Of a stretch of DNA of 64,000 nt, positions 1 through 64,000 are shown one piece after another. Location: NCBI RefSeq assembly GCF_006716425.1, contig NZ_VFOZ01000001.1:7521237-7585236 (forward strand), written 5' to 3'. The position numbers and the translations under genes were made by a program. Position 1 is the first letter of the stretch. Every line of letters begins with the position of its first letter. The stretch is from Actinoallomurus bryophytorum (lineage in GTDB: Bacteria > Actinomycetota > Actinomycetes > Streptosporangiales > Streptosporangiaceae). The notes under the pieces are model-generated. The model was not told the origin of the DNA. It saw nothing but the letters and a program-made list of their open reading frames with translations, and searched no databases.

Positions 1-1468
1 CCGTGTACTGGGCGACCAGGGCATCGGACGTGGCGTCGCCCCCCAGCCGCCGCGCCTCGGCCCGGCATTCGTCCAGCAGCGGCGGCCCGCCCGCCATGTC
101 GCCCTGGAGCAGGGTGACGGCCGCGTTCACCGCGAGCGCCTCGACCCGGTCCGGGCCGGCCGGCGCTTCGCGGGTCAGCGCCAGCGCCCGGTCGAGCCAG
201 TACCGGGCCTCGGTGTGGGCGCCGAGGAAGACCCAGTACTCATGCATCATCGCGGCGATCCGCATGCCCGCCCTGGCCTCGCCGGGCTCGCGGAGGCAAT
301 GGTCCAGGGCCGTCCGGATGTTGGGCAGCTCCCGCCGCACGCCGGTGATCCACGCCTCCTGGTCGGGGCCGAACCAGCCGCGGTCGGCCTGTTCGACCAG
401 CCGCTGGTAGTGGTCGCGGTGCCGCCCGCGCGGCACCGCTTCGCCCTCGCGCGCGGCCAGCCGTTCCCGCCCGTACTCGCGCAGGGTCTCCAGCATCCCG
501 TAACGTCCGTGGGCGTCCCAGGTGACGATGGACTTGTCGGCCAGCCCGGCCAGGAGGTCCAGGACGTGCTCTGGTCGAATCGGGCCGCCGGCGCACACGT
601 GTTCGGCCGCGGAGAGCTCGAACCCGCCGGAGAACACCGACAGCCGCTCCCACATGAGGCGCTCCGCCGGCGAGCAGAGCTCGAAGCTCCACTCGACCGT
701 CGCGCGCAGCGTCCGGTGGCGGGGCAGCGCGGTCCGGTCCCCGTCCGTCAGGAACCGGTAGCGGTCGTCGAGCCGGTCGAGGATCTCGTCGAGTGACAGC
801 GTACGGATCCGCACGGCGGCCAGCTCGATCGCGAGGGGGATGCCCTCCAGCCGGCGGCACAGCCGGGCCACCGCGGGGCCGTTCGCCGCGTCGACGGTGA
901 AGCCGGGTACGGCCGCCCTGGCGCGCTCGGTGAAGAGCCGGACGGCCTCGACGCGGTTCAGCTCGCCCACCGCCCGGTCCTTTCTGCGGGTGGGCACGGT
1001 CAGCGGCGGGACCACGAGGACCGTCTCGCCGATGGCGGACAGGGGTTCGCGGCTCGTGGCCAGGACCCGCAGTCCGGGGGCCGCCGGAAGAAGCCGGCTC
1101 ACCAGCACCGCGCACGCGTCCAGCAGGTGCTCGCAGTTGTCGAGCACCAGCAGCAGCCGCTTGTCCCGCAGGTGCTCGGCCAGGGTCTCCGCCGACGGGC
1201 GCGCCGACTGGTCGCGTGACCCCAGTGCGGTGGAGACGGTCCGCGCGAGGAGCTCCTCGTCGTGCAGCGAGGCCAGCTCCACGAACCACGCCCCGTCGGC
1301 GAAGGCCCGCTGTACGTCGGCCGCGACGCGGAGTGCGAGCCGTGTCTTGCCGACACCGCCGACGCCCGTGAGCATGAGCAGGCGTGACTCCGCCAGAAGA
1401 CGCTTGGCCTCAGACACCTCCAGCCTGCGGCCGATGATCTCCATCGCCTCTGTGGGAAGGCCTCCCAT
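1..1468 (-). CDS. AfsR/LuxR-type ATPase transcriptional regulator, C-terminus cut by window edge
   Basis: This is a partial gene: 489 codons are open from an ATG at 1468 to the window edge. The N-terminus has the NB-ARC/AAA signature of large actinobacterial signal-transduction ATPases. A Walker A loop GVGGVGKT lies near residue 37 and a Walker B-like LLLVLDNCEHLLD near residue 115, followed by the usual helical and TPR-like region (for example RTLSLDEILDRL). Family members of this shape usually end in a LuxR helix-turn-helix or tetratricopeptide repeats, which would lie outside the window. There is no N-terminal BTAD or SARP domain, because the protein begins almost directly at the ATPase. 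The ligand is unknown. The gene is separated from fdhD by a strong hairpin, so it is probably a separate transcript. Confidence 0.85.
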   Translation of the reverse strand, partial: MGGLPTEAMEIIGRRLEVSEAKRLLAESRLLMLTGVGGVGKTRLALRVAADVQRAFADGAWFVELASLHDEELLARTVSTALGSRDQSARPSAETLAEHLRDKRLLLVLDNCEHLLDACAVLVSRLLPAAPGLRVLATSREPLSAIGETVLVVPPLTVPTRRKDRAVGELNRVEAVRLFTERARAAVPGFTVDAANGPAVARLCRRLEGIPLAIELAAVRIRTLSLDEILDRLDDRYRFLTDGDRTALPRHRTLRATVEWSFELCSPAERLMWERLSVFSGGFELSAAEHVCAGGPIRPEHVLDLLAGLADKSIVTWDAHGRYGMLETLREYGRERLAAREGEAVPRGRHRDHYQRLVEQADRGWFGPDQEAWITGVRRELPNIRTALDHCLREPGEARAGMRIAAMMHEYWVFLGAHTEARYWLDRALALTREAPAGPDRVEALAVNAAVTLLQGDMAGGPPLLDECRAEARRLGGDATSDALVAQYT

Positions 1469-1652
1469 GGCCGCGACGCCCCCTGTCTCGACCCGACCTC
1501 GAACCCGTTACTCCCTCTCCCGCACGATAGCCCTGAGGACAGGACACGTGGTCAGGGCGGGGTACGGTGCGACATCCGCCTCCTCGGCGATGAGATGGAC
1601 GTCGGCCGGTGGGACCGGCGGGCGCAGGGGGCTGCCACCCGCCGGTCCACCT

Positions 1653-1698
1653 GTTCCTCGGAAGACTTCCGGGTGGCCGCCCTCGTCTTCCGAGGAAC
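1653..1698 (-). terminator. Hairpin terminator after fdhD
   Basis: A perfect 14-bp inverted repeat (1653-1666 with 1685-1698) encloses an 18-base loop and begins 1 base after the fdhD stop codon. There is no T-tract, which is common for actinobacterial terminators. It separates the formate dehydrogenase operon from the regulator at 1-1468. Confidence 0.75.
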
Positions 1699-1699
1699 G

Positions 1700-2542
1700 C
1701 TAGGGGACGGCCGCGGCCGTGAGGCCCAGCCGTTCGGCTCCGGTGTAGACGTTCATCGAGGTGCCGCGGAGAAAGCCGATCAACGTGAGCCCGGTCTCGG
1801 CGGCGAGCTCGACCGCGAGCGAGGACGGCGCGGAGACCGCGGCCATCGCGGGGATGCCGGCCATCACCGCCTTCTGCGCGAGCTCGAACGACGCGCGCCC
1901 CGAGACGAGCAGCGTGGCGCCGGTGAGCGGAAGAAGGTCGCGCTGCAGGGCCCAGCCGACGATCTTGTCCACGGCGTTGTGGCGCCCGACGTCCTCGCGG
2001 ACGCACAGGAGCTCGCCGCCGGCGTCGAACAGGCCCGCGGCGTGCAGGCCGCCGGTCCGCTCGAACACCCGCTGGGCCGCGCGCAGCCGGTCCGGCAGCG
2101 ACGCGATGGTCGCCGGGTCGAGGCGGAGCGGGTCCTCGCGCACACTCCACCGGGCGACCATCCGCACCGCGTCCAGGCTGGCCTTGCCGCACAGGCCGCA
2201 CGACGAGGTCGTGTAGAAGTTGCGCTCCAGCGTGCGGTCGGGGAGCGTGACGCCGTCCGCCAGCGCCATGTCCACGATGTTGTAGGTGTTGGCCCCTTCG
2301 TCGGTGGCCCCGGCGCAGTAGACGATCGCGCGGATCTCCTCCGCCCGCGTCACCACGCCCTCACCGACCAGGAAGCCCGCCGCGAGCTCGAAGTCGTCGC
2401 CGGGCGTGCGCATGGTGATGGTGAGCGGCCGTCCGCCGAGCCGGATCTCCAGCGGCTCCTCCGCCACCAGCGTGTCCGTCTTGAGGATCGGCATGCCGTC
2501 GGCGAGCCGCGTCATCCGGCGCCGTACCGTGCGCCTACCCAC
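1700..2542 (-). CDS. fdhD: FdhD, sulfurtransferase for formate dehydrogenase maturation
   Basis: FdhD receives sulfur from a cysteine desulfurase and delivers it to the bis-MGD cofactor of formate dehydrogenase. It acts in the cytoplasm. The 280-residue product has the family core: EEPLEIR at residues 28-34, MRTPGDDFELA at 44-54, the persulfide-carrying cysteine pair in SSCGLCGK (C115, C118), EDVGRHNAVDK and SGRASFELAQKA. The GTG at 2542 is chosen because family members start with a similar MGR..RRR sequence; an ATG at 2515 is the alternative. The start overlaps the upstream iron-sulfur gene by 8 bases, so the two are probably translationally coupled at the end of the fdh operon. Confidence 0.95.
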   Translation of the reverse strand: MGRRTVRRRMTRLADGMPILKTDTLVAEEPLEIRLGGRPLTITMRTPGDDFELAAGFLVGEGVVTRAEEIRAIVYCAGATDEGANTYNIVDMALADGVTLPDRTLERNFYTTSSCGLCGKASLDAVRMVARWSVREDPLRLDPATIASLPDRLRAAQRVFERTGGLHAAGLFDAGGELLCVREDVGRHNAVDKIVGWALQRDLLPLTGATLLVSGRASFELAQKAVMAGIPAMAAVSAPSSLAVELAAETGLTLIGFLRGTSMNVYTGAERLGLTAAAVP

Positions 2543-3455
2543 GGGTGCGGTTCTGTACGTGCTGGAAGCCGAACCGGCCCTTGACGCACAGGTTGCCGTG
2601 GGTGACCGGGTTGTCGTGCGGCGAGCTGACCTTGACGATCTCGTTGTCCTGCACGTGGAGGGTCAGGTTGCAGCCCACGCCGCAGTAGGTGCAGATCGTG
2701 GTCGTCTGGTCCTGCCGCGACTCGTCCCAGGTGCCCTCGGCCCGCATGTCGTACTCGCTTTTGAACGACAGCGCGCCGGTCGGGCACACCTCGATGCAGT
2801 TGCCGCAGTAGACACAGGCGGAGTCGGGCAGGGGAGCGGCGTGCTCGGTCGAGATCCGCGCGTCGAAGCCCCGCCCGGCGACGCCGATCGCGAAGGTGTT
2901 CTGCCACTGCTCGCCGCACGCGTCGACGCACTTGTAGCAGAGGATGCATTTCTCGTAGTCGCGTACGTACAGGTCGTTGTCCACCTTCGCCGGCTGGGCG
3001 ACGGTGGCCGCGGAGGCGCCGTCGGGGGACTCGTGGGCGCCGGGATGCCGGGCGTCACGGTCCGTGGACGCGTCGCCCGGCGGGCCGAAGCGCTCCGGGC
3101 GCGCGCCGTACTCCTCGGACCACTCCGCCGCCCCCGGTGTCGTGGACAGGTCGGTCGAGGAGCCCAGGAGCTCCAGTACGAGACGGCGGCTGTGCCGTAC
3201 GCGTTCGGTGTCGGTCATGATCTCCATGCCCGGCTCGACGCGGCGCGAGCAGGCCGGCACGAGAGTGCGGGCGCCCTTGACCTCGACCACGCAGATCCGG
3301 CAGGCGTTCTTCGGCGTGAGGGTGTCGCCGTAACACAGCGTCGGGGTACCCGGGCAGGCGTCGAGGATGGTCGAGCCTTCGGGCAACCGCACCGCTTCGC
3401 CGTCGACGGTGACGTCGACGAGGCGGCGCGGCGGGGCGAGGGGAACACCGGTCAT
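2535..3455 (-). CDS. Formate dehydrogenase iron-sulfur subunit (N-terminal part of a split alpha subunit)
   Basis: This 306-residue electron-transfer protein carries four predicted clusters. A plant-type [2Fe-2S] domain has C41, C52, C55 and C69. Two ferredoxin [4Fe-4S] sites have C170/173/176/180 and C214/217/220/224. A final CxxCxxxC site (C255, C258, C262, with C290) matches the Fe4S4 domain that normally opens the molybdopterin subunit. In FdsA/FdhF-type enzymes all of this is one chain with the catalytic domain; here the chain ends after the Fe4S4 domain and the catalytic part is the gene at 5332-7263. A charged, probably flexible segment lies at about residues 105-155. The start overlaps the stop of the NuoEF-like gene by 4 bases (ATGA). 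Confidence 0.88.
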   Translation of the reverse strand: MTGVPLAPPRRLVDVTVDGEAVRLPEGSTILDACPGTPTLCYGDTLTPKNACRICVVEVKGARTLVPACSRRVEPGMEIMTDTERVRHSRRLVLELLGSSTDLSTTPGAAEWSEEYGARPERFGPPGDASTDRDARHPGAHESPDGASAATVAQPAKVDNDLYVRDYEKCILCYKCVDACGEQWQNTFAIGVAGRGFDARISTEHAAPLPDSACVYCGNCIEVCPTGALSFKSEYDMRAEGTWDESRQDQTTTICTYCGVGCNLTLHVQDNEIVKVSSPHDNPVTHGNLCVKGRFGFQHVQNRTRG

Positions 3456-5329
3456 GAGGCGCTGCCTTCCTGGGGGGAGAGCTCACCCGTCGCGAACACG
3501 CCGAGACGGTCGATCGCGGACTCGACGGCGTTCCAGGCGGTCTGCCCGAGGCCGCAGATGGACGCGTCGCGCATCGCCCGGCCGACGTCGCGCAGCAGCG
3601 TCACGTCGGCCGGGCCCGAGCCCCGCGTCAGGCGGTGCAGTGCCTCCTCCTGACGCACGGTTCCCACCCGGCAGGGGACGCACTGGCCGCAGGACTCGTC
3701 GCGGAAGAACGCCGCGATCCGCAGCAGGACCCCGCCCAGGTCCACGCTGTCGTCGAGGACGAGCACGACGCCCGAGCCGAGACTGGCGCCCGCCGCACGC
3801 GTGCCCTCGAACGTGAGCGGAATGTCGAGCTCGTCGGGCCGCACGAACGAGCCCGCGGCGCCGCCGAGCAGGATCGCCCGCAACTCGCGGCCCTCGGGCA
3901 CGCCGCCGGCCAGGGTGAGCAGCTCGCGCAGCGTGGCGCCGAAGGGCAGCTCGTAGATCCCCGGCCGCCGCACCGTGCCGGACAGGCAGAACAGCTTGGT
4001 CCCGGTCGACCCGCCCTCGCCGGTGCCGACCGCGGCGTACGCGGCGGCGCCGCCGGTGAGGATGGGAAGGACGTTGACCAGCGTCTCGACGTTGTTGACG
4101 ACGGTGGGCTTGCCGAACAACCCCTTCTCGACCGGGAACGGCGGCTTGCTGCGCGGCTCGCCGCGGTACCCCTCGATCGAGTTGAAGATCGCCGTCTCCT
4201 CCCCGCAGATGTAGGCGCCGCCGCCGCGCCTGATCTCCAGGTCGAAGTCGAACCCGGATCCGAGGATGTCCTCGCCGAGCAGGTTCCGCTCACGAGCGCG
4301 TTCGATGGCGTTGGTCAGCAGGCGCAGCGCGCGGGGGTACTCACCCCGCAGGTAGAGGTAGCCCCGCCGGCAGCCGGTCGCGAAGGCCGCCACGGTCATC
4401 GCCTCGACCAGCGAGAACGGGTCGCCCTCCATGAGCACCCGGTCCTTGAACGTGCCGGGCTCGCTCTCGTCCGCGTTGCAGACCAGGTAGTGCGGGTGGT
4501 CGGGCTGCCGGGCGGTCGCGTCCCACTTGCGCCCGGTGGGGAACGCCGCACCGCCGCGGCCGACCAGGCCGGCGTCGAGGACCTCCCTGATCACGGCGGC
4601 GGGGCCGAGCCGGAACGCCCGGCGCAGCGCGAGGTACCCGCCGGCCGCCCGGTAGTCGTCCAGGCTCGACGGGTCGACCACGCCGACGCGGCGCAGCAGG
4701 ACCAGGTCGTCCTGGCCCGCCTGGGGGACCGCCGCGCCCGCCGGCGGTTCCTCGCCCGCGTGGTCCGGGGAACCGGCCGCCCGGGTGAGGTCGCCGGAGG
4801 TGGCCGGGGCGACGACCGCGGTACGCGGCGGCTCGCCCGCCTCCAGCACGAGCGCCGCCGGCGCGCGTTCGCACAGCCCGAGGCAGGGGCTGTGATGCCA
4901 GACGACGTCGCCCGTGTCGCCCGCCTGGCCGTGCGGGCCGAGCGAGTCCTCCAGCGACCGGCACAGGTCGCCGGCGCCCTTGGCCTGGCAGGCCAGGTCG
5001 GTGCACACGTGGACGACGCGCCGGGGACGGGGCTCGACCGAGAACAGCGCGTAGAACGTGGCCACCCCGTACGCCTCGGCGGGCGCGATGGTCAGGCGCC
5101 GGCAGACGTAGTCCAGGGCGCCCTCGCTGATCCAGCCCACCCGGTCGTTGACCGCGTGCAGCGCGGGGAGCAGCAGGTCCCGCCGCTCCCGCGCCTCGTG
5201 CCCGCCACGGGCGGTCCGGATGTCGTCCCGGCCGCCGCCGTCCCAGGCCGATGACGGCGGCCCGAGCAGGGCGTCGACCGCCGCGCGCTCCTCGTCGCCG
5301 GGCGCCACGTCACGAAAGCGCAGGTCCAT
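3452..5329 (-). CDS. NAD-reducing formate dehydrogenase diaphorase subunit, NuoE-NuoF fusion
   Basis: The 625-residue protein joins a NuoE/FdsG-like thioredoxin-fold [2Fe-2S] domain (about residues 20-160, cysteines in CTDLAC and CLGLC) to a NuoF/FdsB-like domain. The second domain has the NAD/FMN motif GRGGAAFPTGRKWDA, the SLBB region and a [4Fe-4S] motif ESCGQCVPCRVGT. It should carry electrons from the iron-sulfur subunit to NAD+. The ATG at 5329 is preferred over the upstream GTG/ATG region: a GGGAGG ribosome site precedes it and it lies 2 bases after the stop of the catalytic subunit gene. The two domains are separate subunits in FdsGBA enzymes and complex I. The fusion sits between the two halves of the alpha subunit in gene order. 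Confidence 0.9.
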   Translation of the reverse strand: MDLRFRDVAPGDEERAAVDALLGPPSSAWDGGGRDDIRTARGGHEARERRDLLLPALHAVNDRVGWISEGALDYVCRRLTIAPAEAYGVATFYALFSVEPRPRRVVHVCTDLACQAKGAGDLCRSLEDSLGPHGQAGDTGDVVWHHSPCLGLCERAPAALVLEAGEPPRTAVVAPATSGDLTRAAGSPDHAGEEPPAGAAVPQAGQDDLVLLRRVGVVDPSSLDDYRAAGGYLALRRAFRLGPAAVIREVLDAGLVGRGGAAFPTGRKWDATARQPDHPHYLVCNADESEPGTFKDRVLMEGDPFSLVEAMTVAAFATGCRRGYLYLRGEYPRALRLLTNAIERARERNLLGEDILGSGFDFDLEIRRGGGAYICGEETAIFNSIEGYRGEPRSKPPFPVEKGLFGKPTVVNNVETLVNVLPILTGGAAAYAAVGTGEGGSTGTKLFCLSGTVRRPGIYELPFGATLRELLTLAGGVPEGRELRAILLGGAAGSFVRPDELDIPLTFEGTRAAGASLGSGVVLVLDDSVDLGGVLLRIAAFFRDESCGQCVPCRVGTVRQEEALHRLTRGSGPADVTLLRDVGRAMRDASICGLGQTAWNAVESAIDRLGVFATGELSPQEGSAS

Positions 5330-5331
5330 GG

Positions 5332-7263
5332 TCAGTTCCCTCCCACGGGCCGGCACAGTGGCTCGACGCGTACGGCGGTGGCCTTGTACTCGGCGGTGCC
5401 GGCGATCGGGTCGGTGGCCTCGATGGTCAGGCTGTTGGTGTCCACCTCGTCGGGAAAGTGCATGGTCATGAAGACCAGGCCCGGCCGCAGGGCCGGATCG
5501 ACGAACACCGGGGCGGTGACCGTTCCGCGCCGGGACGAGACGCGTACCTCCTCACCCGGCGTGACGCCGAGCCGCCGGGCGTCCTCGGGGGACAGCTCGA
5601 TGTTCTCGCCCCGGCGCAGCGGCGAGGCGAACCCGCTGGACTGGACACCGGTGTTGTAGGAATCGAGCCTGCGGCCGGTGGTCAGCCGCAGGGGGAAGTC
5701 CTCGTCGAGCAGGTCGACCGGGGGCGAGTGGCGGAGCACCGCGAAGGGCGCGGGTCTGCCGCGCGCCTCGGCATCGGTCTCCCACAGCCGGGAGTGCAGG
5801 AACGAGGGCTCCACGCGGTCCTCGGAGTAGCAGGGCCACTGGATGCCCTGCAGCTCCTCCAGCCGGGAGTAGCTCATCCCGGCGTGGATGGGCGACAGCG
5901 ACCTGACCTCGTCCCAGATGTCCTCGGCGGCGTCGTAGTGCCAGTCGTGCCCGAGCCGGCGGGCCAGCTCGCACAGGATGTCGATGTCGTCGCGGGCCTC
6001 GCCCGGCGGGGCGAGTGCCTTGCGGACCCGCTGGACCCGGCGTTCGCTGTTGGTCATCGTGCCGTCCGACTCGCACCAGGCGGCGCTGGCGGGCAGGACG
6101 ACGTCGGCCATCCGCGCGGTCTTGGTGAGGAAGATGTCCTGCACCACCAGGTGGTCGAGCCGGCCGAGCCGCTCGACGGTGTGCTCGGCGTCCGCCTCGG
6201 ACTGAGTCGGGTTCTCCCCGATGATGTACGCGGCCGTCAGCCGGCCCTCGCCCATCGCGGCCAGCATGTCGGTGAGGTTGAGGCCGTACCGTGGCTGGAT
6301 CTCCGTTCCCCACGCCCGGCCGAACCGCTCCCGCACCCGCGCGTCGAGGATGTCCTGGAACCCGGCGAGGCGGTCGGGGATGGCGCCCATGTCGCCGCCG
6401 CCCTGGACGTTGTTCTGCCCGCGCAGCGGGTTGAGGCCCGAGGCGTAGCGTCCGACGTGCCCCGTCAGGAGCGCCAGGTTGATCAGTGCGCGGACGTTGT
6501 CGGTGGCGTTGTGGTGCTCGGTGATGCCGAGCGTCCAGCACAGCTGGGCGCGCTCGGCGCGGGCGTAGGCGTGCGCCAGCTCCCTGATGGCCCCGGCCGG
6601 GACACCCGTCACCTGCTCGGCGGACTCCAGGGTCCAGGGCTCGACGGACTCGGCGAACTCCTCGAACCCGGTGGTCCCGCGCTCGACGAACGTCGCGTTG
6701 TGCAGGCCGGCGTGGATGATCTCGCGGGCGATCGCGTTCGCGAGCGGGATGTCCGTGCCGACGTTCAGGCCGAGCCAGCGGTCCGCCCACCGCGCCGTGC
6801 TGGTGCGCCTCGGGTCGACCGCGAACACGCGTGCGCCCCGGCGGATCGCCTTGAGCACGTGCTGGAAGAAGATCGGATGCGCCTCACGCGCGCTGGACCC
6901 CCACATGACGATGAGGTCGGTGTCCTCGATCTCGGTGTACGACGACGTGCCGCCGCCGCTGCCGAAGGCGGCCGCCAGACCGGCCACGCTGGGGGCGTGG
7001 CAGGTCCGGTTGCACGAGTCGACGTTGTTGGTGCCGATCACCACGCGGGTGAACTTCTGGGCGACGAAGTTCATCTCGTTGGTCGCGCGGGCGCAGGAGA
7101 ACATCCCGAAGGCGTCCGGCCCGTGCCGCTCGACGTTGCGGCGGAAGCCGTCAGCGGCCCGGTCGAGGGCCTCGGCCCAGGTGGCGGGCCGGAGCTCACC
7201 GGCGTCACGTACGAGCGGGCGGGTCAGGCGCAGGTACGGCGCACGGGCGTTCTTCTTCGCCAT
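5332..7263 (-). CDS. Formate dehydrogenase molybdopterin catalytic subunit, cysteine form
   Basis: The 643-residue protein is the bis-MGD domain of a formate dehydrogenase without the usual N-terminal Fe4S4 domain, which is encoded at 2535-3455. The active-site motif is NRTCHAPSVAG: C88 (codon 7000-7002) takes the place of selenocysteine 140 of E. coli FdhF and H89 that of His141. LRGQNNVQGGGDMGA is the conserved arginine-containing cofactor loop, and the C-terminal molydopterin-binding domain ends near EYKATAVRVE. It oxidises formate to CO2 and passes electrons to the iron-sulfur subunits. The ATG at 7263 follows GTGAGGATCGAC and is preferred to a GTG at 7275. A regulator palindrome at 7286-7310 lies just upstream, so transcription probably begins here. 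Confidence 0.93.
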   Translation of the reverse strand: MAKKNARAPYLRLTRPLVRDAGELRPATWAEALDRAADGFRRNVERHGPDAFGMFSCARATNEMNFVAQKFTRVVIGTNNVDSCNRTCHAPSVAGLAAAFGSGGGTSSYTEIEDTDLIVMWGSSAREAHPIFFQHVLKAIRRGARVFAVDPRRTSTARWADRWLGLNVGTDIPLANAIAREIIHAGLHNATFVERGTTGFEEFAESVEPWTLESAEQVTGVPAGAIRELAHAYARAERAQLCWTLGITEHHNATDNVRALINLALLTGHVGRYASGLNPLRGQNNVQGGGDMGAIPDRLAGFQDILDARVRERFGRAWGTEIQPRYGLNLTDMLAAMGEGRLTAAYIIGENPTQSEADAEHTVERLGRLDHLVVQDIFLTKTARMADVVLPASAAWCESDGTMTNSERRVQRVRKALAPPGEARDDIDILCELARRLGHDWHYDAAEDIWDEVRSLSPIHAGMSYSRLEELQGIQWPCYSEDRVEPSFLHSRLWETDAEARGRPAPFAVLRHSPPVDLLDEDFPLRLTTGRRLDSYNTGVQSSGFASPLRRGENIELSPEDARRLGVTPGEEVRVSSRRGTVTAPVFVDPALRPGLVFMTMHFPDEVDTNSLTIEATDPIAGTAEYKATAVRVEPLCRPVGGN

Positions 7264-7285
7264 GTCGATCCTCACAGCGGGGGGG

Positions 7286-7310
7286 ATACTGTATGCAATT
7301 TACCGTATGC
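7286..7310. promoter_or_regulatory. Predicted GntR operator upstream of formate dehydrogenase operon (site A)
   Basis: ATACTGTATGC at 7286-7296 is followed by TACCGTATGC at 7301-7310. The core ATAC-T-GTAT is the same as in the site at 18525-18533 and is the complement of the core at 24565-24573. It lies 23 bases before the ATG of the catalytic subunit. The regulator is inferred to be the GntR protein at 11049. Confidence 0.6.
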
Positions 7311-7345
7311 CACCGTGCCGCTCCGGGGCAATGGCCGATTTCCGA

Positions 7346-8460
7346 TCACCCTCCGTTCGTCTCGGGGACCTTCTCGACGCGGATCGCCGTCGCCTTGTAC
7401 TCGGCGGTGCCGGCGATCGGGTCGGTGGCCTCGATGGTCAGGATGTTGGTGTCGACCTCGTCCGGGGAGTGCGGGGTCATGAACGCCGGTCCCGGCCGTA
7501 GCGCCGGGTCGACGGCCACCGGTGCGGTCACCGATCCGCGCCGCGAGCTCGCGCCGGTCCATCGCCTCCAGCATCTGGGTGAGGTGCATGCCGTGGCGCG
7601 GCTGGATCTCCCGGCCGTACGCGGCGCCGAACCTGGCCCGTACCTCCGGGTCGAGGATGTCCTGGAAACCGGGCATCCGGTTCGGGATGGCGCCCATGTC
7701 GCCGCCACCTTGGACGTTGTTCTGCCCGCGCAGCGGGTTGAGTCCGGAGCCGTAGCGTCCGACGTGCCCGGTGAGCAGCGACAGGTTGATCAGTGCGCGG
7801 ACGTTGTCGGTGGCGTTGTGATGCTCGGTGATGCCGAGCGTCCAGCACAGCTGCGCCCGGTCGGCCCGTGCGTACGCGTGCGCGAGCGCGCGGATCGCCT
7901 CGGCCGGGACGCCGGTCTCCCGCTCGACGGCCGCGAGGGTCCACGGCTCGACGGCGGCGGCCAGCTCGGCGAAGCCGGTGGTGGCCCGGTCGACGAAGGT
8001 CTCGTTGACCAGTCCCGCGTGGATGATCTCGCGGGCGACGGCGTTCGCCAGCGGGATGTCGGTGCCGATGTCGAGCCCGAGCCAGCCGTCGGCCCACTCG
8101 GCCGAGCTCGTACGGCGCGGATCGACGACGAACAGCCGTGCTCCGTTACGTACTCCCTTCAGGAGTGCCACCCCCGGCACCGAACACTGCCGCCAGACCG
8201 GCGCCGCTGGGAGCGTGTCAAGTGCGGTTGCAGGAGTCGATGTTGTTCGTCCCGATGACCTGCCGCACGAACTTCTGCGCGACGTAGTTCATCTCGTTGG
8301 TCGCGCGCGAGCAGGAGAACATGCCGAACGCGTCCGGGCCGTGGGCCTCGACGTTGCGCCGGAAGCCCTCGGCCGCGCGGTCGAGCGCCTCCTCCCAGGT
8401 GGCGGTGCGCAGCTCGCCGTGGTCACGGACGAGGGGCTCGGTGAGCCGGGTGTAACGCAT
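7346..8460 (-). pseudogene. Decayed formate dehydrogenase catalytic subunit, ancestral selenocysteine form
   Basis: This is a second copy of the molybdopterin subunit, closely similar to the intact gene downstream but broken. Codons 1-80 from the ATG at 8460 match the intact N-terminus and end in DSCNRT, then TGA at 8218-8220, then HAPSGAGLAAVFGAGGG. The TGA stands exactly where the intact copy has its catalytic cysteine. Beyond that, about 30 codons are missing after GAGGG and the frame shifts. The frame 7.55-8.18 kb continues with GARLFVVDPRRT to LTQMLEAMDRREL. A second deletion of about 250 codons then joins to SSRRGSVTAPV and the C-terminus ENGG-like end at 7346, again in another frame. 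About 0.8 kb is lost overall. It starts 16 bases after the PanE-like gene, with a good AAGGAG ribosome site. Confidence 0.88.
8189..8220 (-). promoter_or_regulatory. In-frame TGA with bacterial SECIS-like hairpin in the formate dehydrogenase pseudogene
   Basis: TGA at 8218-8220 is followed after 18 bases by GGTCT (8199-8195) flanked by GCGCC and GGCGG-type arms. These can form a short stem of four consecutive pairs with the GGTCT in the loop. The E. coli fdhF element has the same GGTCT in its loop, also 18 bases after its TGA. The caution is that GGTCTG also encodes the conserved Gly-Leu and is present in the intact cysteine copy, so the hairpin alone proves little. Confidence 0.5.
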
Positions 8461-8476
8461 GGTCTGCTCCTTGTCG

Positions 8477-9463
8477 TCACGCGGGGACGGTGGCGCCGAT
8501 GATCTTCTGGTTGATCAGGCCGGCGACGGCGTTGATGGCTCGCAGGGTGGGGACGGGCGTGCCGGTGAGGTCCGCGAGCTCGACCACCGCGGTCAGGATC
8601 ACGTCCAGCTCGAGGGGCTTGCCCTTCTCCAGGTCCTGGAGCATGGAGGTCTTGTGGTGGCCGGCACGCTCGGCGCCGGCCAGGCGCCGCTCGATGGAGA
8701 TCTCCGGGCGGCAGCCGAGACGCTCGGCGACGTCGAGCGTCTCGCGCATCATCGTGATGACCAGCTCGCGGCTGTCGCGGTGCCGGCAGATCTCGATCAT
8801 CGTCGCCCGGCTCAGCGCGCTGATCGGGTTGAACGCGATGTTGCCCATGAGCTTGATCCAGATGTCCTCCCGCAGATCCGCCTCGACCGGGCACTTGAGC
8901 CCGCCGGCCACCATCGCCTCACTGAAGGCGACACAACGCGGGGAGATGGCACCGCCCGGCTCGCCGATGGAGAAGCGGGTGCCCTCCAGGTGCCGGATCA
9001 CCCCCGGGGCGGTGATCTCGGTGGCGGCGTAGACGACGCAGCCGATCGCGCGCTCGGGCGGGATCGTGGCCGTCACGGCGCCGCCGGGATCGACGGTCTC
9101 GATGCGGTACCCCTCGTGCGGGCCCGCCAGCTTGTGGAAGTACCACCAGGGGATGCCGTTCTGCGCCGCGATGACCGCGGTGTCGTCCTTCGTGAGTGGA
9201 TCGAGCATCGGGCCGCAGCCCGCATAGGCATTGGCCTTGAGCCCGAGGAAGACATGGTCGACCGGCCCGATCTCACGGGGGTCGTCGGTGGCCGGGGGAC
9301 GGGCGGTGAAATCCCCGCGCGGGCTGAGCACGCGTACGCCGTCCCGCCGGATGGCCTCCAGATGGGCACCGCGCGCGACCAGATGGACGTCCACCCCGGC
9401 GCGGTGCAGGGCTGCTCCGACATAGGCACCGATCGCACCGGCGCCGACAACGGCGACTCTCAC
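8477..9463 (-). CDS. PanE/ApbA-family reductase, candidate oxalyl-CoA reductase
   Basis: The 328-residue NAD(P)-dependent reductase has an N-terminal Rossmann site (VVGAGAIGAYVGAALH, residues 4-19) and the all-alpha C-terminal ketopantoate reductase domain, including KLMGNIAFNPISAL and LEKGKPLELDVI. The family norm is 2-dehydropantoate 2-reductase. In Methylobacterium extorquens a PanE paralogue (PanE2) is the oxalyl-CoA reductase that makes glyoxylate. Its place here beside formate dehydrogenase, an oxalate operon and the glycerate pathway makes that role the better guess, but pantothenate synthesis cannot be excluded from sequence. The GTG start at 9463 has GGAG about 7 bases upstream. A near-perfect operator lies 24 bases before it. 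Confidence 0.8.
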   Translation of the reverse strand: MRVAVVGAGAIGAYVGAALHRAGVDVHLVARGAHLEAIRRDGVRVLSPRGDFTARPPATDDPREIGPVDHVFLGLKANAYAGCGPMLDPLTKDDTAVIAAQNGIPWWYFHKLAGPHEGYRIETVDPGGAVTATIPPERAIGCVVYAATEITAPGVIRHLEGTRFSIGEPGGAISPRCVAFSEAMVAGGLKCPVEADLREDIWIKLMGNIAFNPISALSRATMIEICRHRDSRELVITMMRETLDVAERLGCRPEISIERRLAGAERAGHHKTSMLQDLEKGKPLELDVILTAVVELADLTGTPVPTLRAINAVAGLINQKIIGATVPA

Positions 9464-9486
9464 GGGAACTCCGTTCTCGTGGGGGC

Positions 9487-9510
9487 TACTGTATTTTGTC
9501 TACAGTATGC
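9487..9510. promoter_or_regulatory. Predicted GntR operator between panE-like gene and selC (site B)
   Basis: TACTGTA (9487-9493) and TACAGTA (9501-9507) form a perfect inverted repeat with a 7-base spacer, and the right arm extends to TACAGTATGC. The site lies 24 bases upstream of the PanE-like start and about 35 bases upstream of the divergent tRNA-Sec gene, so it could control both. Confidence 0.6.
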
Positions 9511-9544
9511 TTCTATAGGGGTCAAGGGTGAGTTCCGCGTCCGA

Positions 9545-9637
9545 GGAGGCGAGAAGGTGCCTGGTGGCCCTCACGGTCTTCAAAACCGATGGGACCCTGA
9601 CGAAGGGTCCGGTGGGTTCGATTCCCATCCGCCTCCG
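9545..9637 (+). tRNA. selC: tRNA-Sec (anticodon TCA)
   Basis: The 93-base tRNA has every hallmark of selC. The acceptor arms GGAGGCG (9545-9551) and CGCCTCC (9630-9636) pair and are followed by discriminator G at 9637. The anticodon loop CTTCAAA at 9578-9584 has TCA at 9580-9582. A very long variable arm of 7 bp (GGACCCT/AGGGTCC, loop GACGA) follows, then a T-arm with the loop TTCGATT. The CCA end is not encoded (CCT follows). This tRNA would be charged with serine, converted to selenocysteine and inserted at UGA. It lies only 36 bases before moeA and 1.3 kb from a formate dehydrogenase remnant with TGA at the catalytic position. Confidence 0.95.
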
Positions 9638-9673
9638 CCTCCGCCGATACGACGGTGTGCCGCGGCCGCGGGC

Positions 9674-10810
9674 ATGCCCTGGCGCCTGGCCAGGGCGATG
9701 GCGGCCGCGGCCACGCCGCTCGAGACGATCAGCCTGCCGATCGGCGAGGCCGGGGGTGCCGTGCTCGCCGGCCCGCTGCACGCGCGCGCCGACCTGCCGG
9801 CCTTCGACGCCGCCGCGATGGACGGCTACGCCGTGGCGGGGCCGGGCCCATGGACGATCACCGGCCGCGTCATGGCCGGGCCGTCGGCCCCGGGTGAGGT
9901 CGGTCCCGGCCAGGCGGTGGAGATCGGGACCGGTGCCCCGGTGCCGTGTGGCACCGAGGCCGTCGTCCCGTACGAGTCGGCCACGCGCAAGGGCGCCTGG
10001 GTCCGCGGGCCGTTCGAGCCCGGGCGGCACGTCCGGCGCCGCGGCGAGGACTGCCAGAGGGGCACGAAGGTGCTGCCCTCGGGCACGGTGGTCACCCCCG
10101 TGGCGCAGGGGCTGGCGGCGAGCCTCGGCCAGGACGTGCTCCGCGTACGCCGGCGGCCGCGCGTCACCGTCCTGGTGACCGGCGACGAGCTCGCCACCTC
10201 CGGCCTTCCCGGCGCGGGCCGGGTACGCGACGCACTGGGCCCGCTGCTGCCGGGTCTGATCGCATGGGCCGGAGGAGAGACCGGCCCGCCGTCCCGCGTC
10301 GCGGACCGGGGATCACTGCTGGCCACCGCCATCGCGGCGGCCGATGAGGCCGACGTCGTCGTCGTGTGCGGCTCGTCTTCGAAGGGCGCCGCCGACCACC
10401 TGCGCGAGGTCCTGGGCGAGGCGGGGGCGGAGCTGCTCGTCGAGAGCGTGGCCTGCCGGCCGGGTCATCCGCAGCTGCTGGCGCGGCTCGCCGACGGCCG
10501 GCTGGTCGTCGGCCTGCCCGGCAACCCGTATGCCGCGCTGGTCGCCGCGCTGACCCTTCTCGTCCCGGCCCTCGGCGGGATGACCGGGCGGGTCGACGGC
10601 CATGGTGAGTGGGTGAAGCTGGACACGCGCGTCACGGCGCACCCGGCGGACACGCGCATCGTGGCGGTACGCCGGGCCGGCGCCCAGATGGTGCCGGTCG
10701 GCCACGACCGGCCCGGCCTGCTGTGGGGAGCGGCCCTGGCCGACGCGCTGGCCGTCGTGCCACCACGGTGGCGGGGCGAAGAGGTGGAGCTCCTCAGCCT
10801 TCCGTTCTGA
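9674..10810 (+). CDS. moeA: MoeA, molybdopterin molybdenumtransferase
   Basis: MoeA inserts molybdate into adenylylated molybdopterin in the cytoplasm, giving the cofactor needed by formate dehydrogenase. The 378-residue product has the family motifs DAAAMDGYAV near residue 46, GTGAPVP, VLVTGDEL, and the C-terminal GLPGNPYAALV. It is slightly shorter than typical MoeA (about 400 residues) and the usual TTGGVSVG segment reads CGSSSKGAA. The ATG at 9674 is the only clear start; the frame stays open upstream through selC but that extension is not protein-like. It is probably cotranscribed with selC, and a hairpin terminator follows. Confidence 0.88.
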   Translation: MPWRLARAMAAAATPLETISLPIGEAGGAVLAGPLHARADLPAFDAAAMDGYAVAGPGPWTITGRVMAGPSAPGEVGPGQAVEIGTGAPVPCGTEAVVPYESATRKGAWVRGPFEPGRHVRRRGEDCQRGTKVLPSGTVVTPVAQGLAASLGQDVLRVRRRPRVTVLVTGDELATSGLPGAGRVRDALGPLLPGLIAWAGGETGPPSRVADRGSLLATAIAAADEADVVVVCGSSSKGAADHLREVLGEAGAELLVESVACRPGHPQLLARLADGRLVVGLPGNPYAALVAALTLLVPALGGMTGRVDGHGEWVKLDTRVTAHPADTRIVAVRRAGAQMVPVGHDRPGLLWGAALADALAVVPPRWRGEEVELLSLPF

Positions 10811-10843
10811 TGGTGATTTATCGATATTTCTACTGCCGCGATA

Positions 10844-10881
10844 TGCCCCTCTCCGCGGTTGTGCGGGCGCGCAGAGGGGCA
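10844..10881 (+). terminator. Rho-independent terminator after moeA
   Basis: TGCCCCTCT (10844-10852) and AGAGGGGCA (10873-10881) form a perfect 9-bp stem with a 20-base GC-rich loop that can pair further. The stem is followed by ATTTGTTATTTCT. It ends the selC-moeA transcript in an otherwise AT-rich gap before the GntR gene. Confidence 0.8.
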
Positions 10882-10991
10882 ATTTGTTATTTCTATGTTT
10901 CGCCGTTATTTCGGCGGAACGCGACTTACCGTCTCGTGTGACGTCCTCAAGAATTGTGTGAGCACCGCCACGTCGCGGGGCCGTCGTAGGT

Positions 10992-11015
10992 CAGTATGTA
11001 GGCAGTAGACTGTAC
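10992..11015. promoter_or_regulatory. Possible autoregulatory operator of the GntR gene (site C)
   Basis: CAGTATG at 10992-10998 and ACTGTAC at 11009-11015 are diverged half-sites of the palindrome found at the other promoters of the island. They lie 34-57 bases before the GntR start. The match is weaker than at sites A, B, D and E. Confidence 0.4.
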
Positions 11016-11048
11016 ACAGATCACCCGAAACCTCTTGTGGGGGCTGGC

Positions 11049-11762
11049 ATGACGTTCTTCACCGAAAGCGCGAAGAGCGTGGATATGCCTCGGCTGAGAC
11101 GCCCCGCTCCGCTCCGTGAAGGCGTCTACGAGGCCCTGCTGGAGCTGATCGTCACCCGCGCGCTCCAGCCGGGGCAGCACCTCGTCGAGAGCGAGCTGGC
11201 GACGCGTCTCGGCATCTCCCGGCAGCCGGTGCGCGAAGCGCTCCAGCGGCTGAGCACGGAGGGCTGGGTCGACCTTCGGCCGGCTCACGGGGCCTTCGTG
11301 CACGCACCGACCGAAGAGGAGGCCGACCAGCTTCTCGCCGTGCGGTCCCTGCTGGAGGCGGAGTCGGCGCGCCTCGCCGCCGCCAACATGACCCCCCAGG
11401 CCGTCGCGGGCCTGCGGGAGATCTGTGAGCGCGGGGTGAGCGCCCTGGCGGCCGACGAGGTCGACGCCGTGGTCGCGGCCAACGCCGAGCTGCACTCGGC
11501 GATCGTCGAGTTGTCCGGCAACAAGGTGCTGGCCGAGCTCGCGGCCCAGGTGGACCGGCGCGTCCGCTGGTATTACACGCCCGTGGCCCGGCAGCGAGGG
11601 CCGGAGTCGTGGACGGAGCACGCGGCATTGATCGACGCGCTCGCCGAGCACGATGGCGAGCAGGCCGCGCAGATCATGCGCGAGCACACCGAGCAGACGC
11701 GCCGGTCCTATCACCGGCGTGCGGAAAGTGAAGTCACGGGACCTCCTACGTCGGCCATGTGA
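11049..11762 (+). CDS. GntR-family (FadR/FCD) transcriptional regulator of the oxalate-formate island
   Basis: The 237-residue regulator has an N-terminal winged helix (about residues 20-80, LATRLGISRQPVREALQRL) and a C-terminal FCD ligand-binding domain. Its metal-binding residues include the aspartate/histidine positions around NAELHSAIVELSGN and REHTEQTRRSYH. FCD regulators usually sense small carboxylates or CoA derivatives; oxalate, glyoxylate, oxalyl-CoA or formyl-CoA are plausible here. It stands between the two arms of the island, and similar palindromes lie at five promoters, including its own. ATG 11049 is chosen with GGGGG 5 bases before it; a GTG at 11037 is possible. It converges on the antiporter gene with only 24 bases between stops. 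Confidence 0.88.
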   Translation: MTFFTESAKSVDMPRLRRPAPLREGVYEALLELIVTRALQPGQHLVESELATRLGISRQPVREALQRLSTEGWVDLRPAHGAFVHAPTEEEADQLLAVRSLLEAESARLAAANMTPQAVAGLREICERGVSALAADEVDAVVAANAELHSAIVELSGNKVLAELAAQVDRRVRWYYTPVARQRGPESWTEHAALIDALAEHDGEQAAQIMREHTEQTRRSYHRRAESEVTGPPTSAM

Positions 11763-11786
11763 CCGGCCTGCTGTGCTGCTCGGCGG

Positions 11787-13175
11787 TCACATGATCTCCC
11801 TGCTGATCGGATAGGGGTTGGGTTCGATCTTCTTGGGCTTCGGGCGGCCCGGCTGGCGTAGGCCCAGCGCCAGGACGGCGGAGACGAGGCCCATGATGCC
11901 GGCGAGGGTGTAGGCGCCCGTGTAGTCCCAGGCACCGATGACGATGGCGCCGAGGCCACCACCGAACAGGCCGCTGACGAGCTTCGCGCTGTAGACCATG
12001 CCGTAGTTGGTGGCGTTGTGGTTCTCACCGAAGTAGTCGGGCACGAGAGACGCGAACATCGGGTAGAACGCACCGCCGCCGAATCCGGAGATGAACGCGA
12101 AGACCAGGAACAGCGCCTCGTTGTGCGCGTTGCCCGCCAACAGCGTGCCGAACTGTGCGAAGGCCTCGATGATGAGGACCGCGATGAGCGCCTGCTTGCG
12201 GCCCAGCAGGTCGGAGAACCAGCCGACGACCGCGCGGCCGACACCGTTGACGACCGCGAGGATGCCGGCCGACAGCGACGCCATCAACGGCCCGAAGCCC
12301 AGGTCCTTGGCGAACGGGACCTCGAAGGAGATGCCGAAGATGGAGACACCGGAGATGAAGGCCAGGCACACCCACATCAGCGGGATCATCCCCGTCCGTA
12401 CCGCCTCCATGGGGCTGAACTGACGGACCGCGGGGGGATTCTTCTCCAGGGCCAGGCGCGCGGAGGTGTCGCCGGCCTTCGCCGGCTTGAGCGGGTCGAC
12501 ATGCTCGGGCCACCAGTTCTTCGGCGGGTCCTTGAAGAAGAATCCGCAGGCGCCGATGGCGACGAGTATGAAGACCCCGATCAGGTCGAGGACCTCCTGG
12601 TAGTTGCTGGTGTCGAAGGCGTAGTTGAAGATGATGATGAATGGCAGCGAGCCGTAGGCGAACCCGCCGTTGACGAATCCGGTGCGGGCGCCGCGCTTTT
12701 CCGGATACCACTTGCCGACCATGTTGATGCAGGTCGCGTATACCAGCCCGGCACCGATGCCGCCGAACACGCCGAAGCCGATGATGGCCCCGAAGACGCT
12801 GTGCAGGTGGGAGATGGCGAGGAATCCCACCAGCGCCAGGCCCGCGCCGATCAGCATCGCGGTGCGTGCCGACAGGATGCCCTTCTCCCGCAGCCGGCCC
12901 GCCGGAAAGGCGACCCCGGCCTGGAAGAACACCCAGACGCTCAGAATCCAGAACGTGTTACTGCTGGTCCAGCCGTGTGCCGTGGACAGCGTGTCCTCGG
13001 CCGAACCGTAGGCGTACTCGAAGACGCTGATGGCCATCATGGCCACCCAGGGCAGAACCACCATGAGCGAGCGAGAGTGTCCCAGGATGTCCCGGTCGCT
13101 CTCGCCGACGCGGTAGACGCGTCCTCGTTTGTCCGTGACCTCGGTGTAGTTCGTTGAGTTGGTAGTCGTGGTCAT
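11787..13175 (-). CDS. MFS oxalate:formate antiporter-family transporter (OFA family)
   Basis: The 462-residue membrane protein has about 12 predicted transmembrane helices and the layout of OFA transporters. It has a hydrophilic N-terminus of about 35 residues, a GAGLVYATCINMVGKWYPEKRG segment typical of the family (helix 4-5 loop), a long charged central loop, and a second half with WFSDLLGRKQAL. In Oxalobacter OxlT exchanges external oxalate for internal formate. Here it is the last gene of the frc operon, 165 bases after the acyl-CoA ligase, so it probably imports oxalate. Other members carry pyruvate or lactate, so the substrate is inferred from context. Confidence 0.85.
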   Translation of the reverse strand: MTTTTNSTNYTEVTDKRGRVYRVGESDRDILGHSRSLMVVLPWVAMMAISVFEYAYGSAEDTLSTAHGWTSSNTFWILSVWVFFQAGVAFPAGRLREKGILSARTAMLIGAGLALVGFLAISHLHSVFGAIIGFGVFGGIGAGLVYATCINMVGKWYPEKRGARTGFVNGGFAYGSLPFIIIFNYAFDTSNYQEVLDLIGVFILVAIGACGFFFKDPPKNWWPEHVDPLKPAKAGDTSARLALEKNPPAVRQFSPMEAVRTGMIPLMWVCLAFISGVSIFGISFEVPFAKDLGFGPLMASLSAGILAVVNGVGRAVVGWFSDLLGRKQALIAVLIIEAFAQFGTLLAGNAHNEALFLVFAFISGFGGGAFYPMFASLVPDYFGENHNATNYGMVYSAKLVSGLFGGGLGAIVIGAWDYTGAYTLAGIMGLVSAVLALGLRQPGRPKPKKIEPNPYPISREIM

Positions 13176-13339
13176 ATCGACCCCTTGTCGCGAAGTGCTG
13201 GCGATGCCCCCTGTCCCCGATCTCCGTACGCACGTTGGGCGACCAAGTGCTTGCTAGGTGGCCTTCATCGGTTTCTCCTTCTTGTGAGCGGACGCTTGAG
13301 CCGGTGACCTGCGACGCCGGGACGGCCACCGGCGATGGG

Positions 13340-15475
13340 TCAGCCGGGCAGCAGGCCTGCGGAGCGCGCCCAGCGATACTTGGCGCCGAGCACCGCGACC
13401 GGCTTCTCCGTGGTGTAGGGGTAGGCGGGGATTCCGTGGTCGAAGAGGTACTCGCTGGCCTGCTCGACCTCGGTGTCACCGGCGAGCGAGGCCACCACCG
13501 GCTTGTCGATGCCCTGGGCGCGGGCCTGTTCGACGACGCGGGCGATGAGCTCGGCGAAGACCATCGGCGGGGTCACGATCGTGTGCCAGTAGCCCAGGAT
13601 CAGCGCGTGGATCCGCGGGTCCTCCAGCCCCAGCCGCACCGTCGCCTCGTACGTCGAGGGCGGCTCGCCTCCGGTGATGTCGATGGGGTTGCCCGAGGCG
13701 CCGAAGGGCGGGATGAACCTCCGGAACGCCTCGTCCAGGTCCGGTGGGACGGTCATCAGCGACAGGCCGTTGTCGACACAGGCGTCGGACAGGAGCACGC
13801 CCGAGCCGCCCGCGCCGGTGATGATCACGACGTTCTCGCCCTTCGGCGTGGGCATCGTGGGCAGGGCGTGGGCGTACTCCAGCATGTCGTTCAGGCCCGG
13901 TGCCCGGATCACACCGGCCTGGCGGAGGATGTCGTCGTAGACCTTGTCGTCACCGGCGAGGGCACCGGTGTGCGAGCTCGCCGCGCGGGCGCCCAGCGCC
14001 GTACGGCCGGCCTTGAGCACGATGATCGGCTTCTTGCGGGACACCTCGCGGGCCGCCGCGACGAACGCGCGCCCGTCCTTGAGGTCCTCCAGGTGCATCG
14101 CGATGCAGTTGGTGTTGTCGTCCTGCCCGAAGAAGGTCAGCAGGTCGTCCTCGTCCAGGTCGGCCTTGTTGCCCAGGCCGACGATCGCCGACACGCCCAT
14201 CTTCGACGTCCGGCTGAAGCCGAGGATGGCCATGCCGATCCCGCCGCTCTGGGAGGAGAGAGCGACGCCGCCCTTCACGTCGTACGGCGTGCAGAACGTC
14301 GCGCAGAGATCCTCCGGCGTGTAGTAGTAGCCGTAGATGTTGGGGCCGAGGAGCCGGACGCCGCGCCTGCGGGCGATCTCGACCACCTGCTCCTGGAGCT
14401 CCTCGTTGCCGGTCTCGGCGAAGCCCGAGGGGATCAGGACCGCCGCCGGCACCCCTTTCTCGCCGACCTCCTCCAGGGCGGCGGGCACGAACTTGGCCGG
14501 GATGGTGAACACCGCGACGTCGACCTCGCCCGGCACGTCCGCGATGCTGCGGTACGCCTTGCGGCCGCAGATCTCATCGGCCTTCGGGTTCACCGGATGG
14601 ATCTCACCGGCGTATCCGCCGTCGATGAGGTTGCGCATCACCGAGTTGCCGATCTTGCCCTGCTCGTTGGAGGCGCCGATCACGGCCACGGCACGCGGCT
14701 TCATCAGCCGGTTCATGACCGCGAGGATCTCCTCAGGGCTGTACTTCGGCACTTCGTGCGGCGTGCCGTCGGCGAGCAGGATCCGTACGTCGGCCGCGAC
14801 CGCGCCGTCCGGCGTGGCGAACACCGGGTTCAGGTCCATCTCGGAGATCTCGGGGAAGTCGCCGACGAGGTCGGAGACCCGCTGGATCATGCCGCTGAGC
14901 GCGTCGCGGCTGATCGGCTCGGTGCCGCGCGCGCCGCGTAGCACCTCGGCCGCGGCGATGTCGTCCAGCATCGAGGTCGCCTCGTCCGCGGTCGTGGGCG
15001 CCAGCCGGAAGGTGACGTCCTTCAGCACCTCGACGAGGATGCCGCCGAGACCGAACGCGATGACCTTGCCGAACGTCGGGTCGGTCGTCGCGCCGATGAT
15101 CACCTCCTGCCCGGCCGGCACCATCCGCTGGACCTGCACGCCGAGGATCTCCGCCTTCGGGTCGTACGCCTTGGCGGCCGTGACGATCCGCTCGTAACCG
15201 GCCTTGACGTCGTGGGGGGAGTCCACGCCGACGAGTACGCCGCCGGCCTCGGTCTTGTGCAGGATGTCCGGTGAGACGATCTTGAGGACGACGGGCAGCC
15301 CCATGTCCACGGCGCGGGAGACCGCCTCGTCCGCCGAGGTGGCCAGGGCCTCGGCCGGCACGGTGATCCCGTAGGCGTCGCACAGCCGCTTGCCCTCCAG
15401 GGCCGTCAGCGCGGTGCGCCCATCCGCGTGCACCGCGTCGAGCACGGCGCGTACCTCATCGCGGTCGTATCCCAT
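13340..15475 (-). CDS. NDP-forming acyl-CoA ligase (acetate--CoA ligase-like), fused ATP-grasp and CoA-binding domains
   Basis: The 711-residue protein has an ATP-grasp domain first (residues about 15-230; VVLKIVSPDILHKTEAGGV), then the CoA-binding domain (AVAVIGASNEQGKIGNSV) and the succinyl-CoA ligase-like domains. The phosphorylated histidine is H502 in ASSHTGALAG. The ATP-grasp-first order is the reverse of the common archaeal alpha-beta arrangement. Such enzymes couple acyl-CoA formation or breakdown to NDP/NTP. Next to frc it may activate oxalate or recover ATP from formyl-CoA; the substrate is not readable from sequence. ATG 15475 lies 2 bases after the frc stop, so a longer reading from 15619 is rejected. 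Confidence 0.85.
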   Translation of the reverse strand: MGYDRDEVRAVLDAVHADGRTALTALEGKRLCDAYGITVPAEALATSADEAVSRAVDMGLPVVLKIVSPDILHKTEAGGVLVGVDSPHDVKAGYERIVTAAKAYDPKAEILGVQVQRMVPAGQEVIIGATTDPTFGKVIAFGLGGILVEVLKDVTFRLAPTTADEATSMLDDIAAAEVLRGARGTEPISRDALSGMIQRVSDLVGDFPEISEMDLNPVFATPDGAVAADVRILLADGTPHEVPKYSPEEILAVMNRLMKPRAVAVIGASNEQGKIGNSVMRNLIDGGYAGEIHPVNPKADEICGRKAYRSIADVPGEVDVAVFTIPAKFVPAALEEVGEKGVPAAVLIPSGFAETGNEELQEQVVEIARRRGVRLLGPNIYGYYYTPEDLCATFCTPYDVKGGVALSSQSGGIGMAILGFSRTSKMGVSAIVGLGNKADLDEDDLLTFFGQDDNTNCIAMHLEDLKDGRAFVAAAREVSRKKPIIVLKAGRTALGARAASSHTGALAGDDKVYDDILRQAGVIRAPGLNDMLEYAHALPTMPTPKGENVVIITGAGGSGVLLSDACVDNGLSLMTVPPDLDEAFRRFIPPFGASGNPIDITGGEPPSTYEATVRLGLEDPRIHALILGYWHTIVTPPMVFAELIARVVEQARAQGIDKPVVASLAGDTEVEQASEYLFDHGIPAYPYTTEKPVAVLGAKYRWARSAGLLPG

Positions 15476-15477
15476 CC

Positions 15478-16707
15478 TCAGATCACTCCATTCGCCTTGA
15501 GGGAGACGAGTTCGTCCTCCGGCAGGCCGAGCACCTGCCGGTAGATCTCGTCGTTGTGCTCGCCGAGGAGCGGGGACCGCTCGACGTCGACGGGGGAGTC
15601 CGACAGCTTGAGCGGGCACCCGACGGTCTTGAAGGGGCCGCGAACGGGGTGGTCGACCGTGACGATCATTTCGTTGCTCACGAGGCTCTCGTCCTCGATG
15701 AGCTCACCGGTCGACAGGATCGGGCCGCAGGGGACGTTCTCGGCGTTGAGCTTGGCCAGCACCTCCCACTTGCCGTGCTGGGAGGTCCATTCCTCGACGA
15801 GCTGGAAGACCTTGGCCAGCTTGTTCAGCCGGGCCTCCGGAGTGCTCCACTCGGGGTCCTCGGCGAGTTCGGGCAGGCCCATGAGCCGGGTGATCGGCGC
15901 CCAGCCCTGCGGCTGGATGATCACGTAGACGTAGTCGTTGGGCCCGCCGGGGGCGCACTTGACCGCCCACCCCGGCTGTCCGCCGCCCGAGGCGTTGCCG
16001 GAGCGGGGGACGTCGTCCCCGAAGTCCTCGTTCGGGTACTCCGTGAGCGGCCCGGTGGCCAGCCGCTGCTGGTCGCGCAGCTTGACCCGGCACAGGTTGA
16101 GCACTGAGTGCTGCATCGCGACGGCGACCCGCTGGCCGCGGCCCGTCTCCGTGCGCTGGTAGAGGGCGGCGAGGATCGCCGCGACCGTGTGGATGCCGGT
16201 GCCCGAGTCGCCGATCTGGGCGCCGGTCGCGGTCGGCGGCCCGTCCTCGAAGCCGGTCGTGGCCATCGACCCGCCCATCGCCTGCGCGACGACCTCGTAG
16301 GCCTTGAAGTTGGTGTACGGGCCCTCGCCGAAGCCCTTGATCGAGGCGAAGATCAGTTTCGGGTTGAGCGCGTTCAGCTTCTCCCAGGTGAATCCGAGCC
16401 GTTCGATCGTGCCGGGCCCGAAGTTCTCCACGAGCACGTCGGAACGCTTGACGAGATCGACGAATATCTCTTTGCCGCGCTCCTCTTTCAGGTTGAGCGT
16501 GATGCTCTTCTTGTTCGAATTCAGCATCGTGAAATAGAGACTGTCGGCGTCGGGAACGTCGCGGAGCTGGCGCCGGGTAATGTCACCGCTCGGCGCTTCG
16601 AGCTTGAGCACGTCGGCACCGAGCCATGCGAGAATCTGGGTGCATGACGGGCCGGACTGCACATGCGTCATGTCGAGGATCTTGACGCCGTCTAGTGCCT
16701 TTCCCAT
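15478..16707 (-). CDS. frc: Formyl-CoA:oxalate CoA-transferase family protein (CoA-transferase family III)
   Basis: The 409-residue enzyme moves CoA from formyl-CoA (or another donor) to oxalate. It matches Oxalobacter FRC throughout: THVQSGP with Q17, NENFGPG-like VENFGPG, catalytic aspartate D167 in IGDSGTGIH, VAMQHSVLNL, the mobile glycine loop ASGGGQPGW and LLGEHNDE near the end. The residue aligned with FRC Trp48 appears to be Gln47 (TRRQLRD), which may alter donor specificity; succinyl-CoA would fit the nearby sucCD. It is 13 bases downstream of the ThDP enzyme and 2 bases upstream of the acyl-CoA ligase, clearly one operon. Confidence 0.92.
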   Translation of the reverse strand: MGKALDGVKILDMTHVQSGPSCTQILAWLGADVLKLEAPSGDITRRQLRDVPDADSLYFTMLNSNKKSITLNLKEERGKEIFVDLVKRSDVLVENFGPGTIERLGFTWEKLNALNPKLIFASIKGFGEGPYTNFKAYEVVAQAMGGSMATTGFEDGPPTATGAQIGDSGTGIHTVAAILAALYQRTETGRGQRVAVAMQHSVLNLCRVKLRDQQRLATGPLTEYPNEDFGDDVPRSGNASGGGQPGWAVKCAPGGPNDYVYVIIQPQGWAPITRLMGLPELAEDPEWSTPEARLNKLAKVFQLVEEWTSQHGKWEVLAKLNAENVPCGPILSTGELIEDESLVSNEMIVTVDHPVRGPFKTVGCPLKLSDSPVDVERSPLLGEHNDEIYRQVLGLPEDELVSLKANGVI

Positions 16708-16720
16708 GGCGGCTTCCTTT

Positions 16721-18421
16721 TCACTTGTACATGGTCTGGTTCATGGTTCCGGGCGCGTACACGTCGGTGTCGATCCACACGTTGATGAGCGACGGTCTGC
16801 CCGACTCACGCGCGCGCTCCAGGGCGGGCCGGATGTCGCCCGGCTCACGGACCTCCTCGCCGTGGCCGCCGAGCATCTTGGCGAACTCGCTGTAGGGGAC
16901 GTCGCCGAGTGTGTTGCCGACCCGCTCGCGGTCCTTGCCGTACTTGGCCGCCTGCCCGTAGCGGATCTGGTTCATCGAGGAGTTGTTGCCGACGATCCCG
17001 ACGAACGGCAGGTCGAAGCGGACCAGCGTCTCGAAGTCCCAGCCGGTGAGGCTGAACGCGCCGTCGCCGAACAGGGCGACGACCTCCTTGTCCGGCCGGG
17101 CCTGCTTGGCGGCCATCACGAACGGGATGCCGACACCGAGAGTGCCGAGCGGGCCGGGGTCCATCCAGTGGCCGGGGGACTTGGGCTGCACGACCTGCCC
17201 GGAGAAGGTGACGATGTCGCCGCCGTCGCCGACGTAGATCGAGTCCTCGGTGAGGAACTCGTTGATCTCGTGCACGAGCCGGTACGGGTGGATCGGCGAG
17301 GCGTCGGAGTGCTGCAGCGGCAGCCGCTTCTCGTAGGCCCGTGTCTCCTCGGACCGGAGCTCCTCCAGCCATGCCTTACGCCCGGCGGCGCCGTTGTCGC
17401 CACGCCCGGAGGCGGCCTGGGTGACGGCGGACAGGATGAGGCCCGCGTCGCCGACGATGCCCAGGTCGACGTCCCTGTTCTTACCGACCGTGCGGTAGTC
17501 CAGGTCGATCTGGACCACCGTGGCGTCGGGGGAGAGGCGGCGCCCATAGCCCATACGGAAGTCGAACGGCGTGCCGACGATGACGATGACGTCGGCGTTG
17601 TTGAACGCGTAACGCCGTGAGAGCTGGTAGTGGTGCGGATCGCCCGGCGGCAGGGTGCCGCGGCCGGCGCCGTTCATGTACGCGGGCACGTTGAGCGCGC
17701 GCACCAGCTCGGCCGCGGCCGAGGTCGCCCGGGTGGTCCAGGTCTGGCTGCCGAGCAGGATGCACGGCTTGTCGGCGTTCACCAGCAGGTCGGCCAGGCG
17801 CTCGATGGCCGCGGGATCGCCCTGCTGACGCGTCGAGGCGCGGTACCGTCCGGGCTCCGGTACTCGCGCCTTCTCCCGCGGCACCTTGGCGTCGAGCACG
17901 TCGCGGGGGATCTCGAGGAACGACGGGCCGGGCGCGCCGTTGTAGCACTCGCGGAAGGCCATCGAGACGATGTCCGCGACGCGCTCGGTGTGCGGGACGG
18001 TGGCGGCGAACTTGGTGATCGGCGCCATCATGTCGACGTGCGGCAGGTCCTGTAGTGAGCCCATCTTGTGCTGGCTCAGCGCGCCCTGGCCGCCGATGAG
18101 CAGCATCGGGCTCTCCGCACGCAGCGCGTTCGCGACCCCGGTGACGGCGTCAGTCGTCCCGGGCCCCGCCGTGACGACGGCGCAGCCGGCCTTTCCGGTG
18201 ATGCGGGCATGGCCGTCGGCGGCGTGCGCGGCGACCTGCTCATGGCGTACGTCGATGACCTTGATGCCCTCGTCGACGCAGCCGTCGTAGATATCGATGA
18301 TGTGGCCGCCGCAAAGCGTGTAGATCACGTCGACGCCCTCCGCCTTGAGGGCCTTGGCGACGAGATGCCCACCTGAGATGAGGTCCGTGGCTTGGGGTTC
18401 CGGCTCGGGTGACGTGGCCAT
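16721..18421 (-). CDS. ThDP-dependent oxalyl-CoA decarboxylase / 2-hydroxyacyl-CoA lyase-like enzyme
   Basis: The 566-residue enzyme has the three domains of the acetolactate synthase fold: an N-terminal PYR domain with catalytic glutamate in DVRHEQVAAHAADG, a central domain, and a PP domain with the ThDP-metal motif FGDGAFSLTGWDFETL...GNN. Placed first in the frc operon, its most economical role is oxalyl-CoA decarboxylase giving formyl-CoA and CO2. However, the segment after GGQGAL reads SQHKMGSLQDLPHVDMM and resembles 2-hydroxyacyl-CoA lyases or ILVBL proteins. Classical Oxc has SSEREIVDLQQGDYEE there. The chemistry is therefore inferred. ATG 18421 is chosen; an upstream TTG at 18433 is possible, with AAGGAG directly before it. 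Confidence 0.8.
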   Translation of the reverse strand: MATSPEPEPQATDLISGGHLVAKALKAEGVDVIYTLCGGHIIDIYDGCVDEGIKVIDVRHEQVAAHAADGHARITGKAGCAVVTAGPGTTDAVTGVANALRAESPMLLIGGQGALSQHKMGSLQDLPHVDMMAPITKFAATVPHTERVADIVSMAFRECYNGAPGPSFLEIPRDVLDAKVPREKARVPEPGRYRASTRQQGDPAAIERLADLLVNADKPCILLGSQTWTTRATSAAAELVRALNVPAYMNGAGRGTLPPGDPHHYQLSRRYAFNNADVIVIVGTPFDFRMGYGRRLSPDATVVQIDLDYRTVGKNRDVDLGIVGDAGLILSAVTQAASGRGDNGAAGRKAWLEELRSEETRAYEKRLPLQHSDASPIHPYRLVHEINEFLTEDSIYVGDGGDIVTFSGQVVQPKSPGHWMDPGPLGTLGVGIPFVMAAKQARPDKEVVALFGDGAFSLTGWDFETLVRFDLPFVGIVGNNSSMNQIRYGQAAKYGKDRERVGNTLGDVPYSEFAKMLGGHGEEVREPGDIRPALERARESGRPSLINVWIDTDVYAPGTMNQTMYK

Positions 18422-18510
18422 GTCCTGCGTCAACTCCTTACATTCGGTGGCTCGTTTTCCTGGTGTCGTGCCAGGTCAAAGCCGTTGTGGCGCCGGTGAA
18501 CTCAACATTG

Positions 18511-18534
18511 CATACAGTCGACGAATACTGTATG
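18511..18534. promoter_or_regulatory. Predicted GntR operator in the divergent promoter of the decarboxylase and sucC operons (site D)
   Basis: CATACAGT (18511-18518) and ACTGTATG (18527-18534) form a perfect 8-bp inverted repeat with an 8-base spacer, and ATACTGTAT at 18525-18533 is itself a palindromic core. It lies midway in the 208-base gap between two divergent operons, so one site could control both. Confidence 0.7.
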
Positions 18535-18641
18535 AAGACTGTGACACGGCACACAGCGGAATGTCCAGAGTGAGATTCGGCGACTCGGACGCCGGGGCCG
18601 AACGGGGGCGCGGCCGACGGTGATGAGCAGGAGGAACGCCA

Positions 18642-19832
18642 GTGGATCTGTTCGAACATCAGGCGAAGGAGCTCTTCGCGGAGCACGGTGTCCCGGTCCC
18701 GGCCGGGAAGATCGCCACGACACCGGAGGAGGCCCGTGCGATCGCCACGGGATTCGCCGCCGCCGGTACGTCACGCGTGGTGGTCAAGGCACAGGTGAAG
18801 GCCGGTGGCCGCGGGAAGGCCGGCGGCGTGAAGGTGGCCGACTCACCGGAGGAGACCGAGGAGAGGGCGCGCCAGATCCTCGGCATGGACATCAAGGGCC
18901 ACACGGTCCACAAGGTTCTGGTCGAGGAGGCCAGTGCCATCGCGCAGGAGTACTACTTCTCCTTCCTGCTCGACCGCGCCAACCGGACCTTCCTGGCCAT
19001 CTGCTCGGCCGAGGGCGGCATGGAGATCGAGGAGGTCGCGGCCGCGAACCCGGACGCGGTGGCCCAGGTGCCGGTCTCGGCCCTGACCGGCGTGAACCGC
19101 GACAAGGCGCGCGGCATCGTCACCGCCGCAGGGCTCCCCGAGGCCGCGAAGGAGGGCGCGGCCCGGCTGGTCGAACGCCTGTGGGCCGTCTTCGTGAGCG
19201 AGGACGCCACGCTCGTGGAGGTCAACCCGCTGATCCTTACCGCCCGTGGCCAGGTGAAGGCGCTGGACGGCAAGGTGACGCTGGACGGCAACGCCGGTTT
19301 CCGCCGCCCCGGCCACGCGGCCCTCGAAGACGAGGCGTCGGCCGATCCGCTGGAGGCCAGGGCGAGGGAGAAGAACCTCAACTACGTCAAGCTGGACGGT
19401 TCGGTCGGGGTCATCGGTAACGGTGCCGGTCTGGTCATGTCGACGCTGGACGTCGTCGCGTACGCGGGTGAGGAGTTCGGTGGGCAGAAGCCGGCGAACT
19501 TCCTGGACATCGGTGGTGGCGCTTCGGCCGAGGTGATGGCCAACGGTATGGAGATCGTGCTGGGTGACCCTGCGGTCAAGAGCGTGTTCATCAATGTGTT
19601 CGGTGGCATCACGTCCGGTGACGCGGTGGCGAACGGGATCGTGCAGGCGGTCAAGTTGCTGGGTGAGCGTGGCGAGACCGTGGACCGGCCGATCGTGGTG
19701 CGCCTGGACGGTAACAACGCGGAGGAGGGCCGGCGGATCCTCGACGAGGCGGCGATTCCGGTCATCGAGCAGGTCGAGACGATGGACGAGGCGGCGCGTC
19801 GCGCCGCCGAGCTTGCTTCGGCGGGGGTGTGA
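18642..19832 (+). CDS. sucC: Succinate--CoA ligase (ADP-forming) beta subunit
   Basis: The 396-residue beta subunit has an ATP-grasp domain (residues 1-235; [14 protein letters not shown] and VEVNPLI) and the C-terminal CoA-ligase domain ([23 protein letters not shown]). With SucD it interconverts succinate, CoA and ATP with succinyl-CoA. It heads a plus-strand operon divergent from the frc operon rather than lying near TCA genes. It may therefore be a paralogue supplying succinyl-CoA as CoA donor, or activating another dicarboxylate. The GTG at 18642 has AGGAGG ribosome sequence ending about 7 bases upstream. Confidence 0.9.
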
Positions 19833-19833
19833 G

Positions 19834-20730
19834 ATGGCGGTCTGGCTGACGGAGAACAGCAAGGTCATCGTTCAGGGGATGACCGGTTCTGAGGGGTCGA
19901 AGCACACCGCGCGGATGTTGCGTGCCGGTACGAACGTGGTCGGTGGCGTCAACGCGCGCAAGGCCGGGCAGCGCGTGTCCTTCGAGGGACACGACCTGCC
20001 GGTCTTCGGCACGGTGAAAGAGGCGATGTCCGCGACCGGCGCCGATGTGTCGGTGGTCTTCGTCCCGCCGAGGTTCAGCAAGGACGCGGTGATCGAGGCG
20101 ATCGACGCGGAGCTTCCGCTGTGCATCGTGATCACCGAGGGAATCCCGGTCCACGACAGCGTCTACTTCTGGGGCCAGGCGGTGGCGAAGGGCAACAGGA
20201 CCCGGATCATCGGCCCGAACTGCCCGGGCATCGTCTCGCCGGGCAGGTCCAATGCGGGGATCATTCCGGCGGACATCACGACGCCGGGGCGGATCGGGCT
20301 GGTGTCGAAGTCCGGGACGCTGACGTATCAGATGATGTACGAGCTGCGGGACATCGGGTTCTCGACCTGTATCGGTATCGGTGGTGACCCGGTGATCGGG
20401 ACCACGCACATCGATGCTCTGGAGGCTTTTCAGGCCGACCCGGAGACCGACGCGATCGTGATGATCGGTGAGATCGGCGGGGACGCCGAGGAGCGTGCGG
20501 CGGCCTACGTCGAGCAGCACGTGACCAAGCCGGTCGTGGGTTATGTCGCCGGTTTCACCGCGCCCGAGGGCAAGACGATGGGTCATGCGGGTGCGATCGT
20601 GTCGGGTTCGTCCGGCACGGCCGAGGCGAAGAAGGAAGCGCTGGAGAAGGTCGGCGTCCGCGTCGGCAAGACCCCGTCCGAGACCGCACGCCTCATGCGC
20701 GAGTGCCTCGCCGCCGCGACGAACGCGTGA
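19834..20730 (+). CDS. sucD: Succinate--CoA ligase (ADP-forming) alpha subunit
   Basis: The 298-residue alpha subunit has the CoA-binding Rossmann domain ([18 protein letters not shown]), the [11 protein letters not shown] loop and the phosphohistidine H251 in [13 protein letters not shown]. It starts 1 base after the sucC stop, as expected for a stoichiometric pair. Length and motifs are ordinary. Whether this is the cell's TCA-cycle enzyme or a dedicated copy for the oxalate island cannot be told from this window. Confidence 0.92.
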
Positions 20731-20739
20731 TGGCATGCG

Positions 20740-21153
20740 ATGGCGCCCAACACCGATCTGCTCGTCGCACGCGCGTCGCTCCGGCGGCCACTCGTCCCTC
20801 GCCTGAAGTCTCCGCGCACCGGCGTGGCGATTCTCAGCTGCATGGACGCCCGGCTGAACGTCTTCGCCATCTTCGGCCTGGCCGAGGGTGACGCCCACGT
20901 GATCCGCAATGCCGGCGGCTGCGTCACCGACGACGTCATCCGCTCCCTCGCCGTCAGCCAGAGCCTCGGCGGCACCCGGGAGATCGTGCTCCTCCACCAC
21001 GAGGACTGCGCCGCCGTCTCCGACCCCGGCGACGACCTGCGCCGGTGCCTCGCCCGCTTGAGGAGGACCACGCTGCTCCCGCACACGGACGCGATCCGCG
21101 GCTTCGTCTACGAGGCCGGCGGTTCGCTTCGCGAGTCACGTCCCCAGGAGTGA
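20740..21153 (+). CDS. Short beta-class carbonic anhydrase
   Basis: The 137-residue protein carries the beta-carbonic anhydrase zinc ligands C34 (CMDAR, with D36 and R38), H87 and C90 (HHEDC), and HVIRNAGG. It closely resembles the mini beta-class enzymes of mycobacteria but lacks about 25 residues between the second cysteine and the C-terminal LRGFVYE-like region. It hydrates CO2 to bicarbonate, which suits a pathway releasing CO2 from oxalyl-CoA and formate. It sits 9 bases after sucD and 1 base before the isomerase gene, so it is part of the operon. Confidence 0.85.
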   Translation: MAPNTDLLVARASLRRPLVPRLKSPRTGVAILSCMDARLNVFAIFGLAEGDAHVIRNAGGCVTDDVIRSLAVSQSLGGTREIVLLHHEDCAAVSDPGDDLRRCLARLRRTTLLPHTDAIRGFVYEAGGSLRESRPQE

Positions 21154-21154
21154 G

Positions 21155-21964
21155 ATGCGCTACGACGTCAACCTGTCCATCCTGTTCACCGAGCTGCCAC
21201 TCCTCGAACGGCCCGCCGCCGCTCGCGCCGCCGGATTCGAGGCGGTCGAGCTGTGGTGGCCGTTCCCGGTCCCGGTGCCCGGGGACCGTGAGATCGACGC
21301 GCTGCTCAGCGCCCTCGACGACGCGGGCGTACGGCTCGTCGGTCTCAACTTCGACGCCGGCGACATGGCCGCCGGAGACCGCGGGCTGGTCTCCCGCCCG
21401 TACGACTCCGCGCGGTTCCGTGCCAACATCGACGTGACCGTGGGCATCGCCGAGGCCACGGGCTGCCGGGTGCTGAACGCCCTGTACGGAAAGCGCGTCC
21501 ACGGGCTGGATCCCCACGCCCAGGACGACCTGGCCATCACCAACCTCGGCCTGGCGGCGGAGGCGGCGCGGCGCTGCGACGCCACGGTGGTCGTGGAGGC
21601 GCTCAACTCCCACGAGAACGCCGGTTATCCGCTGACCTCGTCGCATGCGGCGCTCTCCGTCATCGACCGGGTCCGCGACCAGGCCGGCACGGGCAACGTC
21701 GCGTTCCTCGCCGACCTCTATCACCTCGCCCGTATGGGCGAGGACCCTCTCACCGTCATCGGCCGCCATGCCCCCGACTTCGGGCACGTCCAGATCGCCG
21801 ACGTGCCCGGACGCGGCCAGCCCGGCACCGGAGACCTCGCGTACGCCGACGTGCTCGCCGCACTCGAGGCCGCCGGGTACACGGGCTTCGTCGGCCTGGA
21901 GTACCGGCCCGTGGGGCCGAGCGCGGACAGCTTCGGATGGCTCCCCACCAAGGAGAACGCGTGA
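21155..21964 (+). CDS. hyi: Hydroxypyruvate isomerase
   Basis: The 269-residue TIM-barrel protein of the AP-endonuclease 2 fold interconverts hydroxypyruvate and tartronate semialdehyde. Motifs include NLSILFTE at the N-terminus, GFEAVELWWPF, a metal-ligand glutamate in VVVEALNS, FLADLYHLARMGED and GHVQIADVPGRGQPGTG with the second catalytic glutamate in FVGLEY. It is followed by tartronate semialdehyde reductase and glyoxylate carboligase with 4-base overlaps. This is the standard glycerate-pathway set. Confidence 0.9.
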   Translation: MRYDVNLSILFTELPLLERPAAARAAGFEAVELWWPFPVPVPGDREIDALLSALDDAGVRLVGLNFDAGDMAAGDRGLVSRPYDSARFRANIDVTVGIAEATGCRVLNALYGKRVHGLDPHAQDDLAITNLGLAAEAARRCDATVVVEALNSHENAGYPLTSSHAALSVIDRVRDQAGTGNVAFLADLYHLARMGEDPLTVIGRHAPDFGHVQIADVPGRGQPGTGDLAYADVLAALEAAGYTGFVGLEYRPVGPSADSFGWLPTKENA

Positions 21965-22845
21965 AGAACATCGGTTTCATCGGACTGGGCATCATGGGCG
22001 GCCCGATGGCGGCGAACCTGGCGCGGGCCGGTCACTCCGTCGTCGGCTACGACCTGGGCCCGGACCGCGTCGAACGGCTCACCGACGCGGGCGGCCGCGG
22101 CGCGGCCGACCTGGCCGAGGCCGTCGCGGGCGCGGACGTGGTCATCACCATGCTCCCGGACTCTCCGGACGTGGAGGGTGTGGCGCTCGGCCCGGACGGC
22201 ATCATGCGGCAGGCCCGGCCGGGCTCGCTCTACATCGACATGAGCACGGTGCGCCCGGAGACGGGCCGCCGGCTCGCGCAGGCGGGCGCGGTCACCGGCG
22301 TGCACGTGCTGGACGCCCCGGTCAGCGGCGGTGAGCCGGGCGCCGTCGAGGGACGCCTCTCCATCATGGTGGGCGGCGCCGAGGAGGACTTCGCCACCGC
22401 CATGCCGCTGTTCGAGGTCCTCGGCGCCACGATCGTCCACGTCGGTCCCGCGGGCGCGGGCCAGACCGTCAAGGCCGCCAACCAGCTCGTCGTCGGCGGC
22501 GTCTACGCGCTGGTCGCCGAGGCGCTCGTGCTGCTGGAGGCGTCGGGTGTCGACGGCAAGACCGGCCTCGACGTCCTCGCCGGCGGCCTGGCGGGCAGCC
22601 GCATTCTCGACCTCAAACGCGAGTCGATGGTGAACCGCGAGTTCGCTCCCGGGTTCCGCGTCGACCTGCACCACAAGGACATGGGCATCGCGCTGGCGGC
22701 CGCGCGGGAGGCGGGTGTCGCCCTGCCGATGACCGGGCTCGTCGCCCAGGTCATGGCCGCGGCCCGCGCCCAGGGGTACGGCTCGCTCGACCACTCCGCC
22801 CTGCTCAAAGTGATCGAGAACCTCTCCGGGAAGGACCAGGCGTGA
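21961..22845 (+). CDS. glxR: Tartronate semialdehyde reductase (2-hydroxy-3-oxopropionate reductase)
   Basis: The 294-residue beta-hydroxyacid dehydrogenase has the NAD(P) site IGFIGLGIMGGPMAANL at the N-terminus, the substrate motif DAPVSGGEPGA and the catalytic lysine in GQTVKAANQLVV. It reduces tartronate semialdehyde to glycerate, completing glyoxylate assimilation. The GTG at 21961 overlaps the isomerase stop by 4 bases; the longer frame from 21937 reads out of the isomerase gene and is not favoured. Confidence 0.9.
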   Translation: MKNIGFIGLGIMGGPMAANLARAGHSVVGYDLGPDRVERLTDAGGRGAADLAEAVAGADVVITMLPDSPDVEGVALGPDGIMRQARPGSLYIDMSTVRPETGRRLAQAGAVTGVHVLDAPVSGGEPGAVEGRLSIMVGGAEEDFATAMPLFEVLGATIVHVGPAGAGQTVKAANQLVVGGVYALVAEALVLLEASGVDGKTGLDVLAGGLAGSRILDLKRESMVNREFAPGFRVDLHHKDMGIALAAAREAGVALPMTGLVAQVMAAARAQGYGSLDHSALLKVIENLSGKDQA

Positions 22846-24560
22846 ACAGAATCCCCTGCATGGAGGCGGCCGTACGGGTCCTGGAGTCCGAGGGCGTCGA
22901 CACGATCTTCGGAATCCCGGGAGCGGCGATCCTGCCGTTCTACGCGGCCCTGCGTACGAGCCCGATCAACCACATCACGGTGCGGCACGAGGAGGGCGGG
23001 ACGCACGCGGCCGACGGATGGTCACGCGTCACCGGGAACGTCGGCGTCTGCGTCGGCACCTCCGGCCCGGCCGGCACCAACATGATCACCGGGCTCTACA
23101 CGGCGCTCGCGGACTCGATCCCGATCGTCTGCATCACCGGCCAGGCGCCACGGGCCAAGCTGCACCAGGAATCGTTCCAGGCGGTGGACATCGTCGAGAT
23201 CGCCAAGCCGGTCTGCAAGTGGGCGGTGCAGCTGAAGGAACCGGCCCAGGCCCCCTGGGTGTTCCGCGAGGCGTTCCGCGTGGCGCGCTCGGGACGCCCC
23301 GGACCCGTCCTGATCGACCTGCCGCTGGACGTGCAGCGCGGTGAGTGCTTCTACGACCCGGATCTGGACGGCCCGTTCCCCGTGGAGGTGCCCGCGCCCA
23401 GGCCCGAGCCCATCCGCGCGGGCGTGGAGATGCTCCTCGCCGCCGAACGCCCGATCATCCTGGCCGGCGGGGGCGTCATCGTCGCCGACGCCGACGCCGA
23501 GCTGCGGGCACTGGCCGAGTACCTCCAGATCCCGGTCCAGGTCACCCTGATGGGCAAGGGCGCCTTCCCCGAGGACCACCCCCTGTTCGCCGGGATGGCG
23601 GGGATCCAGACCCAGACCAGGTGGGGCAACGCGGCGTTCCTGGAGTCCGACGCGGTGCTGGCGGTCGGGGCCCGGTTCGGCGACCGGCACACCGGCGACC
23701 TGGAGACCTACCGGCGCGGCCGGCGCTTCATCCACATCGACATCGAGCCCACCCAGATCGGCAAGGTCTTCGAACCGGACCTGGGCATCGTCGGGCACGC
23801 ACGGCCGGCGCTCGAGTCGCTGCTCGACCAGGCGCGTGCGGTCGGTACCGCCCGCCGGCCGGGGGAGTGGGTGAGCCGGGTCGCCGAGCTGCGTGCGACG
23901 CTGCCACGGCGCGACGACTTCGACGACACGCCCATCAAGCCGCCGCGGGTCTTCCGGGAGATCAACGACTTCTTCGGCCCGGACACCACGTTCGTCACCG
24001 CGATCGGGCTGTACCAGATCTGGTCCGGCCAGTTCCAGCGCACCTTCCTGCCCCGCCGCTATCTCGTCTGCGGCCAGGCCGGCCCGCTCGGCTGGGAGGT
24101 GCCGGCGGCGATGGGCGTCAAGTGCGCCTACCCCGACCGCACCGTGGTCGCCGTGGCGGGCGACTACTCCTTCCAGTTCCTGATGGAGGAGATCGCGGTC
24201 GCCGCGCAGTACCACATCCCCTTCGTCATCATCATGATCAACAATGAGTACCTCGGGCTCATCCGGCAGGCCGAGATCCCCTACGACATGAACTACGCCG
24301 TCGATCTCCACTACGGCGAGGGCGGCATCGACCACGTCAAGGTCATGGACGCCTTCGGCTGCCCGGCGCGCCGGGTCGAGCGCCCGGACGACATCCGCGG
24401 AGCGCTGGAGTGGGCCGCGCGGGAGAGCGAGCGCGCCCGGCTGCCGGTCCTCGTCGAGGTGATGGTGGAGCGGGAGGCCAACGCGGCGATGGGGCCGTCC
24501 CTGGACGCGATCAAGGAGTTCGAGCCCACTCCCGAACTGCTCCCTCTTTCCGGTCAGTGA
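22842..24560 (+). CDS. gcl: Glyoxylate carboligase
   Basis: The 572-residue ThDP and FAD enzyme condenses two glyoxylate molecules to tartronate semialdehyde and CO2. It has the acetolactate synthase fold. A diagnostic Gcl feature is that the usual catalytic glutamate of the PYR domain is a valine or similar: the segment reads GIPGAAILPFYAAL. Further marks are the RHEEGGTHAADGW region, GDYSFQFLMEEIAVA with the metal-binding NNEYLGLIRQ loop, and CGQAGPLGWEVPAAMG. The start overlaps glxR by 4 bases (GTGA). It is the key C2 to C3 step for any glyoxylate made from oxalate here. Confidence 0.9.
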   Translation: MNRIPCMEAAVRVLESEGVDTIFGIPGAAILPFYAALRTSPINHITVRHEEGGTHAADGWSRVTGNVGVCVGTSGPAGTNMITGLYTALADSIPIVCITGQAPRAKLHQESFQAVDIVEIAKPVCKWAVQLKEPAQAPWVFREAFRVARSGRPGPVLIDLPLDVQRGECFYDPDLDGPFPVEVPAPRPEPIRAGVEMLLAAERPIILAGGGVIVADADAELRALAEYLQIPVQVTLMGKGAFPEDHPLFAGMAGIQTQTRWGNAAFLESDAVLAVGARFGDRHTGDLETYRRGRRFIHIDIEPTQIGKVFEPDLGIVGHARPALESLLDQARAVGTARRPGEWVSRVAELRATLPRRDDFDDTPIKPPRVFREINDFFGPDTTFVTAIGLYQIWSGQFQRTFLPRRYLVCGQAGPLGWEVPAAMGVKCAYPDRTVVAVAGDYSFQFLMEEIAVAAQYHIPFVIIMINNEYLGLIRQAEIPYDMNYAVDLHYGEGGIDHVKVMDAFGCPARRVERPDDIRGALEWAARESERARLPVLVEVMVEREANAAMGPSLDAIKEFEPTPELLPLSGQ

Positions 24561-24562
24561 GT

Positions 24563-24575
24563 GCATACAGTATGC
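24563..24575. promoter_or_regulatory. Predicted GntR operator before the aldehyde dehydrogenase gene (site E)
   Basis: GCATACAGTATGC is a perfect 13-base palindrome 2 bases after the gcl stop and 10 bases before the start of the next gene, just ahead of GGAGG. It is the best single match to the island's palindrome and suggests the aldehyde dehydrogenase has its own regulated promoter. Confidence 0.65.
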
Positions 24576-24585
24576 GGAGGTCGTC

Positions 24586-26124
24586 ATGGCTCTGACCATC
24601 AAGCCGGGGACGCTGTGGGCGGACGCCTACGAGCGCTGTCTGGCCGCCGCGCCGGAGGCGTTCGACGACGATCGCGTGCGCAACCACTGGGGCGGCCGAT
24701 GGCGCCGGGACGGCGGGCCGGTGCCCGCCACCTCGCCGGTGGACGGCACCCCGATCGCCGGCCCGCCGCTGCTGCCGGCCGGCGAGGCCGGCTCGGCCGT
24801 GAAGGCCGCGCTCGACCGGCACCGCGAATGGCGGCACACGCCGCTCGCGGAGCGCAAGGCGCGCGTCGGCGCGGCGCTCGACGCCCTCACCGAGCACCGC
24901 GACCTGCTGTCGCTGCTGCTGGTCTGGGAGATCGGCAAACCCTGGCGGCTCGCCACCGCCGACGTCGATCGTGCCATCGACGGCGTGCGCTGGTACGCGG
25001 ACGAGATCGGCCGCATGGTCGAGGGCCGGCACCCGCTCGGCGGGCCGGTCAGCAACATCGCGAGCTGGAACTATCCGATGAGCGTGCTCATGCACGCCAT
25101 GCTCGTGCAGGTGCTGGCGGGCAACGCGGCGATCGCCAAGACGCCCACCGACGGCGGCGTCGCCTGCCTGACCCTCGCGTGCGCCCTGGGCGTACGCGAA
25201 GGGCTGCCGCTCACGCTCCTCAGCGGCGCCGGCCGTGACCTGTCGGCGGCGCTCGTCCGCGCGCCGGAGATCGGCTGTGTCTCGTTCGTCGGGGGCCGGG
25301 ACACCGGGGCGCACGTGGCCGCGGCCGTCGCCGACCTGGGCAAGCGCCACGTCCTCGAACAGGAGGGACTGAACTGCTGGGGTGTGTGGGAGCACTCCGA
25401 CTGGGAGCGCCTCACCGGGCAGATCCGCAAGACGTTCGACTACGCCAAACAGCGCTGCACCGCCTACCCGAGGTTCGTCGTGCAGCGCTCGCTGTTCGAC
25501 CGTTTCCTCGCGGCGTACCTGCCGGCCGTCGGCCAGGTGCGGTTCGGCCATCCTCTCGCCGTCGAGGACCCCGGCGACCCTCTGCCCGAGCTGGACTTCG
25601 GACCGCTCATCAACGACGCCAAGGCCAAGGAACTGGCCGACCAGGTGGATGAGGCGATCTCACGGGGCGGGGTGCCGCTGTACCGCGGTTCGGTCGCCGG
25701 CGGGCGGTTCCTGCCGGGGCAGGACACCTCCGCGTACTTCGCGCCGGTGACGATCCTGGGGCCGCCGCCGTCCTCGCCCCTCCACCACGCCGAGCCGTTC
25801 GGGCCGGTCGACACGATCGTCCTGGTCGACACCGAGGCCGAGCTGCTCGCCGCGATGAACGCCTCCAACGGCGCGCTCGTCGCGACCATCTCCTGCGACG
25901 ACGAGACGACCGCGCGGCGGCTGGCCGGCGAGGTCCGCGCGTTCAAGGTCGGCCTGGGCGAACCACGCTCGCGCGGGGACCGTGACGAGCTGTTCGGTGG
26001 GATGGGCGCCTCCTGGCACGGCGCCTTCGTGGGCGGTGAGCTCCTCGTTCGCGCGGTGACCGAGGGGGCCGCGGACGAGCGGCCGCCCGGCAACTTCCTC
26101 GGCTACACGCTCCAGCCGGGCTGA
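24586..26124 (+). CDS. Aldehyde dehydrogenase-family protein of the glyoxylate operon
   Basis: The 512-residue protein has the ALDH superfamily layout: an NAD-binding region with NIASWNYPMSVLMHAM and AGNAAIAKTPTDG, a general-base glutamate in VLEQEGLN and a nucleophile cysteine in KQRCTAYPR. Several core motifs are unusual: LELGGK is EQEGLN and KPSE is KTPT. It therefore belongs to a less common subfamily whose substrate I cannot name. Position after gcl and behind its own operator suggests a C2 aldehyde or acyl-CoA. Oxidation of glyoxylate or glycolaldehyde, or CoA-dependent reduction of oxalyl-CoA, are options. Confidence 0.8.
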   Translation: MALTIKPGTLWADAYERCLAAAPEAFDDDRVRNHWGGRWRRDGGPVPATSPVDGTPIAGPPLLPAGEAGSAVKAALDRHREWRHTPLAERKARVGAALDALTEHRDLLSLLLVWEIGKPWRLATADVDRAIDGVRWYADEIGRMVEGRHPLGGPVSNIASWNYPMSVLMHAMLVQVLAGNAAIAKTPTDGGVACLTLACALGVREGLPLTLLSGAGRDLSAALVRAPEIGCVSFVGGRDTGAHVAAAVADLGKRHVLEQEGLNCWGVWEHSDWERLTGQIRKTFDYAKQRCTAYPRFVVQRSLFDRFLAAYLPAVGQVRFGHPLAVEDPGDPLPELDFGPLINDAKAKELADQVDEAISRGGVPLYRGSVAGGRFLPGQDTSAYFAPVTILGPPPSSPLHHAEPFGPVDTIVLVDTEAELLAAMNASNGALVATISCDDETTARRLAGEVRAFKVGLGEPRSRGDRDELFGGMGASWHGAFVGGELLVRAVTEGAADERPPGNFLGYTLQPG

Positions 26125-26155
26125 TGGGAGGCGGACTGACGGGGGCCTGCTCCCG

Positions 26156-26704
26156 TCAGTCCAGTCCCGCGTGCCGGCGCCACCAGCCGGGCTCCCGTGA
26201 GCCGGAGAGCCACTGGTCGGTCGAGCGCAGCACGGTGGTGAGCGCGTCGAGCGCGGCGGACGGCCCGCCGGAACGCCACTGGGTCTCGACGATGGTGTGC
26301 TGGCCGTGCCCGCCGTCGCACTTGCAGGCGACCGCGAGAGCCGCGGAGATCCGGCACTGGCCGGGGGAGTAGTCCGCGTTCTCCATCCGGATCGTGACCT
26401 CCAGCCAGTCGTCGTCCGGGCCCTCGTACGTGTGGCAGTCGTAGATGCAGTGCGCGGGAGGATGCCACATCCACTGGCCGGGCTGGGGCCGGCCGGGGAC
26501 CGTACCGGAAGAGGGAGCCGGATGACGCGCGTGCCACTGGCTCGCCAGGGTCAGGAACCGCGCGCGGACCTCACGGCCGTGCCACTCCGCCCCGAAGATC
26601 TCCCCGAGGGGCAGCGCGCGTGGCCATATCCACACCGCAAGGTAGTGATCCTCGGGTGGGTTCCGCACGGTGCAATCATGCCGCGCGCACCGGTCACAGC
26701 GCAC
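26156..26704 (-). CDS. Hypothetical cysteine-rich protein
   Basis: The 182-residue protein is not recognised. The N-terminus has a CDRCARHDC cluster that could bind zinc. Later come W-rich segments (QWMWHPPAHCIYDCHTY) and CKCDGGHGQH, giving seven or more cysteines with histidines nearby. No membrane segment or signal peptide is visible. It is convergent with the aldehyde dehydrogenase gene (31 bases apart) and lies 19 bases downstream of the histidine kinase gene on the same strand, so it may share that transcript. Confidence 0.6.
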   Translation of the reverse strand: MRCDRCARHDCTVRNPPEDHYLAVWIWPRALPLGEIFGAEWHGREVRARFLTLASQWHARHPAPSSGTVPGRPQPGQWMWHPPAHCIYDCHTYEGPDDDWLEVTIRMENADYSPGQCRISAALAVACKCDGGHGQHTIVETQWRSGGPSAALDALTTVLRSTDQWLSGSREPGWWRRHAGLD

Positions 26705-26723
26705 GCCCGCACGCCCACAGATA

Positions 26724-28559
26724 TCACGAAATTCCCTGCGGCTCGTCTCTCGCCATCTGGTCCCGGAGCGGGATCGTCACCCGAAGTGACGTGCCGCCTC
26801 CCGGGGGGCTTTCCAGCTCGAAAACCCCGCCCAGGGCCTCGGTGCGGTCTCTCAGACCGGCGAGTGCCGAGCCCGGCCCGAGGCGGGCACCGCCGATCCC
26901 GTCGTCGCGGACCCAGAGCCGTACCGGCTCGCTCGTGTCGAGCCGCACGCGCACGACGGACGCGCGGGCGTACGCCTCGGCGTTCGCCAGCGCCTCGGAC
27001 ACCACGTAGTAGATGGTCACGGCGACGTTCGGCGGTAGCCGCCGGTCGGCGTGCAAGTCCAGTTCGACCGGAAGGGACGCGCGACGGGCGAGGGCGCGCA
27101 GAGAGGACTCGATACCGCCCCTCGTGAGGAACGCCGGATGCAGTTCCCGTGCGACCTTCTGGAGATCGTTGATGATCTCCATCACGTCACGTGTGGCGGC
27201 GGAGATCTGCTCCCTGAGCTGCCCCAGTGCCGGCGGGACGCCTGTCTCGACCACGCGTAATGCGAGGCCGACCGTGACCAGCCGCTGCTGCGTCCGCTCG
27301 TGCAACGCGCGTTCGAGCCGGCGGCGGGTCGCGTCGCCGGCCTCCACCAGTCGGACGCGGGAGGCGACCAGCTCGGAGCGCCGTCGGGAGTTGACCACCG
27401 CGACGCCGAGCAGTCCGGCGAACTCCCGCATGGTCCGCTCCGCTCCGTCGGGCCACGGCGCGGACCCGCGGGACAGGACGGCGGCCATACCCCAGAGACG
27501 GTCGCCCGCCATCACGGGGCAGCCGGCCATCCGCTCGATCTCGTGCGTGCGGATCCACGCGCCGATCTCGCCGACGCCACGTACGTCCTGCCGCAGGTAG
27601 GCGGGCAGGCCGGTCCGGTAGACGAGGTCCGCGACGACGTCATCCTCCACCGGCCAACGGCCCTCCAGCGGAGGCATGATCCGGGGAGCCTCGTGAACGC
27701 TCCAGTGGCCGACCACGACCGTCGTGTCGTCCGGGTCGTACCGAGTGATCATCGCGTGCTCGGCACCCAGGACCCGCCCCATCTCGCCGGCGCCGGCATT
27801 GAAGACCTCGGACGGAGAGGCGCCCCGTGCGACCAGGGTCGCGATGCGCTGCAGGGCCTCACATTCGGTGGCGATCCGGCTGAGCCGCTCCCGTTGCGGC
27901 CGGGTACGGAGGCCGGGCACCGGGCCGGCGGGAGCGCGCGTACTGCGCATCACGTATCCGAAGAGGAGAAAGATGACCAGCAGGGATCCCGAGGCGCCGG
28001 CGGCCACCGCGATCATGCGGCGTATCGCCGGCAGGGCGTCTCGCTCGTGCGCCAGGAGCAGCCGGTGCTGGATGTCGGCGAAGCGGTCGAACTGGTGCCG
28101 GAGCGCGTCGATGCGCCGTTTTCCCTCCTTCCGGATCACCAGGGACCGTGCCGCTGTGGGCTCGAGATGCGCCAGCCGCACGAGCGGCTCCGAGTGCTCG
28201 CGCAGGTAGGCCATCGCGGTGCTCGCGAGCTCCCGCGCCCGCCTCCCCTGCTGCGGATCGTTCTCGGCGGCGAGCCGCTCCAGGGCCGTGGCCTGGACGA
28301 AGAGGGCCGCGCGTGCGACGCGCCACAGGCCGAGGAAGCTCGTGTCGCCGGTCGCGACGTACCTGAGCTGCTCCGTCTCGAGCTCGCTCACCTGCCGTTC
28401 GAGGCGGTTCGCCGCGAGCAGCACCTCGGCCGAGTCGTGACCGGCGGACCTCGCGCTCACCCCGAAGCTGATGGTGCAGCCGGCCAGGACCGACAGCAGG
28501 CACGCCAGGACCACCAGGGGATGGGCCGGCGGCCATCGCATCAGCCTTCCGGTTCGCAT
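26724..28559 (-). CDS. Membrane sensor histidine kinase (CHASE3-GAF-HisKA_3)
   Basis: The 611-residue kinase has a first membrane helix (about residues 14-32), an extracellular CHASE3-like domain (LETEQLRYVATGD near residue 60) and a second helix (about 185-205). A GAF domain covers about 235-400, with a NarL-type dimerisation and phosphoacceptor region and an ATPase domain ending in GGGTSLRVTIPL. The phosphorylated histidine is in RRRLERALHERTQQRLV, where the usual HDGAQQ is HERTQQ. The N-box is EALANAEAYA rather than the common N...KHA form. No response regulator lies beside it, so it is an orphan here. Confidence 0.85.
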   Translation of the reverse strand: MRTGRLMRWPPAHPLVVLACLLSVLAGCTISFGVSARSAGHDSAEVLLAANRLERQVSELETEQLRYVATGDTSFLGLWRVARAALFVQATALERLAAENDPQQGRRARELASTAMAYLREHSEPLVRLAHLEPTAARSLVIRKEGKRRIDALRHQFDRFADIQHRLLLAHERDALPAIRRMIAVAAGASGSLLVIFLLFGYVMRSTRAPAGPVPGLRTRPQRERLSRIATECEALQRIATLVARGASPSEVFNAGAGEMGRVLGAEHAMITRYDPDDTTVVVGHWSVHEAPRIMPPLEGRWPVEDDVVADLVYRTGLPAYLRQDVRGVGEIGAWIRTHEIERMAGCPVMAGDRLWGMAAVLSRGSAPWPDGAERTMREFAGLLGVAVVNSRRRSELVASRVRLVEAGDATRRRLERALHERTQQRLVTVGLALRVVETGVPPALGQLREQISAATRDVMEIINDLQKVARELHPAFLTRGGIESSLRALARRASLPVELDLHADRRLPPNVAVTIYYVVSEALANAEAYARASVVRVRLDTSEPVRLWVRDDGIGGARLGPGSALAGLRDRTEALGGVFELESPPGGGTSLRVTIPLRDQMARDEPQGIS

Positions 28560-28582
28560 GCGGCGCTCCCAAGCTCTCGCTG

Positions 28583-28610
28583 CCCGTCTGCCGGTCCACC
28601 GGCAGACGGG
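28583..28610 (-). terminator. Perfect 13-bp hairpin between DUF6295-like gene and histidine kinase
   Basis: CCCGTCTGCCGGT (28583-28595) and its exact complement (28598-28610) are separated by only CC. It most likely ends the MarR-efflux operon transcript, although it is only 24 bases before the kinase start and could also act on that promoter. No T-tract follows. Confidence 0.6.
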
Positions 28611-28708
28611 TGCGCTTGGACGTTCGACCGCCGTAGACGCTGGGTGCCTTACCCCTGTTCAGGTGCGATTACGGTCCGTGTACGGGAAACCTGTCTTGAC
28701 GAGCCGAA

Positions 28709-28984
28709 TCACCGCGTACCGGCGGAGGCGAGACCGGCCGGTGCCGAGGCGATCGCTTGATGGATCGCGTCGGCCAGCGCGAGCGCCGCCTCCTCGCTGA
28801 GCTCGACGGCCACCCGGGCGGACGGTCCCTGCGCCGGGTCGATGAAGTCGATGTTGACCGAGTGGTCCTGCTGCATGTGGACCGGGTGGTCGACGTACAC
28901 GGTCGCCTCGCTGAGGCTGATCCAGCCCTTCTTGGCCTTCCCGCTGCCGTCGATCTGGATCTTGTGGGTCTGATACGTGCACAT
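28709..28984 (-). CDS. Small conserved protein, probably DUF6295 family
   Basis: The 91-residue protein begins MCTYQTHKIQIDGSGKAKKG and resembles a family of short actinobacterial proteins listed as DUF6295, with VYVDHPVHM and GPSARVAVELS as conserved stretches. No function is known. It starts 11 bases after the hydrolase gene with an AAGGGGG ribosome site, so it is the last gene of the marR-efflux-hydrolase operon. The family name is from memory and should be read as likely rather than certain. Confidence 0.7.
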   Translation of the reverse strand: MCTYQTHKIQIDGSGKAKKGWISLSEATVYVDHPVHMQQDHSVNIDFIDPAQGPSARVAVELSEEAALALADAIHQAIASAPAGLASAGTR

Positions 28985-28995
28985 GGGATGCCCCC

Positions 28996-29739
28996 TTACG
29001 CGCTGAGGTTGCTGCCGAAGAAGTCGAAGATCTTGCCCCAGCCGTCCACGGCAGCCTCAGGCCGGTAGGACGGCCGGTCCACGGCGAAGAACGCGTGCCC
29101 GGCGCCGTCGTAGGTGTGGAACTCGTGCGCCTTGCCGAGCCGGTCCAGCTCGGCGGACAGCTGCGCGGTCTCCTCCGGGGCCGGGTAGCCGTCCTCGGCG
29201 CCGAACAGGCCGAGCAGCGGGCTGGACAGCTGCGGCGCCAGGCCGAGGATCGGCTTCATGCTGGCGGGCATGCCGGACGGGGGCTCGTTGACGACGAACG
29301 CGCCGTAGCAGTCCACCGCGGCGTCGACCTGGAGCGAGCACGCGGCCAGGAACGTCTGCCGGCCGCCGGAGCAGTGGCCGATGACGCCGATCTTGCCGTT
29401 GGCGCCGTCCAGCGAGTTCAGGTAGCGGGCCGCGCCGTCGACGTCGCCGACCAGCCGCTCGTCCGGCACACCGCCCGCGGCGCGTACGGTCGCGGCCGCG
29501 TCGTCGGGGTCGGCGCCCGGCGCCTCGCGGGAGTACAGGTTCGGGCACAGCGCGGCGTAGCCGTGGGCCGCGAACTTGCGCACCATCTCCTTGGTCGCCT
29601 CGTCGTAGCCGGGCATGTGGTGGATGACCACCACGCCGCCGCGAGGGCCGCCGTCCAGCGGCCGGGCGAGGTACGCCTCGATCTCGTCGTCGCCGTGGCC
29701 CTTGATCGTGACGGTCTCGGCCCTGAGCGCGTCGGTCAT
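28996..29739 (-). CDS. Dienelactone hydrolase-family protein
   Basis: The 247-residue alpha/beta hydrolase has nucleophile C123 in IGHCSGGRQ, a later aspartate in FGAEDGYPA and histidine in DGAGHAFFAV. That is the Cys-Asp-His triad of dienelactone hydrolases rather than a serine triad. Substrates are likely lactones or esters, possibly of a compound pumped by the adjacent transporter. The start overlaps the MFS stop by 4 bases (ATGA), so it is co-translated with the exporter under the MarR regulator. Confidence 0.88.
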   Translation of the reverse strand: MTDALRAETVTIKGHGDDEIEAYLARPLDGGPRGGVVVIHHMPGYDEATKEMVRKFAAHGYAALCPNLYSREAPGADPDDAAATVRAAGGVPDERLVGDVDGAARYLNSLDGANGKIGVIGHCSGGRQTFLAACSLQVDAAVDCYGAFVVNEPPSGMPASMKPILGLAPQLSSPLLGLFGAEDGYPAPEETAQLSAELDRLGKAHEFHTYDGAGHAFFAVDRPSYRPEAAVDGWGKIFDFFGSNLSA

Positions 29740-31427
29740 GATTTCTCCTCAATGTGGACATAGCGGTTGCCTCGCAGGGCCGAGCCCAGCGCGGCGATCG
29801 CCGCCATCACGGCGGCGGCGGTGAAGACGAGTACCAGACCATGATGGAACGGCCCGGAGACGAGTTCGGGGAAGAACGCCTTTCCGGTGAGAGTCTGGCG
29901 GTTCTGCGCCGGAAGGGAGTCGAGCAGCCCGTTCGAGCCCAGGAGATGGCCGATCGGGTTGTTGCCGAGGAACGCGGCGAACAGCGTGCTGACCGGCGGC
30001 AGCTGGGCGACGTGCGTCGCGTCGGCCGCCGGTACGGACTGGGCCTCGAGCCCGGCCGACAGGGTGTGCGGCAGCGAGGAGGCGAGCCCGGCGATCATCA
30101 GGGAGAAGAACACCCCGATGGACAGGGCCGTCCCGGAGTTCTGGAACGTCGACCGCATGCCCGACGCGACGCCGCGCGAACCGGACGGCACGCTGCTCAT
30201 GATCGCTGAGGTGTTCGGGGCCGAGAACATTCCCTGGCCGATGCCGCTGGCGAACAGCAGCGCCGCGAACAGCGGGTAGGAGAAGTTGACCGGCAGGGCC
30301 AGCAGCCCGATGAACGAGAGGCAGACGATCCCCAGGCCGCCGGTCGAGAACAGCCGGGCGCCGAACCGGTCCGACAGGTAGCCCGACACCGGGCCGGCCA
30401 CCAGGAAGCCGAAGGTCAGCGGCAGCATGTAGATGCCGGCCCACAGGGGCGTGCGTTCGTAGGCGTAGCCGTGCAGCGGCAGCCAGATGCCCTGCAGCCA
30501 GATGATCAGCATGAACTGCATGCCGCCACGCGCGATGGCGGTCAGCAGCGCGGCCAGGTTGCCGGCCGCGAACGCCCGTATCCGGAACAGCCCGAGCCGC
30601 AGCATCGGCTCGGCCACCCGTGTCTCCACGACGCAGAAGGCGACCAGGAGCAGAACGCCGGTGCTGATCCCGCCGAGTACGTACGGGCTGGTCCAGCCGG
30701 TCGCGTGGCCGCGGTACGGCTGGATCCCGTACGTGATCGAGGCGAGCAGGGTGATCGTGCCGACCACGAAGGTCAGGTTGCCCAGCCAGTCGATACGGGC
30801 CGAGCGCGGCGTGCTCACCTCGCGCAGGCTGCGGTAGGACCAGATGGTGCCGACGATGCCGATCGGGACGCTGACCCAGAACACCGCGCGCCAGTGCACC
30901 TCGGCGAGCAGGCCGCCCGCCAGCAGGCCGAGGAACTGCCCGGCGAGCGCGGTGATCTGGTTGATGCCCAGCGCCATCCCGCGCTGTTCGAGAGGGAACG
31001 CGTCGGTGAGGATGGCCGCCGAGTTGGCGGTCAGCATGGCGCCGCCGATGCCCTGGATGACGCGCCACCCGATCAGGTACAGCGCGCCCGAGCCGCCGCG
31101 GAACGGATCGACCGAGAGCGCCAGCGACGCGACGCTGAAGATCATGAAGCCGAGGTTGTAGAGCTTGACGCGGCCGAACATGTCGCCCAGCCGGCCCAGC
31201 GCCACCACCAGGACGGCCGCGACCAGCAGGTAGCCCAGGATCATCCAGAGCAGGTAGCCGATGTTGTGCGGTGAGAGGGGATCGAGCCCGATGCCGCGGA
31301 AGATCGCCGGCATCGAGATGATCACGATGGAGCCGTCGAGCGTGGCCATGAACACGCCGAGGGTGGTGTTGGACAGGGCCGTCCACTTGTACCGGTCGCC
31401 CCGCACGCCGGTGTCGACGGCGGTCAC
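29736..31427 (-). CDS. MFS drug exporter, DHA2 (EmrB/QacA) family
   Basis: The 563-residue protein has about 14 hydrophobic helices. DHA2 features are FMATLDGSIVIISMPAI at the first helix, LGRLGDMFGRVKLYNLGF as motif A and the helix-5 region GGAMLTANSAAIL. It is a proton-driven exporter of hydrophobic compounds in the cytoplasmic membrane. The GTG start overlaps the MarR stop by 4 bases. The pairing with MarR upstream and a hydrolase downstream suggests detoxification of an aromatic or lactone compound. Confidence 0.88.
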   Translation of the reverse strand: MTAVDTGVRGDRYKWTALSNTTLGVFMATLDGSIVIISMPAIFRGIGLDPLSPHNIGYLLWMILGYLLVAAVLVVALGRLGDMFGRVKLYNLGFMIFSVASLALSVDPFRGGSGALYLIGWRVIQGIGGAMLTANSAAILTDAFPLEQRGMALGINQITALAGQFLGLLAGGLLAEVHWRAVFWVSVPIGIVGTIWSYRSLREVSTPRSARIDWLGNLTFVVGTITLLASITYGIQPYRGHATGWTSPYVLGGISTGVLLLVAFCVVETRVAEPMLRLGLFRIRAFAAGNLAALLTAIARGGMQFMLIIWLQGIWLPLHGYAYERTPLWAGIYMLPLTFGFLVAGPVSGYLSDRFGARLFSTGGLGIVCLSFIGLLALPVNFSYPLFAALLFASGIGQGMFSAPNTSAIMSSVPSGSRGVASGMRSTFQNSGTALSIGVFFSLMIAGLASSLPHTLSAGLEAQSVPAADATHVAQLPPVSTLFAAFLGNNPIGHLLGSNGLLDSLPAQNRQTLTGKAFFPELVSGPFHHGLVLVFTAAAVMAAIAALGSALRGNRYVHIEEKS

Positions 31428-31864
31428 AGGCTGTCCGCCAGCCGGTCGAGCAGGGGGATGACCTCGATCAGGCGGCGTTGCTCATCGGGGCTGAAACCCT
31501 GGGCGAGCGCATGGGTGACGCGGCGCGTGCTCGCCGACCGCCGGTCGAGCAGCAGCTGCCGCCCGGCCTCGGTGGCCGACATCGACACCCGCCGTCCGTC
31601 CTCGGGGTCGGGCATCCGCGCCACGAGACCGCGCTGTTCGAGCGCGGCCAGCGTGTTCCCCATCGCCTGCGGGCGTACGCGCTCACCGCCGGCCAGGGCG
31701 CCCGGCGTCGCGGGTCCGTCCCGGTCGAGTCGCGACAGGACCGAGACCTCCGACAGGGTCAGGTCCCCGGGCTCGTGCGCCTGCCGGAGTCGCCGTACGA
31801 TCCGGGCGAGGGCCAGGCGGAGATCGAATGCCGCGCGTTCGAGGTCAGGCTCGTTCAACACCAC
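31424..31864 (-). CDS. MarR-family transcriptional repressor
   Basis: The 146-residue winged-helix regulator has the family DNA-recognition region (LSEVSVLSRLDRDGPATPGALAGGERVR) and the wing motif DPEDGRRVSMSATEAG. It is the first gene of a four-gene operon with an exporter, so it is presumably an autorepressor released by the exported compound. GTG 31864 is used; a TTG two codons later is possible. An AT-rich promoter region with the palindrome CTTATAAG lies directly upstream. Confidence 0.88.
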   Translation of the reverse strand: MVLNEPDLERAAFDLRLALARIVRRLRQAHEPGDLTLSEVSVLSRLDRDGPATPGALAGGERVRPQAMGNTLAALEQRGLVARMPDPEDGRRVSMSATEAGRQLLLDRRSASTRRVTHALAQGFSPDEQRRLIEVIPLLDRLADSL

Positions 31865-31892
31865 ATTTAGTAAAGTAAGACTTATAAGGCTA
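31865..31892 (-). promoter_or_regulatory. AT-rich promoter/operator region of the marR operon
   Basis: This short stretch is strikingly AT-rich against its surroundings and contains CTTATAAG at 31881-31888, centred 21 bases before the MarR start. An AT-rich palindrome next to a marR gene is a typical autorepressor site; the exact operator is not defined. Confidence 0.4.
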
Positions 31893-31915
31893 GATGTACA
31901 AATCGGCCCGTACGG

Positions 31916-33064
31916 TCATGAGGCGGAACGCCGCTCCAGCTCCGACAGGCTGCGGATCAGGTCGCCGACCCGCGCGACGCCCATGCAGCGTCCGACCTCG
32001 TCCACCACGACGAGGTCGTCGTAGACCCGTTCGGCGTCATCGCCCGCGGCCCGCAACGCCGCGATCGCGGGCACCGTGCGCGGCACCGGCCGCGGCGCGT
32101 CGGCCAGCCGGTTGGCCGGCTTGTGCGCGTGCAGCGCGTGCCCGTACGCCCCGGCGAACTTCAGCAGGAACCGCGTGCGGTCGACCGTGTACCTCGGCCG
32201 TTGCCCCGGATCCACGAGCACCACGCTCGTGGTGTTCGGCTCGGCGTTGAACGCGGCGAACACCGACTCCGCCGTGGCGTCCTCGGGCATGACGGTCGCG
32301 GGCAGCATGAACTCCGTCACCCGGGGGCCGAGCCGGTCGGCCTCCCGCGGGCCGAGGTGGACGCTGACGGGCACCCCCGGACGCCAGTCCGGCGGGGCGA
32401 GCAGCGGCCCTTGGGCCAGCCGTACGCCGAGCCCGCGCAACTTGGTGAGCTGGTCCTCGTTCACGATGCCGGGAGCGAGCACGTGACCGCCGGTGCGCCG
32501 GCCCATGGAGACGAGCCCGTCCACCAGCGCCGCGCGCCGGGAGTCCGCCGACGCGCGCCGGCTCAGCTCGGGATCGAGGGTCAGCACGGACGGCGCGACC
32601 TCGGCGACGAAACGGCTCGGCAGGTCCTCGACCCGCTCGATGCCGATCAGGTAGCCGATGGCCCGCAGCCGTCCGAGCCGTGCGGCGGCCTCCGCCGGTG
32701 GCATGCCGCCGAACAGGCCGTTCACCGAGACGATCACGCCTCCGGGCCGGCGGCCCAGGCCGGCCAGCGTGTGGTGCAGGCGGTCCATGCTCCGGTCGTC
32801 CCCGAGCGTCCGCGCGTGCAGGAACACGTGGAGCGGGAGCAGGGTCTCACGGCGGCTGGTCGCGCGCGCGGCAAGGATCGCCCGGTCGACGTCGGACTCG
32901 AGCTCGGAGATGTGACCCATGGGCGCGGGCGCGCTCATGGCCACGACGGTTCCGGTGTCGAGGTCGATGATCGGCTGGAAGGCGATCTGCGGTGACGGCG
33001 CGACGTCGCCGTGCCGTGCGAAGGTGTTCTCCGGACCGCCCGTATATGCGGCGTAGTCGGTCAC
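31916..33064 (-). CDS. Degenerate EAL-domain protein with C-terminal CBS-like region
   Basis: The 382-residue cytoplasmic protein has an EAL-fold N-terminus (about residues 25-240; IAFQPIIDLDTGTVVAM, then GVIVSVNGL, IGIERVEDLP, VLAPGIVNEDQLTKLRGLGV). Its signature EAL triplet reads SAP and other catalytic acidic residues are replaced. It probably cannot hydrolyse c-di-GMP and may act as a binding or scaffold protein. The C-terminus (about 255-375; TEFMLPATVMPEDATAESVF and YDDLVVVDEVGRCMGVARVGDLI) looks like a CBS pair. It faces no obvious partner in the window. Confidence 0.75.
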   Translation of the reverse strand: MTDYAAYTGGPENTFARHGDVAPSPQIAFQPIIDLDTGTVVAMSAPAPMGHISELESDVDRAILAARATSRRETLLPLHVFLHARTLGDDRSMDRLHHTLAGLGRRPGGVIVSVNGLFGGMPPAEAAARLGRLRAIGYLIGIERVEDLPSRFVAEVAPSVLTLDPELSRRASADSRRAALVDGLVSMGRRTGGHVLAPGIVNEDQLTKLRGLGVRLAQGPLLAPPDWRPGVPVSVHLGPREADRLGPRVTEFMLPATVMPEDATAESVFAAFNAEPNTTSVVLVDPGQRPRYTVDRTRFLLKFAGAYGHALHAHKPANRLADAPRPVPRTVPAIAALRAAGDDAERVYDDLVVVDEVGRCMGVARVGDLIRSLSELERRSAS

Positions 33065-33196
33065 AAGCCGATTCTGCTCCCCGACCTGGGCGAATCGATG
33101 CTGTTGGCGGACTGTTCACTGTCAATTCGGACGTTAGCTGCCAGACCTCGCATCTGTTGCACACGGTCATGGCGTCGTCGCGGACGCGAACCGGGA

Positions 33197-33595
33197 TCAG
33201 TACCAGCTGATGCTCAGGATCGAGACGAGGTAGGTCACGCAGGCGACGGCGGCCAGGCCGGCCAGCACCCAGATCTCGGCTCCGCGCAGTGCCTGGACGA
33301 TGAGCGCCGCCATGATCACGGCCACCAGCACGTCGCCGGTCGCCGCCGCGGCGCGCGTGTGAGGTCCGCCGCCCCGGCCGCTCGCGCCGCCGTAGCTCTC
33401 ATGCGCTCCGTGTGAGGCCTCGCCGCCGCGCGCGCCGAGAAGGATGGCGTAGCCGAGAAGGACGGCCAGGGTCACCAGGCCGATCTCGGTCTGACCGCGG
33501 AGCGCCACGGTCGCCGCGACGGCCACACCCGCGGCCACGGCGAGAACGGGCGCGATCCAGCGGTGCGCGCGCCGTCGTTCGGGAGCGATCCACAT
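33197..33595 (-). CDS. Small integral membrane protein, unknown function
   Basis: The 132-residue protein has four hydrophobic stretches: roughly residues 12-28, 38-52, 85-102 and 105-127. A glycine-, histidine- and serine-rich loop (about 57-80) lies between the second and third. It resembles small uncharacterised actinobacterial membrane proteins; no function is known. It is divergent from the acVLRF1-like gene with 76 bases between starts. Confidence 0.65.
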   Translation of the reverse strand: MWIAPERRRAHRWIAPVLAVAAGVAVAATVALRGQTEIGLVTLAVLLGYAILLGARGGEASHGAHESYGGASGRGGGPHTRAAAATGDVLVAVIMAALIVQALRGAEIWVLAGLAAVACVTYLVSILSISWY

Positions 33596-33671
33596 GCCAG
33601 AAGTCCTCCCACCAGGTCAGAGAAGTCAAACCGCCCACGGGGATATCGAGATCATCGAATAGGGTTCGGGA

Positions 33672-34310
33672 ATGGCAAAGGCGCGGCCGGCGGCCGGGGG
33701 AGGACGCTGGGTCGAGGTCCCGCCGGAGCGTCTCCAGCGATGGCTCGACGGCTTCGCCGAACGCCACGGAGGGTGCTCCGCCGACGCTGGGCCCCAGGTC
33801 GTGCTCCTGCGCGGCGGCGACGGAGCGCTGGCCGAATGCCATGTGCCGTTCCCGCCGCTGGACGGCGGCCTGACCGAGCACGCCTTGCGCGACCGCAGGG
33901 TCGGCGTCCTGCTGGTCCGGCTCGGCGGTTATGCCTGCGGCGTCTTCGAGGGCGACCGGCTCGTCGCCTCCAAGGTCGGCGCCCGTCTCGTGCACGGGCG
34001 CAGTGCCGCCGGAGGCCAGTCACAGCAGAGGTTCGCCCGGCGCCGTGACGGACAGGCGCGCGAGGCGCTGCGTGCCGCCGCCGACACCGCCGCACGCGTC
34101 CTGGCACCCCACGCGCCCGAGCTGGTGGCGGTCGTATGCGGAGGCGACCGGCGTGCGGTCGACGGGTTGCGCGGGGACCGCCGTCTCGACGCGCTGTTCG
34201 CGCTGGAGACCGAGCCCTTCCTGGCCGTCCCCGACCCCCGGCTGGCCGTGCTCAAGGAGACGCCGCCGCGCTTCCGCGCCGTACGCGTGCGGCTCGTCGA
34301 GCCACGATGA
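33672..34310 (+). CDS. acVLRF1-type peptidyl-tRNA hydrolase (Vms1-like release factor)
   Basis: The 212-residue protein belongs to the actinobacterial branch of the VLRF1/Vms1 fold, related to eRF1. It is expected to hydrolyse peptidyl-tRNA on stalled large ribosomal subunits. The catalytic loop is visible as GRSAAGGQSQQRFARRR near residues 115-130, with the glutamine-containing GGQSQ motif. The preceding beta strands include VGVLLVRLGGYACGVFEG. The last 59 bases overlap the convergent DUF2330 gene, so the two transcripts run into each other. Confidence 0.85.
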   Translation: MAKARPAAGGGRWVEVPPERLQRWLDGFAERHGGCSADAGPQVVLLRGGDGALAECHVPFPPLDGGLTEHALRDRRVGVLLVRLGGYACGVFEGDRLVASKVGARLVHGRSAAGGQSQQRFARRRDGQAREALRAAADTAARVLAPHAPELVAVVCGGDRRAVDGLRGDRRLDALFALETEPFLAVPDPRLAVLKETPPRFRAVRVRLVEPR

Positions 34311-35328
34311 CCGCGGTCAGCCAGACCAGGCCCAGCGCCACCACGGCGAGCGCGAGGAACCACAGGTAGGCCGGCACGCCGAGGAACCGCACGAGCCCGT
34401 CGTCCACGTTCTCCACCTGCCGGTACGGAGTGTCCGTGGTGGAGACGAGCCGCAGGTCACCGGTGAAGTCCGCCGGCGGAATGCCCTGCCTCACCACCTC
34501 GGTCATGAAGGCGCCCTGGCCGATCATCGTGCGCAGCGCCGGCGAGGCGACGTCGGCCGCGGTGACCCGGCCCGCGTACGTCGTGGCCATGCCCAGCCCC
34601 GACACGTAGACCCGGTGCGGCGCGAGCACGTACAGGTGTACCGACTGCGGAGTCCTCGCCAGCCGGGACAGCCTGATCGGGTAGATCGGCGCCTTCGTGG
34701 GAAACGCGATGCGCAGCGGGTCGAGCTCGCCGGTGAGCCGGCCCTGCTCCGGCGCGAGCTTGACCGCGGTGAAGGTCCACCGCTCCGCGACGTACGGCTT
34801 GAGCGCCTCGGCCAGCCGGCCGGGCAGGTGGTAGCCGTGTGAGGTCAGCCACGAGGCGAGCGCGCCCGAGTCGCCGGCCGACAGCGTGGTCACCTCGAAC
34901 GGGCCGAGTTTCTGCCAGGCGAGCACGGCGACCTCGCCCCCGCTCCGGGGCGGCGCTCCGGAGTAGACCCCGCGGTCCCGGCGCGGCAGCCAGTGCCGGT
35001 GCCGGTGGACGACCGGCTGGGTCAGCCGGTCGAGCTGGTCGAACCAGGCGCGTTCGCCGAGCGTCACCCGCGCGCGTGCCGGCGTCGGCATCAGCCAGGC
35101 GGCGTCGTGCGCCTCCGACCGCACCGACAGCCGCATGACGATCTCCTCCTGCGCGCCGTCATGGCGGACGATCGAGGTCTCCTGCGCCACGTCGACCCCG
35201 GACTCGGTCGAGGTGACGAGCGCGCCGCAGCCGCACGCCCACGAGGGCCGTACGAGGGCGAGGCCGGCCAGGACGACGGCCACCACGACGACGAGCCGGG
35301 CGAGAGGGGCACGGTATCCGTTGCGCAT
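34252..35328 (-). CDS. DUF2330 membrane-anchored exported protein
   Basis: The 358-residue protein has an N-terminal hydrophobic segment (about residues 8-27), a mature domain opening with CGCGA (C32, C34), and one C-terminal membrane helix (about 318-340). The orientation is therefore type I: domain outside, short basic tail inside. The extracellular part fits DUF2330 (RHDGAQEEIVMRLSV, AWLMPTPARARV, YPIRLSR, VYVLAPHRV-like). Function is unknown. The 3' end overlaps the acVLRF1 gene by 59 bases. Confidence 0.75.
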   Translation of the reverse strand: MRNGYRAPLARLVVVVAVVLAGLALVRPSWACGCGALVTSTESGVDVAQETSIVRHDGAQEEIVMRLSVRSEAHDAAWLMPTPARARVTLGERAWFDQLDRLTQPVVHRHRHWLPRRDRGVYSGAPPRSGGEVAVLAWQKLGPFEVTTLSAGDSGALASWLTSHGYHLPGRLAEALKPYVAERWTFTAVKLAPEQGRLTGELDPLRIAFPTKAPIYPIRLSRLARTPQSVHLYVLAPHRVYVSGLGMATTYAGRVTAADVASPALRTMIGQGAFMTEVVRQGIPPADFTGDLRLVSTTDTPYRQVENVDDGLVRFLGVPAYLWFLALAVVALGLVWLTAVIVARRAARVRRGSAAASP

Positions 35329-35345
35329 CTCGCTGAGACGCGGAA

Positions 35346-35372
35346 CCGCGCCCCGTTCGTTGCGGGGCGCGG
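35346..35372 (-). terminator. Hairpin terminator after VOC gene
   Basis: CCGCGCCCCG (35346-35355) pairs perfectly with 35363-35372 around a 7-base loop, 28 bases after the VOC stop codon and 17 bases before the DUF2330 start. No T-tract follows. Confidence 0.65.
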
Positions 35373-35400
35373 ATCACGGTTCGGACTCGAGGCCGCGAGG

Positions 35401-36162
35401 TCAGGACCCGGGCAGCCTCATCACGGCGAGGGTGGCGCCGAACGGGTCGGCGACGATCGCGAACCGGCCGTACGGCGAGTCCTGCGGCTCACGTACGACG
35501 CCGCCGCCCGCCGCGGTCGCGCGTGCCACCGCGGCGTCGGCGTCGTCCACCGCGAAGTAGATCGTCCAGCGTGCGGGCTCGCCCGGCACGCCCCAGACAC
35601 CCGCGACGTCGTCGTCGCCGACCTTCACGGTCGCGTAGTCGAAGCCGGGCACTCCCATGTCCACGACCGGGCGCTCCAGCACCGCGGAGTAGAAGGCGCG
35701 CGCGCTCTCGCCGTCGGGCGCGCTGAGCTCCGTCCAGCACATCGAGTCGGGCTCGCCGACGACCTGCGCGCCGGTGTGAGCCTGGCCCTGCCAGAGCCCG
35801 AACGTCGCGCCGGACGGGTCCTCGGCGATCGCCATCCGGCCCTGGCCCATCACGTCCATCGGCGCCATGACGACCGAGCCGCCGTTGTCCCCGACCAGCT
35901 TCACGGTGGCGGCGAGGTCATCGGCCGCGAAGTAGACGGTCCAGCGGAACGAGCCGGCATCCGGGTCCTGGGCGGGGGAGAGGGCGGCGACCGGGGCTCC
36001 GTCGAGCAGGCACATGGAGTACCCGCCGGCCTCGGGCGGCCCCTCGTTGATCTCCCACCCGAACAGGGCGGTGTAGAAGTCCATGGCCTTCCGCAGGTCG
36101 GGGACATCGAGGTCGACCCAGCAGGGACTTCCGTTCGGATGGTTGACGGTCAGCCTGGTCAT
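35401..36162 (-). CDS. VOC-family protein with two glyoxalase/bleomycin-resistance domains
   Basis: The 253-residue protein contains two similar vicinal-oxygen-chelate domains. The first covers about residues 8-120 (CWVDLDVPDLRKAMDFYTALFGW, MAIAEDPSGATFGLWQ) and the second about 130-252 (CWTELSAPDGESARAFYSAVL, FAIVADPFGATLAVMR). In actinobacteria such tandem proteins are often annotated as hydroxylase- or glyoxalase-like, with no settled substrate. ATG 36162 follows GGGAGAG; a start 13 codons upstream has no support. It is a single-gene unit ended by a hairpin. Confidence 0.85.
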   Translation of the reverse strand: MTRLTVNHPNGSPCWVDLDVPDLRKAMDFYTALFGWEINEGPPEAGGYSMCLLDGAPVAALSPAQDPDAGSFRWTVYFAADDLAATVKLVGDNGGSVVMAPMDVMGQGRMAIAEDPSGATFGLWQGQAHTGAQVVGEPDSMCWTELSAPDGESARAFYSAVLERPVVDMGVPGFDYATVKVGDDDVAGVWGVPGEPARWTIYFAVDDADAAVARATAAGGGVVREPQDSPYGRFAIVADPFGATLAVMRLPGS

Positions 36163-36243
36163 GATCTCTCCCTGGTGGACGGCGCCGGACGGTCTTACCA
36201 CGCCGGGCCGCCCAGGCAGGCGGTATTTCCAACATGCCGCCGG

Positions 36244-36486
36244 TCAGCCCTGCTCTTCGACCAGCTTCCGCAACTTGTCGCGCCGGGCCTCCAGCGTCTC
36301 GACGAGCGCCTCCTGCTCCTCGGCGGCCGTGATCAGCGCGGCGCGCTCCGAGGCGTCGGTCGGCTCGGACGAGCGGTCGCCGATCTGGGCGCGGAGGCTC
36401 ACCGCCGTGTCGCGGAGCTCCGCGACATCGGCCTCCACCTCGCGCAGCTCCTGCCGTAGCGCGCTCCTGTCATCCTCGCCGTCCAT
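36244..36486 (-). CDS. Small coiled-coil protein
   Basis: The 80-residue acidic protein is predicted to be almost wholly helical with heptad spacing (LRQELREVEADVAELRD, then ALVETLEARRDKLRKLVEE). A short proline-containing break near residue 40 gives an antiparallel hairpin of coiled coils. ATG 36486 follows GAGGAG and is preferred to a frame opening at 36582. No function is assigned. Confidence 0.55.
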   Translation of the reverse strand: MDGEDDRSALRQELREVEADVAELRDTAVSLRAQIGDRSSEPTDASERAALITAAEEQEALVETLEARRDKLRKLVEEQG

Positions 36487-36585
36487 GCGCTCCTCGCCTC
36501 TTCTCGTCGGTCTCTTCCACCGGGGTACCGGGGAGGACACGTGCCCTCTCCCTATCCGCCTTCCCCCGACGGGGGGCACCACACG

Positions 36586-37389
36586 TCAGCCGGACCCGCG
36601 GGGCAGGACCGCGACGGGACAGGGCGCCGCGCGCACCAGCTTGAACGCCGTCTCTCCGAGGAAGACCCGGTGCACCGGCGCGTCCTCGCTGCTGGCGCAG
36701 ACCAGCAGGTCGCCCTCGGCCCAGTCGAGGCCGGCGACCGTGCCGGCCACGTCATCGCCCGCGCCGACCGCGGCCTCCACCTCATCGGCGTCCAGCACGG
36801 AGGACTCGTCCGCCAGACGTACCGCGAGCGCCAGATCGTCGCGGAGCGGGTCCTGGTCGGCGCCGTCGAGCGCCAGCGTGAGGAGCCGGAGCGGAACGCC
36901 GAGCCGCACCGCGGCCGCGGCGGCCGAGGTCACCGCCTCGTCGCACTGGGGCCGGCGCACGTAGGCCACGCTGATCCGCCGCGGACCGCCGGAGGGCGTG
37001 TGTCCCGAGGGCGTGAGCAGCACGGTCTGGGTGGAGGCGTGCAGGAGGTGGTCCGCGGTGCCGCCCAGGTTGATCCGGCCGTGCGCGCCGCCGGGCGGCG
37101 ATCCGATCACGATCAGGTCGGCGCCGGTCCGGCTCGCCAGCACTGAGAGCCCTCGGCTGGCGCTACGGCTCTCATGGGCGACGAGGTCGGCCGGCACCCC
37201 CTCGACCAGCTCCGCGGCGTGCTCCAGCGCCGCACGCGCCTCGACCACGGAGGCGGCGCGCTCGGGTGAGTGGACCGCGGCCACCGTCAGCCGCGCGCCG
37301 GACACCTCCGCGATGGCCCGCGCGAGCGCCAGCGCCTCGCGACCGCCGGCGTCGTCGACGTACCCGGCGAGTACGTGCTCCCGGATCAC
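36586..37389 (-). CDS. Universal stress protein with tandem USP domains
   Basis: The 267-residue protein has two USP domains. The first covers residues about 5-142, with a G-2x-G-9x-G-S/T-like nucleotide motif (IVIGSPPGGAHGRINLGGTADHLL). The second runs from about 146 (RISVAYVRRPQCDEAV) to the end, with LLVCASSEDAPVHRVFLGETAFKLV. Tandem USPs are common in actinobacteria and linked to hypoxia, redox or energy stress. The GTG at 37389 is the likely start, with GGAGGG 12 bases upstream. It is divergent from the ABC-F gene. Confidence 0.82.
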   Translation of the reverse strand: MIREHVLAGYVDDAGGREALALARAIAEVSGARLTVAAVHSPERAASVVEARAALEHAAELVEGVPADLVAHESRSASRGLSVLASRTGADLIVIGSPPGGAHGRINLGGTADHLLHASTQTVLLTPSGHTPSGGPRRISVAYVRRPQCDEAVTSAAAAAVRLGVPLRLLTLALDGADQDPLRDDLALAVRLADESSVLDADEVEAAVGAGDDVAGTVAGLDWAEGDLLVCASSEDAPVHRVFLGETAFKLVRAAPCPVAVLPRGSG

Positions 37390-37632
37390 GACCGGAGCAT
37401 TTCCCTCCGGGGCTGGGGGCGCAACCCCCCTGGGACGGATCGGTGGCCTCATGTGGCAGTCCGCGTGGCGGCGGTCGTGATCACCGACGGGCTTCCCGTA
37501 GACTGGCCGCATGCTTGCGAGCTGATCAGGCGCTCCGAGGGCGCAGCCGGGCCACGTGATCCGCGGGCCACCGGCGGCGCCCTTTTCGTCGTCCGCAGTC
37601 GCCCCAGCCCGCCCCCCAGGAGCGTTTCCACC

Positions 37633-39231
<1,599 letters not shown>

Positions 39232-39357
39232 CCTGCGACGCAGGCTCCGAGCAAGGAAGCAGATCTTTTCTGGCGTAGTGGGTAGCCGATCGCGCGTGAA
39301 TGTCTGATCATGGCGGGGGATAACGCAGCGGTCACCACATCACTACGGGAGGTACTC

Positions 39358-39570
39358 GTGGCCGAGACCCTAAAGAAGGGCACCCGCGTGACCGGTGCCG
39401 AGAGAGACAAGTTGGCGGAGCAGCTTAAGAAACGCTACGACTCCGGTGAGAGCATCCGTGCGCTGGCTGCTGCCACCGGCCGGTCGTACGGGTTCATCCA
39501 CCGCATCCTCACCGAGTCCGGCGTGAACCTGCGCGGACGTGGCGGAGCGACTCGCGGAAAGAAGTCCTGA
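39358..39570 (+). CDS. Small conserved helix-turn-helix protein
   Basis: The 70-residue basic protein has a single homeodomain-like helix-turn-helix (residues about 18-50; SGESIRALAAATGRSYGFIHRIL) and a glycine/arginine-rich tail, GRGGATRGKKS. Proteins of this size and sequence are highly conserved across Streptomyces and relatives and are presumed DNA-binding. The GTG at 39358 follows GGGAGG with a 5-base gap, which decides against the longer reading from 39310. A hairpin terminator lies 88 bases downstream. Confidence 0.85.
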   Translation: MAETLKKGTRVTGAERDKLAEQLKKRYDSGESIRALAAATGRSYGFIHRILTESGVNLRGRGGATRGKKS

Positions 39571-39658
39571 GAAGCCGCCGTGCGGCCCTCGTGGCTTCAC
39601 TGCCGTCTCTGACGCCTGCTCCCCTCTGCTCCGTGCGCCGTACCATCTGACGCTCGTC

Positions 39659-39684
39659 GTGCCCGACCCGTTAAGGTCGGGCAC
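39659..39684 (+). terminator. Hairpin terminator after the HTH gene
   Basis: GTGCCCGACC (39659-39668) pairs perfectly with GGTCGGGCAC (39675-39684) around the loop CGTTAA. It lies between the HTH gene and the crotonase gene, 44 bases before the latter's start. Confidence 0.7.
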
Positions 39685-39728
39685 GGCGGCGGATCCGGAC
39701 CGTCGCCTGGCGACCCGGAAGGACGGTC

Positions 39729-40508
39729 ATGGCGGACGGCTCTGTCACTGATGCCGAATTCGAGCAGGCGGGCCTGCGCCTCACCGTCGACGGTGCCGTG
39801 GCCACGATCACGCTGGCCCGGCCCGAGAGGCGCAACGCGCTGACGTTCAGCACGTGGCGCGTACTGGCCCGGATCGGAGACACGCTCCCGGACGACGTCA
39901 GGGTGGTCGTCGTACGGGGTGAGGGTCCGGCGTTCTCGGCAGGCATCGACCTGCGGCTGTTCACCGCGGAGGGCGTCCCTGGGGAGGACGCCCTCGGCCC
40001 GCGCGACGAGGAGTTCATCCACGGGCTGCAGGCCGGTTACCTCTGGCTGCGCAGGCCCGGCATCGTCTCGATCGCCGCCGTCCAGGGGCACGCCATCGGC
40101 GGCGGCTTCCAGCTGGCCCTGTCCTGTGACCTGCGGGTGGTCGCGGACGATGTGAAGTTCGCGATGAAGGAGCCGGCGCTGGGCATCGTGCCGGACCTGT
40201 CCGGCACCAAGCCCCTGGTCGACATCGTCGGCGTGCCGCGGGCGCTCGAGCTCTGCCTGACCACGCGCACGGTCTTCGCCGAGGAGGCCGCCCGGCTCGG
40301 GCTGGCCGAGCTGGTGGTGCCCGTGGACGAGCTCGGCAAGGCGGTCGACGACCTGGTCGCGGCCATTCTCGCGATCCGGCCCAGCACCGCGGCGGCGACC
40401 AAGCGCCTGCTGCGCGCGGCACCGGACAACACGCTCGAGGAACAGGCCGCCGCCGAGCGTCGCGAACAGGTCGTCCTCCTGCGCGAGCACGCCGACGAAC
40501 AGCGCTGA
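39729..40508 (+). CDS. Enoyl-CoA hydratase/isomerase (crotonase) family protein
   Basis: The 259-residue protein has the crotonase fold: ITLARPERRNALTF near residue 24, the oxyanion-hole segment VVVRGEGPAFSAGIDLRLF, then AVQGHAIGGGFQLALSCDLRVV. The catalytic glutamates of classic hydratases are not both evident: the second reads FAMKEPALGIVPDLSGT, with glutamate at the expected EPALG position. It may be an isomerase or hydrolase instead. Substrate is unknown. It is a monocistronic gene followed by a repeat-rich non-coding stretch. Confidence 0.85.
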   Translation: MADGSVTDAEFEQAGLRLTVDGAVATITLARPERRNALTFSTWRVLARIGDTLPDDVRVVVVRGEGPAFSAGIDLRLFTAEGVPGEDALGPRDEEFIHGLQAGYLWLRRPGIVSIAAVQGHAIGGGFQLALSCDLRVVADDVKFAMKEPALGIVPDLSGTKPLVDIVGVPRALELCLTTRTVFAEEAARLGLAELVVPVDELGKAVDDLVAAILAIRPSTAAATKRLLRAAPDNTLEEQAAAERREQVVLLREHADEQR

Positions 40509-40571
40509 CCCCCTCCACGCGCCTGGGTTCCCCCGCCCTGCGGCTCGGGTCTGTCTGAGAGCCATGCTGTT

Positions 40572-40655
40572 GCCGCGTGCCGCGTGCCGCGTGCCGCGTG
40601 CCGCGTGCCGCGTGCCGCGTGCCGCGTGCCGCGTGCCGCGTGCCGCGTGCCGCGT
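40572..40655. repeat. Tandem array of a 7-bp unit (GCCGCGT x 12)
   Basis: Twelve perfect copies of GCCGCGT run without interruption for 84 bases, then decay to CGCGTGGGTGG. A 7-base unit is read in all three frames, so it is not a natural protein-coding repeat. It begins 63 bases after the crotonase stop. Confidence 0.95.
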
Positions 40656-40780
40656 CGCGTGGGTGGCGCCTGCGCGACGCCTGGGTGCCGCCACCCCGGG
40701 GTTATCCACAGAATCCCGCTCTACTTTCGCCCGTCGCAGTTCTGGCTGGACAATGAGAGTGGGATGGCACCCCCGGGCGG

Positions 40781-40855
40781 GTGGGCTCCAGGGGGGTGGG
40801 CTCCAGGGGGGTGGGCTCCAGGGGGGTGGGCTTCACGACGGAGGGCTCCACGACG
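40781..40855. repeat. Tandem array of a 15-bp unit (three perfect, two degenerate)
   Basis: GTGGGCTCCAGGGGG is repeated exactly three times (40781-40825) and then twice in diverged form (GTGGGCTTCACGACG, GAGGGCTCCACGACG). The G-runs (five or six) on one strand could fold as a G-quadruplex. The surrounding gap 40509-41072 holds no gene I can support, only this array, the 7-bp array and the ABC promoter region. Confidence 0.9.
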
Positions 40856-41072
40856 GGTGGGCTCCAGACAGGGCGCGGCCCAGACCGAGGACTTTGAGAC
40901 AGGGCCTTAGGGTCCTAGGCCGTAAGGCCGTGCCTGGATCGGGCGGGGGGCGGGTGACGGCGCTCGTCCTCGTGGCGCAGGCTGGTCATGTCGGCGGGAA
41001 TCGAGCGTGCCCCAAAAGCGTTGCTGTCGGCGTGCTTACATAATTACGCCTTAACTTCCGGGAGGAATCACC

Positions 41073-42986
41073 GTGGGAATGCCGGATAACGGCTGGATGG
41101 TGATGATGTCGTTCCGCCGTGACAACACGGTGGTCAGGGAACGCCTTAAGCCCGGGACGGTACGCCGCATCGCCGGCTACGCGCGCCCGTACGTCCGCGA
41201 GCTCGTGCTGTTCCTCGTGCTGAACGCGATCGCCGCGGTCGTCGTCGTGGCGAATCCGCTGCTGCTCAAGGCGATCATCGACCACGGCATCGTCCAGCAC
41301 CGCAGCGGTCTGGTCATGACGCTGGCCATCATCGTCGGCGCGCTGGCGATCGTCGACGCGGCGCTCGGGCTCGTCCAGCGCTGGTACTCCTCGCGCATCG
41401 GTGAGGGGCTGATCTACGACCTGCGCACCCAGGTCTTCGACCACGTCCAGCGGATGCCGGTGGCGTTCTTCATGCGCGCCCAGACCGGTTCGCTGGTCAG
41501 CCGGCTCAACAGCGACGTCATCGGCGCGCAGCGCGCCCTCACGACCACCCTGTCCTCGGTCGTCTCCAACGTCATCAGCCTGATCCTCGTCCTGGTCACG
41601 ATGCTCGTGCTCTCCTGGCAGGTCACGCTGATCGCGCTGGTCCTGCTGCCGATCTTCATCTTCCCGGCCAAGTGGGTCGGGAAGCGGCTGCAGAAGATCA
41701 GCCGGGAGCAGATGCAGCTGGACGCCGAGATGGGCTCGCTGATGACCGAGCGCTTCAACGTGGCCGGCGCGATGCTCGCCAAGCTGTACGGCCGCCCCGA
41801 CGACGAGTCGACCATGTTCTCCGACCGCGCCGCGCGCGTGCGCGACATCGGTGTCATCGCCGGGATGTACGGCCGGGTCTTCTTCACCTCGCTCACTCTC
41901 GTCGCCTCACTGGCCACCGCGATGGTCTACGGCGTCGGCGGCTCGCTCGTCGCGAACGGCAGCTTCCAGCTCGGCACGCTCGTGGCACTGGCCACTCTGC
42001 TCACCCGCATGTACGGGCCGCTGACCGCGCTGTCCAACGTGCACGTCGACGTGATGACCGCGCTGGTCAGCTTCGACCGGGTCTTCGAGGTCCTGGACCT
42101 GCCGCCGATGGTCGCCGAGAAGCCGGATGCCAAGCCGCTGCCCGCCACCGAAGACGCGCCCGCCGTGGAGTTCGACGACGTCGTCTTCAGCTATCCGGCC
42201 GCCAGCGAGGTCTCGCTGGCCTCGCTGGAGTCCATCGCCCGTACCGACACGGCGCCCAGCCGCGAGGTCCTGCACGGGGTGGACTTCCGCGTCGACCCGG
42301 GCGGCATGACCGCGCTCGTCGGGCCGTCCGGGGCCGGGAAGACCACCATCACCCAGCTCGTGTCCCGGCTCTACGACGTGTCCGGCGGCGCCGTGCGCAT
42401 CGGCGGGCAGGACGTGCGCGACGCGACGCTGGAGTCGCTGCGCGGGGCCATCGGCGTGGTGACCCAGGACGCCCACCTGTTCCACGACACGATCCGCGCC
42501 AACCTGGTCTACGCGCGGCCGGACGCGACCGACGAGGAGCTGACCGAGGCGCTGCGGGCGGCACAGATCGGGGATCTGGTCCAGGACATGCCCGACGGCC
42601 TGGACACCGTCGTGGGCGACCGCGGCTACCGGCTGTCCGGCGGCGAGAAGCAGCGGCTGGCGATCGCCCGGCTGCTGCTCAAGGAGCCTTCGGTCGTCGT
42701 GCTCGACGAGGCGACCGCGCACCTGGATTCGGAGTCCGAGGCCGCCGTGCAGCGCGCGCTGAGGACGGCGCTGGCGGGACGTACCTCGATCGTCATCGCG
42801 CACCGGCTGTCCACGATCCGCGAGGCCGACCAGATCCTCGTCATCGACGACGGCCGTGTCGTCGAGCGGGGCCGACACGAGGAACTCCTCGACCGCGGCG
42901 GGCTGTACGCCGAGCTCTACCACACGCAGTTCGCCACCCAGGCTCAGCAGGTCGACGCGGTGTCCGCCGCGGTCCCGCAGGCGTGA
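41073..42986 (+). CDS. ABC exporter, fused transmembrane and ATPase domains
   Basis: The 637-residue half-transporter has six predicted helices (residues about 45-330) followed by a nucleotide-binding domain. That domain has Walker A GPSGAGKTT, Q-loop VVTQDAHLFHDTI, signature LSGGEKQR, Walker B VVVLDEATAHLD and H-loop IAHRLS. An insertion of about 20 residues (SEVSLASLESIARTDTA) lies between the first strand and Walker A. It should work as a homodimer exporting lipids or drugs; the substrate is unknown. GTG 41073 follows GGGAGGAA. No partner gene is adjacent. Confidence 0.9.
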   Translation: MGMPDNGWMVMMSFRRDNTVVRERLKPGTVRRIAGYARPYVRELVLFLVLNAIAAVVVVANPLLLKAIIDHGIVQHRSGLVMTLAIIVGALAIVDAALGLVQRWYSSRIGEGLIYDLRTQVFDHVQRMPVAFFMRAQTGSLVSRLNSDVIGAQRALTTTLSSVVSNVISLILVLVTMLVLSWQVTLIALVLLPIFIFPAKWVGKRLQKISREQMQLDAEMGSLMTERFNVAGAMLAKLYGRPDDESTMFSDRAARVRDIGVIAGMYGRVFFTSLTLVASLATAMVYGVGGSLVANGSFQLGTLVALATLLTRMYGPLTALSNVHVDVMTALVSFDRVFEVLDLPPMVAEKPDAKPLPATEDAPAVEFDDVVFSYPAASEVSLASLESIARTDTAPSREVLHGVDFRVDPGGMTALVGPSGAGKTTITQLVSRLYDVSGGAVRIGGQDVRDATLESLRGAIGVVTQDAHLFHDTIRANLVYARPDATDEELTEALRAAQIGDLVQDMPDGLDTVVGDRGYRLSGGEKQRLAIARLLLKEPSVVVLDEATAHLDSESEAAVQRALRTALAGRTSIVIAHRLSTIREADQILVIDDGRVVERGRHEELLDRGGLYAELYHTQFATQAQQVDAVSAAVPQA

Positions 42987-43038
42987 GGGGCGGAGACCGG
43001 GAGGAGTGAGGCGGACGGGGCACGGGTAGACCCAGCGT

Positions 43039-43506
43039 GTGAGCACTGCGTATATCACCCGAATGCGCTGGGTGATCGTCGCCGTGTCATTCGCCTGCGC
43101 GAGCGGTCTCGTCTTGACGGGGACACGGGCCGGCGCGGACCCGGACCACGCCGGCCGCGCCCGGGTGTTCGGGCTGGCCGAAGCCGACACCGGCTCACGC
43201 GTGCTGTTCGCACCGGCCCGCAGGGTCCAGCCCGGGGGACCTGAGACGGTACGACCCGTCGGTGCCGGGCGCTACACGCCGCTGACGTTCGCGCCCGGAG
43301 CGATGATCAGGGCGTCGGCGCCGGTCGTCGACGACGGCGTGACCGACTACGTACGCGGCATCAGGCTGACTCCGGAACAGCTCAACGAGGGCCTGCGAAA
43401 ACTGCAACGGCGGCTTCATCCGCTCCCGGACCGCGTCCACATGTTCGAGCTGTGGTTCGACGACCAGGGCCGGATCGCCGGTATGCAGCACTACTTCAGT
43501 CCCTGA
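43039..43506 (+). CDS. Secreted hypothetical protein
   Basis: The 155-residue protein has a signal peptide: basic start, hydrophobic core WVIVAVSFACASGLVLTG (about residues 11-28), then a probable Ala-Gly-Ala cleavage site near residue 33. The mature part is about 120 residues with no cysteines and ends MQHYFSP. ATG options at the first residue (GTG) or residue 9 do not change the call. No family was recognised. It is followed 45 bases later by a lipoprotein gene on the same strand. Confidence 0.6.
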   Translation: MSTAYITRMRWVIVAVSFACASGLVLTGTRAGADPDHAGRARVFGLAEADTGSRVLFAPARRVQPGGPETVRPVGAGRYTPLTFAPGAMIRASAPVVDDGVTDYVRGIRLTPEQLNEGLRKLQRRLHPLPDRVHMFELWFDDQGRIAGMQHYFSP

Positions 43507-43551
43507 TCCGGGACCTGGAGTCGGCGGGACCAGATCGAATCGGGGGATCCT

Positions 43552-43974
43552 ATGAATCGTCAGCTCATCCTGACGGGCGCCGCTCTGAGCGCCGCCGTCG
43601 CGTTCACCGGATGTGGCGGGGGCAAGAAGGCCGCCACCGTCGCCCAGAGCGCCTCCGCCAAGGCCCGGCACCACACTCCCGCCGCGACGCGCGCGCCTGC
43701 CGCCACGGCGACCGTCGGCGGCACCGTACGCGTCGGCGGCTTCTGCAAGGCCACCGGAACGGTCGGCAGGACTTCCAGCGGGACCATGGCGCGCTGTGTC
43801 AAGCGTCCGGGTGACGCACGTGCGCGCTGGTATTCCCAGGGGCCGTCGAGCGGTGTGGCGCGTGCGGGGCAGTTCTGCACGAAGGCCGGTACGAAGGCGA
43901 CGACGTCGTCGGGCGCCAAGCTGACCTGTACGAAGAAGGCCGGAGAGACCCGGCCGCGCTGGCGTACGAAGTAA
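43552..43974 (+). CDS. Lipoprotein with two copies of a cysteine-pair module
   Basis: The 140-residue precursor has a lipobox FTGC with lipidated C21, then an Ala/Thr/Pro-rich linker to about residue 55. Two similar 32-residue modules follow. The first is GGFCKATGTVGRTSSGTMARC and continues VKRPGDARARW. The second is GQFCTKAGTKATTSSGAKLTC and continues TKKAGETRPRW. Each has two cysteines 17 residues apart that could form a disulfide, and a C-terminal RW. It should be anchored to the outer face of the membrane. Function is unknown. A strong terminator follows. Confidence 0.7.
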   Translation: MNRQLILTGAALSAAVAFTGCGGGKKAATVAQSASAKARHHTPAATRAPAATATVGGTVRVGGFCKATGTVGRTSSGTMARCVKRPGDARARWYSQGPSSGVARAGQFCTKAGTKATTSSGAKLTCTKKAGETRPRWRTK

Positions 43975-43987
43975 CACCAAGATCCGT

Positions 43988-44020
43988 GTCCGCCGGGCGT
44001 ATCGCGTCCGCCCGGCGGAC
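43988..44020 (+). terminator. Rho-independent terminator after the lipoprotein gene
   Basis: GTCCGCCGGGCG (43988-43999) pairs perfectly over 12 bases with 44009-44020 around a 9-base loop, and is followed by TTTACT. It starts 14 bases after the stop codon. Confidence 0.85.
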
Positions 44021-44116
44021 TTTACTCAGACGCATTCTCGATTCCACACGACTGTCGCACGCCCGGATGACCCTGGACCACGGCAGGCGATTTTCTCAAC
44101 CGCGGAGCTGGATGCC

Positions 44117-44215
44117 ATGAACACGAAGCACGGGCTGCGGCGGTTCGCCGCTCTCCTGGTCGGTTGCGGCGCGGCCGGACTGGTGATCGGCTGGAGCTAC
44201 GCCGAGCGACCCTAG
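44117..44215 (+). CDS. Possible 32-residue membrane peptide
   Basis: An ATG at 44117 opens 32 codons ending TAG at 44213. The peptide has a basic start (MNTKHGLRR) and one hydrophobic stretch (FAALLVGCGAAGLVIGW), as in small single-span membrane proteins. GGAG lies 9 bases before the start. It is convergent with the sulfotransferase gene, 11 bases away. Length alone cannot exclude chance. Confidence 0.3.
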   Translation: MNTKHGLRRFAALLVGCGAAGLVIGWSYAERP

Positions 44216-44226
44216 ATCGATGGGAC

Positions 44227-45138
44227 TCATTCGCGCCCGCTGGGCCGGTAGCCCAGCCGGCGGAGCTCGGCGCCGGCGATCTTCTCGACCTGGGTGACCT
44301 GCTTGAGCGTGAGGTGCTCCTGCCACATGCCGATGTCGTCGTCGCCCACGCCGTGCAGGGCGCTCTTCGCGATCCGCTGCCCGAGATAATCAGACATGTC
44401 GCCCAGGCTCTCCCGGGTGCGCGTCACCAGGTCCTCGTAGCGGACGGTGAGCAGCTGCTCCTCGGGGATCTGCGCGCGGAGCTTGGCGCTCAGCCGGATC
44501 GACCCACGCCAGCGCAGCGCGCACTTGACCGCGACGCCCGCGCGCGGCCACCGCATGCGCTCGGTGGTGTCCTCGACGCCGAGGAAGGCGTTGGGGAACA
44601 CCTCGTCGAGGTTGGCGAAGCCGGGCCGGAACCAGGCCAGGCAGCGCTCGTCGGTGAGCATGCCGGCGACGACGTCCCGGCCGTCGCGGATCACCTGGAT
44701 CAGCTGGGCGTCCGGAAACGCGTCCAGGATGACGTCGGCGCTGTAGATCAGATCGGGCGTGGCGTCGGCGAACCGCTGGATGCCGCGCGGGTCGGCGCAG
44801 GTGCCGTCGGGACCCATCCGGCCGAGGTCGCGGCACTGCGCGGGGCACTCGCCGCACGCGTCGGGCGTGACCTGCCAGCTCTGTGCGTACGCGTCGCGCA
44901 TCACCCGGGCGGCGCCGGCTCCGCGCTCGGTCGCGATCGAGGGACGGCGGGCGAACGCGTAGACGGTACGCACCACGTTGGGGCGGCCCATCGTCAGATG
45001 GAACGCCGCCGACTGCCTGATGGCGCGCGCCACCAGGTCCGTACCCGAATGGGGTGCGCCGAGCAGGAAGACCGGGCGCCGGACCTTGGTGCCGTTGACC
45101 ACCAGGATGTGGGGGGACGTCGAGCGCGTGGGTGTCAC
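44227..45138 (-). CDS. Sulfotransferase-family protein
   Basis: The 303-residue protein has the PAPS-binding elements of sulfotransferases: a 5'-phosphosulfate loop FLLGAPHSGTDLVARAI (about residues 24-40) and a 3'-phosphate segment LIQVIRDGRDVVAG near residue 145. A cysteine-rich insertion between them (CGECPAQCRDLGRMGPDGTC) could bind a metal or form disulfides and is not typical. The acceptor, perhaps a carbohydrate or natural product, is unknown. It is separated from RidA by 41 bases on the same strand. Confidence 0.82.
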   Translation of the reverse strand: MTPTRSTSPHILVVNGTKVRRPVFLLGAPHSGTDLVARAIRQSAAFHLTMGRPNVVRTVYAFARRPSIATERGAGAARVMRDAYAQSWQVTPDACGECPAQCRDLGRMGPDGTCADPRGIQRFADATPDLIYSADVILDAFPDAQLIQVIRDGRDVVAGMLTDERCLAWFRPGFANLDEVFPNAFLGVEDTTERMRWPRAGVAVKCALRWRGSIRLSAKLRAQIPEEQLLTVRYEDLVTRTRESLGDMSDYLGQRIAKSALHGVGDDDIGMWQEHLTLKQVTQVEKIAGAELRRLGYRPSGRE

Positions 45139-45179
45139 CAGCGTGTCACCTCGGATGGATCATCTCGCGGGGGCGGTCG

Positions 45180-45563
45180 TCAGCCGACGACCGCGAGCGC
45201 GTCGATCTCGACGAGCAGACCCTCGGCCAGTCCGACGAACACCGTGGTACGCGCCGGATAGGGCTCGCTGACGAACTTTTCATAGACCGCGTTCATCTCC
45301 GCGAAGTCCTCCTTGCGGGTGAGGTAAACGCGCAGCATCACGACGTCGTCGAAACCGGATCCGGCCTCTTCCAGCACCGCCTGGACGTTCTGCAGCGCCT
45401 GCTGGGTCTGCTCGCCCACGGTCTCGCCGACGATCAGTCCCGTGGAGGGCTCAACGGGCACCTGACCTGCGACCTGAAGGATGCCGCCCTTGCGGACGCC
45501 CTGGCTGTAGGCCGCCGCCGGCGGGGGCGCCTTGGCGGTACGGATCGCGATCTTGTCACTCAT
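45180..45563 (-). CDS. RidA-family enamine/imine deaminase
   Basis: The 127-residue protein has the RidA (YjgF/YER057c/UK114) trimer fold, with GKIGILQVAGQVP-like KGGILQVAGQVP, and the catalytic arginine in PARTTVFVG near residue 107. RidA speeds hydrolysis of reactive enamines made by PLP enzymes, protecting branched-chain and other PLP pathways. The window also carries a PLP D-amino-acid enzyme at 47704, but no direct link is shown. Confidence 0.88.
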   Translation of the reverse strand: MSDKIAIRTAKAPPPAAAYSQGVRKGGILQVAGQVPVEPSTGLIVGETVGEQTQQALQNVQAVLEEAGSGFDDVVMLRVYLTRKEDFAEMNAVYEKFVSEPYPARTTVFVGLAEGLLVEIDALAVVG

Positions 45564-45946
45564 GCGGGCTTCTCATCTCCGGGTGTCCGGCCGCACGGCC
45601 GCGGCACCGTCGACAGTCTTAGAGGGATGGTACTGACTTCGAGCGTCGAATGGTCACGCCGGGGCGATCCGGAAGCGACTCACCTGCGCGAACAATCAGG
45701 CGGCCCGATTCGTCCCGTGACCGAAACGTGGCCCGGTGCGCCGAAGGTCGTCCGCGACGCCGCTCCGCCCCGACCGCGTTCCACCCTGCCGCCGGGCAGA
45801 GCAGACCTTTGCCAGGCGCTGACCTGCGGGTGCGGGCTCGTGCGCACGTGCACTGGTTGACTCGGCCGGATCGCAGGCGCCGGCGTTCGCAGGCCGGCGC
45901 GGGGGCACGTGCGCTGCGCCGTTTCGACGCCGCGCTGAGGGGGGCG

Positions 45947-46813
45947 ATGATGCCGCTACGACTGATCAAGGGCCGGTACCGGATCCTGCACAGCCAGCCC
46001 GATGGCGACTCGGTCCATTTCTTTCCCGACGACGCCGAGGCGTTCGCGAAACTGAGGGTCAGGGCCCACCTCAGCGCGGCCGGCAGCGTACAGCTGCGCC
46101 TCGACGCCATCGACGCGCTGGAGACCCACTACACGCCCCGCGCCCACGGGGGCTTCACCCAGCACCAGCCGCTCGCGCTGGCGCACGCTCCCGCCGACCG
46201 GCTGCTGAGCCTGCTGGGCTTCGGCGACGTCAAGCGCGACCGCGAGACCGTCGTCAGCGCCACGCCGGACGAGACGCCCGGCTACATCCTGACCCGTTTC
46301 GCCGACAAGTACGGCCGGCCGGTCGCCTTCGCATACGCGGGCACCGCCGACCAGGCCGACCTCGGGCAGGTCCAGGTCACCGCGGCGATGCTGCGCGAGA
46401 GCGTGAACCACCGGCTGCTCGCCGAGGGGCTGGTGTACCCGACCTTCTACAGCAAGCTGTATCCCGACCTGCGCGCCGAGCTGACCGCCGTCTCCCAGGC
46501 CGCGCGTACCGCGGGCAACGGCGTGTGGGCCGGGGACGCCACCACCAGCGGAGCCACGATCACCAGCCTCGCCGACCTGGACGACCACGTGGTCATCCTG
46601 CCGAAGCTGTTCCGCCGCCTCGTCGACTATCTGGCGCTGGGCGCGGGTGACGTCTCTCTCGACCGTTTCACGTCGTTCCTGGCCACGAGGAACGACCGGT
46701 TGTTCGTCATCTCCGAGGCGCACGCCACGGGCATGGACACCATCACCGCCGTCGCCGGGCAGAAGCTGCGGCTCACCCACCCGCCCGAGGACCTCATCTT
46801 CCTGGAGGCCTGA
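45947..46813 (+). CDS. Staphylococcal nuclease-like (thermonuclease fold) protein
   Basis: The 288-residue protein has an SNase core: YRILHSQPDGDSVHF near residue 11, the loop QLRLDAIDALETHY and DKYGRPVAFAY. The catalytic trio of nuclease maps to R51, E59 and R124, with metal aspartates D21 and D56 at the right spacing, so activity is plausible. Unlike secreted thermonucleases, no signal peptide is seen and about 100 extra residues follow the domain. The tandem ATGs at 45947/45950 follow GAGGGGGG; the long frame from 45650 is not credible upstream. Confidence 0.75.
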   Translation: MMPLRLIKGRYRILHSQPDGDSVHFFPDDAEAFAKLRVRAHLSAAGSVQLRLDAIDALETHYTPRAHGGFTQHQPLALAHAPADRLLSLLGFGDVKRDRETVVSATPDETPGYILTRFADKYGRPVAFAYAGTADQADLGQVQVTAAMLRESVNHRLLAEGLVYPTFYSKLYPDLRAELTAVSQAARTAGNGVWAGDATTSGATITSLADLDDHVVILPKLFRRLVDYLALGAGDVSLDRFTSFLATRNDRLFVISEAHATGMDTITAVAGQKLRLTHPPEDLIFLEA

Positions 46814-46866
46814 GGCACGTCCGGCGGAGCGGCATGACCATCCTGCCGCTCCACTCCCTGTACGGA

Positions 46867-46902
46867 AGGCGGCCGGCGGGTGCTCGACGCCGCCGGCCGC
46901 CT
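46867..46902 (+). terminator. GC-rich hairpin terminator after the nuclease-like gene
   Basis: AGGCGGCCGGCGG (46867-46879) pairs perfectly over 13 bases with 46890-46902 around a 10-base loop, 53 bases after the stop. No T-tract follows. The gap 46814-47032 holds no other feature. Confidence 0.6.
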
Positions 46903-47032
46903 GCGCGCCACCGGCCATGAGGTGGTGGTCCCCGATCGACCTCACGTCGGGCAGTATGTCGGGCGATGCGGATCACATCTCTGATGTCCGGACGCGGTCG
47001 GCGCACCGCCGGAAGGCGCTCTCAAGGGCCAA

Positions 47033-47656
47033 GTGGACAGGGTGAGGACGACGACGCTGCGCGCTGATCTGACCGTGTTGCTGGCCGGTGCGGGCATCGT
47101 CGACGTGGACGTCGACGAGGCCGTCGAGGACGAGCACGTGCGCTCGGCCGCATATCGCCAGGTGATCGCGGTCGTGGCCGCCGCGCGGCGCCGTGACGAC
47201 GATCGCGCGGTCGTTTCGGTGATCCTGCGTGACCCCGAGGAGCTGGTGTCCAAGGCGGCGGTCGTCGAACTCGTGGACAGGGTCGCGATGAGGACGGCCG
47301 ACCCGGCCGATTTCCGGCAGTGGGCGACCGGGCTGATGCCGGAGGTGGATCGGCTCACGACGGATGGGCATCGCGGGTTCCTGCACCGTCGTGTCCATGA
47401 CTGGACGACCTACCTGACCGTCATGGCCGGCCGCACTCCGGCCGCCGCCGAGCTGGCAGGCGTCACGGACTGGATGCAACGCCGTATCGCCGAGGAGTCG
47501 ACGTCCCTGCCCGTACTCGCCATGCTCACCGAGACGGGCAGCACGAAGAAGACACGGAACATCGCACGAAACCGTGCGCGAAGCCGCGCGGTGAGAGACG
47601 CCCTGAGCGCGGACCCCGGCTGTGGCGGCCCGCGACCCGGTACGTCTCTCCCGTAG
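47033..47656 (+). CDS. Hypothetical protein
   Basis: The 207-residue protein is predicted mostly helical, with an acidic first third (DVDVDEAVEDEHVR) and a strongly basic end (RNIARNRARSRAVR). No motif was recognised. GTG 47033 is used; GTG 47042 is an equal candidate, and neither has a clear ribosome site. Codon third positions look coding, but function and even start are uncertain. Confidence 0.5.
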   Translation: MDRVRTTTLRADLTVLLAGAGIVDVDVDEAVEDEHVRSAAYRQVIAVVAAARRRDDDRAVVSVILRDPEELVSKAAVVELVDRVAMRTADPADFRQWATGLMPEVDRLTTDGHRGFLHRRVHDWTTYLTVMAGRTPAAAELAGVTDWMQRRIAEESTSLPVLAMLTETGSTKKTRNIARNRARSRAVRDALSADPGCGGPRPGTSLP

Positions 47657-47703
47657 GCGGAGGGATTAGCGTGGCCTGACGCCGTTCGCGGCCGAGCGGG
47701 CGG

Positions 47704-48960
47704 GTGCCGGGTGAGGCGGTGGTCGTGGTGGATGCCGATGCGTTGCGCAGGCTGGGCGACGAGCGGATCGACTGGAGATTCAAGGGGATGCCGGCCGACG
47801 CCGACGGCATGACCGTCGCCGAGCTGGCCGCCGAGCGGCGGAACCTGTTCGACGGTGGTTTCCACCCACCGCTGGTCGTCCTGGACGCCGGTGCCCTCGA
47901 ACACAACCTGACGACGATGCGCGACTGGTGCGAGCGCCACGGAGTCCTGCTCGCGCCGCACGGCAAGACCACGATGGCGCCGCAGCTGTACGCGCGCCAG
48001 CTGGAGCTCGGCGCCTGGGGCATCAGCGTCGCCAACTTCGCCCAGCTCCGCGTCGCACGCGCCTTCGGCGTCCGGCGCGTCCTGGTGGCCAACGAGCTCC
48101 TCGACCCGGCGGGGCTGGTTTGGGTGGCGGGTGAGCTCGCCCGCGACCCGGAGTTCCACTTGCTGTGCTTCGCCGACTCGGTACGCGGCGTGGAGCTCAT
48201 GGCGGCCGCGCTCCGCGGCTCCGTACGGCCCGTGGACATCCTCGTGGAGCTCGGCGCGTCCGGCGGGCGTGCCGGCGTGCGCGACGTGGCCACCGCCGAG
48301 GCCGTCGCCGCCGCCGTCGGCGCGGCGCCCGAGCTGCGCCTCGCCGGAGTCGCCGGCTACGAGGGCGCCGTCGGGCACGGGACGACACCGGAGAGCCTGG
48401 CCACGGTCGACCGTTACCTGCGCGACCTGCGCGCACTGGCGGAGCGCCTCGACCTGCCCGGCGACGCCATCCTGAGCGCGGGCGGCAGCGCCTTCTTCGA
48501 CCAGGTCGCGGACGTCTTCGACGGCACACGTACGGTACTGCGCAGCGGCGCGTACATCACCCACGATGACGGCTTCTACCGCGACGTCTCCCCGCTCGGC
48601 CGTACCGAGGGCCCGTCCTTCGTGTCCGCGCTGCACGCCTGGGCCCAGGTGACCTCCCATCCCGAGCCCGGCCTGGCGCTGCTCACCCTGGGCCGCCGCG
48701 ACGTCTCCTTCGACCAGGGCCTGCCCGAGCCGCACACCGTACGCCACGCCGACGGCACCCGCTCACCCGCGACGGACAGCCGGCTGACCGAGCTCAACGA
48801 CCAGCACGCGTTCCTCAAGCTCGGCCCGGACACGAAGGCGGAGGTCGGGGACTGGGTGGACTGCGGGCCGTCCCACCCGTGCACGGTCTTCGACAAGTGG
48901 CAGCTCCTGCCGGTCGTGGACGGCGAGACGGTGGTGGACCTGATCCGCACCTGGTTCTGA
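47704..48960 (+). CDS. PLP-dependent D-serine dehydratase/D-threonine aldolase-like protein
   Basis: The 418-residue fold-type III PLP enzyme has the cofactor lysine in LLAPHGKTTMAPQ (about residue 82) on an alanine-racemase-type barrel. Its C-terminal beta domain has a metal site in NDQHAFL and GPSHPCTVFDKW (histidine and cysteine ligands). That metal site fits eukaryote-type D-serine dehydratase and D-threonine aldolase relatives. Likely role: breakdown of D-serine, D-threonine or related D-amino acids. The first 30 residues lack clear similarity, so the start may lie later than the GTG at 47704. Confidence 0.82.
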   Translation: MPGEAVVVVDADALRRLGDERIDWRFKGMPADADGMTVAELAAERRNLFDGGFHPPLVVLDAGALEHNLTTMRDWCERHGVLLAPHGKTTMAPQLYARQLELGAWGISVANFAQLRVARAFGVRRVLVANELLDPAGLVWVAGELARDPEFHLLCFADSVRGVELMAAALRGSVRPVDILVELGASGGRAGVRDVATAEAVAAAVGAAPELRLAGVAGYEGAVGHGTTPESLATVDRYLRDLRALAERLDLPGDAILSAGGSAFFDQVADVFDGTRTVLRSGAYITHDDGFYRDVSPLGRTEGPSFVSALHAWAQVTSHPEPGLALLTLGRRDVSFDQGLPEPHTVRHADGTRSPATDSRLTELNDQHAFLKLGPDTKAEVGDWVDCGPSHPCTVFDKWQLLPVVDGETVVDLIRTWF

Positions 48961-49025
48961 TCACGCCACGCGCGGCCGGCCGGACGGTCCGGTCGGCGTG
49001 GGGACGGGGGATTAGGCTGGTGATC

Positions 49026-49766
49026 ATGATCGGCGAATGGCTGCGGGACGCGAGTGCGGTCACCGTGCTCACGGGGGCGGGCATCAGCACCGAGAGCGGC
49101 ATTCCCGACTTCCGCGGCCCGCAGGGTGTCTGGACGAAGGACCCGAGGGCCGCGGCGATGGCCACGATCGACGTCTACCTCACCGACCCCGAGGTACGCC
49201 GCCGCTCGTGGCGTTCACGCCGCGACCACCCGGCCTGGGGCGCGGAGCCGAACGCCGGGCACCGGGCGCTCGTCGACCTTGAAAGGTCCGGGCGGCTGCG
49301 CGCGATCATCACCCAGAACATCGACGGGCTCCACCAGAAGGCCGGTTCGGATCCCGGTCTGGTCATCGAGGTGCACGGCACCATGCTCGACGCCGAATGC
49401 CTCGTCTGCGGGCTGCGCACACCCATGCCGGAGGTCCTCACCCGCGTCGACCTCGGTGAGGACGACCCGCCGTGCCTGACGTGCGGCGGCATCCAGAAGT
49501 CCGCGACGATCTCGTTCGGGCAGGAGCTGAGGCCGGAGGTGTTCGCCGCCGCGGAGCGGGCGGCACGTGACTGCGACCTGTTTTTCGCGGTGGGGTCCTC
49601 GCTCGGCGTGCAGCCCGCCGCGGGCCTCTGTCTGGAGGCCGTCGAGCGTGGCGCGCGCCTCGTCATCATCAACGCGCAGGAGACGCCCTACGATCGTCTC
49701 GCCGACGCCATCGTACGGGAGCCGATCGGCCAGGCCCTTCCGACATTCGTGTCAGAAGCCTGTTGA
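49026..49766 (+). CDS. Sir2-family NAD-dependent protein deacylase
   Basis: The 246-residue sirtuin has the NAD motifs GAGISTESGIPDFRG (residues 19-33) and TQNIDGLHQKAG, the catalytic histidine in EVHGTM, and four zinc cysteines in CLVC and CLTC. SFGQELRPEVF closes the acyl pocket. It would remove acyl groups from lysines of metabolic enzymes such as acyl-CoA synthetases. ATG 49026 is chosen; a GTG two codons upstream is also possible. Confidence 0.9.
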   Translation: MIGEWLRDASAVTVLTGAGISTESGIPDFRGPQGVWTKDPRAAAMATIDVYLTDPEVRRRSWRSRRDHPAWGAEPNAGHRALVDLERSGRLRAIITQNIDGLHQKAGSDPGLVIEVHGTMLDAECLVCGLRTPMPEVLTRVDLGEDDPPCLTCGGIQKSATISFGQELRPEVFAAAERAARDCDLFFAVGSSLGVQPAAGLCLEAVERGARLVIINAQETPYDRLADAIVREPIGQALPTFVSEAC

Positions 49767-49857
49767 CGGCGAATTCCAAGCGTGTGGTTTATGACCTCTT
49801 CCGTTGCGGGGGCTCTAGGTGTCATGCTCTGACCGACCACATAACAAGGAGAGTTCG

Positions 49858-50814
49858 ATGGGTGACCCCGGGGACGAGGGACTCCCCTCCCTGCGTGAGG
49901 GGGACAGGGTCGCCGTCATCGCCCCGAGCGGTCCAGCCGATCCGGCCCGGCTCGAGCGCGGCAGTGCCGTGCTGCGAGGCCTGGGGTTCGAGGTCGGCGT
50001 CGGCAAGCACGCGCTCGACCACAACCCGTCCGGGCTCACCTACCTCGCCGGATCCGACGCCGATCGGGCCGCGGACCTTCAGGCCGCCTGGTGCGACCCG
50101 CGGATCTCCGCGGTGTTCTGCGCGCGCGGCGGCTACGGCGCCACCCGCGTTCTGGACCATCTCGACTGGACCGCCCTGGGAGACGCCCGGCCGAAGCTCC
50201 TGCACGGGTCCAGCGACATCACCGCCCTGCACGCGGCGTTCGGCCGGCGGCTGTCCGTGCCGACCTCGTTCGGGCCGATGGTCACCTTTCTCGCCGACCG
50301 CGGTGCGGAGGAGCTCGCCCACCTGCGCGATGGCCTGTCCGGCACGGGGCCGTCGGTGGAGGGGACACACGCGCTGCGGGGCGGACGGGCCCGTGGCGTG
50401 CTGACCGGCGGAAACCTCGCCCTGCTCGTCTCGCTGCTCGGCACCCCATACGCCCCGGAGCCGGCCGCGGGCAGGATCGTGTTCCTGGAAGACGTGAACG
50501 AAGCGCCGTACCGCGTCGACCGCATGCTCACCCAGCTGCTGCAGGCGGGTTACTTCGAGGACGTCGCCGGGATCGTCCTCGGCACCTGGACCGGCTGCGG
50601 TGATCTCGAGGCGGTCTTCGCGGACCGCCTCACTCCGATCGGCGTGCCGGTCCTCGCCGGCGTACCGGTCGGACACGGTCCTCGTCAGCTCACGATCCGG
50701 CTCGGCGCCGGCGCGGAGCTCGACGCGGACGCACTGGTGCTCGTCCCGAGCACGGGGGGAGGCCCGGTACGGCGGACGCCGCCGTACGGGCCCGCAAGCG
50801 AGGAGACGCCGTGA
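49858..50814 (+). CDS. LD-carboxypeptidase (peptidase family S66, LdcA/MccF-like)
   Basis: The 318-residue enzyme has the S66 nucleophile in LLHGSSDITALH, the family motif VIAPSGPADPARLERG at the start, and glutamate and histidine of the triad in VFLEDVNEAPYRVDRML and VPVGHGPRQLTIRLG. LdcA enzymes trim D-alanine from recycled murein tetrapeptides in the cytoplasm; MccF relatives cleave microcin C-like compounds. ATG 49858 has AAGGAG 6 bases upstream. The next gene overlaps by 4 bases. Confidence 0.9.
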   Translation: MGDPGDEGLPSLREGDRVAVIAPSGPADPARLERGSAVLRGLGFEVGVGKHALDHNPSGLTYLAGSDADRAADLQAAWCDPRISAVFCARGGYGATRVLDHLDWTALGDARPKLLHGSSDITALHAAFGRRLSVPTSFGPMVTFLADRGAEELAHLRDGLSGTGPSVEGTHALRGGRARGVLTGGNLALLVSLLGTPYAPEPAAGRIVFLEDVNEAPYRVDRMLTQLLQAGYFEDVAGIVLGTWTGCGDLEAVFADRLTPIGVPVLAGVPVGHGPRQLTIRLGAGAELDADALVLVPSTGGGPVRRTPPYGPASEETP

Positions 50815-51674
50815 CCACCTTCGAGAGGCGTGACCGCAGGCACACCGCGGCCGACGGCTCCGACCCCGCGCTGGACTCGCTCGTCGTGCTGGTCGCCGAG
50901 AGCCATGGGTACGGCTGCCGTCCCGTACCCGGCGACGTGATGCTGCTGGACGGCCCGCAGCGCCTGCACATCGGCATGCGCAACCTCCGCCAGCTCGCCC
51001 GCCAGGTCCCGCGCGACGACTGGCCCGCGCTGGTCGCGGACCACGTCGGCACGATCATCACCGCCATCGAGGAGCCGCTCGACCTGAGCGACTTCCCCCT
51101 CGTACGCGGCCTGCTGCGCTCGCGCGTCTATCCGGTCGAGGCCCGCACCGGCCGGCTCATCTCCCGCCCGTTCGCCCCCGGTCTGATCGAGGCGATCGTC
51201 GCCGACACGCCCACGACCGTGCGCACCGTCGTCACCGACGACGCGGCCACCTGGCCGGTGACCACCAACGAGCTGTTCGCGGTGGGCCGCGAGGGTGTGC
51301 GCGCCGACGGCCCGCTCGAGTGCGACGTCATCGACGACACCGGCATCCGCGTGCTCGAGGGCTCGACGTTCTACGCCGCCACCCATCTCGTCTGGCTCGA
51401 GTCCTACCTCGACCCCGAGCCGCACGGCGCACTCGCGGTCGCGCCGACCCGGAGCACCATCGCCGCCTGCCCGATCCGCAGGGACACCGCGCAGATCACC
51501 GCGGAGCGGCTGCGCGCCTTCGCGGCCGACGCACACGAGGACGGACCCGGGTCGCTGACGCCGGACCTGTTCTGGTGGCGCCGCGGCACCCTGACCCTGC
51601 TGGAGCGCGCGAACACCGGCCAGGGCTCGCTGCCCGCCGACTTCCTGCGCTTCGTCGAGTCCCTGCCCCGCTGA
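50811..51674 (+). CDS. Conserved hypothetical protein co-translated with LD-carboxypeptidase
   Basis: The 287-residue cytoplasmic protein is not recognised. It is alpha/beta in pattern, with LHIGMRNLRQLARQVPRDDWPALVADH near residue 45 and WPVTTNELFAVGREGV in the middle. No catalytic motif or membrane segment is visible. The GTG start overlaps the LD-carboxypeptidase stop (GTGA), so translation is probably coupled, though a role in peptidoglycan recycling is only a guess. Confidence 0.6.
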   Translation: MTTFERRDRRHTAADGSDPALDSLVVLVAESHGYGCRPVPGDVMLLDGPQRLHIGMRNLRQLARQVPRDDWPALVADHVGTIITAIEEPLDLSDFPLVRGLLRSRVYPVEARTGRLISRPFAPGLIEAIVADTPTTVRTVVTDDAATWPVTTNELFAVGREGVRADGPLECDVIDDTGIRVLEGSTFYAATHLVWLESYLDPEPHGALAVAPTRSTIAACPIRRDTAQITAERLRAFAADAHEDGPGSLTPDLFWWRRGTLTLLERANTGQGSLPADFLRFVESLPR

Positions 51675-51679
51675 GCCCG

Positions 51680-52054
51680 ATGTGGTCCGGTGACCTCGGG
51701 AAGGCCGTCGGGAGCGCCGTCCTGGCGCTGTTGGTCGCGGGGATCGCCGGCTGTGCCCACGGCGACGGAGGACACCCGGTCTCCGCACGGATCAGCGGAA
51801 AGGTCGAGCAGTCCGGCGGACGATATCCGGGCATCCACTCCCCTCCGCGGTGGATCGACGTGCGCGTGACCGACGCCGCACGGGCGCCGGTCGGGGAGGA
51901 GTCCGGCAACAGGAGCGCCTTTTCGATCGTGTTGTCCAAGGGCGACTATCAGGTGAGCGTTCGCGACGAAGCAGGGGTATGCGGCCGGCCGCAGGACGTC
52001 GCGGTGCACTCGAGCAAGAGCATCGCCCTGGGCTTCTTCTGCCCGATCAAATAG
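51680..52054 (+). CDS. Putative lipoprotein
   Basis: The 124-residue precursor has a hydrophobic segment (about residues 9-24) and a lipobox AGIAGC with lipidated C25. The mature part has a beta-rich pattern (KGDYQVSVRDEAG) like a small carboxypeptidase-regulatory or Ig-like fold, with two further cysteines. ATG 51680 is 6 bases after the previous stop. Function is unknown. Confidence 0.6.
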   Translation: MWSGDLGKAVGSAVLALLVAGIAGCAHGDGGHPVSARISGKVEQSGGRYPGIHSPPRWIDVRVTDAARAPVGEESGNRSAFSIVLSKGDYQVSVRDEAGVCGRPQDVAVHSSKSIALGFFCPIK

Positions 52055-52065
52055 CCCGGACCGGG

Positions 52066-52097
52066 CTTGACCTTCACACCCACGTCAAGGGTTAGCT
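52066..52097 (+). promoter_or_regulatory. MerR-type promoter with 19-bp spacer
   Basis: TTGACC (-35, 52067-52072) and TTAGCT (-10-like, 52092-52097) are 19 bases apart, the long spacing typical of promoters activated by MerR proteins. CTTGAC (52066-52071) and GTCAAG (52084-52089) form an inverted repeat inside the spacer. It lies 30 bases before the merR start and probably serves autoregulation and the thioredoxin gene. Confidence 0.7.
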
Positions 52098-52126
52098 TCT
52101 GAGTCGGCCACAGATCAGGAGGACCG

Positions 52127-52621
52127 ATGCGGATCGGGGAGCTGGCGACGCGTACCGGTGTCAGCACGCGCTCGCTGCGCTACTACGAGGAGCAGGGTCT
52201 CCTCCCGGCGCGGCGTGCGGACAACGGCTACCGGGAGTACGACGAGTCGGACCTGCGGCTGGTCGCGGAGATCCGCGCGCTGCTCGCCGCCGGGTTCTCC
52301 CTGGAGGACTCCCGGCCGTTCGTGGACTGCCTGCGGGCGGGTCACGAGGAGGGCGGCTCCTGCCCGGAGTCGGTCGCGGTGTACCGGCGCAAGCTCGCGC
52401 AGATCGACGCGGAGGTCCACGCCCTGATCCGGCAACGTGCCGAGGTGGCCGAGCAGCTGGCACGTTTCTGTCCCGGCTGCGTGCTGTCCACGGAGGGAAG
52501 AAATGATCGAACTGACGACCGAGAACTTCGACGCGGAGGTGCTCCACTCGGACCGCCCGGTCCTCGTCGACTTCTGGGCCGAGTGGTGCCCACCGTGCCG
52601 GATGATCGCGCCGATCCTTGA
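52127..52621 (+). CDS. MerR-family transcriptional regulator
   Basis: The 164-residue regulator has an N-terminal MerR helix-turn-helix (MRIGELATRTGVSTRSLRYY) and wing, a dimerisation helix (about residues 80-115) and cysteines in GGSCPES and FCPGCVL that may sense metals or redox. The last 40 residues are read in an overlap with the thioredoxin gene and look like frame-shifted sequence (RRLLGRVVPTVPDD). The functional end was probably near residue 125 before a small indel moved the stop. Its promoter has the 19-bp MerR spacer. Confidence 0.88.
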   Translation: MRIGELATRTGVSTRSLRYYEEQGLLPARRADNGYREYDESDLRLVAEIRALLAAGFSLEDSRPFVDCLRAGHEEGGSCPESVAVYRRKLAQIDAEVHALIRQRAEVAEQLARFCPGCVLSTEGRNDRTDDRELRRGGAPLGPPGPRRLLGRVVPTVPDDRADP

Positions 52622-52817
52622 CGAGGTCGAGGCGGAGTACGGCGACCGCCTGACCATCGCCAAGATCAACGGCGACCTGCACCCGGAGATCGCGCAGAGG
52701 TACCAGGTGCTGGGCTATCCCACACTCAACCTCTACCGCGACGGCGAGGTGGTCCACCAGATCATCGGCGCCAAGCCCAAGCGCGCGCTGAAGGCCGACC
52801 TGGACGCCCACCTCTGA
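52503..52817 (+). CDS. Thioredoxin with CPPC active site
   Basis: The 104-residue thioredoxin has all fold markers: VDFWAEWCPPCRM with C29 and C32, the cis-proline loop GYPTLNLY and the C-terminal helix. The central dipeptide is Pro-Pro instead of Gly-Pro, which is expected to change redox potential. ATG 52503 has GGAGGG upstream and lies inside the end of the merR frame. The merR-thioredoxin pair suggests redox- or metal-controlled expression. Confidence 0.9.
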   Translation: MIELTTENFDAEVLHSDRPVLVDFWAEWCPPCRMIAPILDEVEAEYGDRLTIAKINGDLHPEIAQRYQVLGYPTLNLYRDGEVVHQIIGAKPKRALKADLDAHL

Positions 52818-52835
52818 GCCGGGGCGGCGTGCCGC

Positions 52836-54632
52836 TCAGGCGGTACGCCGCCCGCCGCGCAGGCCGTCGTGGCCTTCGAGGTCGTACGCGGTGAGCACGA
52901 GGGGTACGTGGCTGAACGCCTGCGGGAAGTTGCCGACGAGGCGCTTCAGCCGAGGGTCGTACTCCTCGGCGAGCAGGCCGACGTCGTTGCGCAGGTCCAG
53001 GAGCCGCTCGAACAGCTCCCGCGCCTCGTCCGTACGCCCGATCTGCTGGAGCGCCCCGGCCATCCAGAAGCTGCAGGCGAGGAACGCGCCCTCCTGTCCG
53101 GGCAGCCCGTCGACGCCCTGCTCCTCGCCGGTGGCGTACCGCTCGACGAACCCGTCGGTGGTGAGCTCGCGCTGGACCGCCTCGATCGTGCCGACCACAC
53201 GAGGGTCGGACGGCGGCAGGAAGCCGACCCGGGGGATGAGCAGCAGCGCGGCGTCCAGCTCGCGCGAGCCGTACGACTGGGTGAACGTGCCGCGCTCCGC
53301 GTCGAAGCCCTTCGCGCACACCTCGCGGTGGATCTCGTCGCGCAGCGCACGCCACTGGTCGAGCGGGCCGCGGCGGTCGAAGCTCTCGATCATGCGGACC
53401 GCACGGTCGACCGCGACCCACGTCATGACCTTCGAGTGCACGAAGTGCCGCCGCGGGCCGCGTACCTCCCACAGGCCCTCGTCCGGGTCGCTCCAGTGCT
53501 GCTCGACGAAGCCCATCATCGCGCTCTGCAGCGACCAGGCGTGGCGCTCGGGCTGGATGCCGCTGCCCACCGCGAGGAAGAGAGAGTCGGCCACCTCGCC
53601 GTAGACGTCGAGCTGGAGCTGTTTGGCCGCGGAGTTGCCGACGCGCACAGGACGCGAGCCCTCATAGCCCGGCAGCCAGTCCAGCTCGTACTCCTCCAGC
53701 CGGCGCTCACCCGCCACGCCGTACATGATCTGCAGGTCCTCCGGGCTGCCGGCCACCGCCCGCATCAGCCACGCGCGCCAGGCCTTGGCCTCGTCGCGGT
53801 AGCCGCTGCGCAGGAGCGCCTCGAGCGTCATCGTGGCGTCGCGCAGCCAGCAGAAACGGTAGTCCCAGTTGCGCACACCGCCGATGGCCTCGGGCAGGGA
53901 GGTGGTCGCCGCCGCGACGATGCCGCCGGTGGGTTCGTAGGTCAGCGCCTTGAGCGTCGCGAGCGAGCGTACGACGGCGTCGCGGTACTGGCCGGTGTAG
54001 GTGCACTGCCGGGCCCAGTCGGTCCAGTACCGCTCGGTGCTCGCCAGGGCCTCATACGGGTCGACGTCGCGCGGCGCGGGAAGGTGTGAGGGGTGCCAGG
54101 TGAGGACGAACGGCAGCGAGTCACCCTCGCAGACGACGAACGTCGCCCGGTGGGCGAAGTCGTGGCCCTCCAGCTCGACCGGGCTGCGCAGCCACACCGA
54201 GTCGGGGCCCGCGATGCCGGTGAGGTGGTCGCCGATCCGCCGCATCCACGGCATGGCACGGCCGTAGTCGAACCGGATCCGCAGGTCCAGGCGCATCGGC
54301 ACCCGGCCGGAGACACCCTCGATGATGCGGACGACGTCCGCCGCGTCACCGCGCTCGGGCATGAAGTCGAGCACGCGGACGGTGCCCTCGGGCGTCTCCC
54401 ACTCGGTCTCCAGGATGAGCGTGTCGCCGCGGTACTGCCGCCGCGTCGCCTTTCCGCCGGAGGCCGGGGTGATCTGCCAGCGGCCGTTGTCGGGGCCGCC
54501 CAGCAGTCCGGAGAAGCAGGCGGGGGAGTCGAGCCGGGGGAGGCAGAGCCAGTCGATGGAGCCGTCGAGCCCTACAAGCGCGCAGCTGAAAAGATCGCCG
54601 ATGAGCGCATAATCTTCAATTGGCGCAGACAA
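52836..54632 (-). CDS. Glycoside hydrolase family 15 (glucoamylase/trehalase-like)
   Basis: The 598-residue cytoplasmic enzyme has the bacterial GH15 pattern: EDYALIGDLFSCALVGLDGS at the N-terminus, an N-terminal beta-sandwich to about residue 200, then an (alpha/alpha)6 barrel. The barrel has GVRNWDYRFCWLRDA (catalytic acid region), WEVRGPRRHFVHSKVM and the C-terminal GTFTQSYGS motif. In actinobacteria close relatives act as trehalases or glucoamylases on alpha-glucosides. The only workable start is TTG at 54632 with GGGAG upstream. It is divergent from a sugar-porter-like transporter. Confidence 0.9.
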   Translation of the reverse strand: MSAPIEDYALIGDLFSCALVGLDGSIDWLCLPRLDSPACFSGLLGGPDNGRWQITPASGGKATRRQYRGDTLILETEWETPEGTVRVLDFMPERGDAADVVRIIEGVSGRVPMRLDLRIRFDYGRAMPWMRRIGDHLTGIAGPDSVWLRSPVELEGHDFAHRATFVVCEGDSLPFVLTWHPSHLPAPRDVDPYEALASTERYWTDWARQCTYTGQYRDAVVRSLATLKALTYEPTGGIVAAATTSLPEAIGGVRNWDYRFCWLRDATMTLEALLRSGYRDEAKAWRAWLMRAVAGSPEDLQIMYGVAGERRLEEYELDWLPGYEGSRPVRVGNSAAKQLQLDVYGEVADSLFLAVGSGIQPERHAWSLQSAMMGFVEQHWSDPDEGLWEVRGPRRHFVHSKVMTWVAVDRAVRMIESFDRRGPLDQWRALRDEIHREVCAKGFDAERGTFTQSYGSRELDAALLLIPRVGFLPPSDPRVVGTIEAVQRELTTDGFVERYATGEEQGVDGLPGQEGAFLACSFWMAGALQQIGRTDEARELFERLLDLRNDVGLLAEEYDPRLKRLVGNFPQAFSHVPLVLTAYDLEGHDGLRGGRRTA

Positions 54633-54813
54633 CCTGATTCTCCCTCGACCTGGTGGATTCGACTCAGTGCGTACGCTAACGCGGCACTGTGCTGTTCACG
54701 AGACGAATCACTCGACCTTGCGCGCTGTTTACCTATGTCGATCCCGGTTAGTAATCATCCGGTCGCCGTCGTGACCGATGGTGGGGCCAGCGAACCGACG
54801 TAGGAGGCCGGCA

Positions 54814-56340
54814 GTGGATCGAACGGAAGGTCCGGCGGCGCCGCCGGATACCGTACGCAGCCTCGTCCCCGCCCGGATCGACCGCCTGCCGTGGTCGCGG
54901 TTCCACACCCGGATGATCGCCGCGCTCGGCGTGGCCTGGGTGCTGGACGGCCTGGAGATCCAGATCGCGAGCATCATCGGCCCCGTGCTCCAGCATGCCG
55001 ACACGCTGAACCTCACCTCGAAGGAGGTCGGGTTCTCCGCCACGATCTACCTGCTCGGCGAGGTCTTCGGCGCGCTGATCTTCGGCCGGCTCTCGGACAA
55101 GCTGGGACGCCGCAAGCTGTTCATCGTCACACTCGGGCTCTACCTGGTCGCCAACGGCCTGACGGCGCTGTCCTTCAACTACCCGATCTTCCTGTTCTTC
55201 CGGTTCGCCGCCGGGATGGGCATCGGCGGAGAGTACGCCGCCATCCACTCGGCGATCGACGAGCTGATCCCGGCGCGGTACCGGGGCCGCGTCGACCTGG
55301 CCGTGAGCGGCACCTACTGGTTCGGCGCGATCCTCGGCTCGCTCGGGGAGTACGTCCTCCTGGACCCGGACCTGCTGCCGAGAAACCTCGGCTGGCGTCT
55401 CGGCTTCCTCATCGGGCCGGTGATCGGCGTCGCGATCTGGGGACTGCGCCGTAACCTGCCGGAGAGCCCGCGCTGGCAGCTCATGCACGGGCAGGCCGAG
55501 GCGGCAGAGCGCACGCTCGCCCAGATCGAGCGTGAGGTCGAGTCGTCCGGCGTACGGCTGCCCAAGGTCGACGAGACCAAGTACATCGAGGTCGAGGCGC
55601 ACGAGTCGACCTCGTTCGCGCAGGTCGCACGGACGCTGTTCCGCGAGTACCCGAAGCGCTCGGTGCTGGGCGCGACCCTGATGATCAGCCAGTCGTTCCT
55701 CTACAACGCGATCTTCTTCACGTACGGCCTCGTGCTCAAGCACTTCTACGGCGTCGCCGACCATGACGTGGCCAAGTACTTCTTCGCCTTCGCGGCGGGC
55801 AACCTGCTCGGGCCGCTGGTCATCGGGCGGCTGTTCGACACGATCGGCCGCAAGCGCATGATCTCGAGCACGTACCTGCTGTCCGGCACGATGCTGGCCT
55901 TCAGCGGCTGGCTGTTCAACATCGGCGCGCTGACCGCCGTCACGCAGACGATCCTGTGGTCGGTCATCTTCTTCATCGCCTCGGCCGCGGCCAGCTCCGG
56001 CTACCTGACGGTCAGCGAGATCTTCCCGATGGAGCTGCGCTCGCAGGCGATCGCGCTGTTCTTCGCCATCGCGCAGGTGTTCGGCGCCCTCGGCCCGACC
56101 ATCTTCGGCTCGCTCATCGGCGACCAGGACCACCCGAACCCCGGACGCCTCTTCATCGCCTACCTGATCGCCGCCGGCATCATGATCATCGCCGGGATCG
56201 TCGCGGCGTTCTGGGGCGTCAAGGCGGAGCAGACCTCACTGGAGGACATCGCCGCGCCGCTGTCGTCGGTCCGCCGCAAAGCCGACCGCCTCGGGGACAA
56301 GCTCGACCCCGGCACCGGCCCGGGGCCCGCTCCCGCCTAG
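54814..56340 (+). CDS. MFS transporter, sugar/metabolite:H+ symporter type
   Basis: The 508-residue membrane protein has about 12 helices, the motif FGRLSDKLGRRKLF between helices 2 and 3, RFAAGMGIGGEYAAIHSAI in helix 4, LPESPRW after helix 6 and FDTIGRKRMI in the second half. PESPRW and the GRR motifs place it with the sugar/metabolite symporters. GTG 54814 follows AGGAGG. Divergence from GH15 makes an alpha-glucoside or related sugar plausible, but that is inference. Confidence 0.88.
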   Translation: MDRTEGPAAPPDTVRSLVPARIDRLPWSRFHTRMIAALGVAWVLDGLEIQIASIIGPVLQHADTLNLTSKEVGFSATIYLLGEVFGALIFGRLSDKLGRRKLFIVTLGLYLVANGLTALSFNYPIFLFFRFAAGMGIGGEYAAIHSAIDELIPARYRGRVDLAVSGTYWFGAILGSLGEYVLLDPDLLPRNLGWRLGFLIGPVIGVAIWGLRRNLPESPRWQLMHGQAEAAERTLAQIEREVESSGVRLPKVDETKYIEVEAHESTSFAQVARTLFREYPKRSVLGATLMISQSFLYNAIFFTYGLVLKHFYGVADHDVAKYFFAFAAGNLLGPLVIGRLFDTIGRKRMISSTYLLSGTMLAFSGWLFNIGALTAVTQTILWSVIFFIASAAASSGYLTVSEIFPMELRSQAIALFFAIAQVFGALGPTIFGSLIGDQDHPNPGRLFIAYLIAAGIMIIAGIVAAFWGVKAEQTSLEDIAAPLSSVRRKADRLGDKLDPGTGPGPAPA

Positions 56341-56388
56341 GCGATCGAGTCCAAGGGGTTCAGCGGTCAGGGCGCGCATGGTCGGCGC

Positions 56389-57213
56389 TCAGAACTCGCC
56401 ATACCGACGCTGATGCCCCGCGGGCCTGGCGAGCAGGCGCACGGGCCGGATCATCGCGAGCATCGCCACAGGCAGCGCCACGAACGGCAGGACGGTCACC
56501 AGCGTGAGCGGCATGCCGCTGAGGTAGCCGAGCGTGCCCAGTGCCTCGCCGGACGCGCGATCGGTCACCAGAATCGTCCCGGCGGTCACCAGAGCGGCGG
56601 CACAGCCGGCGAACGCGAGCCGCGTGTCGCGGCCGGCCAGCGCCGTCACCGCCGCGGCAACGGTGACGAACAGCAACGCCATCTCCACACCCCAGTGCAG
56701 CATCGAAGGGCGCATGACGATCGAACCGGCCGGTGGCGGCCCGCTCGCGTGGCTGTTCCACCGGTATTCGAAACCGGGCGGGTGCGTACGGGCGCCGATC
56801 GAGGTGCGCATCCGGGGTGGCCGGACCAGCAACGTGTAGCCCGGATACCCGGCGGCCTCAAGCGTGGAGCGCACGCCCCTCCCCGGGATGCCGAACGTGG
56901 GGTGCCGGCCCCGCCCGTCCGCCTGAGGAACCTCCGTACGGGCGAGCGGGAACGCCGCGCCCGGCTCGACGGCCGTCGCCCTGAGCGTCCTGCCGGGGAA
57001 GAGCACGGCCGCCAGCCGTCCGCCCAGGTCCCGCAGTTCTCCGTCCGAGTGCACGCCACCGCCGACCCAGAAATCGACCCGGCCGCTGCCGTCCGCACGC
57101 AGAACGACCTGAATGTGAGCTCCCGGAGCCGGTGGCCGCCCGCCGGCGCCGCACCCGGCGGCGGCGAGCAGAAGCAGAACCACCGCCACCATGGCCCAGC
57201 GTTTCCACCTCAT
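56389..57213 (-). CDS. Lipoprotein-anchored membrane protein, unknown
   Basis: The 274-residue protein begins with a lipoprotein signal and lipobox AAAGC (C21). An extracellular region of about 150 residues rich in RVDFWVGGGVHSDGEL-like beta sequence follows. Three or four membrane helices then lie between about residues 165 and 262. The design, an external DUF3153-like domain plus helices, resembles LppM-type proteins in part. ATG 57213 follows GGGGAGAG. The function is unknown. Confidence 0.6.
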   Translation of the reverse strand: MRWKRWAMVAVVLLLLAAAGCGAGGRPPAPGAHIQVVLRADGSGRVDFWVGGGVHSDGELRDLGGRLAAVLFPGRTLRATAVEPGAAFPLARTEVPQADGRGRHPTFGIPGRGVRSTLEAAGYPGYTLLVRPPRMRTSIGARTHPPGFEYRWNSHASGPPPAGSIVMRPSMLHWGVEMALLFVTVAAAVTALAGRDTRLAFAGCAAALVTAGTILVTDRASGEALGTLGYLSGMPLTLVTVLPFVALPVAMLAMIRPVRLLARPAGHQRRYGEF

Positions 57214-57377
57214 GCCTCTCCCCATCATCGCCCCCGAGTTCACGACAGCCTGGCCGGACCGGATAGCGACGAGATCTCGTTTCAACGGCAGATCCGAGAC
57301 CCGCGAGGAGTACGCCTGGGACTCCGAGACGCTCCGATGGGAGCTGGAACCCGGGGATGATGCCGCCTGCCGCCCGG

Positions 57378-58052
57378 CTAGCGCCGTACCGGCGCTTCTG
57401 GAACGACCGGCTCGACGCCCTCGAACTCCACCTCGACGCGATGCCGGACGACGAGGGGTGATCTCTCGGCCTTCAGGAGCGGGATGAAGACGTGGGCGAG
57501 CGGGCCGATCGCCACGGCGTACAGGAGGGTGCCGATGCCGACCGTGCCGCCCAGCGTCCAGCCGATCGCCAGCACGGTCACCTCGATGCCGGTGCGCACG
57601 AGGCGCAGGGAGTGGCCGCGCGCGGCCAGGCCGGTCGTCAGGCCGTCCCTGGGGCCGGGGCCGAAGCCCGCGCCGATGTAGCAGCCGGTGGCGAAGCCGC
57701 CGACGAGGATCGCCGCGACCAGGTACGCCCAGCGCAGTGCGAGCGGTCCCGGATCGGGCAGCAGCCACAGGAACAGGTCGGCGAACGCGCCGGTGAGGAT
57801 GACGTTGCTGATCGTGCCGAGACCGGGCCGCTGGCGGAGCGGGATCCACAGGAACATCACCAGGGCGCCCGCGATGATGATCCAGGTGCCGATCGACAGG
57901 CCGGTCTGGCGGGCGAGCCCCTGGTGGAGTGTGTCCCACGGGTCGTTGCCGAGCCGCGAGGCCACCTGGAGAGCGATGCCGAGGCCGTAGAGGGCCAATC
58001 CAATGTAGAGCTGGGCCAATCGGCGTACGAGCACGGCTCGCCTCCCCGTCAC
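57378..58052 (-). CDS. YczE/YyaS-family membrane protein
   Basis: The 224-residue protein has five or six predicted helices and the family marks GLALYGLGIALQVASRLG, DPWDTLHQGLA near residue 40 and the glycine-rich GAGFGPGPRDGL in the middle. YczE proteins are poorly understood and often lie divergent from MocR-type regulators, as here. GTG 58052 is chosen over the TTG at 58115 because the gap must hold the regulator's site. It may move a small metabolite or take part in peptide production. Confidence 0.8.
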   Translation of the reverse strand: MTGRRAVLVRRLAQLYIGLALYGLGIALQVASRLGNDPWDTLHQGLARQTGLSIGTWIIIAGALVMFLWIPLRQRPGLGTISNVILTGAFADLFLWLLPDPGPLALRWAYLVAAILVGGFATGCYIGAGFGPGPRDGLTTGLAARGHSLRLVRTGIEVTVLAIGWTLGGTVGIGTLLYAVAIGPLAHVFIPLLKAERSPLVVRHRVEVEFEGVEPVVPEAPVRR

Positions 58053-58093
58053 GGTGCCGCCTTGGTGCGACGGATGCCATTGAGTCAGAGAGA

Positions 58094-58114
58094 TGGCTTG
58101 AAAGATAAGAGCCA
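58094..58114. promoter_or_regulatory. Inverted repeat between yczE-like and mocR genes
   Basis: TGGCT (58094-58098) and AGCCA (58110-58114) flank an AT-rich 11-base spacer in the 80-base divergent gap. This is the expected place for the MocR regulator to bind. The arms are short, so the call is tentative. Confidence 0.45.
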
Positions 58115-58132
58115 ATCGTGAAAAGTGGCCTT

Positions 58133-59551
58133 ATGTCGACGCGAACCATCAATGCCACGACGCTCGCCCGGCTCCTCGGCGGAGCGCCGGCGGTCCGGCC
58201 GTACTACGCGGCGATCGGCGGCGGGCTGCGCGGTCTCGTGCTCGACGGCCGGCTTCCGCTGCGCACCCGCCTGCCGGCCGAGCGCGACCTCGCGGCCGTC
58301 CTCGGGGTGAGCCGTACGACGGTCACCGCGGCCTATGACGCGCTCCGCTCGGAGGGGTTCGTGGAGAGCCGGCAGGGCGCCGGCAGCTGGACGGCGCTGC
58401 CCGCCGGCACCCCGGCACAGGCCCGCCACGAGCTCGCCGGGGACCGTACGCTCATCGACCTGGCCTGCGTCGCGCCGGCCGCGCCCGCGGGCTTCGAGGA
58501 GTGCGTCGCCGCGGCCGTCGCGGAGCTGCCGCGCCACACGGGCGGCCCCGGCTACGAACCGCTCGGCCTGGCCGGGCTGCGACAGGCGATCGCCGAGCGG
58601 TACACCGTACGCGGCGTGCCCACCCTGCCCGAGCAGATCCTCGTCACGACCGGCGCCCAGCACGCGCTGTGCCTCGTGGTCCAGGCGTTCGTGCATCCCG
58701 GGGACGCCGTGCTGGTCGAGTCGCCGACGTATCCGCACGCCCTCGACGCCCTGCGCCGGGCCGGGGCCCGCCTCGTGCCCGCCGGAGTCAACGCCGGGTG
58801 GGACCTGGAGCTCATCGCCGGCGGCATGCGCCAGGCCGCGGCGCGGCTCGCGTACGTGATCCCCGACTTCCAGAACCCCACCGGCCGGCTCATGGCCGAC
58901 GAGGACCGCGCCGCGCTCGTCGCCGCGGCCCGCGACGCGGGGGCGTATGTGGTGAGCGACGAGACGTTCGCCGAGCTCGCCGTGGACGACGTCCCGAGGT
59001 CGAGGCCGCTCGCCGCGCATGACACCGACGGCCGGGTCATCAGCATCGGCTCGGCGGCCAAGGTGCTGTGGGGCGGCCTGCGCATCGGCTGGATCCGCGC
59101 CGGCCAGGCCCTCGTACGCCGCCTGGCCGAGGCGCGGGAGACCGTCGACCTGGCCAGCCCGGTACTCGAACAGCTCATCGTCACCGAGCTGCTGGACCGG
59201 ATCGAGACGATCACCGCCGACCGGCGCACGATGCTGCGCGAACGGCGCGGGGCCCTGGTCGCGGCGCTGCGCCACGAGTGCCCGGACTGGGAGTTCGAGG
59301 TCCCGCCGGGCGGACTGTCACTGTGGGTGCGTCTGCCGGGCGGCTCCAGCACGGCACTGGCGGCCGCGGCGGGACGGCACGGCCTGCACCTCGTGCCGGG
59401 GACGGCGTTCGGCGTCGACGGGGTCCTGGACGACCACATGAGGGTGCCGTACGTCCTGCCGCCGGACCGGCTGCGCGAGGCGGTCACCAGGCTGGCGGCG
59501 GCCCGCCACGACGCGCACGCCGCACATCCGGTCCCGCGGGCCTACGTGTAA
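58133..59551 (+). CDS. MocR-type GntR/aminotransferase transcriptional regulator (YczR-like)
   Basis: The 472-residue protein joins a GntR winged helix (residues about 20-85; RLPAERDLAAVLGVSRTTVTAAYDAL) to a fold-type I aminotransferase domain. The PLP lysine is in ISIGSAAKVLWGGLRIGW and the aspartate/asparagine site in VIPDFQNPTG. It is divergent from the YczE-like gene, a known MocR pairing. It probably senses PLP or an amino acid adduct and controls that gene. ATG 58133 is preferred over GTG 58118. Confidence 0.88.
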   Translation: MSTRTINATTLARLLGGAPAVRPYYAAIGGGLRGLVLDGRLPLRTRLPAERDLAAVLGVSRTTVTAAYDALRSEGFVESRQGAGSWTALPAGTPAQARHELAGDRTLIDLACVAPAAPAGFEECVAAAVAELPRHTGGPGYEPLGLAGLRQAIAERYTVRGVPTLPEQILVTTGAQHALCLVVQAFVHPGDAVLVESPTYPHALDALRRAGARLVPAGVNAGWDLELIAGGMRQAAARLAYVIPDFQNPTGRLMADEDRAALVAAARDAGAYVVSDETFAELAVDDVPRSRPLAAHDTDGRVISIGSAAKVLWGGLRIGWIRAGQALVRRLAEARETVDLASPVLEQLIVTELLDRIETITADRRTMLRERRGALVAALRHECPDWEFEVPPGGLSLWVRLPGGSSTALAAAAGRHGLHLVPGTAFGVDGVLDDHMRVPYVLPPDRLREAVTRLAAARHDAHAAHPVPRAYV

Positions 59552-59742
59552 CCGTTCGGCCGGGCACGGCAGGCGCCTCCCGGTCCGGCCGAGATCCACC
59601 GCGAGACCAGCCGGGTGCCGAGGGCGCCGGCCGTCGCGACGGCGAACGCGAGGCCGCGCAGCGTCTCGGCCGGCACCGCGGCCAGAAAGCACAACCGCTC
59701 CGCGGCGTCGGCAATGGGCTTGCGCCATCCTGAACGGGCTGG
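59542..59742 (-). pseudogene. Possible remnant of a membrane protein C-terminus
   Basis: A 67-codon open frame with no good start encodes PIADAAERLCFLAAVPAETL followed by a hydrophobic helix (GLAFAVATAGALG) and a basic end. Composition is protein-like, unlike the other frames here, but upstream the frame is closed by TGA at 59743-59745. The 362-base gap 59552-59913 holds nothing else I can support. Confidence 0.25.
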
Positions 59743-59913
59743 TCAGGGTGCTGGTATGACGGTGTTCGTGAGTGCTCCTGCTGTTGGTGGGCGGGTGTCC
59801 CATGGCTAGATCGTCTGTCAGCGGCTCGTTTCGAGGTTGGCTGAGACCAGGGTGTGCCGGCGCATCTGGAACGCGGCGGACTCGTGGTCGCGATCGTCCT
59901 TCTGATCGTGCCC

Positions 59914-60597
59914 CTACCGTCGACGCGGCACGAGTCCGGTTTCGAAGGCGACGATCGCCAGGTGGACGCGGTCCCGAGCCTCGAGCTTGGCGAACAGACG
60001 CGCGACATGCGTCTTCGCGGTCGCCGCGCTGATCACCAACCGCTCGGCTATCTCAGCGTTCGACAGTCCCTGTCCGACCAGTGCCAGCACCTCGCGCTCC
60101 CGGTCGGTGATCCCCGCGATGGGACTCGAGTCCGCGGCGGGCCCGGCGTCCGGTTCGGGGGCCGCGGGGCCGGACGTTCCGGCGAAGTCCGCGATCAGCC
60201 GTCGGGTCACGCTCGGCGCGATCAACGCGTCGCCCGCGGCCACCACGCGGATCGCTTCCAGGATCGCGTCCAGGGCCATGCTCTTGAGCAGGAATCCGCT
60301 GGCCCCGGCGCGTAGTGCGCCGTAGACGTGTTCGTCGTCGTCGAAGGTCGTCAGCACCAGCACCTTGGGCGGGTCCGGCTCGGCGGCCGCCTGCCAGGTC
60401 GCCTCGATCCCGTCCACGCCCGGCATCCGGATGTCCATCACCACGACGTCCGGCCGCAGCTCACGCACCAGGCGCACCGCCTCGCCGCCGTCGCCGGCCT
60501 GGCCGACCACCTCCAGGTCGTCGGTGTCGCCGATCAGCATCGTGAGCCCGACGAGCATCAGCGGCTGGTCGTCGACCAGCAACACCCGCACGCTCAT
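59914..60597 (-). CDS. NarL/FixJ-family response regulator
   Basis: The 227-residue regulator has a receiver domain (residues 1-120; VLLVDDQP, phosphorylated aspartate in DVVVMDIRMPG at about 53, lysine in GFLLKS) and a LuxR helix-turn-helix at the end (ITDREREVLALVGQGLSNAEIAERL). It is co-translated with its kinase (4-base overlap). It probably controls the divergent ABC transporter at 61891-64000. Confidence 0.92.
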   Translation of the reverse strand: MSVRVLLVDDQPLMLVGLTMLIGDTDDLEVVGQAGDGGEAVRLVRELRPDVVVMDIRMPGVDGIEATWQAAAEPDPPKVLVLTTFDDDEHVYGALRAGASGFLLKSMALDAILEAIRVVAAGDALIAPSVTRRLIADFAGTSGPAAPEPDAGPAADSSPIAGITDREREVLALVGQGLSNAEIAERLVISAATAKTHVARLFAKLEARDRVHLAIVAFETGLVPRRR

Positions 60598-61748
60598 GCC
60601 GGGATCCTCGCCGTCACCCGGAATCCCCCCTCCGGACGCTGGCCGGCGCTGAACTGGCCGGACAGCAACGTCACCCGCTCGCGCATGCCGAGCAGGCCGA
60701 AGCCGCTCCCGCCGGCCGCGGAGAGCCTCGGACGGCCCGGCCCGCCCAGACCGTCGTCCCCGTCGTCCACCACCTCGATCGTCACCCCTTCCGGCTCGTA
60801 ACCGACCGCGACCCGGCACGTCCGCGCCTGGGAATGCCGCACCACGTTCGTCACCGACTCCTGGATGATCCGGAACGCCGACAGCTCGATCTCCGGCGGG
60901 AGTGGACGCTGCTCGCCCCGCCAGGTCACGTGGACCCGCACCCCGGCGTCGGCCGTGCGTACGGCGAGCTGCGGGACGTCGGCCAGGCTGCCGGCCGGCG
61001 CCAGCGGAGCGGTCTGCGGCATGGCGTCGTCCGGCTCGGCGCGGCGTAGCGCCCCGAGCATCCGCTGCAGCCCGAACAGCGTCTCCCGGCTGGTGGTCTC
61101 GATGCCGGTCAGCGCCTGCCGCGTCTGCTCGGGCTTGGTCTGGACGACCCGTGCCGCCGCTCCCGACAGCACCGTGATGATCCCGATGCTGTGCGCGACG
61201 CTGTCGTGCAGTTCGCGGGCGATCCGCAGCCGCTCGGTCAGGACGGCGCGGGCCGCCCTCTGCTCGTGCAGGGCTTCGAGGTATTCACGGCGTTTGCGAT
61301 ACACCCCCCCGAAGACCCACGCGACCGCGAACCAGAACGCGAGCCCCCCGGCGAACTGGGCCGCGTCGCTGACGGTCTCCCCGGGGATGTGGGTGACGTT
61401 GACGAACGCGGCCGCGACGGCCGCGACGAAGCCGACGGCGGCAGCCTTCGGCCGCCGGACAGCGAGGTACCCGCCCAAGGCGACGAGCAGGACGAACACG
61501 ATCGAGGGCCGCGCGCCGAAGATGTCGCCGAGGACTGCTTCGCCCAGGACCGCCGCGAAGACCGCCGCCGGCAGACGGCGCACGAGCAGGACCGGAAGGG
61601 CGAGCACGAAGAAGAGCCCGGTCCGAGAGGCCGGCATCGTCCAGGCGAGCATCAGCGCGTAGAAGCAGGTGGTGGCCAGCACCGCGGCCTGTGACATCAG
61701 CCAGGTCACGCGCTTCGATGTCGAGAGACGCCGGAGAAGCTCTTCCAT
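60594..61748 (-). CDS. NarL-family membrane sensor histidine kinase
   Basis: The 384-residue kinase has four or five helices (residues about 15-150) with short loops, suggesting sensing within the membrane. A HisKA_3 region follows (RIARELHDSVAHSIGIITV, phosphorylated histidine in LHDSVAH), then an ATPase domain with N-box RIIQESVTNVVRHSQA and GSGFGLLGMRERV. The ATG at 61748 is used. It forms a pair with the response regulator, similar to pairs that sense antibiotics and control ABC pumps. Confidence 0.9.
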   Translation of the reverse strand: MEELLRRLSTSKRVTWLMSQAAVLATTCFYALMLAWTMPASRTGLFFVLALPVLLVRRLPAAVFAAVLGEAVLGDIFGARPSIVFVLLVALGGYLAVRRPKAAAVGFVAAVAAAFVNVTHIPGETVSDAAQFAGGLAFWFAVAWVFGGVYRKRREYLEALHEQRAARAVLTERLRIARELHDSVAHSIGIITVLSGAAARVVQTKPEQTRQALTGIETTSRETLFGLQRMLGALRRAEPDDAMPQTAPLAPAGSLADVPQLAVRTADAGVRVHVTWRGEQRPLPPEIELSAFRIIQESVTNVVRHSQARTCRVAVGYEPEGVTIEVVDDGDDGLGGPGRPRLSAAGGSGFGLLGMRERVTLLSGQFSAGQRPEGGFRVTARIPA

Positions 61749-61890
61749 GCGGAGATCGTATTCAGCGACGTCGGCTCTGCGCGTCGCCCCGGGGATGTAC
61801 ACGCCGTACACCGCCGAGCCGATGACCTGGGGAACGGTGACATCCACCGGCCGACGCGACGGATGGCGTTCGGTTCCTAGGTTCGTGGAC

Positions 61891-62637
61891 ATGACGAATG
61901 CACCGCTGATCGATCTTCGCGATACGACGAAGAAATACGACGACGGCCCGCCCGCGCTGGCCGGTGTGACCTTGTCCGTGGCGTCCGGTGAGTGCGTAGC
62001 GATCCTCGGCCATTCCGGCAGCGGGAAGTCCACGCTGCTGAATCTGATCGCCGGCCTGGACAGGCCCTCCAGCGGCAGTGTCACCGTCGACGGCACCCGC
62101 GTCGACCGGCTCGGTGAGGCCGGTTCGGCGAAGTACCGCCGGGCCTCGATCGGCATGATCTTCCAGTTCTTCAATCTGCTCGACGACCTGACCGTGCTGG
62201 ACAACGTCATGGTTCCAGCGCAGCTGGCCGGGATGGGCAAGGGCGAAGCGAAGCGGCGGGTCATCGAGCTGCTCGGCTCGCTGGGCATCGACCGGCATGT
62301 CAAGGCCTACCCGCAGCGGCTGTCCGGCGGGCAACGGCAGCGGGTGGCGGTGGCCAGGGCCCTGATGAACAAGCCGGCGCTGCTGCTGGCCGATGAGCCG
62401 ACCGGCGCTCTGGACTCGAGCTCGGCCGAGGACGTGCGCCGGCTGCTGCTGGACCTGAACAGCGAGGGCCAGACCATCCTGCTGGTCACCCACGACGTGC
62501 AGCTGGCCGCGAGCACCGCGCGCCGCACGATCGAGTTGGTGGACGGCGCGGTCGAGCGGGACGTCATCAACTACGGCAACGGTGCCGGCCTGGCCGCCCG
62601 CACGCCGCCGACCCGTCAGACGGGAGCGGTCGGATGA
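61891..62637 (+). CDS. ABC transporter ATP-binding protein (MacB/LolD type)
   Basis: The 248-residue ATPase has Walker A GHSGSGKST, Q-loop IFQFFNLLDDLTV, signature LSGGQRQR, Walker B ALLLADEPTGALD and H-loop VTHD. The sequence FFNLL and the EPTGALD motif are typical of the MacB/LolD/FtsE group, which works with FtsX-type permeases rather than importers. It is divergent from the two-component system and overlaps a 29-codon frame by 4 bases, which in turn overlaps the permease. Confidence 0.92.
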   Translation: MTNAPLIDLRDTTKKYDDGPPALAGVTLSVASGECVAILGHSGSGKSTLLNLIAGLDRPSSGSVTVDGTRVDRLGEAGSAKYRRASIGMIFQFFNLLDDLTVLDNVMVPAQLAGMGKGEAKRRVIELLGSLGIDRHVKAYPQRLSGGQRQRVAVARALMNKPALLLADEPTGALDSSSAEDVRRLLLDLNSEGQTILLVTHDVQLAASTARRTIELVDGAVERDVINYGNGAGLAARTPPTRQTGAVG

Positions 62638-62723
62638 CACTGCGCAAGCCGCCGATGCCCCGGCGCCTCTTCGAGGTCGGATTCCATGCCATGGCCCGCC
62701 TGCTGCCGGCGGTGAGCCGGTGA
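62634..62723 (+). CDS. Possible 29-residue coupling peptide between ABC ATPase and permease
   Basis: An ATG overlapping the ATPase stop (ATGA) opens 29 codons whose stop overlaps the permease GTG start (GTGA). The peptide is basic, with LFEVGFHAMARLLPAVS as a short amphipathic stretch. Precise overlap on both sides argues that ribosomes read through it, so it may couple the two larger genes or be a tiny subunit. Confidence 0.45.
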   Translation: MTLRKPPMPRRLFEVGFHAMARLLPAVSR

Positions 62724-64000
62724 GCGCCTTGGGCAAGGTCGTACGCTCCGGCGTGGGCCGTCGTCGGGTCCAGTCCCTCGTCATGGCCCTGACGACGTTC
62801 GCCGCGGTGACGTCATCAGTACTCTCCCTCGGCCTGCTGGCCGTCGTGCAGGCCCCGTTCGACCACGCCTTCAGTGCTCGGAACGGGGCGCACCTGGCGG
62901 TCCAGTTCGACGGCTCGAAGGCCACGGCCGCGCAGGCCGCCGCCACCGCGCACGCCGCCGGCGTCACCGAGGCGGCCGGACCGTACCCGATCGCCGCCGC
63001 CCTGGACACGACCGTCGGCATGGACTGCTCCAAGAAGGATTGGGCCGGTCACGACAACGGTCCGATCACCGTCACCACCCGGCCCGACCTGGGTAGCACC
63101 TCCGGGATGGACCAACTGGTGCTGACCCAGGGGCGCTGGCCGACGAGCTCGGGCGAGATCGCCCTGCCGTGGCAGCACTATGCCACCGTCTGCTTCGGCG
63201 ATTCGGTGGTGTTCTCCTCCCTGCCGGGCAAGCCGTCGTTCAAGGTCGTCGGCTTCGGCGGCTCGGTGACCAACAGCGCGACCGCCTTCGCCACCGCCGA
63301 CGGTTTCGCGCGGCTCACCGCTGCCGGCGCCAAGTCCGACGAGCAGATGCTCTACCGGTTCGCCAAGGCCGGGACCAACGCCGACATCGCCACCGACAAG
63401 AAGGCGGTGGCCGCCGCCGCGCCGGCCGGCGCGGTCGAGGGCGGACAGACGTACCTGACCGCGGAGCAGCAGGCGACCGGCAACGCCAAGGCCTACGTGC
63501 CGTTCCTGATCGGCTTCGGGTTCCTCGGGCTGTTCATGTCGGTGCTGATCATCTCGATCGTGGTCAGCGGGACTGTGGCCTCGGGAATCCGGCGCATCGG
63601 GATTCTGAAGTCGTTGGGCTTCACCCCTTCGCAGGTGGCCCGCGCCTACACCGCGCAGGCCATGATCCCGGCGACACTCGGCCTGGTGCTTGGCACGGTT
63701 TTCGGCAACCTCCTGGCTGTGCCGATCCTGGGCGGGGCCACCAAGCAGCTCGGCGCGGGCAATGCCACGATTCCGTTGTGGGTCAGCGCCGTGGTGCCGC
63801 TGGGCACCCTGCTGATCGTCGGCGTCACGGCTTTGATCCCGGCACTGCGGGCCGGCCGGATGCCGACGGTGCGGGCTCTGGTGGTCGGCCGCGCCCCCAA
63901 GGCCGGGGGCGGTCAGACGGCGCAGCGTCTGGCCTCGCGGCTGCCGCTGCCCCGGGCCATGTCGTTGGGGCTGGCCCAGCCGTTCGCCCGGCCGGTCCGG
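62720..64000 (+). CDS. ABC transporter permease (FtsX/MacB-like), cut by window edge
   Basis: The gene is open for 427 codons to the window edge. One N-terminal helix (SLVMALTTFAAVTSSVLSLG) is followed by an extracellular domain of about 230 residues. Three helices come next, including FLGLFMSVLIISIVVSGTVA, then GIRRIGILKSLGF typical of FtsX permeases. The sequence after SLPLPRAMSLGLAQPF-like residues suggests a second repeat follows. Full-length relatives are about 750-850 residues with two FtsX domains. It is probably a drug or lipoprotein-like exporter under the adjacent two-component system. Confidence 0.88.
   Translation, partial: MSALGKVVRSGVGRRRVQSLVMALTTFAAVTSSVLSLGLLAVVQAPFDHAFSARNGAHLAVQFDGSKATAAQAAATAHAAGVTEAAGPYPIAAALDTTVGMDCSKKDWAGHDNGPITVTTRPDLGSTSGMDQLVLTQGRWPTSSGEIALPWQHYATVCFGDSVVFSSLPGKPSFKVVGFGGSVTNSATAFATADGFARLTAAGAKSDEQMLYRFAKAGTNADIATDKKAVAAAAPAGAVEGGQTYLTAEQQATGNAKAYVPFLIGFGFLGLFMSVLIISIVVSGTVASGIRRIGILKSLGFTPSQVARAYTAQAMIPATLGLVLGTVFGNLLAVPILGGATKQLGAGNATIPLWVSAVVPLGTLLIVGVTALIPALRAGRMPTVRALVVGRAPKAGGGQTAQRLASRLPLPRAMSLGLAQPFARPVR

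What the first reader, a model, noticed from the sequence alone, without database searches (positions are those of the whole stretch)
7346..9637. A selenocysteine formate dehydrogenase caught after replacement by a cysteine paralogue, with tRNA-Sec next to it
The decayed copy has TGA (8218-8220) exactly at the catalytic position, in NRT-TGA-HAPSG, where the intact neighbour has NRTCHAPSV (C88, codon 7000-7002). A clear selC gene lies 1.3 kb away at 9545-9637. Two deletions with frameshifts show the TGA copy is dead. That the TGA meant selenocysteine rather than a chance stop is inference, strongly favoured by position and by selC. The locus records a selenocysteine-to-cysteine switch by tandem paralogues.
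Basis: partly seen in the sequence, partly recalled or inferred. Interest (0 to 1): 0.88.

Follow-up and report, generated by a model that had tools for sequence, protein, structure and literature searches.

The report
Dead selenocysteine gene beside cysteine twin
In this soil actinomycete a formate-oxidising enzyme gene that once used the rare amino acid selenocysteine has recently been broken by two deletions next to an intact cysteine-using relative, and a close relative still has both genes whole but has instead lost the extra selenocysteine tRNA gene beside them.

Summary
The broken copy (7346-8460, minus) has TGA at the codon matching the selenocysteine of E. coli FdhF. Two deletions (89 and 704 nt) break its frame. 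A same-genus species, Actinoallomurus iriomotensis, has this copy intact, TGA included, in the same tandem. Among 42 distinct TGA copies GGTCTG follows in 42 (2 of 126 Cys copies), and 251 of 252 stem cells of the hairpin pair; the one break is in this pseudogene. selA, selB, selD, a second selC and another UGA-containing formate dehydrogenase are present.

Two points of the first interpretation change. The Cys copy was not made here by duplication: a local origin is rejected (AU p 0.0076). The nearby selC is an extra copy; at its place A. iriomotensis has a decayed one (14 against 78.5 bits). So decay is reciprocal: here selC is intact and the Sec gene dead; there selC is dead and the Sec gene intact. 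The window's Sec gene died recently (dN/dS 0.13). Sec/Cys formate dehydrogenase pairs and Sec-to-Cys replacement are known; reciprocal decay and a gene-conversion tract are the new elements.

The parts
7346..8460 (-). Pseudogene of a selenocysteine-type fdhA (formate dehydrogenase catalytic subunit); 89-nt deletion between 8165 and 8164 and 704-nt deletion between 7547 and 7546
   Evidence: pieces match TIGR01591; 90-94% nucleotide identity to the intact TGA copy of A. iriomotensis
8218..8220 (-). In-frame TGA, former selenocysteine codon
   Evidence: aligned with C88 of the neighbour and the non-standard residue of E. coli FdhF; one of 42 distinct TGA contexts
8189..8205 (-). Relic SECIS hairpin (6-bp stem, GGUCU loop, nt +13 to +29 after the UGA); one stem pair broken by a Val-to-Gly change
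   Evidence: 251 of 252 stem cells pair in 42 TGA copies, the only break being this copy
5332..7275 (-). Intact fdhA with catalytic Cys (codon 7000-7002); likely start ATG 7263
   Evidence: TIGR01591 655.6 bits from profile position 53, no stop
9545..9636 (+). Local, extra tRNA-Sec gene (selC)
   Evidence: 78.5 bits; decayed at the same place in A. iriomotensis
8477..9463 (-). Ketopantoate reductase-like gene (panE-like) heading the Sec unit
   Evidence: NF005089 445.7 bits, cut-off 223; tree groups it with a Sec-only locus, Actinomadura sp. HBU206391, SH-aLRT 98
3452..5356 (-). FdhEF: NuoE/NuoF-like, probably NAD-linked subunit, fused
   Evidence: family resemblance; TIGR01959 446.4 bits, under its cut-off of 558.65
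2535..3455 (-). Fe-S subunit with NuoG-like domains plus the [4Fe-4S] domain I of FdhA (profile positions 1-53)
1700..2542 (-). fdhD, sulfurtransferase for formate dehydrogenase maturation
   Evidence: NF001943 380.9 bits, cut-off 269
9487..9507 (.). Operator-like inverted repeat TACTGTA-N7-TACAGTA upstream of the panE-like/Sec unit
   Evidence: 2 exact matches to TACNGTA-N7-TACNGTA in the window, 0.06 expected (up to 2 mismatches)
7287..7307 (.). The same operator-like repeat just upstream of the Cys fdhA
   Evidence: kept in A. iriomotensis with 1 mismatch
9674..10810 (+). moeA-like molybdenum cofactor gene downstream of selC
   Evidence: 209.1 bits to NF011068, under its cut-off of 534
11037..11762 (+). 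GntR-type regulator, candidate for binding the two repeats (inferred)
   Evidence: 111.7 bits to TIGR03338, under its cut-off of 271.5; family level only

Best explanation
The ancestor of this strain and A. iriomotensis carried two isozymes of a probably cytoplasmic, NAD-linked molybdenum formate dehydrogenase in one locus. One was a Sec unit (operator, panE-like gene, fdhA with UGA and a SECIS hairpin) with an extra tRNA-Sec gene beside it. The other was a Cys unit (operator, fdhA with TGC, then the FdhEF, Fe-S and FdhD genes). Both fdhA products would use the same partner subunits (inferred), so the Sec form would be the faster enzyme when selenium is present and the Cys form the selenium-free substitute. 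The Cys gene is a member of an older Cys lineage that may have arisen once from the Sec form elsewhere and was brought next to the Sec copy by transfer or recombination (inferred). The redundant parts then decayed differently: this strain lost the Sec fdhA by two deletions, recently, and runs on the Cys enzyme; A. iriomotensis kept both enzymes and lost the extra tRNA gene. Shown here: Sec identity of the codon (by comparison), death of the copy, intact orthologous pair, separate ancestry, decayed selC. Inferred: shared partner subunits, selenium-dependent use, route of arrival.
For: Intact TGA orthologue beside a Cys orthologue in A. iriomotensis. TGA at the catalytic codon of an intact copy in 12 of the 91 family genomes that matched (of 297 searched), and in all 25 phylum matches with a TGA whose codon was checked. 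SECIS: GGTCTG in 42 of 42 TGA copies against 2 of 126 Cys copies; stem paired in 251 of 252 cells, shuffle mean 233.0, sd 2.8, 0 of 2000 as high; Cys copies 506 of 756, below their shuffle mean of 534.8. selC in 12 of 12 genomes with an intact TGA copy against 22 of 61 Cys-only genomes. Own genome: selA 409.4 bits, selB 282.8, selD 384.6, second selC 76.5, all over cut-off, and another UGA-containing FDH with CCCCGGTCTGGGG after the UGA. Pseudogene groups with Sec copies of A. iriomotensis and Actinomadura (100/98); local duplication rejected (p 0.0076). dN/dS 0.126 for pseudogene against its orthologue, 0.171 Cys pair, 0.184 panE: recent death. Physiology of what looks like the same enzyme type by subunit sizes: Se-dependent formate removal with FDH3 (640, 614, 316 aa) in Actinomycetospora chiangmaiensis (PMC7176365, passages).
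Against: One origin of Cys is not shown: the careful tree needs 2 changes, only 34% of 200 bootstrap trees have one, though one clade is not rejected (p 0.354). A wider duplication that includes the Actinomadura copy is not rejected (p 0.111). Downstream gene trees do not place the pair with the Cys lineage of its fdhA: FdhEF and the Fe-S subunit lean to Nocardiopsis-type operons (86 and 89), FdhD to Streptomyces-type (94), none at 95. The selC relic of A. iriomotensis has an Rfam E-value of 7.6; its identification rests on its place and on alignment with the window's gene. Only two genomes carry the tandem. No expression or selenium data for either species. The deletions come from one assembly.
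Confidence: 0.87

Rival explanations
1. The TGA is a chance nonsense mutation in what was an ordinary Cys gene.
For: The copy is dead in any case, and a stop is a common lesion.
Against: The intact orthologue and 40 further distinct copies have TGA at exactly this codon with a paired hairpin after it.
Confidence: 0.01
2. A recent tandem duplication in this genus made the pair, with one Sec-to-Cys (or reverse) codon change on the spot.
For: Tandem position; A. iriomotensis paralogues share a 130-nt identical tract; the window Cys copy keeps the SECIS loop letters GGTCTG; including the Actinomadura Sec copy, one clade is not rejected (p 0.111).
Against: The four Actinoallomurus genes as one clade are rejected (p 0.0076); Cys and Sec copies group with different outside relatives; the shared tract is short, 81.5% identity outside it.
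Confidence: 0.07
3. The genome is losing selenocysteine as a whole, and the pseudogene is one sign of it.
For: Many Cys-only genomes had no selC match (39 of 61).
Against: All four sel genes, two intact selC and another UGA-containing formate dehydrogenase are present.
Confidence: 0.03
4. The two deletions are assembly errors at a tandem repeat, and the Sec copy is alive.
For: Tandem paralogues; dN/dS still low.
Against: The two kinds of copy are only about 79% identical in protein, too different for an easy collapse; lesions are 89 and 704 nt with no extra letters at either junction; a further change breaks the SECIS stem.
Confidence: 0.04

Closest known systems
FDH3 of Actinomycetospora chiangmaiensis DSM 45062 (PMC7176365, passages read)
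   Same: Same subunit set by size (FdhA3 640 aa with Sec, FdhB3 614, FdhC3 316, plus FdhD); cytoplasmic; formate from formyl-CoA
   Different: Sec only there, with no selenium-independent formate oxidation encoded; here Cys copy alive, Sec copy dead. Its sequence was not compared here
fdhF1 (Cys) and fdhF2 (Sec) of Acetobacterium woodii; fdhFcys and fdhFsec of Treponema primitia, selenium-regulated (described in PMC6288185, passages read; Matson 2010 not read)
   Same: Sec and Cys formate dehydrogenase paralogues kept in one cluster or, in T. primitia, 14 genes apart, as likely selenium switch
   Different: Other enzyme complex and phyla; no decay of either copy and no linked tRNA-Sec mentioned in the passages read
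Sec-to-Cys conversions of FdhA (PMC1794560, passages read: 7 Sec-to-Cys, no Cys-to-Sec)
   Same: Same direction and enzyme family; SECIS remnants after Cys codons were reported there
   Different: There inferred from clustering of Sec and Cys sequences; here the discarded Sec copy is still visible beside the Cys copy, with an intact pair in a sister species
Multiple tRNA-Sec genes and tRNA-Sec pseudogenes (PMC5330540, passages read)
   Same: Extra tRNA-Sec copies with compensatory changes, in bacteria too
   Different: No case in the passages read of reciprocal decay of a linked selC and selenoprotein gene

Membership tests
Formate dehydrogenase alpha subunit, TIGR01591 | Score over the curated cut-off 666.25 bits | tested here: not met
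   Cys copy 655.6 bits over profile 53-672; profile 1-53 is matched by the separate Fe-S subunit (54.2 bits), so the shortfall fits a split subunit
Formate dehydrogenase alpha subunit, TIGR01591 | Sec or Cys at the position of the E. coli FdhF selenocysteine | tested here: met
Bacterial selenoprotein gene (ancestral state of 7346-8460) | In-frame UGA followed by a SECIS hairpin at the usual short distance | tested here: met
   stem starts 13 nt after the UGA (usual distance recalled); one pair broken in this dead copy
Bacterial selenoprotein gene (ancestral state of 7346-8460) | selA, selB, selC, selD in the genome | tested here: met
Bacterial selenoprotein gene (ancestral state of 7346-8460) | Selenium found in the protein | not testable with these tools
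   No protein data
Sec/Cys formate dehydrogenase isozyme pair | Both forms encoded in one locus | tested here: met
   Both intact in A. iriomotensis; in the window one is dead
Sec/Cys formate dehydrogenase isozyme pair | Expression switched by selenium | not testable with these tools
   Separate operator-like repeats exist, function unknown
tRNA-Sec | Rfam RF01852 over the gathering score and UCA anticodon | tested here: met
   the A. iriomotensis relic fails it (14 of 47 bits)

The most novel reading that the evidence does not exclude
selC and the panE-fdhA(Sec) unit arrived or assembled as a self-sufficient selenocysteine cassette that carried its own tRNA-Sec into a genome that already had one, next to a Cys substitute. 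Being doubly redundant, the cassette then broke at different parts in sister species: the selenoprotein gene here, the tRNA gene in A. iriomotensis, where gene conversion also mixed the Sec and Cys genes.
Probability: 0.3. Interest if true: 0.68.

Novelty: new variant of a known kind. Interest (0 to 1): 0.56.

Why it matters
Sec-to-Cys replacement in formate dehydrogenase is usually inferred from trees after the fact. Here an intermediate is visible: both forms side by side and whole in one species, the Sec form freshly dead in its sister, with the partner tRNA gene decaying in the opposite species. That makes the order of loss, the cost of the Sec form and the role of a second tRNA-Sec testable in soil bacteria. 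The SECIS comparison also gives a motif, fixed in the 42 TGA copies examined, for calling selenocysteine formate dehydrogenases of this type in Actinomycetota, which naive annotation would break at the UGA.

Tried and rejected
Downstream genes (FdhEF, Fe-S subunit, FdhD, and all three joined) were used to ask which operon donated what; the trees did not settle it. A search for local selC in other fdh loci gave none in 80 named loci nor in the 14 unnamed ones scanned (L042 and L072-L084). The idea that selC proximity is ancestral was dropped: the nearest Sec-only locus (Actinomadura HBU206391) has no recognisable selC in the short gap between panE and moeA. Minimum free energy of the region after the codon did not separate TGA from Cys copies in the expected direction (mean -12.2 against -14.1); only the named stem and loop did. 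Exact substrate of the neighbouring TPP enzyme (16721-18433) stays open: its matches shown are below their cut-offs. selB at E 1e-65 was found in 8 of the 12 genomes with intact TGA copies; the four without are drafts of 77-95% completeness. G290 carries one TGA in fdhA, but not at the catalytic codon, where it has Cys, and no selC was found in it; it was counted as Cys. Two short family matches (G257, G219, no stop inside) were not fetched. Of the 42 TGA-bearing matches (of 48) in the phylum search 25 were fetched and their codon checked. Left out of the 125-row tree were 11 distant homologues of 32-39% identity, two of them with Arg at the catalytic position and nine with Cys, and one of 27%; the careful tree used a hand-picked 51 rows. 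The Fisher p of 3e-5 ignores relatedness. In the gene-conversion test a weaker run between the window Cys gene and the A. iriomotensis Sec gene reached 16 of 5000 permutations, and a Nonomuraea Cys gene as control 185 of 5000.
Full report
WHAT IS THERE. The window is G000:C1:7521237-7585236 of a 9.47-Mb genome. On the minus strand lie a panE-like gene (8477-9463), a broken fdhA (7346-8460), an intact fdhA (5332-7275), a NuoE/NuoF-like fusion (3452-5356), an Fe-S protein (2535-3455) and fdhD (1700-2542); on the plus strand selC (9545-9636) and a moeA-like gene. The intact fdhA matches TIGR01591 only from profile position 53; positions 1-53, the [4Fe-4S] domain I, sit at the end of the Fe-S protein. 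The enzyme is therefore split between two proteins. Similar sizes (640, 614 and 316 aa) are printed for the Sec-containing FDH3 of Actinomycetospora chiangmaiensis, where formate removal depended on selenium (PMC7176365, passages read). Further out are formyl-CoA transferase (TIGR03253, 653.9 bits, cut-off 504.2), an MFS transporter whose best matches are lactate and oxalate/formate carriers, and a GntR-type regulator, the last two below all cut-offs shown. Formate from formyl-CoA is the likely substrate (inferred).

THE CODON. TGA 8218-8220 aligns with C88 of the neighbour and with the non-standard residue of E. coli FdhF. A same-genus genome, G001, has an intact frame with the single TGA there, 79% identical to the window Cys protein, directly before a Cys copy 90% identical to the window's. 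By contig identity it is Actinoallomurus iriomotensis NBRC 103681. It and the window's genome are the 2 of 8 genus genomes with this gene type; the other matches are 33-39% identical. In the family, 91 of 297 genomes matched at E 1e-150; 13 matches carry a TGA and in 12 it is the catalytic codon. At E 1e-180, 25 of 394 genomes matched in the class sample and 47 of 396 in the phylum sample; 42 of the 48 phylum matches carry a TGA, and in the 25 of these that were fetched it is the catalytic codon.

SECIS. I compared 42 distinct TGA contexts (the pseudogene among them) with 126 distinct Cys contexts. The two codons GGT CTG are fixed in 42 of 42 TGA copies and occur in 2 of 126 Cys copies, one of which is the window's own Cys gene. 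A 6-bp stem from +13 to +29 around a GGUCU loop pairs in 251 of 252 cells; shuffling gives 233.0, sd 2.8, never as high in 2000. One position switches between C-G (29) and G-C (13), a two-sided change. Cys copies pair in 506 of 756 cells, below their shuffled mean of 534.8. The one unpaired cell is a Val-to-Gly change in the window pseudogene. The loop letters are those of the E. coli fdhF SECIS as I recall it. Folding energy as such did not favour the TGA copies.

MACHINERY. The genome has selA (409.4 bits), selB (282.8), selD (384.6), all over cut-off, and two selC over cut-off. A second formate dehydrogenase has one in-frame TGA in QIENQARI-TGA-HSATVPG followed by CCCCGGTCTGGGG. So selenocysteine is very likely still in use here. 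Across 80 genomes selC was found in 12 of 12 with an intact TGA copy, 22 of 61 with Cys only, 6 of 6 genus members lacking this gene type, and the window's own. In 6 of 8 genus genomes a selC lies 12-31 kb from selB on one contig, in G000 the copy at 7604569; of the other two, G004 has its selC and selB on different contigs and G005 gave no selB. The window's selC is an addition to that copy.

RECIPROCAL DECAY. Between panE and moeA in A. iriomotensis there is an alignable relic of the same selC (82% over 115 nt): 14 bits against a gathering score of 47, E 7.6, with a 2-bp deletion, a changed anticodon loop and a lost 3' acceptor half. Its own other selC is intact (75.2 bits). The window's local selC is as well formed as its other copy (78.5 against 76.5 bits), with one unpaired acceptor position that the intact A. 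iriomotensis copy also has. Thus the sister with the living Sec gene has the dead tRNA gene and the reverse. ARAGORN found no selC at any of the 80 named fdh loci as held.

DEATH OF THE SEC COPY. Against the intact orthologue the window copy lacks 89 and 704 nt; what remains shows dN 0.036 and dS 0.28 (ratio 0.126), no looser than the Cys pair (0.171) or panE (0.184). Selection held for most of the time since the split, so death is recent.

ANCESTRY. With the catalytic column masked, a quick tree of 125 rows needs one change between TGA (39) and Cys (86), support 68. A careful tree of 51 rows, picked from these and from named loci, needs two; 34% of 200 bootstrap trees have one, and one Cys clade is not rejected (p 0.354). 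The deep lineages sampled are TGA, and published counts for FdhA are 7 Sec-to-Cys and no Cys-to-Sec (PMC1794560, passages), so Sec-to-Cys is the likely direction. The pseudogene, A. iriomotensis TGA and Actinomadura TGA form a clade (100/98). The window and A. iriomotensis Cys genes form another (100/99). Joining the four Actinoallomurus genes is rejected (p 0.0076); adding Actinomadura it is not (p 0.111). panE follows the Sec side (98). An inverted repeat TACNGTA-N7-TACNGTA stands before panE and before the Cys fdhA (2 found, 0.06 expected). With up to 2 mismatches it stands before fdhA in 37 of 94 Cys rows and before panE in 26 of 83; among TGA rows before panE in 6 of 6 (three loci, each held twice) and before fdhA in 1 of 18, a weak match in Halopolyspora. 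This fits two units joined side by side, but the downstream genes do not resolve the donor.

GENE CONVERSION. In A. iriomotensis the Sec and Cys genes share a 130-nt identical tract (L042 12007-12136 and 14030-14159), 30 polymorphic sites in a row, 0 of 5000 permutations; elsewhere they are 81.5% identical, and the two species' Cys genes are only 90% identical in the tract. The two forms therefore seem to exchange sequence, though the tract does not include the catalytic codon.

COMPARISON. Sec/Cys formate dehydrogenase pairs are known from A. woodii and, selenium-regulated, from T. primitia (PMC6288185, passages). Several tRNA-Sec copies per genome are known (PMC5330540, passages). In the lists shown by searches of the held library I saw no title or abstract on this locus, on Actinoallomurus selenoproteins, or on a linked selC and selenoprotein gene decaying in opposite sisters; subscription journals are mostly not covered.

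VERDICT. The story is less a switch made on the spot than the pruning of a doubly redundant Sec/Cys locus, caught at different stages in two species.

Noticed in passing
L042 12007-12136 and 14030-14159 (A. iriomotensis): 130-nt identical tract between the Sec and Cys fdhA genes, a sign of gene conversion between the two forms
   Followed up: yes
window 2535-3455 and 5332-7275: FdhA is split: its [4Fe-4S] domain I is carried by the Fe-S subunit; relatives whose contigs reach far enough keep fdhA, FdhEF and Fe-S genes together
   Followed up: partly
window 6976-6981 (minus), codons after C88: The window Cys fdhA keeps the SECIS loop letters GGTCTG, found in only 2 of 126 Cys copies: relic, conversion or chance
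   Followed up: partly
L009 about 7553 (G000:C1 about 7592553): Second formate dehydrogenase of the genome with an in-frame TGA and a CCCC-GGTCT-GGGG hairpin, a likely living selenoprotein
   Followed up: partly
L075 9913-11799 (G290): Cys-type fdhA with one TGA away from the catalytic codon in a genome where no selC was found: perhaps a pseudogene or sequencing error
   Followed up: no
G291, G286, G230, G152, G248, G004, G061: Two or three tRNA-Sec genes over cut-off in each of these genomes; extra selC copies look frequent in this family
   Followed up: no
L073 843-1865 and L083 9412-10542: selB lies on the same contig as the Sec fdhA, next to panE in L073 and a few kb on in L083, so linkage of fdh and sel genes recurs
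   Followed up: no
window 16721-18433 (minus): TPP enzyme beside formyl-CoA transferase, not over the cut-off of any family shown; 2-hydroxyacyl-CoA lyase or oxalyl-CoA decarboxylase are both possible
   Followed up: partly
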